Under the pieces are notes generated by a model. The model had not been told where the DNA came from. It made no database searches and saw nothing but the letters and a program-made list of their open reading frames with translations. The translations under genes and the position numbers were made by a program. From positions 1 through 26,650 of the IMG/VR virus record IMGVR_UViG_3300043331_000501: DNA of 26,650 nucleotides; one strand, 5' to 3'. Origin of the DNA: a virus. Of this stretch, positions 1-26,650 are shown in pieces (within the stretch, counting starts at the first letter, position 1; each line of letters opens with the position of its first letter).

Positions 1-755
1 GGGCCGAACGGAACTGGCCGAAGTTCCAGGCAGTCGCCGGCCGTGCCTTCGAAGTCATCAAGGCGAAGGGCCAGGAGCTCCTCAACTGGTTCAACGCAAA
101 CCTGCTCCCGACCATCCAGGCGATCGTGGCCGGCGCTCGAGCTTTCTGGAATCGTTTCGGTGACGACGTGAAGCGCAACTTCGAGACGGTGAAGACGATC
201 ATCCGAAACACGCTCAACATCGTCAAGGGCATCATCGAGCTCGTGCTCGCCGTCATCCGCGGCGACTGGGGCGAGGCCTGGAACGCGCTCAAGACGATTG
301 CAAAGGGCGTTCTGGGCAACATCGTCGCCATCGTCAGGGGCTTCATCGGCAACTTCAAGTCCGCTGCTCAGAAACTGGGAGGCGCGATCAAGGACGGGAT
401 CGTGTCCGGCCTGCGCGGGCTCGCCGCACTCGTCGGCGCTGCGGCTCGAGCGGCGATCAACGCCGTCATCTCAGCCTTCAATGCGATCGCCGACTTCACG
501 ATTCCCGTTCCTCTCGGCCCAGACATTCACGTCAACTTCCCTGACATACCCCAGGTCGCCACAGGAGGCCACGTCGCGCGCTCCGGGCTCGCGGTCATCC
601 ATAGAGGCGAGGACGTGGTTCCCGCCCGTGTGGGCGCTCGTGGCGGCTCGGGCCGTGGCCGCTTCCTCGTCCTCACCGACGCCGAGGGCGTGGCCTTCCT
701 GCAGAGCCTCAACCAGCGCCATGCGCGCGGCAACGGGGGGCGCAGCATATGGTGA
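1..755 (+). CDS. Tape measure protein, C-terminal part (5' end outside window)
   Basis: This is the C-terminal part of the tail tape measure protein, which sets tail length and sits inside the tail tube. The open frame runs from base 3 without a start, so the gene is cut by the window edge. About 250 residues are visible. They contain long amphipathic helices with repeated hydrophobic stretches, with the tryptophan-containing segment 'RGDWGEAWNALKTIAKG' typical of tape measure C-terminal halves. A Gly/Ala helix follows, then the closing motif 'GGHVARSGLAVIHRGEDVV', also very common at tape measure ends. It stops with TGA three bases before the next tail gene. The matching N-terminus is probably the partial gene at 26450-26650, but the frames show that sequence is missing between them. 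Confidence 0.9.
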   Translation, partial: AERNWPKFQAVAGRAFEVIKAKGQELLNWFNANLLPTIQAIVAGARAFWNRFGDDVKRNFETVKTIIRNTLNIVKGIIELVLAVIRGDWGEAWNALKTIAKGVLGNIVAIVRGFIGNFKSAAQKLGGAIKDGIVSGLRGLAALVGAAARAAINAVISAFNAIADFTIPVPLGPDIHVNFPDIPQVATGGHVARSGLAVIHRGEDVVPARVGARGGSGRGRFLVLTDAEGVAFLQSLNQRHARGNGGRSIW

Positions 756-758
756 GCC

Positions 759-2726
759 ATGCCTAGCTACCTCACTCAGATCCTGCTCGAGTTCTCGGAG
801 GACGACCTCAGTGATACGACGCCGACGTGGGTGGACGTGTCGAGCGACTGCCAGCAGATCGAGTGGTGGGCCGGCGTCGACAACGAGGGCGACGATCCGC
901 AACCGGGCGGCGCGGTCATCCGCCTTCGAAACAAGAACCGCCGTTGGGAGCCCGACTACGTTGCAGGCGCCTTCTACCCGAACATCGACACCGGCCGCCG
1001 CTTCCGCCTCACGCTCAACGACGGCACGGGCGCCACGCAGGAAGGCCTCTGGTACATCACGCAGATCGACATCGACTACCCGGCGGGAACGGCGTACTCC
1101 GAGGTGACGATGACGTGCGCGGACGGCTTCGAGGTGCTGGCGCTGGATGATCTGCCAGTCCTCGATCCGCCATCGGCCGACGACTACGCCTCTGTTGTCG
1201 CTTTCGACGAGCCCTGGGGTTACTGGCGGCTGGGCGAGCCTGAAGGCTCAAAGCTCGTGGCTCATAACAGGATCTCCAAGAGGAAGTTCGGAAAGGGGAA
1301 GAACAAGCGCCGCAGACGGACAAGATGGGTTATGCGGGAGACGATTGCAGAACTAGCCGGCGTCGCCGGGCCTTCGGGGTCGTATATCAACAACCCTGAG
1401 CTCGGAGCAGCCGGAGCGATTCTCGGAGATACCGATACCGCCGTCCACTTTGCTGCTGCCGATCGCGCGCAGATGACTCCTGAGGATTCGGACACCTTTG
1501 GGGGCAATAACAAGGCGAGCGCGGAGCTTTGGGCAAAGCTCTCGGCGCTCACTACAAGCGAGAACCTCCTCATCTCACCTGAGAGTGCAGGAGACATCTT
1601 GTTCTTCCTGGCCTTCGACCAGACGGCAGATCATTTCAAGTTTGTCGTCTTCCTGTCGCCCTCTGGTGTCCTCACTGTCACTGGTGCAACAACGGTGACT
1701 GTCGATGTCTGGCATCACGTCGTCGGAACATGGGATGGTATGACTGCCAGGCTCTACGTCGACGGCGCTCTCGATGGAGAGGTCGGCGGTTCGGGATTCT
1801 TGCCCGCGGCCGATGCCGGATCGCCCTTCCTACTGGCAGGACAAGCAGCCAACCCCGCAGGCGGGTTTGCCTCGCTGGATGAGGTGGCCGTCTACGAGTA
1901 CGTGCTCTCCGCGGAGCGCATCCTCGCCCACTACACCGCCGGCAGCGCCCGCGGCTGGCCCGAGCAGACCGTGGGCACGCGCATTGCCGACATCGCCACG
2001 TCGGACCTGTGGAGTGAGGCGAGCATTCAGGCCACCGGGCTCACCGTGCAGCCGCAGATGAAGCACGGGCAGGCGAAGCTCGAGGAGATCTCGGAGCTCA
2101 TGCACGCCGAGGGCCCGCGGACGATGTTCTTCTTCAACGGCTCGGGCAACCCCGTCTACCTCGGCTGGGACTGGATGGGAACGGCTGCGGCCTACAACAC
2201 GACGCAGGCTACGTTCGGCCCGCAGGCCGGGCAGGTCGGCTATGAGGGCATCGAGCCCATCTACGACAACGAGGTTTATAACACGGTCACGGCCTCGCGC
2301 GAGGGCGGCGAGCTCGTCTCGCTCGCCGACTCCGCTTCGGTGAGCGCCAGGCGCACACGCACGAACCCGGACTTCACCGACCTCCTTCTGAGCGATGATG
2401 AGGACGTGACCACGATCGGAGCCGAGGTGCTGGAGCTCTACAAGGAGCCTGCGCTTCGCCCTGCCTCGATCACCGTCAACGGCTCGAAGGCTGTGCGCCA
2501 GATCCTCGATCTCGACATCGGCCACCAGGTGCGCGTGAAGGGCCTCGACGCGAGCACGCCCTTCGACCGCATCACCTGGATCATCGGCAAGCGCAAGACG
2601 CTCACGAAGGACCGCCACCTGCTCTGCACCTGGAACCTTGCCCGCGGCTTCAACGCCTCGCTCTCGGAGTGGCACTTGGGGATCTCGGGCTACACGGAGC
2701 TCAACTCGACGGCGGTGCTCGGCTAA
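759..2726 (+). CDS. Minor tail / tail-hub protein with an inserted LamG domain
   Basis: A 655-residue structural protein directly after the tape measure, the position of distal tail or tail-hub proteins. Residues about 1-140 and 400-655 look like a beta-rich tail-hub core. Residues about 145-395 match a LamG / concanavalin A-like carbohydrate-binding domain: 'WGYWRLGE' near 153, 'GDTDTAVHFA' near 223, 'WHHVVGTWDGMTARLYVDG' near 318-336 and 'LDEVAVYEYVLSAERI' near 373 are family hallmarks. Such domains in tails usually bind surface glycans, so a receptor-binding role is inferred. A strongly basic stretch at residues 171-190 (12 of 20 residues Lys or Arg) interrupts the LamG start and is unusual. 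The DNA for the LamG part looks less GC-biased than the flanks. The gene ends in TAATG, overlapping the next start. Confidence 0.82.
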   Translation: MPSYLTQILLEFSEDDLSDTTPTWVDVSSDCQQIEWWAGVDNEGDDPQPGGAVIRLRNKNRRWEPDYVAGAFYPNIDTGRRFRLTLNDGTGATQEGLWYITQIDIDYPAGTAYSEVTMTCADGFEVLALDDLPVLDPPSADDYASVVAFDEPWGYWRLGEPEGSKLVAHNRISKRKFGKGKNKRRRRTRWVMRETIAELAGVAGPSGSYINNPELGAAGAILGDTDTAVHFAAADRAQMTPEDSDTFGGNNKASAELWAKLSALTTSENLLISPESAGDILFFLAFDQTADHFKFVVFLSPSGVLTVTGATTVTVDVWHHVVGTWDGMTARLYVDGALDGEVGGSGFLPAADAGSPFLLAGQAANPAGGFASLDEVAVYEYVLSAERILAHYTAGSARGWPEQTVGTRIADIATSDLWSEASIQATGLTVQPQMKHGQAKLEEISELMHAEGPRTMFFFNGSGNPVYLGWDWMGTAAAYNTTQATFGPQAGQVGYEGIEPIYDNEVYNTVTASREGGELVSLADSASVSARRTRTNPDFTDLLLSDDEDVTTIGAEVLELYKEPALRPASITVNGSKAVRQILDLDIGHQVRVKGLDASTPFDRITWIIGKRKTLTKDRHLLCTWNLARGFNASLSEWHLGISGYTELNSTAVLG

Positions 2727-3217
2727 TGGCCTGGGTCACTATGACCACTCGTTCGAGCGGCTTCGCCGTCACCGCGGCCGTCTGGAACGAGATCGTTGAT
2801 AACAACAACTTCCAGAAGCGCCTCGGCTACGTCGAGCAGAACACGAACGTCTCGATCACGGCCACGACCGAGGGAACGGCTAACACCGTCGTCTCGCTCG
2901 GGGCGATCACCTACACGGCCGACCCGACCGAGTTCTGGTTCTCGTGCATGAGGGCCACGGCCCCGGCCTCGCAGTCCATGAACATCGGCCTCTTCGATGG
3001 CACGACCGGGCTCGGGATCATCACGTTCATGGGCTCTACGTCCCCGGCGCAGCAGACGCCGATCTGCCAGTGCCGCATGTTCACGCCGCCGGCGTCCTCG
3101 AAGACGTACTCCGTGCGCGCGTGGGTGTCCGGGGGAACGGGGACGATCGAAGCAGGCGCAGGCGGGGCCGCAACGAACATGCCAATCGCCATCTGGGCGC
3201 GGCGCGTACCGACCTAG
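2726..3217 (+). CDS. Small tail fibre / receptor-binding-like protein
   Basis: A 163-residue protein whose ATG shares one base with the preceding stop codon. The frame stays open upstream, but the overlapping ATG (2726) is the natural coupled start. The N-terminus 'FAVTAAVWNEIVDNN' resembles the 'WN..V.NN' anchor of small actinophage tail proteins. The rest alternates Thr, Ser, Gly and hydrophobic residues as in a beta-sandwich ('ANTVVSLGAITYTADPTEFW', 'YSVRAWVSGGTGTIEAG'). With its place between the LamG protein and the amidase, this suggests an exposed tail-tip or fibre subunit. No catalytic motif is visible. The fold and function are inferred from context and composition. Confidence 0.65.
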   Translation: MAWVTMTTRSSGFAVTAAVWNEIVDNNNFQKRLGYVEQNTNVSITATTEGTANTVVSLGAITYTADPTEFWFSCMRATAPASQSMNIGLFDGTTGLGIITFMGSTSPAQQTPICQCRMFTPPASSKTYSVRAWVSGGTGTIEAGAGGAATNMPIAIWARRVPT

Positions 3218-3230
3218 GGAGGAACCCTCG

Positions 3231-3782
3231 ATGCCTCACAACCGAAAGACAGTCCACCAGCCGCGTATCGACTACGACGGGCGCAACCTCGTCGACTCGC
3301 ACGGCTCGCACCGCCCCACGCGCATCATCCTGCATGACACCGAGAGCCACGATACGAAGGGCCTCACCGACCTGAAGGGCATCGCCGAGTTCTGGGACCG
3401 CCAGGATGAGGGCTTCGGGGCCCATGTCGGAGTCGACGCCGAGGGCAACTCGGCCCGCTACGTCAACGACGAGCAGATTGCGTGGCACACGGGCGGGCGC
3501 AACACCGGCAGCCTCGGCATCGAGATGATCGGCTTCGCCTCCTTCTCGCTCCTCAAGTGGCGCCGCCGCAAGGCGCAGATGGAGAAGGTTGCGCGCTGGC
3601 TCGCCTACTGGTCGTCCGAGTACGGGATTCCGCTCGAGCGCAACGTGGAACATGGCGTCTCCACGCACCGCGCGCAATCACTCGCGTTTCGCACCTCCAC
3701 GCACACCGACCCGGGGATCTTCTTCCCGATGCGAAGCGTCCTCAAGCGGGCGAGAGAGCTCAAGAGGACGGGATGGCATTAG
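3231..3782 (+). CDS. Endolysin: N-acetylmuramoyl-L-alanine amidase (Amidase_2)
   Basis: A 183-residue zinc amidase that cuts the bond between MurNAc and L-alanine in peptidoglycan; it is the main lysis enzyme. The Amidase_2/PGRP fold is recognisable from 'RIILHDTESH' (H35, first zinc ligand), 'IAWHTGGRNTGSLGIEMIG' (residues 83-101), 'VSTHRAQ' (H146) and 'HTDPG' (H158, D160). The start ATG follows a strong ribosome binding site AGGGAGGA at 3216-3223. There is no signal peptide and no recognisable separate cell-wall-binding domain, so it should depend on the holin at 4259-4474 for export. It heads the lysis module. Confidence 0.92.
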   Translation: MPHNRKTVHQPRIDYDGRNLVDSHGSHRPTRIILHDTESHDTKGLTDLKGIAEFWDRQDEGFGAHVGVDAEGNSARYVNDEQIAWHTGGRNTGSLGIEMIGFASFSLLKWRRRKAQMEKVARWLAYWSSEYGIPLERNVEHGVSTHRAQSLAFRTSTHTDPGIFFPMRSVLKRARELKRTGWH

Positions 3783-3819
3783 GACCTCGAGGCGGTGAGC
3801 GAATGGCGTCCGGGAGCGG

Positions 3820-4269
3820 GTGAGCGACGTGGAGTTCTTCGGCATCGTGGGTGTGACCGTGGCCGTCATCTCGGCCTTCGTCGGCTCGTTCTTCTTCGGT
3901 GGCAGACGCTGGCGCGTCAACTACGACGCCGAGCACACGCGGGCTGAGCGGATGCAGGCGACCCTTGTCGAGAAGGATCAGATCCTCGATGGGCAGAGCG
4001 AGCGCCTGCGGCGTCTCGATGAGGTCGTGCAGGAGCTCGGAGGCGAGCGCGTGGCACAGAAGATCATCGAGGCCCAGGCCGAGAACCTGCGCGCCTTCAA
4101 GGAGATATCCGAGGCGCTTGCCAACCATGAGCTACGCGCCAGCGACCGCCACAAGGCGCAGCTGGTCGCCATGAAGGAAGGCTACGACCACCTGGCGACC
4201 GTGAACCAGGACGGCTTCGAGCATCTCGCTCGGGCCTTCCGCGAGGGAAGGGGTAAGCATGTGGAGTAA
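3820..4269 (+). CDS. Membrane-anchored coiled-coil protein of the lysis module
   Basis: A 149-residue protein starting at GTG after a GGGAGCGGG-type ribosome binding site. Residues about 5-28 ('FFGIVGVTVAVISAFVGSFF') form one transmembrane helix. Residues about 35-140 are charged heptad-like helix rich in Glu, Gln, Arg and Ala. Between endolysin and holin this suggests a lysis accessory (an antiholin- or spanin-like membrane protein), but no family-specific motif is seen. A second membrane role such as superinfection exclusion cannot be excluded. Its end overlaps the holin start by 11 bases. Confidence 0.7.
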   Translation: MSDVEFFGIVGVTVAVISAFVGSFFFGGRRWRVNYDAEHTRAERMQATLVEKDQILDGQSERLRRLDEVVQELGGERVAQKIIEAQAENLRAFKEISEALANHELRASDRHKAQLVAMKEGYDHLATVNQDGFEHLARAFREGRGKHVE

Positions 4270-4474
4270 GGCGTTCTGGAAGCGCGCCGTCGAGCGCGCG
4301 GTGAAGACGGCGGCGCAGACGCTCCTCGGCGTCATCGCCGGGTTGCAGGTGACGACGGGGCTCGACTGGTCGACGGTGCTGATCTCGGCCGGCATCGCCA
4401 CCGGCCTCTCGGTCGTCACGTCGCTGCTCTCGAGCCTGTCGGGCGACTCCTCGTCCCCGAGCGCCGTACAGTGA
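4259..4474 (+). CDS. Holin, r1t-like
   Basis: A 71-residue small membrane protein. The N-terminus 'MWSKAFWKRAVERAVKTAAQ' matches the amphipathic, positively charged start of r1t-type holins found in many actinobacterial and lactococcal phages. Two hydrophobic helices follow (about 20-36 and 41-62) and a polar Ser-rich tail. It should form membrane pores that release the amidase encoded just upstream. It overlaps the preceding gene by 11 bases and the next mini-gene by four (GTGA). Confidence 0.85.
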   Translation: MWSKAFWKRAVERAVKTAAQTLLGVIAGLQVTTGLDWSTVLISAGIATGLSVVTSLLSSLSGDSSSPSAVQ

Positions 4475-4554
4475 TCTCGCTTGCTGACGTTCTGCTGGCG
4501 GCGATCGTGGTCGGCGTCTGGGTGCTGGTCTTCGCCGGGACGAACGCGCTCTGA
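4471..4554 (+). CDS. One-helix membrane mini-protein downstream of holin
   Basis: A 27-residue reading frame starting at a GTG that overlaps the holin stop codon (GTGA). Nearly all of it is one hydrophobic helix ('LADVLLAAIVVGVWVLVFAG'). The overlap and clear hydrophobicity support a real translated peptide. A lysis-timing or holin-modulating role is possible from context only. It is below the size most gene finders report. Confidence 0.5.
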   Translation: MISLADVLLAAIVVGVWVLVFAGTNAL

Positions 4555-4555
4555 G

Positions 4556-4642
4556 ATGTGGGTCGACGCCGAGGGGGCAGCGCTCCTCCTCCTCGGCGTC
4601 CTGCTCGGGCTCGTGCTCGCGGCGTGGTTCTTCTACGGGTGA
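4556..4642 (+). CDS. Second one-helix membrane mini-protein
   Basis: A 28-residue frame starting at ATG one base after the previous TGA. Its composition is an acidic N-terminus (MWVDAEGA), a Leu/Val-rich helix and an aromatic end (WFFYG), a single membrane span. It is the last gene of the lysis module, ending one base before the early promoter. Function unknown; coupling and hydrophobicity are the only evidence. Confidence 0.45.
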   Translation: MWVDAEGAALLLLGVLLGLVLAAWFFYG

Positions 4643-4643
4643 C

Positions 4644-4672
4644 TTGACTCCGTCCGCCTAGGCGTGTATAGT
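4644..4672 (+). promoter_or_regulatory. Sigma-70-type early promoter
   Basis: TTGACT (4644-4649), a 17-base spacer and TATAGT (4667-4672) make a near-consensus vegetative promoter, the strongest in the window. The expected transcription start is about 4678-4680, almost exactly at the in-frame ATG 4679. It separates the lysis genes from the early operon and should drive the XRE regulator and the small genes that follow. Confidence 0.8.
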
Positions 4673-4702
4673 CCTGCCATGGCAACAGACGAAGGAGGAA
4701 AG

Positions 4703-4876
4703 GTGACCGAGGGAATGCGCAGCTATCTGGCGGGCCTCAGCGACTCGGGCAGGGCGAAGCTCCGCAAGGACGCGACCAGAGCCCTTCGCATCGCATGGCC
4801 GAATCGCTCCACCGCTCGCGGTCGCGTCGTGGTCGTGTCCAACGTGACCATGCTCCGAAACTTGCGGGCGCTATGA
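4703..4876 (+). CDS. Small unknown early protein, first gene of the early operon
   Basis: A 57-residue basic protein from GTG 4703, chosen because AAGGAGG lies at 4692-4698, four bases before it. An in-frame ATG at 4679 would give 65 residues and could be read as a leaderless message, since the promoter's predicted start coincides with it. The sequence shows an N-terminal helix ('MRSYLAGLSDSGRAKLRKDA') and a Val-rich C-terminal segment. I do not recognise a family. It is coupled to the XRE regulator by ATGA, so the two may act together. Confidence 0.6.
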   Translation: MTEGMRSYLAGLSDSGRAKLRKDATRALRIAWPNRSTARGRVVVVSNVTMLRNLRAL

Positions 4877-5091
4877 CCACAGGCGAGAAGGTACGGCAGG
4901 CGCGCGACTCGCTCGGACTCACGCAGAAGGAGTTGGGCGCGAGGCTGGACAGGGACGCCATCACCGTCTCGCGCTGGGAGCGCAACGAGTCGTTCCCCAG
5001 CCTGCAGGCGCTCCGTCGCCTCGCGGTGATGTCCAGCGTCCCCGTGGACTGGTTCTTTGACGACGAGGGCGGAGAGGACGGCAGCAGATGA
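4873..5091 (+). CDS. XRE-family helix-turn-helix regulator
   Basis: A 72-residue Cro/C1-type DNA-binding protein. The HTH is clear: 'VRQARDSLGLTQKELGARLD' (7-26) followed by the recognition helix region 'ITVSRWERNESFPS' (30-43) and 'LRRLAVMSSVPVDWFF'. It has only the DNA-binding domain plus an acidic tail and no peptidase or oligomerisation domain, so Cro-like early control is more likely than a full lysogeny repressor. The start is the ATG overlapping the previous stop (ATGA). It probably feeds back on the promoter at 4644-4672, but I see no obvious palindromic operator there. Confidence 0.85.
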   Translation: MTTGEKVRQARDSLGLTQKELGARLDRDAITVSRWERNESFPSLQALRRLAVMSSVPVDWFFDDEGGEDGSR

Positions 5092-5213
5092 GAACGCTGT
5101 ACCGCTTTCTAAGCCTCTGGGCTCTGGCGAAGGCAATCAGCAGGGGACCCGGCGCCGTGGCCCGCAACAGGGCTAAGAAGGCCGCCTACAAGCAGATAGG
5201 AAGGGCGCTCTAG
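5088..5213 (+). CDS. Small basic helical protein
   Basis: A 41-residue frame whose ATG overlaps the XRE stop (ATGA). It has a hydrophobic/aromatic N-terminus ('MRTLYRFLSLWALAKAI') and an Arg/Lys-rich C-terminus ('RNRAKKAAYKQIGRAL'), predicted as two amphipathic helices. It might associate with membrane or nucleic acid. No family recognised; it is supported by tight coupling on both sides. Confidence 0.5.
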   Translation: MRTLYRFLSLWALAKAISRGPGAVARNRAKKAAYKQIGRAL

Positions 5214-5452
5214 TGGGCATGACCTGGCAGCCGTTGGACGAGCAGGACGATTCCGAGTCGGAGCGGGACGCCGCAGCGCCCCGTAGCCCGGTCGGTTCCC
5301 CCGGAGGCGTGGGTCATGCATCCCCGTCCTGCTCGTCGAGCGGCCCTACCCGTTCCCGCCTGTTGCCGCATGCTGGAACCCCTGACGGCGGCGGGGCCGC
5401 TCGTAAACCCCTCGACGTGCGCCGCTCGTGGCCGCGAAAGGATTGGAGCTGA
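5213..5452 (+). CDS. Uncertain small Pro/Ser/Arg-rich ORF
   Basis: A 79-codon frame from a GTG sharing one base with the previous TAG, ending in TGATG shared with the next gene. The first part ('MTWQPLDEQDDSESERDAA') looks like protein. From about 5300 the frame becomes Ser/Pro/Arg-rich and unconvincing, whereas a different frame from 5323 to its TGA at about 5385 reads a plausible 'PVLLVERPYPFPPVAACWNP'. Either the gene is disordered, it is frameshifted, or the second half is non-coding. Treat as tentative. Confidence 0.35.
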   Translation: MGMTWQPLDEQDDSESERDAAAPRSPVGSPGGVGHASPSCSSSGPTRSRLLPHAGTPDGGGAARKPLDVRRSWPRKDWS

Positions 5453-5865
5453 TGGGAGGATTCTTCGACGAGTTCGAGCCGAGCACCGTTCACGGTGACG
5501 GCACCTGGATCGGCAAAGACGAGAAAGAGGCCATGATCAAGAGCTATACGCCGATGGTGATCACGAATGTGATCTTCGAATCGACGGGCGGCTACCAGGA
5601 CACGCCGCGCTACAAGCTCGAGGTCAACGTCGAGTCCGGCCCCGACGGCACGGTGGAGAAGCGCCTGATCGGCTTCGCCCTCGGCTCCGACCCGGATAAC
5701 CCTACGTCGCGGGACATGATGCTCGACGCGATGGCCGGCTACTTCGAGCGCGAGAAGGACAAGGCCGTAGCCCCCACCGTCGTCATGGTGAAGCCCGGCG
5801 GCGGCAACTTCGTCGCCCTGGCGCCCTACGACCCGGCCGCCGACCCGAACGCGCCGTTCTCGTGA
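5452..5865 (+). CDS. Conserved-looking hypothetical early protein
   Basis: A 137-residue acidic protein. The ATG at 5452 overlaps the preceding stop (TGATG) and has GGAG about six bases upstream (5445-5448). The middle has alternating beta-like segments ('YTPMVITNVIFEST', 'RYKLEVNVESG', 'KRLIGFALGSD'), then a helix ('RDMMLDAMAGYFEREKD') and a final strand 'TVVMVKPGGGNFVALAPY'. This could be a compact beta-barrel such as an OB-like fold, but no signature is visible. It is the largest unknown early protein apart from the Ea22-like one, and is a candidate for a replication or host-takeover role by position only. Confidence 0.75.
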   Translation: MGGFFDEFEPSTVHGDGTWIGKDEKEAMIKSYTPMVITNVIFESTGGYQDTPRYKLEVNVESGPDGTVEKRLIGFALGSDPDNPTSRDMMLDAMAGYFEREKDKAVAPTVVMVKPGGGNFVALAPYDPAADPNAPFS

Positions 5866-6056
5866 GCAAGCCGCAGCAGAGCAAGCGCGAGCGCGGTAAG
5901 CGCAAGAACGCGCTCTACCCCGAGCCCACGCCCAAGCAACAGGTCGCCCGCGATGCTCCGCGCTGCTCGGCGCGTATGCCTTCCGGCTTCGGCCTGTGGA
6001 CGTATTGCGTGCTCGGGCTGGGGCACAAGGGCCGCCACATTTACGGAGGTGACTGA
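5862..6056 (+). CDS. Small zinc-knuckle-like protein
   Basis: A 64-residue protein starting at a GTG overlapping the previous stop (GTGA). The N-terminal third is very basic (KRERGKRKN). The C-terminal part 'CSARMPSGFGLWTYCVLGLG' followed by HKGRH gives a Cys...Cys...His...His pattern seen in many small phage proteins and likely binds zinc. Basic plus zinc-binding suggests nucleic acid or host-protein contact. No specific function can be assigned. Confidence 0.65.
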   Translation: MSKPQQSKRERGKRKNALYPEPTPKQQVARDAPRCSARMPSGFGLWTYCVLGLGHKGRHIYGGD

Positions 6057-6057
6057 C

Positions 6058-6246
6058 ATGGCGAAGACTGAGATCGTGGTAACCGGCCGAGTGTCGGAAA
6101 TGCTCGCCCAAGAAGTGGCTGCACTACGCCACGAGAACGCCCTGCTCCGCGAGGAACTTGCCGAGCTCCGCGCCATGATGAAGGAGGCCTCGGAGGATCT
6201 GACGAAGGCGGCCGAGGCCTACGCCGCAGCGTTGGAGTCGCTCTAG
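6058..6246 (+). CDS. Small coiled-coil protein
   Basis: A 62-residue protein with ACGGAGGT just upstream of the ATG at 6058. Residues about 12-60 form one continuous leucine-zipper-like helix ('VAALRHENALLREELAELRA'), likely a dimer. The next gene is of similar size and design, suggesting duplication or a hetero-coiled-coil pair. No catalytic feature. Confidence 0.7.
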   Translation: MAKTEIVVTGRVSEMLAQEVAALRHENALLREELAELRAMMKEASEDLTKAAEAYAAALESL

Positions 6247-6249
6247 CTC

Positions 6250-6441
6250 ATGACCACTGACCTTCTCACCGTTGAGCAAGCCTGGCAGGAGTTGGAGGCT
6301 CGCCTCGACGAGGACGGCTGCCGCTGGCTCGTCACCATTCACGGCTTCGTCATGGCTCAGTCCCGCGAGGTGGAGCGTCTGCGGCGCGAGAACGCGCAGC
6401 TACAGGCGCTCGTGTCCCGGCTTCTGAGAGGCGACGAGTGA
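6250..6441 (+). CDS. Second small coiled-coil protein
   Basis: A 63-residue protein with a helical N-terminal half ('LTVEQAWQELEARLDEDG'), a short hydrophobic middle ('WLVTIHGFVMAQ') and a C-terminal zipper ('EVERLRRENAQLQALVSRLL'). It starts three bases after the previous stop and ends overlapping the next GTG. It may pair with the coiled coil encoded just upstream. Function unknown. Confidence 0.68.
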   Translation: MTTDLLTVEQAWQELEARLDEDGCRWLVTIHGFVMAQSREVERLRRENAQLQALVSRLLRGDE

Positions 6442-6557
6442 GGTTCTACAGCGTCACCGTCGAGGACCTCATCCCCGAGCTCGTGGAGGAGATGATCGCA
6501 TGGCTCTACGGACAACTGGCCTTCGAGATGTGGTGCCAGGAGGAGGGAAGGCCGTGA
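6438..6557 (+). CDS. Small acidic protein
   Basis: A 39-residue frame starting with a GTG that overlaps the previous TGA and ending in a TGA that overlaps the next GTG. The sequence is acidic and aromatic ('VEDLIPELVEEMIAWLYGQL'), probably one amphipathic helix. The GTGA junctions on both sides are the evidence that it is translated. No family recognised. Confidence 0.5.
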   Translation: MRFYSVTVEDLIPELVEEMIAWLYGQLAFEMWCQEEGRP

Positions 6558-6832
6558 AGCTCTCGACTGTTCTCCTCGTCGCGCTCGTCGCCGCCGTGCT
6601 CGCCGCGGCCGTGCGTGCCCCCGATAGCTCCAGCCATCCGTCGACCTACTGCGGCAAGGGCCTCAACGTCACCGGAAGTTACGCCGTCAGCTTCGTGCGC
6701 CAGTTCTGGCGAGCGGACAAGGGCGGAGGCGCGAGCCTCATCCGCGTCTACCGCCACTACGAGCGCATCGGGGACACGTCCCAGTTCAAGTTCCTGCACA
6801 CGCGCAGGAAGGTTTGTGGAGGGATCGCATGA
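6554..6832 (+). CDS. Small exported protein with two cysteines
   Basis: A 92-residue protein with a clean signal peptide: basic start then 'VLLVALVAAVLAAAVRA' (residues 6-22). The GTG at 6554 is preferred over upstream starts because it begins the signal peptide and overlaps the previous stop. The mature part has a Cys near each end (about residues 33 and 88), which could form a disulfide outside the cell, and aromatic/His-rich strands ('FVRQFWRADKGG', 'IRVYRHYERIG', 'FKFLHTRRKVC'). It is coupled by ATGA to the secreted transglycosylase and may be its partner. Not a known family to me. Confidence 0.7.
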   Translation: MKLSTVLLVALVAAVLAAAVRAPDSSSHPSTYCGKGLNVTGSYAVSFVRQFWRADKGGGASLIRVYRHYERIGDTSQFKFLHTRRKVCGGIA

Positions 6833-7377
6833 GACTTCTACTCTCGCTCGCCCTCATCGTCGGCATCTGCACCTTCATCGGCGGGCGCAGCGTCGCCGGC
6901 GCGCAGGAGGAGCCCGATCCGTGCGCCGCGGAGGAGTGCGTGCCGCTGGCCGACTACGAGGCGCTCGAGGCCGAGCTCTCGGACATGACCGATCTCTTCG
7001 AGCGGGCCAATCACCGCACCATCATCCTCGAGAGCAAGGTGCGCGAGCTCAGAACGAAGCTCTGGGCTGTGCGCTACGCCAAGAAGCAGATTCTCAAGCG
7101 CCTCCGCTACAACTCCCGCGCGGCCATACGCTACGTCTTCGGCCGTTGGGCAGGGCAGGCCTTGCAGGTGTCCTACTGCGAGTCGCGCTGGTCGAGGACG
7201 GCGCGGAACGGCCAGTATCTCGGGCTGTTCCAGATGGGGAGCTACGCCCGCTCGCGCTACGGCCACTCCTCGACGGCGATCGGGCAGGCCAGAGCGGCTT
7301 TCCGCTACTTCCGCGCGACGGGGTACACGTGGCGGCCGTGGGCGTGTCAGCCGAGCTCCTACGGGGGTGTGCTGTGA
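6829..7377 (+). CDS. Secreted lytic transglycosylase-like protein with coiled coil
   Basis: A 182-residue exported cell-wall enzyme. It has a signal peptide (residues 1-25, predicted cut after 'SVAGA'), a Cys pair (C32, C37), a coiled coil about 42-93, then a lysozyme/transglycosylase-like domain. That domain shows 'QVSYCESRWSRTA' with probable catalytic Glu118, 'NGQYLGLFQMGSYARSRYGH' (127-146), 'QARAAFRYF' and a closing 'WRPWACQP'. This architecture is typical of small secreted transglycosylases of high-GC actinobacteria, so capture of a host gene is likely. It lies in the early operon and has its own export signal, so it differs from the holin-dependent amidase. It may remodel the wall during infection or act as a second lysin. 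Confidence 0.8.
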   Translation: MRLLLSLALIVGICTFIGGRSVAGAQEEPDPCAAEECVPLADYEALEAELSDMTDLFERANHRTIILESKVRELRTKLWAVRYAKKQILKRLRYNSRAAIRYVFGRWAGQALQVSYCESRWSRTARNGQYLGLFQMGSYARSRYGHSSTAIGQARAAFRYFRATGYTWRPWACQPSSYGGVL

Positions 7378-7661
7378 CCTGCCCCTACCGAGAGGCGCTG
7401 GAACGGATAGCTCGCGCTGGTGCTGTGAAGACGGGTGTGAGCGGATATGAGGAGTTCGCAACCGCTGATCCGCGCATGGAGGCGCTGTCGGATATGGCCC
7501 ACGAAGCCCTCGCCAAGCCGTGCGGGTGCGTGGTGGTGAGTGACGAGGAGGCGCGGCAGATCGAGGCGGCGCTGCGCACGCCGTCGCGCCCTCATCACGA
7601 TTGGGTCACGCAAGCAGAAGCAGCCATAGCCCTCCTCCGCGAGCGGAGCGCCGATGCCTGA
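7374..7661 (+). CDS. Hypothetical protein, helical, Cys pair
   Basis: A 95-residue protein from a GTG overlapping the transglycosylase stop (GTGA). The open frame extends far upstream, but that part only shadows the two preceding genes. It is helical and acidic, with 'KPCGCVVVSDEEARQIEAAL' in the middle and an early Cys. The composition resembles small Ea22-like accessory proteins, and the next gene is one. Function unknown. Confidence 0.6.
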   Translation: MTCPYREALERIARAGAVKTGVSGYEEFATADPRMEALSDMAHEALAKPCGCVVVSDEEARQIEAALRTPSRPHHDWVTQAEAAIALLRERSADA

Positions 7662-8085
7662 CCCCCTCACCGACCTGGCCGAGAAGGCGAAGCGGGCTAC
7701 GCCGGGGCCGTGGGGAACAGACGAGGATGAATGGTCGCACGGTGTACGGCCATACCACGACCACGCCGGGCCGATAATCGCCACATGGGACAACCGGCAC
7801 CCGGCCGATGAGCAGCATCGCCTAAACGCCGCCTACATCGCCGCCTGCTCGCCGGAGCGCATCCTGGCGCTGGTGGAGCGGGTGCGGGAGGAGTCCGAGG
7901 CTAAATGGAAGGCACGCAAGAGACTGCAAGAGGCCGAGTCTCAGATCGCAGAGCTAGAGGAGGTCGCGGAGGCGGCACGTGTGTACTGCGCCTATGACGG
8001 CGAGAGCGATGCGACCGTGGCCCTCTACTTCGACGCGATGGGGGAGGCCCTCGCCCGCCTCGATGAGATGGAGGGCGAGCGGTGA
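7654..8085 (+). CDS. Ea22-like protein
   Basis: A 143-residue protein with the hallmark start of the Ead/Ea22-like phage family: 'AKRATPGPW' (residues 12-20) and 'NAAYIAACSPERILALVERV' (about 58-77). The rest is coiled coil ('ESQIAELEEVAEAARVYC') with a helical end. Such proteins are widespread early accessory genes of temperate and lytic phages, with no firmly established biochemical role. It overlaps the previous gene by eight bases and the next by four. Confidence 0.75.
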   Translation: MPDPLTDLAEKAKRATPGPWGTDEDEWSHGVRPYHDHAGPIIATWDNRHPADEQHRLNAAYIAACSPERILALVERVREESEAKWKARKRLQEAESQIAELEEVAEAARVYCAYDGESDATVALYFDAMGEALARLDEMEGER

Positions 8086-8156
8086 ACTGGGCCTATCTTC
8101 CGCTTGTGCTGCTTGGGATCTTCGTGATGCTGAGGGGTTGGCGCATTTGGCGGTGA
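8082..8156 (+). CDS. One-helix membrane mini-protein
   Basis: A 24-residue frame from a GTG overlapping the Ea22-like stop, ending in a TGA overlapping the next GTG. The sequence is one membrane helix ('LPLVLLGIFVMLRG') with a basic Trp/Arg end, as expected for an inside-positive tail. Double coupling supports translation. Unknown role. Confidence 0.45.
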   Translation: MNWAYLPLVLLGIFVMLRGWRIWR

Positions 8157-8341
8157 AGCCCTACGACGCCCCCGGCCAGCCCTGCGCCGTCTGCGGCAAG
8201 CCCGTACGCCGGGGCTCGGGTTTCTACTGTGCGCCGGTCAAGGAGCAGAGGCGCAGCGGCGCAGGCGGGATTCAGAGCCACGTCGTCGGGCCGTGGGCTC
8301 GGCATGTGGGGTGCAAGACACCCTCGGAAGGAGAACCATGA
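8153..8341 (+). CDS. Small zinc-ribbon-like protein
   Basis: A 62-residue protein from GTG 8153. It has 'CAVCGKPV' (a CxxC knuckle), then a third Cys in 'GSGFYCAPVK', and ends with 'WARHVGCKTP', so four cysteines plus His that could bind one or two zinc ions. It is basic overall. Similar stand-alone zinc ribbons occur at 9725, 10562 and 13640 in this window. No specific partner can be assigned. Confidence 0.62.
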   Translation: MKPYDAPGQPCAVCGKPVRRGSGFYCAPVKEQRRSGAGGIQSHVVGPWARHVGCKTPSEGEP

Positions 8342-8799
8342 AGCTCGCACTAACACTCGCAACCCTGGCTGCGCTCGTTCTCGCCTCTTCGGCGGCGGCG
8401 TGGCTCTACTACGGCACCGACGGTAACGACACCTGGGTCGGAACGAGCGGCGTCGACACGGCCTACGGCTACGGCGGCGCAGATTCGCTCTACGGCCTCG
8501 CCGGAGCAGACAATCTCTACGGCGGCTCCGGCGGGGACTACCTGAGCGGGAGCGAGGGCGGCGACTGGATCGAGGGCAACGGAGGCGCGGATGTTGTAGG
8601 CGGCGGCTCGGGCGCCGATCACCTCTTCGGCCTCGACGGAAACGACATTGTGGACGGCCGAGACGCCGGCACGAACGACTACGTGGGTGGCGGCAACGGC
8701 GTGGACAAGTGCTACATCGACTCGACCTACATCAACGGTGTCTATCGCCGCGACGACCACGGCGGCTGTGAGACGCTGATCGTGCGGTCGCTGCCGTGA
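8338..8799 (+). CDS. Secreted RTX (hemolysin-type Ca-binding) repeat protein
   Basis: A 153-residue protein with a signal peptide (residues 1-21, 'LATLAALVLASSAAA'). About ten glycine/aspartate-rich nonapeptide-like repeats follow, from about 26 to 121 ('GTDGNDTWVGTSGVDTAYG', 'GGADSLYGLAGADNLYGGSG'). These are typical of RTX calcium-binding beta-rolls. The C-terminal cap has two cysteines (C125, C144) within 'DKCYID' and 'HGGCET', which resembles short secreted RTX proteins of actinobacteria. The ATG has a good GGAAGGAG ribosome binding site and overlaps the previous stop (ATGA). No toxin or enzyme domain is present. It should fold outside the cell on binding calcium; it could be a surface coat, adhesion or exclusion factor, or a captured host gene. 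Confidence 0.8.
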   Translation: MKLALTLATLAALVLASSAAAWLYYGTDGNDTWVGTSGVDTAYGYGGADSLYGLAGADNLYGGSGGDYLSGSEGGDWIEGNGGADVVGGGSGADHLFGLDGNDIVDGRDAGTNDYVGGGNGVDKCYIDSTYINGVYRRDDHGGCETLIVRSLP

Positions 8800-8996
8800 C
8801 CGCCGCCCAGCGCACCGAGCTGAAGCGCCAGGTTGACGAGATCCGCCGTATGCAGCTCGCCATGAAGCCCGATGAACGAAGGTTCAAGGCGATTGGGATG
8901 CGCGAAGAGGGCATGACCTACAAATGCATCTCCAAGCGCCTCAACGTGCCGCAGACGACGGTGCATAACTGGGTGAACGGGAAGAAGCGCAAGTGA
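8796..8996 (+). CDS. Small helix-turn-helix protein
   Basis: A 66-residue basic protein from a GTG overlapping the RTX stop. The C-terminal half 'FKAIGMREEGMTYKCISKRL' followed by 'NVPQTTVHNWVNGKKRK' is a clear homeodomain-like/resolvase-type HTH. The N-terminal half is a charged helix. It could be a regulator, a small terminase-like DNA-binding protein, or a specificity partner for the methyltransferase, to which it is coupled by GTGA. The DNA target is unknown. Confidence 0.7.
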   Translation: MTAAQRTELKRQVDEIRRMQLAMKPDERRFKAIGMREEGMTYKCISKRLNVPQTTVHNWVNGKKRK

Positions 8997-9634
8997 GGCC
9001 GAGGCTGCTGGATCTGTTCTGCGGGGCCGGCGGGGCGGCCATGGGCTACCACCGCGCGGGCTTCGATGTGGTGGGAGTAGACATCGAGCCGCAGCCGAAC
9101 TACACGTTCAGGTTCTACCAAGCGGATGCTCTGCGCCTGGATGATCGCTGGATCGAGGCCGAACGCTTCGACGCGATCCACGCGAGCCCGCCGTGCCAGC
9201 TGTGGAGTGGAATGCACGGTTCAAGCGGCCCTGACCTGATCACGCCTCTGCGCCCCCTACTCGAAGCCACAGGCCTCCCCTACGTGATCGAGAACGTCCC
9301 AGGCGCACCGCTCGAAGGCCCGATCCTGTGCGGCTCGAGCTTCGGGCTCGGCGTGCGCCGGCATCGACGCTTCGAGACGAACTTCCCGCTCATCGTTCCG
9401 CCCTGCGCCCACGGGCAGCAGGCGCCTCGCTTCGAGGTCTACGACCACGGCGCCTGGTACAAGAGCGCCGTCGTTCCGGTCTACGGCACCGGAGGAGGCA
9501 AGGGCCGCGAGCATTGGGCCGAGGCGATGGGCATCGACTGGATGACCGATTCTGAAATGGCAGAGGCCATCCCCCCGGCCTACACCGAGCTCATCGGCCA
9601 CCAGTTGCTCGCCCACGTCAAGGCCGCCGCGTGA
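8993..9634 (+). CDS. DNA (cytosine-5-)-methyltransferase
   Basis: A 213-residue small C5-cytosine methyltransferase transferring a methyl group from SAM to cytosine in DNA. Motif I 'LLDLFCGAGGAAMGYHRAGF' (5-24), motif II 'VVGVDIEPQPNYTF', motif IV 'ASPPCQLWS' with catalytic Cys68, motif VI 'VIENVPGAPLEG' (98-109), motif VIII-like 'RRHRRFE' (122-128) and motif X 'PPAYTELIGHQLLAH' near the end are all present. It is shorter than typical restriction-linked enzymes, with a minimal target recognition region, and no restriction gene is nearby. A solitary phage methylase for self-protection or regulation is most likely. Confidence 0.9.
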   Translation: MRPRLLDLFCGAGGAAMGYHRAGFDVVGVDIEPQPNYTFRFYQADALRLDDRWIEAERFDAIHASPPCQLWSGMHGSSGPDLITPLRPLLEATGLPYVIENVPGAPLEGPILCGSSFGLGVRRHRRFETNFPLIVPPCAHGQQAPRFEVYDHGAWYKSAVVPVYGTGGGKGREHWAEAMGIDWMTDSEMAEAIPPAYTELIGHQLLAHVKAAA

Positions 9635-9720
9635 GTATCTCGATCAAGAATGCTCTGAGGCTCTATTTCGCCATAGGCTGGATCGTAGGTTTGATCTCTG
9701 GATACGTGCTGTGGGGATAG
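9631..9720 (+). CDS. One-helix membrane mini-protein
   Basis: A 29-residue frame from a GTG overlapping the methyltransferase stop (GTGA). It has a short polar start (SISIKNALR) and one hydrophobic aromatic helix ('LYFAIGWIVGLISGYVLWG'). It resembles the other single-span mini-proteins at 4471, 4556 and 8082 in design. Unknown role. Confidence 0.45.
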   Translation: MSISIKNALRLYFAIGWIVGLISGYVLWG

Positions 9721-9724
9721 CCGC

Positions 9725-9985
9725 ATGAGCCGCTGTACCTGCCGCCTCGTTCACGGCGTCGTTCATCTATGCGCCCTCTGCCGCATCGAGCACAAGACGA
9801 GGCCCGCCGAGCCCTGGGTGCCGGCCGAGCATTGCCGCACCTGCCTCGTGGAACGGGTGGAACGCCTCGAGGCCGAGCTCACCCTTGCCAGGCGCTCGCT
9901 TCGCTACGGGCGCCCTGCCGTCGACGGCGTGACGGGCAGGCCGATACCGCCGCTCTTTCTGACGCCGCAGGGCTGGCAGCCGTAG
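9725..9985 (+). CDS. Small zinc-knuckle protein, last gene of the early operon
   Basis: An 86-residue protein. Paired cysteines and histidines occur in 'CTCRLVHGVVHLCALCRIEH' (residues 4-23) and 'HCRTCLVERVERLEAEL', the latter running into a short coiled coil. The C-terminal third is Pro-rich. Likely a zinc-bound dimer; function unknown. It lies directly before the hairpin at 9996-10036. Confidence 0.62.
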   Translation: MSRCTCRLVHGVVHLCALCRIEHKTRPAEPWVPAEHCRTCLVERVERLEAELTLARRSLRYGRPAVDGVTGRPIPPLFLTPQGWQP

Positions 9986-9995
9986 GAAAAGAAAA

Positions 9996-10036
9996 CACCG
10001 GGCCGCTTGACTGACGGAGCGACCCGGTGCTATTTT
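9996..10036 (+). terminator. Probable Rho-independent terminator of the early operon
   Basis: An imperfect inverted repeat pairs CACCGGGCCGCT (9996-10007) with AGCGACCCGGTG (10018-10029), 12-base arms with one mismatch and a 10-base loop. An A-rich run (GAAAAGAAAA) precedes it and a T-rich run (TATTTTGTT) follows it. This suits a terminator, possibly bidirectional. The long loop, and the -35/-10-like boxes overlapping it, leave room for an operator/promoter reading. Confidence 0.6.
10007..10036 (+). promoter_or_regulatory. Possible promoter overlapping the hairpin
   Basis: TTGACT (10007-10012), an 18-base spacer and TATTTT (10031-10036) resemble a sigma-70 promoter directed at the gene at 10058. 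The -35 box lies at the loop and the right arm of the inverted repeat fills the spacer. The same TTGACT hexamer is used by the stronger promoter at 4644. The -10 match is weak, so this is tentative. Confidence 0.35.
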
Positions 10037-10057
10037 GTTCCCTCGGCTAGAAAGAAC

Positions 10058-10306
10058 ATGGCTGACGATACCAAACCCACCTCTCAGCGCAAGTCCCGAC
10101 CCGGCCTCTGGAACGGCCACCTCCTCGAGACTGTAGGAGCCGTGACGAAGCGCCGCCGCGCCACGCGCGCCGAGATAGGCGAGGCCTACCGGCTGTGGGC
10201 GAAGCACTCAGACATACGGCTAGGCCGTGTGCAGACGGGCAGAGCGGCTACGGCCGTGGCCTGCGGCGTAGGGCCGCTTGGGTCTAGGAGCTCTTGGCAT
10301 GACTAG
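10058..10306 (+). CDS. Small basic hypothetical protein
   Basis: An 82-residue protein from ATG 10058, the first start after the hairpin. It is basic, with a helical segment 'TRAEIGEAYRLWAKHSD' and a Gly/Ala-rich 'GRAATAVACGVGPLG' end. The ribosome binding site (AGAAAG) is weak. It could be a DNA-associated protein of the packaging region, perhaps a divergent small terminase, but no motif supports a call. Confidence 0.55.
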   Translation: MADDTKPTSQRKSRPGLWNGHLLETVGAVTKRRRATRAEIGEAYRLWAKHSDIRLGRVQTGRAATAVACGVGPLGSRSSWHD

Positions 10307-10565
10307 CCGCGAGAAGATGCGCTCGGCCCCCTCGAGCCCCATGCCTCGCTTCTGCCAGGGCCTGGCCTACAGGACGATCGAGATCCCCAATCCCTCGGAG
10401 CCCACGGTCGGAGGCAAGGAAGTCGTACGCATCTCGACCATGCCGGACCGCTACGAGTACGACTACCCCGGCAAGGTGCTCGAGGTGCAGCCAGCCAAGT
10501 TCCACATGAAGCGGACATGGAACAAGTACGCGCTGCCGGCCTCGATGCGAGGGCCGAGCACATGA
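10299..10565 (+). CDS. Hypothetical protein
   Basis: An 88-residue protein from ATG 10299, with AGGAG at 10286-10290 as ribosome binding site. It is Pro/Tyr/Arg-rich: 'PMPRFCQGLAYRTIEIPNPS' and 'PDRYEYDYPGKVLEVQPAKF'. It overlaps the previous gene by eight bases and the next by four. I recognise no family. Confidence 0.55.
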   Translation: MTSREKMRSAPSSPMPRFCQGLAYRTIEIPNPSEPTVGGKEVVRISTMPDRYEYDYPGKVLEVQPAKFHMKRTWNKYALPASMRGPST

Positions 10566-10837
10566 GCAAGCGCAAGCGGATCGGCTTCTGGCACAACGTG
10601 CCTAGTCTCTGCGTTCACTGCAAGGTGGAGAGGGAGCAAGGGACAAAGTTCTATGGTGGCTGGTGCACTTCCTGCCATGCGGAGAAGGCAGCAGCAAAGC
10701 GCAAGGTCACAGCTACAAAGCTTCTGGCTCGAGGCAAGCAGGCCGAGCCGGTTGAGCGCAACGGCCAAGAGTTCGCAGTCGTGGTGCTACCTCCCAAGCG
10801 AGGTAAGTCACAGAGAAGGAGGCGCACCGCAGCGTAA
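10562..10837 (+). CDS. Small basic zinc-ribbon protein
   Basis: A 91-residue protein starting at ATGA. A zinc ribbon is clear: 'SLCVHCKVEREQG' and 'WCTSCHAEKAAAKRK' give two CxxC pairs. The flanks are strongly basic and the tail is RRRR-rich, suggesting nucleic acid binding. Codon choice is noticeably less GC-biased here than in neighbours, a hint of different origin. It is the last gene before the non-coding stretch. Confidence 0.65.
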   Translation: MSKRKRIGFWHNVPSLCVHCKVEREQGTKFYGGWCTSCHAEKAAAKRKVTATKLLARGKQAEPVERNGQEFAVVVLPPKRGKSQRRRRTAA

Positions 10838-11107
10838 GCGCAGCACCTACCACGAAGCTATCCCCCGCAAGAGATAGCTAGGGCGACGTAGGCCGTAGAC
10901 CCATCGGAGGTTGTACCCGGATAAGGGCCGGGGACGGGCGTGGCGATGGCGAGGCTGACCAGTCCGCGAAGGCGACGGTGATAGGCGATGGCAGGAGTTC
11001 GCTGAGTGGGCTAGTCCTTCAAAGGGCTAGTCCACTCTTGCTCAGGCTCCTGGCTCTGGCAGGGATACCACCCCACTCCGTCTAGCCTAGGCTCTAACCT
11101 CTGAGCC
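10838..11107. other. Non-coding, repeat-bearing region; candidate cos / late control region
   Basis: About 270 bases without a convincing gene on either strand, between the small genes and the terminase module. It contains a 30-base hairpin with embedded 10-base direct repeats (11006-11035), two copies of GGCGATGGC (10942-10950 and 10984-10992), short complementary arms GCGAA/TTCGC around 10967-11002, and the perfect palindrome AGCCTAGGCT (11084-11093). Cohesive-end sites commonly lie just upstream of terminase genes, and an HNH protein next to terminase is usual in cos phages. This is therefore the best candidate for the packaging site and for late promoter elements, although I see no consensus promoter. 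Function is inferred. Confidence 0.45.
11006..11035. repeat. Hairpin with internal direct repeats
   Basis: The 13-base arms (11006-11018 and 11023-11035) pair fully if two G-U pairs are allowed, around a TCAA loop. The arms also contain a direct repeat GGGCTAGTCC at 11008-11017 and 11024-11033. There is no T-run after it, so it is not a standard terminator. Repeat-plus-palindrome layout suits a protein-binding site such as for terminase or a regulator. Confidence 0.6.
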
Positions 11108-11299
11108 ATGACGAAGCCGGCGTTCAGGTATCCACTGAGCGAGGAGCAGAGAGCGATGATGCAACGAGCAAGGGCAGCGCGCCGAGTGCTGAGACACAAG
11201 AGACATGGCAGCGTCGACCCAAGGCTGCTACTCGCTGCTGTCGTATGGCCTACGAGCGAGGTGCTACGCCGAGCTCCGAGGACTAGGGGGGGTGGGTAG
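11108..11299 (+). CDS. Small basic hypothetical protein
   Basis: A 63-residue Arg-rich protein from ATG 11108. The N-terminal half is helical ('LSEEQRAMMQRARAARRVLR'), the second half has 'DPRLLLAAVVWPTSEVLRR' and an Arg/Gly end. It precedes the HNH gene by about 50 bases. There is no strong ribosome binding site and codon use is atypical. It is where a small terminase might be expected but is too short to assign. Confidence 0.45.
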   Translation: MTKPAFRYPLSEEQRAMMQRARAARRVLRHKRHGSVDPRLLLAAVVWPTSEVLRRAPRTRGGG

Positions 11300-11353
11300 G
11301 CTGAATACGATGCCTCCATACCCCGCCGCAGTGAAATTTCTGTGTGCGATGCG

Positions 11354-11593
11354 ATGACGCTCTCGGCTCGAGCTCACGCACAGCGGTATAACGCCACGCA
11401 TCGAGCGACGAGACGCGCTCTGGTTCCCTTCGTTGAATCGGGCTTGGCGACGTGTTGGCGCTGCGGTGGGAGGATTCACCCCGGCGAAGAGTGGGATCTG
11501 GGCCATGACGACGCCGGCAACATCCGCGGACCCGAGCACCGCGCCGAGAACAGGGCGACGGCGAGCAGGCGGCATACTTCGCGCTCATGGTGA
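11354..11593 (+). CDS. HNH endonuclease-like protein
   Basis: A 79-residue protein beside the terminase, as in many cos phages where HNH proteins take part in DNA end cleavage. The core reads 'CWRCGGRIHPGEEWDLGHDD' then 'GPEHRAENRATA': a zinc CxxC, the catalytic-type His of 'DLGH' and the terminal Asn of the HNH signature. Relatives usually have Cys in the 'HRxCNR' position and sometimes a second zinc pair; here it is Glu and the end is truncated-looking. ATG 11354 is chosen; GTG 11342 is an alternative. It overlaps the terminase start by seven bases. Confidence 0.72.
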   Translation: MTLSARAHAQRYNATHRATRRALVPFVESGLATCWRCGGRIHPGEEWDLGHDDAGNIRGPEHRAENRATASRRHTSRSW

Positions 11594-13023
11594 AGCCGCG
11601 CTTCGCGCGCACGGTGAAGGGCAATTCGAGCCTGGGAAACGAGGCCGTCGACTTGGCCGCGAGTGCCGGGCTCGTGCTCGACGACTGGCAGGCCTACGTG
11701 CTGCGCGAATCGCTCCGGCAGAAGGGGAAGAAGCACGCCGCGTTCGAGGTCGGCGTCAATGTCGCCCGCCAGAACGGAAAGGGCGCCATTCTCGAGGCAC
11801 GCGAGCTGGCTGAACTCTTCCTCGTCCGCTCCGATCTGACTATTCACTCGGCGCACAACTTCTCCACTTCGCTCATGCACTTCAACCGCTTCCGCTCGCT
11901 GATCGAAGAGACGCCGCATCTACGGAAAGAGCTCGCCGGCGGGCGAACGCGCGGCATCTTCCAGGGATCGGGCGCGGAGCACATCGAGCTCGTGAACCCG
12001 AAGCGCGAGATCCATTTTCGCACGAGGACGAAGGGCGGCGGCCGCGGCTTCTCCTGCGACCTGCTCGTGCTCGACGAGGCCATGTTCATCCCCGAATACG
12101 CCTACGCGGCGCTCTTCCCCATGCAGAGAGCGCGCCCGAACCCGCAAGTGTGGTACACGGGCTCGGCCGTCGACCAGCTCGTCCACGAGAACGCCGTCAT
12201 CTGGACACGCATTCGCGAGCGCGGGATCGCGCCCAAGCCGGATGATGAGCGCCTCGTCTACTTCGAGTGGTCGATAGAAGGCGAAAACCCTTCCAGCGTG
12301 CCCGACGAGGTGCGAAACGACCGCTCACTGTGGAAGAAGGCAAACCCGGCGCTGGGGATCCGCATAGACCCCGATCACATGAAGCAGGAGCTCCTCTCCA
12401 TGCCTTCTCGTGAGGCGGCCGTCGAGCTGCTGGGAATCGGCGACTGGCCGCGAACTGACTACGCGGACGAGCACGCAATCGACTACGAGGCCTGGATCGA
12501 GCTCGAGGACGCCGATTCGGTGCTGCAGGATCCGATCTGCCTCGCCTTCGACGTTTCCCCCGACCGCCAAGCATCGATCGCCGCGGCCGGCCTCAACCAG
12601 AACGAACGCTGGCACGTCGAGATCACGGACTCGAGGAGGGGCACGGCCTGGGTGGTCGAGCGCATCCTCGCTCTTTCCGAGCGTCACAAGCCCGCCGCGG
12701 TCGTCTGCGACGGCTATGGCCCCGCTTCGAGCCTCGTTCCCGCCCTCGAGGCGGCCGGCGTTCCCGTCATCGCCTTCACCGCCTCGGAGCACGGTGCCGC
12801 CTGCGGGCGGCTCGTCGACGCCGTGAGCGAGGGCACCATCCGCCACGTAGGCGATCCTAGGCTCGTGGCGTCGATTCGAGCAGCCGCGACGCGCCCGCTG
12901 GGCGATGCGTGGGCGTGGAGCCGCAAGTCCTCGTCCGACAACATCTCGCCGCTCGTCTCCGTCACGCTCGCCCTGTCGGCGGCGATGGTGCAGGCGAAGC
13001 GTACGGCCTTCGTGCTCGCATGA
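11587..13023 (+). CDS. terL: Terminase large subunit
   Basis: A 478-residue packaging motor that translocates DNA into the prohead and cuts it. The ATPase part has a Walker A-like 'NVARQNGKGA' (about 58-67) and Walker B 'DLLVLDEAMF' (about 158-167). The nuclease part has acidic residues in 'CLAFDVSPDRQASIAAAG' (about 319-336), 'AAVVCDGYGPAS' (about 371-382) and 'SSDNISPLVSVTLALSAA' near the end. The length suits phage TerL proteins of this class. No recognisable small terminase lies upstream. The next gene starts within its stop codon (ATGA). Confidence 0.93.
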   Translation: MVKPRFARTVKGNSSLGNEAVDLAASAGLVLDDWQAYVLRESLRQKGKKHAAFEVGVNVARQNGKGAILEARELAELFLVRSDLTIHSAHNFSTSLMHFNRFRSLIEETPHLRKELAGGRTRGIFQGSGAEHIELVNPKREIHFRTRTKGGGRGFSCDLLVLDEAMFIPEYAYAALFPMQRARPNPQVWYTGSAVDQLVHENAVIWTRIRERGIAPKPDDERLVYFEWSIEGENPSSVPDEVRNDRSLWKKANPALGIRIDPDHMKQELLSMPSREAAVELLGIGDWPRTDYADEHAIDYEAWIELEDADSVLQDPICLAFDVSPDRQASIAAAGLNQNERWHVEITDSRRGTAWVVERILALSERHKPAAVVCDGYGPASSLVPALEAAGVPVIAFTASEHGAACGRLVDAVSEGTIRHVGDPRLVASIRAAATRPLGDAWAWSRKSSSDNISPLVSVTLALSAAMVQAKRTAFVLA

Positions 13024-13643
13024 TCTCGATCGTCGTCCCCACGGTCGCCAGCCGTAAGCAGACGCTGATCCGCTGCCTCGACGCCTACGAGGCGACGACG
13101 CCGGGAAAGTTCGAGCTGATCGTCGTCCGCGACCTGCCGGCCTGCGGTCTTGCCTGGGCCGAGGGCGCAAAGCGGGCCAAGGGAGATTTCATCCACTTCA
13201 CCGCCGACGACCTCGAGCCCCGCGCCGGCTGGGCCGAGGCGGCGATGGAAACGGTAGGCCGCGGCGCCCTCCCTGCCGCGGCCGTCTTTAACGACGGCAT
13301 CTACCTCGATTGCCCTGTCTACCTGCAGCCGCGCTATGAGGACACCCAGAACATCCTCGTTCCCTTCTTCTCGCGCGCTCAATTCGAGCTCGGAGGCTGG
13401 GTGTTGCCGATCCACTACGGGACTGACGACTGGGTGACCTATCAGGCCGTCAGGCGGGAGATACCGATCGAGGACACGAGGGAGTATGCCTTCGACCACA
13501 CGGCCGCCGCCGAGGGGCGCCTGTGGATGAACCGGATGCACGACGTGCCGAAGCTGTGCGAATACATGAGCCTGAGCGGCTACGTCCCCAACATCTACGG
13601 CCGCATGGGCTCTGACTTCGGCTGGGCAGGCTGGGTCGGATGA
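13020..13643 (+). CDS. Glycosyltransferase, GT-A / family 2-like
   Basis: A 207-residue sugar transferase of the GT-A fold. The N-terminus 'ISIVVPTVASRKQTLIRCLD' is the family 2 start; 'FELIVVRDLP' and 'AKGDFIHFTADDLEPRAGW' supply the acidic metal/nucleotide-sugar site, and 'HYGTDDWVTYQAV' follows. The ATG overlaps the terminase stop (ATGA), so an upstream extension of the frame is only shadow. It opens a sugar cassette lying between terminase and portal. Donor and acceptor are unknown; virion or host-surface glycans are possible acceptors. Confidence 0.8.
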   Translation: MISIVVPTVASRKQTLIRCLDAYEATTPGKFELIVVRDLPACGLAWAEGAKRAKGDFIHFTADDLEPRAGWAEAAMETVGRGALPAAAVFNDGIYLDCPVYLQPRYEDTQNILVPFFSRAQFELGGWVLPIHYGTDDWVTYQAVRREIPIEDTREYAFDHTAAAEGRLWMNRMHDVPKLCEYMSLSGYVPNIYGRMGSDFGWAGWVG

Positions 13644-13846
13644 TCGCGCTCGCCGCTGAGATGGCCGAGCTCCGCGCGGAAAACGAGCGCCTTATACGGC
13701 TGCTCTCCGTGGTCGAGTCGTGTCGCATGTTCGACCGCTTCCACGCCTTCAAGGGCATCCAGGACGACCTCTGCCCCTGCTGCGGTGGGCCGATCGTGAT
13801 CGACGAGTCGGACCTGCCGCGGATGCGCATCAAGGCCGTCCGATGA
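13640..13846 (+). CDS. Small coiled-coil plus zinc-ribbon protein
   Basis: A 68-residue protein overlapping both neighbours (ATGA). An N-terminal zipper 'LAAEMAELRAENERLIRLLS' is followed by 'LCPCCGGPIVID', a zinc knuckle. Placed between two glycosyltransferases, it could scaffold or tether them. That role is inferred from position only. Confidence 0.65.
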   Translation: MIALAAEMAELRAENERLIRLLSVVESCRMFDRFHAFKGIQDDLCPCCGGPIVIDESDLPRMRIKAVR

Positions 13847-14790
13847 TCTGGGCGGCGTCGACCTTCAACAACGAGCTCGACGTGCTCGAGATCCGCCTGC
13901 GCACGCTCGATCCGGTCGTCGATCGCTTCGTGCTGGCCGAGGCGACCGTCACGCAGCGCGGGAACCCGAAGCCGCTCTACTTCCAGGAGAACAAGGCCCG
14001 TTTCGAGCCCTGGCTCGACAAGATCGAGCACGTCATCGTCGAGGACATGCCGCCGGGCAAGGGGCCGGACTTTGACTGGGCGCGCGAGCGTTGGCAGAGA
14101 AACGCCCTCGAGCGCGGCCTCGGAGACGTGGCGCAAGACGATTCGGTGCTGATCTCCGACCTGGACGAGATTCCCTACCCGGAACAGCTCGAGCAGGCCA
14201 TCGCCACGCTTCGGTTCTACCAGACGCCGACGAAGTTCCTGATGGACATGTTCGTCTACCGCCTCAACTGGCGGTGGCTCGATCGCGGATCGCTGATCGG
14301 CTCGACGGCGGCCGTCGTCTGCGGCTGGATGGTGCAGGGCGTTCCCGTTCACCAGGCGCTGCTCGCACCGCCGCTCCTGAACGCGACCACAGGAGTAGCC
14401 GGCTGGCATCTCTCCTACATGGGCGACGTGGCCCACATCCGCAACAAGATGGTCGAGATGGCCGACAACTTCTACGAGCAGCTCATACCTGAGGGCAGGA
14501 AGGGTGACAGGAACTTCTTCCTCACCGACGAGTGGATCCAGGGCTGCATCGACACCGGCCGCGACCTCTACGCCCGCGAGTACCGCCCGAGCGAGTGGGT
14601 CGGGCTCGAGGCCATGCCGCCTTGCGTGCAGGAGGATCCCGACCGCTTCGCGCATCTGATGGTTCCCGAGCCGTCAGAGCCGATCGCCGTGCTCCGCTGC
14701 ACGTGCGGAGGATTCTACGACGACGCCGGGACGCTCTGCCACTTCCCCAAGTGCGAGATCGAGCAGATGAAGATGGCGAGAGCCGAGTGA
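13843..14790 (+). CDS. Glycosyltransferase family 17-like, with C-terminal Cys cluster
   Basis: A 315-residue enzyme resembling glycosyltransferase family 17 (beta-1,4-N-acetylglucosaminyltransferase type): 'AASTFNNELDVLEIRLRTLD' (4-23), 'FVLAEATVTQRGNPKPLYF' (29-47), 'DSVLISDLDEIPYPEQLEQ' with the DxD at 106-108, and later 'GWHLSYMG' (187-194). This order is characteristic of the family. A C-terminal segment with C286, C288, C299 and C304 looks like an added zinc knuckle. The start is the ATG overlapping the previous stop. It probably adds a hexose or HexNAc to an unknown acceptor. Confidence 0.8.
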   Translation: MIWAASTFNNELDVLEIRLRTLDPVVDRFVLAEATVTQRGNPKPLYFQENKARFEPWLDKIEHVIVEDMPPGKGPDFDWARERWQRNALERGLGDVAQDDSVLISDLDEIPYPEQLEQAIATLRFYQTPTKFLMDMFVYRLNWRWLDRGSLIGSTAAVVCGWMVQGVPVHQALLAPPLLNATTGVAGWHLSYMGDVAHIRNKMVEMADNFYEQLIPEGRKGDRNFFLTDEWIQGCIDTGRDLYAREYRPSEWVGLEAMPPCVQEDPDRFAHLMVPEPSEPIAVLRCTCGGFYDDAGTLCHFPKCEIEQMKMARAE

Positions 14791-14816
14791 CCGTATCCAC
14801 GAAAGGGAGGACGAAG

Positions 14817-14855
14817 GTGCGCTACACAATCTCGACACGCCCGCGCCCACGATGA
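14817..14855 (+). CDS. Possible 12-residue leader cistron for the epimerase
   Basis: AAAGGGAGG at 14802-14810 lies six bases before GTG 14817, which opens a 12-codon frame (VRYTISTRPRPR) ending in a TGA that overlaps the epimerase ATG. The ribosome site is over 40 bases from the epimerase start, too far to serve it directly, so the mini-frame may deliver ribosomes by coupling. A longer version from GTG 14787 would have 22 residues. Tentative. Confidence 0.35.
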   Translation: MRYTISTRPRPR

Positions 14856-15724
14856 GGCGCGTGCTCATCACCGGCGCGGCCGGCTTCATCGGCGTGAACC
14901 TGGCCGCGGAGCTCGAATCGGACCACGACGTGGTTCGCGTCGACCGCTCGGACGGCGATCTGCGCGAGCCGGGAACGATGAAGTGGCTCCTGGGCGAGCA
15001 CGAGCCCGATCTCGTCGTCCACCTGGCCGCCAAGGTCGGGCGCCTGTTCGGAGAGGACGACGTGATGGAGACGGTGCGCGACAACGCCGGCATGACGGCG
15101 TTCGTCGCCAAGGCCTGCGGCGAGGCCGGCGTTCGCCTCGTCTATGCCTCAACGTCCGAGGTGTACGGCGACGGCGCCGTGAAGACATGGGTGGAGCACG
15201 ATCTCGGCCAGGAGCTGCCGCACAACGCCTACGGGCTGACGAAGCGATGGGGCGAGGAGGTCTGTCGTCTGTACGCGCCGAACGACCTCACTATCTGGCG
15301 GATCTCCATGCCCTACGGGCCAGGGCTGCCTCCCGGCCGCGGACGAGCCGCGATCGTGAACATGCTCCACCAGGGGCTCCACCGCGAGCGTATGCCCGTT
15401 CATCGTGGGGCGGAACGAAGCTGGTGCTGGATCGGGGACACCGTGCGCGCCATGAGAATCACGCTCGACCACCCCGGCGTCTACAACGTGGGAAGAGACG
15501 ACCGCGCCGTGCCCATGCGGCGCGTTGCGGAGATCGCCTGCCTCCTCACCGGCGCTCCTCTCTCGCTGATCGAGGAGGTCGACCCGCCGGCGCGGCAGAC
15601 GGTCGTGAAGCGATTGGCGACTCAGAAGCTGAAGCGCCTCGGCTGGATGCCGGAGGTGGAGCTCGAGTCGGGCATGGCGATGACGCTCAAGTGGCTCGAA
15701 GGCCTCGAGGAGCAGGCGGCGTGA
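14852..15724 (+). CDS. NAD-dependent nucleotide-sugar epimerase/dehydratase
   Basis: A 290-residue extended short-chain dehydrogenase. It has the Rossmann motif 'VLITGAAGFIGVNLAAEL' (4-21), 'DLVVHLAAKVG' (53-63), 'LVYASTSEVYGDGA' with Thr101/Ser102, 'YGLTKRWGE' giving catalytic Tyr127 and Lys131, and 'RISMPYGPG'. It should convert an NDP-sugar (for example by epimerisation, reduction or dehydration) to supply the adjacent glycosyltransferases. The exact substrate cannot be read. The start overlaps the upstream mini-frame stop (ATGA). Confidence 0.88.
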   Translation: MRRVLITGAAGFIGVNLAAELESDHDVVRVDRSDGDLREPGTMKWLLGEHEPDLVVHLAAKVGRLFGEDDVMETVRDNAGMTAFVAKACGEAGVRLVYASTSEVYGDGAVKTWVEHDLGQELPHNAYGLTKRWGEEVCRLYAPNDLTIWRISMPYGPGLPPGRGRAAIVNMLHQGLHRERMPVHRGAERSWCWIGDTVRAMRITLDHPGVYNVGRDDRAVPMRRVAEIACLLTGAPLSLIEEVDPPARQTVVKRLATQKLKRLGWMPEVELESGMAMTLKWLEGLEEQAA

Positions 15725-16506
15725 GACTAGTAGCGCTCCTCAACTGGTATGAGGAGTCCTCGCAGTGGCTGGCCTCGCTCGTCGCCTCGCTGCAGAAGGC
15801 GAATGTCGAGCACATCGTCGCCGTGGACGGCGCCTACCAGCTCTTCCCCGATGCTCTGACCCGCCCGCGCTCGGGCTCCGAGCAGGCCGCGGCGATCACC
15901 GAGTGCGCGCATTCGCTGAATATGGGTACTACCATCTACCGGCCGCAGAAGGCCTGGCGTGGGAATGAAGTCGAGAAGCGGAACCATCTCGTTCAACTGG
16001 CGCTTGCCGAGACAGAGGCGACTGACTGGCTATTTCAGATCGACGCCGACGAGCTCGTCGACGCTGCGCCATACGACCTTGCTCGTCGTCTAGAAGAGTC
16101 CGAGGAGGACGTTGCAGGTGTCTATTTCTTTCAACGCAATACGAAACAGCCTGATCCCTCCACGGCAGTCTCGGTTCCGCCGTTCAACCCGCTCACGCTC
16201 ACCGAGGGCTTCTACGGGCACCGGATCCTCTTCCGCGCGCTCCGCGACCTGAGAATCGAGCAGGCGCACTACCTCTACACGGCCGGCCCGCCTGACCGTC
16301 CGCGCTACCTGCGAGGATTCGACGACTGGCACGACACGGAGCCGTGCCTCGAGATCAACGATTTCAGGGTGGAGCACAGGCATAATTTCAGGATGCCCTC
16401 CCGTCAGCTAGCCGCTGAGCAGTATTACTGGATGCGGGCGATGCACTCCATAGAGAGGATCAAGCCGACCGAAGGCCAGCCGATGGGAAATGCTGCTCAG
16501 GCGTAG
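15721..16506 (+). CDS. Glycosyltransferase-like protein (GT-A, DxD)
   Basis: A 261-residue protein from a GTG overlapping the epimerase stop; the longer open frame upstream only shadows the epimerase. 'LVALLNWYEESSQWLASLVA' at the start, 'EHIVAVDGAYQLFPD' and 'TDWLFQIDADELVDAAPYD' (D108, D110, E111) fit a GT-A glycosyltransferase. The His/Arg-rich end ('FRVEHRHNFRMPSR') may bind the acceptor. It closes the sugar cassette and overlaps the next small gene by 17 bases. Confidence 0.75.
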   Translation: MRLVALLNWYEESSQWLASLVASLQKANVEHIVAVDGAYQLFPDALTRPRSGSEQAAAITECAHSLNMGTTIYRPQKAWRGNEVEKRNHLVQLALAETEATDWLFQIDADELVDAAPYDLARRLEESEEDVAGVYFFQRNTKQPDPSTAVSVPPFNPLTLTEGFYGHRILFRALRDLRIEQAHYLYTAGPPDRPRYLRGFDDWHDTEPCLEINDFRVEHRHNFRMPSRQLAAEQYYWMRAMHSIERIKPTEGQPMGNAAQA

Positions 16507-16720
16507 GCGCCGCGTGCGCTATCACCTGTTCGACGGGAACGGTGGGCTCAACGCGCCCAGCTTCGAGGGCATCGAGACTGGGCTGGACTGGTCGGGCAAG
16601 CACTACATCGGAAAGAAGGGCGTACACCTGAACGGCGGCGGCCGTGTTCCGCTCGAGGGTGACGGCGAGTACGAGATCGCGCGCGAGCGCGTCTTCTACC
16701 GGCAGGTGCTGACCTCGTGA
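16490..16720 (+). CDS. Small hypothetical protein before portal
   Basis: A 76-residue protein overlapping the previous gene by 17 bases and the portal start by four. It begins with a basic 'MLLRRRRRVRYHLFDGNG', then Gly-rich beta-like segments ('HYIGKKGVHLNGGGRVPLEG'). It could be a minor structural component or belong with the sugar genes. No family recognised. Confidence 0.55.
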   Translation: MLLRRRRRVRYHLFDGNGGLNAPSFEGIETGLDWSGKHYIGKKGVHLNGGGRVPLEGDGEYEIARERVFYRQVLTS

Positions 16721-17925
16721 TCCTCGCCACCCGCCACGGCGATCGCGAGCTCCGCACAACGGGCGAGTGGGGCACCGAGCACATCATCCCGTCGCCTGAC
16801 GGCGGCGGTGTCGTTCCGCTTGGGCAGACGGTCGGGCTGCCAGCGGTGGGCGCTGCGATCCGCCTCTACTCGGCCACGGTCGCCTCCCTTCCTCTGAACG
16901 TCTTCGAGGGCGAGGACGACGAGAAGACGAAGCGTCCTGAGTCGTGGCAGCATCGCCTCTTCGAGTTTCCGAACGACGAGGTGTCGCGCTTCTCGTTCTA
17001 CTGGGACATCGAGTCTGGGCTCGAGTCGTGCGGGAATGCCTTCATCTACAAGGCGCGGATGACGAGGCGCAAGCAGGTCGGCGCCCTCTCCATCCTGCAG
17101 CCTCAGAACATGACCGTGAAGCGTGACTTCGAGACGAACGAGCTGATCTACGAGTGGTGGAACGGGCGCGAGCGGATCAAGATCCCACGCGACGACGTGC
17201 TCCACATTCGCGGCGACACGCTCGGCGGTGGCGACATCGGCTACTCGCCGCTGCAGGTTCACCGCTACTCGCTGATGACGCAGCTTCAGCGCGAGCAGTT
17301 CGAGGGGAAGCACTTCCAGAACGACGCCCGCCCCGGCGTGGCGCTCATGTTTCCGCAGGGCGTGACCGAGGATCAGGCGCGCACGTGGGCCGACGCCTGG
17401 GATGCAAGACATCAGGGCGCAGCGAACAGAGGGCGGACAGGGGTGCTCGGTGGCGGTGCCGACCTCAAGACCTTCCCGATCAACCTCGAAGAGCAGCAAT
17501 GGGTTGAGTCGCAGAAGTTTAGCGTGCAGGACGTGGCCCGCATGTACGGCATCCCGGCCGCTCTGCTCGAGGAAGGCGATCATTCGACATCCGAGGAGGA
17601 GTCGCTCCGCTGGCTCAAGTTCGGGCTGGGACCGCGGCTCGTACGCATCCAGAAGGCGTTCAAGTACGACCGCGATCTCTTCGGTCGCGACACGCCGCTC
17701 TATCCCGAGTTTTTCGTTGACGACTTCCTCCGCTCGGATGCCGTCTCGATGGCACAGGTGCAGAAGGAAAAAGTGCAGTCGGGGATCTGGCTCGTGGACG
17801 AGGCGCGGGCGAAGGACGGGATGCCGCCACTCGCAGACGGCGCCGGTCAGGTGCCGCAACTCACGCCGGTCGGCGGCGCTCCGAACCCGGCCGTGGCCGC
17901 GACAAACGGAACGTCGGGTGAATAG
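16717..17925 (+). CDS. Portal protein, HK97 family
   Basis: A 402-residue portal subunit that forms the dodecameric ring at the DNA entry vertex. Recognisable parts: 'LPAVGAAIRLYSATVASLPL' (about 41-60), 'ESGLESCGNAFIYKARM', 'DDVLHIRG', 'GYSPLQVHR', 'HFQNDARPGVALMFPQG' and 'FSVQDVARMYGIPAALLEEG' (clip and stem), ending in a disordered Pro/Ala tail. The length is typical. It starts at GTG overlapping the previous stop (GTGA). Confidence 0.92.
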   Translation: MILATRHGDRELRTTGEWGTEHIIPSPDGGGVVPLGQTVGLPAVGAAIRLYSATVASLPLNVFEGEDDEKTKRPESWQHRLFEFPNDEVSRFSFYWDIESGLESCGNAFIYKARMTRRKQVGALSILQPQNMTVKRDFETNELIYEWWNGRERIKIPRDDVLHIRGDTLGGGDIGYSPLQVHRYSLMTQLQREQFEGKHFQNDARPGVALMFPQGVTEDQARTWADAWDARHQGAANRGRTGVLGGGADLKTFPINLEEQQWVESQKFSVQDVARMYGIPAALLEEGDHSTSEEESLRWLKFGLGPRLVRIQKAFKYDRDLFGRDTPLYPEFFVDDFLRSDAVSMAQVQKEKVQSGIWLVDEARAKDGMPPLADGAGQVPQLTPVGGAPNPAVAATNGTSGE

Positions 17926-17944
17926 CGCATAATGGAAGGCTGAG

Positions 17945-18715
17945 ATGAGCGATACAGGACTGCGCACGTTCTATGTTCCGCTCGATGAGTTCGAGTGGCG
18001 CGAGTCGGGCGACCCGGAGCGAAAGAACGAGACGACTCTCCGCGGTATCGCCGCACCCTTCAACTCGCTCAGCGAGGACCTCGGCGGCTTCCGCGAGATC
18101 ATCGAGCCGGGCTTTTTCCGCGATGTGCTTCGGCGCGACCCCGACGTTCGCCTGATGGTGAACCACGACGGGCTTCCGCTCGCTCGCACGCGCTCGGGCA
18201 CGCTCGAGCTGCGCGAGGACATGACGCGCGGGCTGCATGTCTTCGCCCGCCTCGACAAGACCGACGACGACGTGCGCAACCTGCGCGTGAAGATGCAGCG
18301 CCACGATGTGGATCAGATGAGCTTTGCTTTCAGGATCAAGGAGGAAGGTGGCGACGACTGGGCGGTTGCGGACGACGGCAAGGTCGTGCGCACGCTCAAG
18401 GCCGATGGAGCCTCCGAGCTCTACGACGTTTCGGTCGTCGCCTTCCCCGCGTACCCGGCCTCGAGCGCTGACATGCGCTCGGTGCTGGACGACGCAATCA
18501 AGCGTGGTCGTCTCCCCGGAGAGGCCATTCCCCCCGTCGCCTCTGATGAGGGGCAGGGAGACACGCCGCCATCGCCCACGGGTGACGGCGAGAGCGAGTT
18601 CGCGCCACCGGCGGAACTTGTTCGCTCGGGGATTTGGAGCCTGAAGAGACGCGCCAAGGACTCGGTGCGTTCGGCCCAGTTCCTGCAATCTGAGATCGAA
18701 AAGGATCTGAGATGA
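17945..18715 (+). CDS. Prohead serine protease, HK97 family (S78)
   Basis: A 256-residue maturation protease that removes the capsid scaffold domain. The family core is clear: 'LRGIAAPFNS', 'IIEPGFFRD', 'VRLMVNHDGLPLARTRSGTL' with catalytic His74, and 'VDQMSFAFRI' with catalytic Ser126, followed by 'DVSVVAFPAYPASSAD'. The C-terminal third is Pro/Glu-rich linker plus a helix, probably lost by self-cleavage. The capsid gene starts inside its stop codon (ATGA). Confidence 0.92.
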   Translation: MSDTGLRTFYVPLDEFEWRESGDPERKNETTLRGIAAPFNSLSEDLGGFREIIEPGFFRDVLRRDPDVRLMVNHDGLPLARTRSGTLELREDMTRGLHVFARLDKTDDDVRNLRVKMQRHDVDQMSFAFRIKEEGGDDWAVADDGKVVRTLKADGASELYDVSVVAFPAYPASSADMRSVLDDAIKRGRLPGEAIPPVASDEGQGDTPPSPTGDGESEFAPPAELVRSGIWSLKRRAKDSVRSAQFLQSEIEKDLR

Positions 18716-20067
18716 AGATGACAAAGAGGCTCGTCGAGGCCAAAGAGGCCAACGACCGAGCCATCGACGATCTTCGTGACTACGGCGACCTGATCGACAG
18801 GCTTCCGGCGGACACGAAGGACGACGAGCGCGAGTTCCACGCTGAAGAGCTGAAGAAGCTCGAGGACGCCGTGGAGAAGACGACTGAGAAGCTCGAGCGG
18901 GAAGTTTCCTTCCAGAAGGCCCGCGAGAACTCGGCCGTGGCGCTCAGAGAGGCCGGCGTCAGAGTCGGAGAAGAGCCGAAGACGTACCGCCCCGGCGGCC
19001 CCTTCAGCTACTTCCGCGATCTCGTCGCCACGCAGGTCCCCGCTCTCGGCATGGCAACGCCGGACGCCTTCGAGCGCCTGGCCCGCCACGGCAAGGAGAT
19101 GGCCGTGGACCTGGCCGAGAAGCGCGACGTGACCTCGGCCGATCCCGGCACGGGCACGTTCATCCCGCCGCTCTACATGGGGCAGCAGTGGATCGATGAG
19201 GAGGTGGCCGGCCGCCCGTTCGCCAACGCGATCGCGTCCATGCCCCTCAGCGCGACGGGCAAGCAGATGGACTTCCCGCGCGTGCAGACCGCGCCAACCG
19301 TCGCCGTGCAGGCGACTGAAGGCTCGGCCGTTAACGAGGTCGACTTCGACGGCGAGACGTACAGCGTTCCCAAGGTGACGATCGCCGGCCAGAACGACCT
19401 CTCCATCCAGGGCTACGAGTTCGCGGATCCCGGCATGGATGTCGTGATCATGCGCGAGCTGAACAAGTCCTACAACTCGGTTCTCGACACGCAGCTTCTC
19501 TCGGGCTCTGGCTCGGCAGGGCAGCATCGAGGGCTCCGAAACGTGGCCTCGATCAACACCGTCACGTTCTCGGGCGTCGGAGCGGCAGGCGGCGGGGATG
19601 CTCTCGTCGGTGCCATCTACGACGCCATCTCGCAGATCGCCACCAACGCGCCCGGCTACCAGGCCGACGCGGTGGTCATGCACCCACGCCGCGCCGCGTG
19701 GCTCGCCTCGCACCGCGACACCTTCGGGTCGTTGCTGCAGCAGGGCGAGTTCGCGCTCGCCTCGGGTGCCCAGAACAACGGCTTCGCGCTCTCGGTCGCC
19801 GGGCTCGGTGTCATTCTTGACCCGAACATCGCGACCACGCTCGGAACCGGCACGAACGAGGACGAGCTTTACGTCGTTGCGACGGAAGAGCTGATCCTCG
19901 CCGAAGGCGAGCTCCGCGCTCGTGTTCTCAGTGAAGTCCTGAGCGGAACGCTGCAGGTCCGCCTGCAGCTCTACGCCTTCAGCGCCTTCGCGGGAGGCAG
20001 GCGGCCGAAGACCATCACCCGCATCAGCGGCGCAGGTCTGATCCCGCCGACGTTCCCGTCGACCTAG
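18712..20067 (+). CDS. Major capsid protein, HK97 fold
   Basis: A 451-residue capsid subunit. Residues about 1-110 are a charged coiled coil ('EANDRAIDDLRDYGDLIDRL', 'FHAEELKKLEDAVEKTTEKL'), the delta/scaffold domain removed by the protease upstream. The HK97 fold follows with 'YFRDLVATQVPALG', 'TFIPPLYMGQQWIDEEVAGR', 'TVAVQATEGSAVNEVDFDGE', 'LLSGSGSAGQHRGL' and 'ADAVVMHPRRAAWLASHRDT' plus the closing 'LSEVLSGTLQVRLQLYAFSA'. It is followed by a GC-rich hairpin. The most highly expressed late gene, presumably. Confidence 0.95.
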   Translation: MKMTKRLVEAKEANDRAIDDLRDYGDLIDRLPADTKDDEREFHAEELKKLEDAVEKTTEKLEREVSFQKARENSAVALREAGVRVGEEPKTYRPGGPFSYFRDLVATQVPALGMATPDAFERLARHGKEMAVDLAEKRDVTSADPGTGTFIPPLYMGQQWIDEEVAGRPFANAIASMPLSATGKQMDFPRVQTAPTVAVQATEGSAVNEVDFDGETYSVPKVTIAGQNDLSIQGYEFADPGMDVVIMRELNKSYNSVLDTQLLSGSGSAGQHRGLRNVASINTVTFSGVGAAGGGDALVGAIYDAISQIATNAPGYQADAVVMHPRRAAWLASHRDTFGSLLQQGEFALASGAQNNGFALSVAGLGVILDPNIATTLGTGTNEDELYVVATEELILAEGELRARVLSEVLSGTLQVRLQLYAFSAFAGGRRPKTITRISGAGLIPPTFPST

Positions 20068-20076
20068 ATCGGCTGA

Positions 20077-20103
20077 GAGTCGGGGGCCGCAATCCCCCGG
20101 CTC
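20077..20103 (+). terminator. GC-rich hairpin after the capsid gene
   Basis: GAGTCGGGGG (20077-20086) pairs with CCCCCGGCTC (20094-20103), 10 pairs including one G-U, around CCGCAAT. There is no T-run, so it is not a classical terminator. In this position such hairpins may stabilise or attenuate the capsid message. It lies just upstream of the AGAGAGGAGG ribosome site of the next gene. Confidence 0.45.
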
Positions 20104-20123
20104 TGAACCGAGAGAGGAGGAGC

Positions 20124-20330
20124 ATGTTCAACGGATACGAAACTGAGGAGCTGGTGGAGGCGCATATCCAGGCGCTCCTCCGCGAGGTCGAGGACTGCGA
20201 GCGCGCCGGCCGCGGCGATCGCGCCGAGATGGCACGGGCCGAGCTGAAGAAGTTCGGCTACAAGGCTCAGACGCCGGAGAAGCGAGCCGAGAAGCGGCCT
20301 CGCGCGCAGAAGGCCGAGACTCGTGGGTGA
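20124..20330 (+). CDS. Small charged helical protein after capsid
   Basis: A 68-residue protein with a strong ribosome site (AGAGAGGAGG) before its ATG. 'ETEELVEAHIQALLREVEDC' and 'RGDRAEMARAELKKFG' form a helix pair; the tail is Lys/Arg/Ala-rich. The arrangement resembles small proteins often found right after capsid genes in actinophages. Role unknown. Confidence 0.65.
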   Translation: MFNGYETEELVEAHIQALLREVEDCERAGRGDRAEMARAELKKFGYKAQTPEKRAEKRPRAQKAETRG

Positions 20331-20502
20331 GATCCACGCCAAGGGCGGCGCGCGTGAAGCGACGATCGAAGTCGTGGTCATCCGTGCCAACGGCGAACGC
20401 GAGGAGCTCGGCGTCGTCTCCTACTGGCACAAGCATTTCTGGAAGCGATGGGCGTTTGCCCTCCGACGTAAGCTGAAAGGAGCGACGTGGCGACTTTCGT
20501 AG
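20323..20502 (+). CDS. Small basic hypothetical protein
   Basis: A 59-residue frame from a GTG eight bases inside the preceding gene, ending 16 bases inside the next. It has a beta-like start ('EATIEVVVIRANGEREELGV') and an aromatic/basic end ('YWHKHFWKRWAFALRRKLKG'). The ends mesh with both neighbours, supporting translation. No family recognised. Confidence 0.5.
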   Translation: MGEIHAKGGAREATIEVVVIRANGEREELGVVSYWHKHFWKRWAFALRRKLKGATWRLS

Positions 20503-20879
20503 TTGACGGCGGCCTCGATATTGTCACGAACCGGATCAAGGGAGCCGGCACCGAGCCGCTTCACGTCGGCTGGGGAACGGGCGCCGGCACGACGACGCGC
20601 ACGGACACCTCGCTCTTTACGGCCGCGCTCGTCGACCTCACAGCGGGGAACACCGATCACACCGCCGGAACGTCCACGCGGCAGACGACGACGACGACGA
20701 ACGACACCTATCAGGTGGTCGCCACGCGAACGGCGACGGGCTCGGGCACGGTAACAAACGCGGGCCTGTGGGACGCGGCCTCGGCCGGGAACCTCTTCCT
20801 CAAGGGCGACTTCACCGGGATCGGGCTCTCGAGCGGTGACGCGATCCAGTTCACGATCAAAGCCGTCTTCGACAACTAG
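20487..20879 (+). CDS. Virion structural / appendage protein, beta-rich
   Basis: A 130-residue Thr/Gly-rich protein starting at GTG after AAAGGAGCGAC. 'GLDIVTNRIKGAGTEPLHVG' followed by 'WGTGAGTTTRTDTSLFT' and 'TNDTYQVVATRTATGSGTVT' and 'GDFTGIGLSSGDAIQFTIKA' match a familiar class of small phage structural proteins annotated as head- or tail-fibre-like. It lies between capsid and connector genes, so capsid-surface or fibre attachment is inferred. Confidence 0.65.
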   Translation: MATFVVDGGLDIVTNRIKGAGTEPLHVGWGTGAGTTTRTDTSLFTAALVDLTAGNTDHTAGTSTRQTTTTTNDTYQVVATRTATGSGTVTNAGLWDAASAGNLFLKGDFTGIGLSSGDAIQFTIKAVFDN

Positions 20880-20881
20880 CC

Positions 20882-21676
20882 GTGGCGGTGATCCGCCTCC
20901 ATAACGAGACCTTTTTCTGCAACCGCCGCATGGACGGCGAGACAGTCGTAGTCACGATCGACGCGGGCGTGGGCGTCGTGGCCTGCCAGTTGCAGGAAGG
21001 AGCCACCGGAGCCTTCACGCTTCTCGCCCAGCAATACGGAGCGCAGGACGTGGTCAAGGGCGGCGTCGGCGTCCGTGACCTGACCATTCAGGGTTACGCG
21101 ATCGGCCACCCGGGCCCGAGCGCGGCGCATCAGGACGCCGTGCAGATCATGGGCGGGCGTGGCATCCACTTCGAGCACTTCCATGCGCTCCTCGGCGCGG
21201 GCGACGGTCGGCACTCGGCCTTCTTCGTCTCGACAGGCGTCGAGGCGCTCGACCCCTGTTTCGACGTGCTCCTCGAGGACGGCATCATCGCCGGCCCGAA
21301 CGCGCAGGGCTGCCACATCGCCGACGACAACGCCGCCTGCGGCGTCCGCCGCTCGATGATCTACTCGAAGCCTCCCGCGTTCGAGGGCAAGAACGACCCG
21401 GGCGTGATCAACGAGGGCAACGTCATCCGCACGACTCCGCTATCGAGCTCTGAGTGGGAAGGGGCGGTAGCTGCCGCCTATGCTGCTTATCCAGACCCCG
21501 GCGACGAGCCGCCCGGCCCGACGTGCGAGGACTTGCTGGCCGAGGCGCGTGCCGCGCTCGAGGACTGCCGCACGCTCCTCGCCGCCGAGACGGCCCGAGC
21601 CGACGACGCCACGCAAACGGCGCTCGGCTACGCGGCCAAGTTGACCTCAATTCGCGCCATCCTCGACGGGACGTAG
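20882..21676 (+). CDS. Beta-helix-like appendage protein
   Basis: A 264-residue protein starting at GTG just after the previous stop. Residues about 25-190 resemble a right-handed beta-helix of the pectate-lyase-like type ('GGVGVRDLTIQGYAIGHPG', 'AAHQDAVQIMGGRGIHFEHF', 'DVLLEDGIIAGPNAQGCHIA', 'PGVINEGNVI'). The His/Asp-rich 'AHQDAVQ' is a possible active or ligand site. Residues about 215-264 are helical, likely trimerising. Such folds in phages are commonly spikes or polysaccharide-binding or -cutting proteins. The location in the head region is unusual. Confidence 0.65.
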   Translation: MAVIRLHNETFFCNRRMDGETVVVTIDAGVGVVACQLQEGATGAFTLLAQQYGAQDVVKGGVGVRDLTIQGYAIGHPGPSAAHQDAVQIMGGRGIHFEHFHALLGAGDGRHSAFFVSTGVEALDPCFDVLLEDGIIAGPNAQGCHIADDNAACGVRRSMIYSKPPAFEGKNDPGVINEGNVIRTTPLSSSEWEGAVAAAYAAYPDPGDEPPGPTCEDLLAEARAALEDCRTLLAAETARADDATQTALGYAAKLTSIRAILDGT

Positions 21677-21688
21677 GAGGGGGGCGCC

Positions 21689-23863
21689 GTGGCTCTCGGC
21701 GTCAAGAAGGGAACCTTCACCTGGCCGACGAGCACGGGCACGTTCGACCTTGCCGGGACGCTCTCCTTCGTTCCCAAGGCCGTGCATCTGTGGACGACCG
21801 GCGGGCAGACCTCTGCGGGCGCGGTAACGAACCAGTCGACACGCTGGAGCCAGGGCTTCGGCACCTACCGAGGCGCCGCTGTTCAGCAGTGCTACACGTC
21901 CAACTGGGCGACTGACGGCAACACGTCGGCCATCTACGGCCAGGACACGGACGATAACGCGATTCTTACGCGCATGGCGTCGGACACGACGCGCGATGCT
22001 GTGATCACGCTGGACTCGATGGACTCGGACTCGGTGACGCTCAACTGCACCGATGCCTCTGCCTCTGCCGTGATCGTCCATTACCTCGTGCTCGGAGGCG
22101 ACGACATCTCAGACGCCGAGGCGCACTTCTACCGCTTCGGTACGAGTTCGCCGCAGGACGTGACGCTCGGCTCGGGATTTGGCAACCCCGGCGATAGCGG
22201 CGATCCATTCCTGTGGTTCTTCGCTCAGTCGGGCGTGACGGCCTCCGGGGGTGGCATCTCCGGCATCGACTGGAACAACGGCTTCGGCGTCACGCGCTCG
22301 GACAGCGAGCGGGCCTTCTGCCTCTTCGGCGGCGACGACGGCGGCGGCAACATGAACGTCGCCATTTGGGCCAAGGATCGCGCGCTCCTCGGCTTCACAT
22401 CGGCTGCGGGCACGGCCGATGCTGAAGGCGACCTCAACACGAGCGGCCACCCGACCGATGGCTACGAGCTCACGTGGCCCGACGTTCCCTCCTTGCAGCG
22501 AACCGTGTGCGCTCTCGCCATCCGTGGCACCTTCCAGGCGCAGATCGGCAGGCAGGCCACGAGGACGAGCACGGGCGACCAGGACATCGCGCAGTCCTTC
22601 TCGGAGGAACTTCGCGCCTGCATCTTCTTCGGCCACTCCGAGCCCGGCTCGACCTCGCCGATCACGAGCGGTACGAGCCTAGGAAACATCTTCGTCGGCG
22701 CCACCGACCTCACAACCGAGGGAAGTTCGGGCTTCGGAGATGACGACGGACTCGGCTTCAACAACTCGGCGCTGATCACCTCGACGACGCAGGCCGTTCA
22801 GTGTTACGGCCACACCGGGACGGAAAACAGCATCACGAATCTCTACTCCGCCGATGTGGCCGAAAACAGCACGAACGTCCGCCTCACGTACACGACGGCT
22901 AACGGCACGGCGCGGGAGTTCGCCTACTGCTTCTTGTACGACGCGTCGGCAGGCGGAACGACCTTTGATCAGGACGTGACCGCAAACGCAACGAGCACGG
23001 CGACCATTCAGAGGCAGGCGAACAAGCTCGTCACCGCTAACGCCTCGAGCACGGCCACGATTCAGCGCCTCGTCTCCAAGGCGCTCACGGCTACGTCGAC
23101 GACGACGGCCACTGTGCGCAAGCAGGTGAACAAGGCACTCACGGCGACGACCGTGACGACTACGGCCACGATCAACACCGTCAAGGTGAAGATCCAGGCG
23201 CTCACGGCCACGGTGACAAGCACGGCCACGATGCAGCGCCAGGTGTCGAAGCTCGTCAACGCCACGGTGACGACGCTCGCCACGGTTCGGAAGCAGATTT
23301 CAAAGGCGCTGACGGCGACGGCCTCGAGCACGGCCACCATCGCCACGATCAAGGTCAAGCTGCAAGCGCTGACGGCGACCGTGACGAGCTCGGCCACGAT
23401 CCAGCGACAGACGAACAAGCTCCTCAACGCGACGGCTACGACCCTCGCCACGATTCAGAAGCAGGTAGCCAAGAGGATCACGGCTACGGTGGCGACCACG
23501 GCCACGATCCAAGCCCTGCGCGTCTTCCTGCGTACGCTCACGGCTACTGTGACCACGACGGCCACCATTCGCCGCAGCGTCTCGTTCACGCTCTCGGCTG
23601 CCGTGACTACGACTGCGAGCGTGGCGAAGACGATCCCGAAAACACTCGTTGCTACGGCCACCTCGCTCGCCTCGATGATCGCTGACTGGATCCCTGCGAG
23701 CTTCGCTGCTTTGCCGCCCTTCCGCTCGACGCAGTTCGGAAGGCTGCGCACGCGGCATAGGGGAAGCGTTGCGGGATCGGAGCTCGGAAGCCTCGAGTCG
23801 GAGGAGGCGGGCACCATTACGACCGCGCAGACTGGCACACTAGGCGAGGACACCGATGGCTAG
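21689..23863 (+). CDS. Large fibre-like protein with Thr-rich 18-residue repeats
   Basis: A 724-residue protein with a ribosome site GTAGGAGGGG before its GTG start. Residues about 1-425 are a Gly/Ser/Asp-rich beta-type region ('AVHLWTTGGQTSAGAVTNQS', 'DPFLWFFAQSGVTASGGGIS', 'YELTWPDVPSLQRTVCALAI'), like the globular part of virion surface proteins. Residues 429-667 comprise 13 tandem units of about 18 residues ('ALTATVTSTATMQRQVSK' is one). The end is a short aromatic/basic and acidic tail. It is one of the largest proteins in the window and very Thr/Ser-rich. A capsid-attached or tail fibre is likely. The repeat DNA is also degenerate-repetitive. Confidence 0.75.
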   Translation: MALGVKKGTFTWPTSTGTFDLAGTLSFVPKAVHLWTTGGQTSAGAVTNQSTRWSQGFGTYRGAAVQQCYTSNWATDGNTSAIYGQDTDDNAILTRMASDTTRDAVITLDSMDSDSVTLNCTDASASAVIVHYLVLGGDDISDAEAHFYRFGTSSPQDVTLGSGFGNPGDSGDPFLWFFAQSGVTASGGGISGIDWNNGFGVTRSDSERAFCLFGGDDGGGNMNVAIWAKDRALLGFTSAAGTADAEGDLNTSGHPTDGYELTWPDVPSLQRTVCALAIRGTFQAQIGRQATRTSTGDQDIAQSFSEELRACIFFGHSEPGSTSPITSGTSLGNIFVGATDLTTEGSSGFGDDDGLGFNNSALITSTTQAVQCYGHTGTENSITNLYSADVAENSTNVRLTYTTANGTAREFAYCFLYDASAGGTTFDQDVTANATSTATIQRQANKLVTANASSTATIQRLVSKALTATSTTTATVRKQVNKALTATTVTTTATINTVKVKIQALTATVTSTATMQRQVSKLVNATVTTLATVRKQISKALTATASSTATIATIKVKLQALTATVTSSATIQRQTNKLLNATATTLATIQKQVAKRITATVATTATIQALRVFLRTLTATVTTTATIRRSVSFTLSAAVTTTASVAKTIPKTLVATATSLASMIADWIPASFAALPPFRSTQFGRLRTRHRGSVAGSELGSLESEEAGTITTAQTGTLGEDTDG
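22973..23689 (+). repeat. Thirteen-unit coding repeat (18-21 residues each)
   Basis: Within the protein at 21689-23863, residues 429-667 split into 13 units. The consensus is a hydrophobic residue, T-A-T, two or three Ser/Thr, A-T-hydrophobic, then a basic/polar segment ending in K. Twelve units have 18, 20 or 21 residues and the last has 16. The longer units are the fourth, seventh and tenth (starting at residues 483, 540 and 596), so units are grouped in threes with a super-period of 56-57 residues. Confidence 0.85.
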
Positions 23864-24773
23864 CAGCATCACCCGATACAAGGACAGGCGCCAGCCACCT
23901 CTCGAGGCGACTATCTCGACGGATGGGAGCGCAGATCCGCTGCCCGCCGGTGCGACAGTCAAGTTTCAGATGCGCGCCGTGGGCTCGACCGTGCTCAAGG
24001 TCGACGCCGCGGCCACGGTCGTCTCGGAGCCAAACAACCAGGTTTCCTACAGCTTTGCGGCCGCTGACGTGGACACTGCCGGCGACTTCCTGGGATGGTG
24101 GCGGGTCACGATTGCGGGCCAGGACGAGGACACGCCCGAGTTTCTCGTCCGCATCCTCGAGCACTCGGGCCAGACTCATACTTACCTCGAGGTGGAGCAA
24201 GCCAAGTCCACGCTTGAGCTCTCGGGAACGTCCCACTCCGACGCCGACCTCGAGGCCGCGCTCGTCGCCGCTTCCCGCGCCGTGGACGAGATCACCGGGA
24301 CGCGCTTCTTCACGACCACGGGCACGGAGATCCGCTACTACACGCCCGACAATCCGCGTCTCCTGCAGACGGACGACATCAACACCATCACGGAGCTCGC
24401 CACGGACGAAAGCGGCGGGACGGGCTTCTCCTCGGTGTGGACGGCGAATGACGAGTACGTCCTCGAGCCGCTGAACGCCTCGCTCGACGGGCGCCCCTGG
24501 AATCGCATCCGCGTCGCCGGCCGCAGCTTCCGCCTCTTCACGGAGTACCCGCGCTCGGTGCGCGTCACCGGCAAGTTCGGATGGACGGCCGCGCCCGACG
24601 GCGTGCAGATCGCCACCGGTATCATCGCCACGAAGATCATGCGCCGAGCTCGCGAGGCTCCCTTCGGTATCGTGACCGTGGGCCTCGACGGCAGCCCCGT
24701 GCGCATCGCCCGCTCTGACGGCCAGGTGATGGAGCTCCTGGCGCCCTACAACCGAGACGTTCCCTTTGCCTGA
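23856..24773 (+). CDS. Head-tail connector (gp6-like) with N-terminal BppU-like domain
   Basis: A 305-residue protein. The C-terminal part (from about 108) looks like a gp6-type head-tail connector: 'TYLEVEQAKSTLELSG', 'DADLEAALVAASRAVDEITG' (129-148), 'TRFFTTTGTEIRYYTPD', 'DGVQIATGIIATKIMRRARE'. The N-terminal ~105 residues ('ISTDGSADPLPAGATVKFQM', 'GDFLGWWRVTIAGQDEDTPE') resemble an Ig-like or BppU-N-type beta-sandwich seen in phage baseplate or fibre proteins. This fusion is unusual: the extra domain may sit at the neck or bind a fibre. The ATG overlaps the previous stop region. Confidence 0.72.
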   Translation: MASSITRYKDRRQPPLEATISTDGSADPLPAGATVKFQMRAVGSTVLKVDAAATVVSEPNNQVSYSFAAADVDTAGDFLGWWRVTIAGQDEDTPEFLVRILEHSGQTHTYLEVEQAKSTLELSGTSHSDADLEAALVAASRAVDEITGTRFFTTTGTEIRYYTPDNPRLLQTDDINTITELATDESGGTGFSSVWTANDEYVLEPLNASLDGRPWNRIRVAGRSFRLFTEYPRSVRVTGKFGWTAAPDGVQIATGIIATKIMRRAREAPFGIVTVGLDGSPVRIARSDGQVMELLAPYNRDVPFA

Positions 24774-25170
24774 CCTCGCCGACGTGCGCGAGGCGATCGC
24801 GGACTCGCTCGAGGCCGACGTGACCGGCTGGCAGGTGAGCCCGTATCAGCTCGCAGACCCAACGCCGCCGTCGCTCATGGTCATGCTCGGTCCTGTGGCC
24901 TACGATCAGTCCGGCGACGAGGAGGGCATCGACGAAGTGCTTACTGTGCGCGCCGTCGTCTCGCTTGCCGGAGGCGACATCGGCGCCCAGAAGAAGCTCG
25001 ACGAGCTAGCCGGAAACACGGTGATCAAGGATGCGATCGAAGCCACGAGCCTGCCTCTGGGCGTAGATGACATTTGGGTGAGCGAGCGCACCGGCATGGT
25101 GGAGTTCGTGACTGCAACGGCCGGCCCGTACATCGGCGCCGATTGGACTGTCAAACTGATCTGGTCATAG
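24766..25170 (+). CDS. Tail terminator / head-tail joining protein
   Basis: A 134-residue protein. Start TTG 24766 overlaps the preceding gene by eight bases; a TTG start is the only sensible upstream option. 'LADVREAIADSLEADVTGWQ' at the start and 'LTVRAVVSLAGGDIGAQKKL' followed by 'DWTVKLIWS' match the compact alpha/beta tail-terminator (gpU-like) class that closes the tail tube. A head-closure role is the alternative. Confidence 0.68.
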   Translation: MPDLADVREAIADSLEADVTGWQVSPYQLADPTPPSLMVMLGPVAYDQSGDEEGIDEVLTVRAVVSLAGGDIGAQKKLDELAGNTVIKDAIEATSLPLGVDDIWVSERTGMVEFVTATAGPYIGADWTVKLIWS

Positions 25171-25183
25171 AGAGGAGGAAAGA

Positions 25184-25609
25184 ATGCCCAAGCACGTACT
25201 GAGGAACCCGCTGGTGACCGTCAACGGCGTCGACCTGTCCAACCAGGCACGGGCCGTGACGATCACGACCAGTCGCCCGGAAGTGGAGGTGACGACGTTC
25301 GGAGACTCGTTCCAGAGCTTCGTTGGCGGCATCCCCGACGCCACGATCGAAGTCGAGTATCTGCAAAACTTCGACGCCGGCAAGGTGGACGCGACTCACT
25401 GGCCGCTCGTCAACTCGGACACGACGTTCGCCGTCACCGTCCGCGATGTCAACGCGGCAGGCTCGGCAACGAACCCGACGTTCTTCATGAACAACGCGCT
25501 CCTGCTCGGTGACTATCAGCCGATCCAGGGCGACGTGGGCTCGGCGCTGACGACGACCGTCACGTACCGAAACGCGGGCACGACCGGTGTCGTCAGGCAC
25601 ACGACCTGA
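25184..25609 (+). CDS. Major tail protein
   Basis: A 141-residue tail tube subunit with strong ribosome site AGAGAGGAGG. 'NPLVTVNGVDLSNQARAVTI', 'RPEVEVTTFGDSFQSFVGGI' and 'ATIEVEYLQNFDAGKVDATH' are typical of the small major tail proteins of siphoviruses, a single beta-sandwich that stacks in hexameric rings. It lies just upstream of the chaperone and tape measure genes, as expected. Confidence 0.85.
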   Translation: MPKHVLRNPLVTVNGVDLSNQARAVTITTSRPEVEVTTFGDSFQSFVGGIPDATIEVEYLQNFDAGKVDATHWPLVNSDTTFAVTVRDVNAAGSATNPTFFMNNALLLGDYQPIQGDVGSALTTTVTYRNAGTTGVVRHTT

Positions 25610-25980
25610 TGGCGGCCACGAAGGGCACGGTTCGCGTCACGGGCTACCGTGAGACGATGCGCGCCCTCAACGCGACCGAGAAGGCAACGGCGAAGACGAT
25701 GAAGGACGCGCAGCTGAAGGCGGCCGAGCCCGTGGCCGAGTCTGCGCGCCAGAAGGTGAGCGAGTTCCAGGGCGCGAGCGCCGGGACGATCGGCCCGCGG
25801 GTGACGACCACGGGCGCCTTCGTCACGCAGAAGGCGAAGAAGGTCACGGGCCAGCGTGGGGACTTCGGGGCGCTGCAGATGCGGACGGCGCTCATCCCTG
25901 CGCTCGAAGAACACGAGGACGACATAGCCGACGAGGTGGAGGATGCGTTCTTCATGCTCGCCCGCCGGCACGGCTTCTAA
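25609..25980 (+). CDS. HK97 gp10-like tail/neck component
   Basis: A 123-residue basic protein whose ATG shares a base with the previous TGA. 'GYRETMRALNATEKATAKTM', 'KAAEPVAESARQKVSEFQ' and 'ADEVEDAFFMLARR' resemble the HK97 gp10-like family of neck or tail-completion proteins. Its position after, rather than before, the major tail protein differs from the commonest order but occurs in some actinophages. Confidence 0.65.
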   Translation: MAATKGTVRVTGYRETMRALNATEKATAKTMKDAQLKAAEPVAESARQKVSEFQGASAGTIGPRVTTTGAFVTQKAKKVTGQRGDFGALQMRTALIPALEEHEDDIADEVEDAFFMLARRHGF

Positions 25981-25991
25981 GGGAGGACGAG

Positions 25992-26369
25992 ATGGCGAAG
26001 GCGAAGTTCGAAGGGAGATGGGTGGAACTCTGCGACGACTGGCGCGGGCGTGAGCAGGTCGAGGCCGAGAAAGCACTGGGTATCGACTTCATGGAAGGGA
26101 CGCGCTTCGAGCAGATGCTCACCATCCTCTACATGAGCGTCCGCCAGTCGGAGGAGAGCCTCGACCCCGACCGCCGCACTCCTACCTCGGTGCTTGCGGA
26201 CCAGGTGCTGAACGTGCGCTTCTCGGAGTTCGCGGAGATGGAGCCGGACGAGGAGGCGGACGCCTCGAGCCCCCCGGACGAAGGGGGCGTCTCCGCGGAG
26301 AGCCCCGCTACTTCGGAGCCCCAGACCCCGCCGACCGCTGGATCCCTGCGCTCGGTCGAGTCGGCATAA
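25992..26369 (+). CDS. Tail assembly chaperone, unshifted product (gpG-like)
   Basis: A 125-residue protein from an ATG with GGGAGGAC upstream. It lies between tail tube and tape measure genes, where chaperones that coat the tape measure are found. Residues about 1-85 are a helical acidic domain ('FEGRWVELCDDWRGREQVEA', 'MLTILYMSVRQSEESLD', 'ADQVLNVRFSEFAEMEPDEE'), then a disordered Pro/Ser/Glu tail. The Pro-Pro codons at residues 94-95 form a slippery site from which a second, longer product is made. It is normal for gpG to be the more abundant form. Confidence 0.82.
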   Translation: MAKAKFEGRWVELCDDWRGREQVEAEKALGIDFMEGTRFEQMLTILYMSVRQSEESLDPDRRTPTSVLADQVLNVRFSEFAEMEPDEEADASSPPDEGGVSAESPATSEPQTPPTAGSLRSVESA

Positions 26370-26449
26370 CGGTGGACATCGGCGCCCTGAAGATGAGCCA
26401 GCTGGACAGGGCGATGGACGAGTTGAGGAAGGCGCACGAGGTCGAATAG
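25992..26449 (+). CDS. Tail assembly chaperone, -1 frameshifted product (gpGT-like)
   Basis: Reading CCC CCG at 26271-26276, slipping back one base and continuing from 26276 gives a fusion of about 152 residues ending at the TAG 26447-26449. The added 57 residues contain a clearly protein-like segment 'RYFGAPDPADRWIPALGRVG' and 'LKMSQLDRAMDELRKAHEVE'. The extension has no good start codon and ribosome site of its own except a weak GTG at 26372. Its stop abuts the tape measure ATG. In known phages the T part recruits the tail tube protein. Confidence 0.7.
26270..26306 (+). promoter_or_regulatory. Programmed -1 ribosomal frameshift signal
   Basis: A slippery heptamer C CCC CCG (26270-26276, in the zero frame AGC CCC CCG) is followed by a seven-base spacer and a stem-loop. 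The stem pairs 26284-26288 with 26302-26306 and 26290-26293 with 26298-26301, nine GC-rich pairs with one bulged G (26289) and a CGCG loop. Slippery site, spacer and hairpin are the standard layout for -1 frameshifting in tail chaperone genes. Confidence 0.72.
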
Positions 26450-26650
26450 ATGGCCGGACGGAAGATCGAGGTCCAGCTCGTAGGCGACAGCCGCTCGCTC
26501 GAGCGCGCCTTTAAGAACTCCTCCGATGCCGGCGGCAAGTGGGGCAAGCGCCTCGGAGTGGCAGCGAAGACGGGCGGGCTCGCCGTCGTTGCCGGCGTAG
26601 GGCTAGCCGCCGTCGCGCTCAAGAAGTCCGTGGACGCAGCCAAGGAGGCC
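26450..26650 (+). CDS. Tape measure protein, N-terminal part (3' end outside window)
   Basis: The first 67 residues of a tape measure gene that runs off the window. The ATG directly follows the chaperone TAG. 'RKIEVQLVGDSRSLERAFKN' is the typical N-terminus, and 'GGLAVVAGVGLAAVALKKSV' a typical helical Gly/Ala continuation of siphovirus tape measures. It most likely connects, across missing sequence, with the C-terminal part at the start of the window. Confidence 0.88.
   Translation, partial: MAGRKIEVQLVGDSRSLERAFKNSSDAGGKWGKRLGVAAKTGGLAVVAGVGLAAVALKKSVDAAKEA

Follow-up and report, generated by a model that had tools for sequence, protein, structure and literature searches.

A hierarchical threonine-rich repeat linked to a gp80-like gene, probably the connecting rope of a chain-like phage fibre

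The repeat array of a 724-residue protein from an uncultured bacterial virus is, on balance, probably the connecting "rope" of a chain-like virion fibre that threads gp80-like beads and carries the N-terminal region of the protein as its payload. A rope of this beads-on-a-string type is proposed because related repeat proteins adjoin a gp80-like bead in many phages. In the proposed arrangement, each unit of about 18 residues would fold into a pair of short beta-strands and a turn, with a basic loop after them, and would dock on a single subunit of the gp80-like protein (130 residues) whose gene lies nearby. By threading these beads one after another, the units would build a fibre near the head–tail junction, with the number of beads set by the length of the array, and the exchangeable payload would probably be a surface-binding domain. 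As far as could be found, the rope part of such fibres is known from one solved virus and has apparently not been described before as a sequence family. Cryo-EM often loses chain-like neck and head fibres, which are flexible, and this makes their connecting proteins hard to find.

The window analysed is the 26,650-base IMG/VR fragment of this virus, and its main features are listed in Table 1. The repeat gene lies downstream of the portal, prohead protease and major capsid genes and is followed by a head–tail adaptor gene, a virion-type neighbourhood that agrees with the initial annotation of its product as a large virion protein. Residues 429–667 of the open reading frame correspond exactly to positions 22973–23689. 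Antisense reading frames overlie the array at 23062–23451, 23300–23758 and 23455–23853. The sense frame is considered the coding one because mismatches between in-register copies usually concentrate at codon position 3 (the comparison of 23144 with 23315, which is out of register, was left out). The 264-residue protein between the bead and rope genes has, by eye, a sequence suggestive of a beta-helix followed by a coiled coil at the C-terminus, and is possibly another fibre part or a depolymerase. Just upstream of the portal gene, positions 14852–16428 encode a sugar epimerase and then a glycosyltransferase (phrog_7009), for which modification of virion or host glycans is a possible role. At 759–2726, after a tape-measure-like reading frame, is the gene for a protein of 655 residues that contains a concanavalin A-like (Laminin_G_3) domain.

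Table 1. Positions of the repeat gene, its parts and its neighbours in the window
Feature	Position	Strand	Basis or remark
724-residue repeat protein gene	21689..23863	+	GTG start
N-terminal region, residues 1-421 (proposed payload)	21689..22951	+	70% identical in L001, with a different repeat there
Array N-cap GGTTFDQ	22952..22972	+	Resembles GGTTFPQAL / TIFNQAL preceding other arrays
Array units 1-3 (18 residues each)	22973..23134	+	
Array block, units 4-6 (21, 18, 18)	23135..23305	+	
Array block, units 7-9 (20, 18, 18)	23306..23473	+	
Array block, units 10-12 (20, 18, 18)	23474..23641	+	
Array unit 13 and C-cap (TLVATATSLASMIADWIPASF)	23642..23704	+	SLVADFI conserved in relatives
C-terminal tail of repeat protein, basic then Gly/acidic	23705..23860	+	Sequence; tails of relatives
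130-residue gp80-like protein P0001 (proposed bead)	20487..20879	+	Pfam PF23140, 26.1 bits (cut-off 27)
264-residue protein separating bead and rope genes	20882..21676	+	Without family match
Head–tail adaptor, directly after repeat gene	23856..24773	+	phrog_442
Major capsid protein	18712..20067	+	phrog_2263, PF05065
Prohead protease	17945..18715	+	PF04586
Portal protein	16717..17925	+	PF04860

The array consists of 13 units of 18, 18, 18, 21, 18, 18, 20, 18, 18, 20, 18, 18 and about 18 residues, starting at residues 429, 447, 465, 483, 504, 522, 540, 560, 578, 596, 616, 634 and 652. Because the long units are the fourth (21 residues), the seventh (20) and the tenth (20), the super-periods are 57, 56 and 56 residues. 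Self-alignment of residues 426–675 with BLOSUM62 scored highest at lags 56 and 18 (means 1.52 and 1.47), far above 300 shuffled sequences, in which the maximum over all lags averaged 0.39 with a 99th percentile of 0.57. TRF independently found a 168-nt (56-codon) period at 23148–23509. These results confirmed both the 13-unit repeat and the super-period of 56–57 residues that had been read from the sequence by eye, with a long unit at every third position after an opening run of three short ones. Threonine makes up 64 of 250 array residues, Thr and Ser together about one third, and the "basic half" of the unit is the loop xRQVxK.

Searches of Pfam, PHROG, NCBIfam and the PDB assigned the window protein to no family beyond compositional matches, in keeping with the earlier view that the motif belongs to no named repeat family; matches to SMC, phasin, centromere and LIM proteins were judged compositional. 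In named phages, tblastn gave no match to the window protein, a result probably due to masking of the array by low-complexity filtering, and a search of bacterial genomes with a single peptide pattern found no relative. Three internal domain copies suspected by eye in residues 1–420 were not significant (E 0.03–0.07).

The repeat does recur elsewhere: profile scans of viral contigs detected about 15 other distinct ones that carry it. The GenBank record MW202615.1 (L021), reached by tblastn, contains a Ser/Ile-rich array with the same leading lags of 56 and 18. This record is the sole clear GenBank relative; its repeat gene (4710–7709, + strand) is unannotated, and a hypothetical protein has been called on the minus strand over the array (5774–7585). 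The consensus of the short unit, drawn from 104 units, is [ATL][LVM][TS]AT[VA]T[TS]TA[TS][IM]x[KR][QS][VI][GNS]K, and the long unit has xA[IL]KVIL[LK] in place of x[KR][QS][VI]GK. Arrays typically follow the order SSSL(SSL)n, where S is 18 and L is 20 residues, and in 9 of 16 arrays exactly three short units precede the first long one. Long units are spaced by three in 25 of 40 cases, compared to a mean of 6.1 and a maximum of 16 in 5,000 random placements. The spacing is four in another 9 of the 40, so the every-third rule is not strict, and the three-sided form suggested earlier for the array is not supported.

The phases of the three-unit block also differ in residue preference. In the units directly after a long one, [AT]1, M12 and R14 are preferred, and in the units after those, I12 and K14 (Fisher p 2.5e-5, 0.009 and 4e-4; relatedness among the sequences makes the counts non-independent). 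Same-phase units from different phages share 58% identity, compared to 54.5% for different-phase units within one phage, and on this ground the block is regarded as old and shared. Same-phase units within one phage reach 64%, which suggests later block copying as well. From these identities, the three-unit block is an ancient inherited unit and not merely a recent duplication in the window protein. The proposal in the initial annotation that the protein grew by duplication of three-unit blocks is supported in part. Relatives conserve both the lead-in to the array (FxQAL) and its end (SLVADFI). One reading frame (L025, 5848–7071) contains two arrays with a second lead-in (PTGTIFNQAL) between them, an arrangement that resembles a fusion of two rope genes. 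In L012, L009, L036 and L007, the C-terminus of the array protein is an acidic Gly/Pro tail in which repeats like FDEPSPSAG occur; the tail may be a distinct signal for attachment or assembly.

Array and N-terminal region are combined in a modular way. The relative L001 shares the N-terminal region at 70% identity over residues 1–423 and then continues with a repeat whose unit is 22 residues and whose super-period is 115 residues, in a gene that precedes the adaptor gene as in the window. Other arrays are preceded by other N-terminal domains or by a short leader alone (L017, 213 residues in total). Judged by these comparisons, the array is a mobile module, with an N-terminal domain that is variable or absent and, in a near relative, a different repeat. 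In L001 (4979–7072), the repeat that replaces the Thr repeat is of the PGSYALTG type, and the small gene upstream encodes a phrog_644 protein that is not P0001-like; a joint swap of bead and rope is possible there.

A link to a known fibre comes from the gene for P0001. Homologues of P0001 with 50–92% identity were present in 16 of the 21 repeat-bearing records, and several of the records that lack one are short or begin inside the array. The reverse search, starting from P0001, yielded 80 contigs, of which 62 extend at least 2 kb downstream. With a periodic reading frame defined by a statistic of at least 6 at a lag of 17–20 residues or at roughly double or triple this lag, 42 of these 62 loci have one downstream of the P0001 homologue (40 without two contigs that carry a 37-residue repeat; some loci are near-duplicates). 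Among upstream control reading frames, 10 of 515 passed the same threshold, a rate that is higher per locus than per reading frame because each locus holds several. At a looser threshold of at least 4.5, 55 of 62 loci passed but so did 30 of 515 controls, and the stricter value was used for this reason. The downstream arrays include Gly/Ile-, Ala/Gly-, Gln- and Arg-rich types that keep the 18-residue-type period. In the phage collection, both P0001 matches (MW202615.1 and MW202796.1, the latter judged by eye) have a repeat gene downstream, directly adjoining the P0001 homologue in MW202796.1. Bead and array genes are adjacent in many contigs and are one gene apart in the window. The 37-residue repeat of L089 and L102 (NTTQIATTAFVKAQAYATLASPxLTGTP) also follows a gp80-like gene.

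P0001 itself appears to be a remote relative of the podophage GP4 fibre protein gp80 (PDB 8jou). The Pfam family PF23140, "Podophage GP4 fiber I protein gp80", falls just short of its cut-off in the window, exceeds it in 6 of 21 records (27.6 bits in L059), and matches 11 of 14 members of the P0001 family at E<=0.001 (best 6.7e-7). The match of P0001 to PDB 8jou_a was weak. A comparison of the P0001 family with close 8jou_a homologues by hhalign gave an E value of 5e-5 and a probability of 67% over 45 columns, within the C-terminal third only, and phrog_240 is common to the P0001 family and gp80 homologues.

The same pair of genes, a bead followed by a repeat protein, is found in cultured phages of the GP4 type (BcepIL02 gp55–gp56, POI1126 gp15–gp16, PBC5 gp12–gp13 and CELFI gp22–gp23). 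BcepIL02 gp55 matches 8jou_a at 2e-48. The gene after the gp80 homologue has a 20-residue period in all four phages, and these genes rank 1–4 in periodicity among 45 genes tested. BcepIL02 gp56 contains about 11 units and POI1126 gp16 about 10 (a script found 10 and 8, the rest being counted by eye), compared to 10 gp80 chains in 8jou; no PDB chain matches gp56. The window array differs from these ropes in its 18/18/20 units, as opposed to units of about 20–22 residues, and in its fusion to a large N-terminal payload. The architecture is shared, but sequence homology between the two kinds of repeat is not demonstrable. In Ralstonia phage GP4, fibre I is reportedly made of gp80 dimers linked by a rope protein. 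8JOU_g has been described as a fibril that joins an adhesin to the collar of the GP4 tail nozzle (PMC13243795). In a three-gene module of Alishewanella phage LSH1 (gp34–gp35), a dimeric gp80-like protein likewise adjoins a payload protein whose long C-terminal region could not be modelled well, although that module sits after the lysis genes (PMC13243795). Anabaena phage A-1(L) also carries a bead chain at the neck, near the head–tail junction (gp82–gp81–gp80), but its beads, trimers of gp81, were modelled in head-to-tail connection, and no rope protein was described (PMC10966104).

The initial annotation favoured an extended beta-type stalk. AlphaFold2 with a 14-row alignment placed two short strands in every unit, with a tight turn and a loop of variable length, at low confidence (pLDDT 57, pTM 0.48; a single-sequence model of the whole protein, with pLDDT 36, was discarded). 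This model is consistent with a beta-rich rope or shaft and too weak to choose between them. A self-standing shaft, in which three copies would intertwine as a beta-spiral-like stalk similar to that of the adenovirus fibre and hold the N-terminal domains off the virion, would fit such strand–turn–strand repeats and the alternation of small or hydrophobic positions with Thr. A glycine or proline in the tight turn is a mark of triple beta-spiral repeats, whereas positions 7 and 8 are T and T/S in nearly all 104 units, with no Gly/Pro turn. The Adeno_shaft profile (PF00608) matched none of 18 records at E<=1. Foldseek found no significant match in the PDB for the low-confidence array model, and in BFVD an unnamed entry scored best (4e-4), with phage proteins that are uncharacterised ranking next. 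A beta-spiral takes about 17 residues to span 15 A (PMC7565637), close to the length of one unit, yet a shaft leaves the constant gp80-like neighbour unexplained, and we regard it as rather unlikely. The beta-rich character of the repeat is retained; since the array module is tied to this neighbour, the rope of a chain-like fibre is preferred to a free-standing stalk. A left-handed beta-helix of hexapeptide repeats was rejected, as lags 6 and 12 are outside the 25 strongest.

The high Thr and Ser content, together with the epimerase and glycosyltransferase genes, could also point to a flexible linker, possibly O-glycosylated by these enzymes and serving as a mere domain spacer. This is improbable: the glycosyltransferase family of the window occurs in only 2 of 19 repeat-bearing records, arrays of quite different composition retain the period, and the conservation of unit lengths and of phase-specific residues would not be expected of a mere linker. 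An internal or assembly protein, such as a tape measure, scaffold or ejection protein, appears very improbable. The tape-measure matches in relatives L012, L009 and L017 (phrog_305 and phrog_167) are weak (E about 0.003–0.02) and probably reflect composition, the window has its own tape-measure match at another place (126–755), and the N-terminal domains vary and swap in a way typical of surface proteins.

The rope reading allows a more tentative extension. Each unit may bind one bead subunit and the 18/18/20 block correspond to one bead of fixed stoichiometry, so that phages would swap payloads and exchange or copy blocks to set the length of the fibre; we consider this length code doubtful but conceivable. 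With the same reserve, a widespread rope family may have been hidden by sequence drift, low-complexity filters and gene calls on the wrong strand. A simple sequence rule, a gp80-like bead gene with an adjoining gene of 18–22-residue periodicity, would make many unannotated virion genes readable as ropes and could explain the badly modelled region of LSH1 gp34. The number of units would then predict the length of the fibre, which is a measurable quantity.
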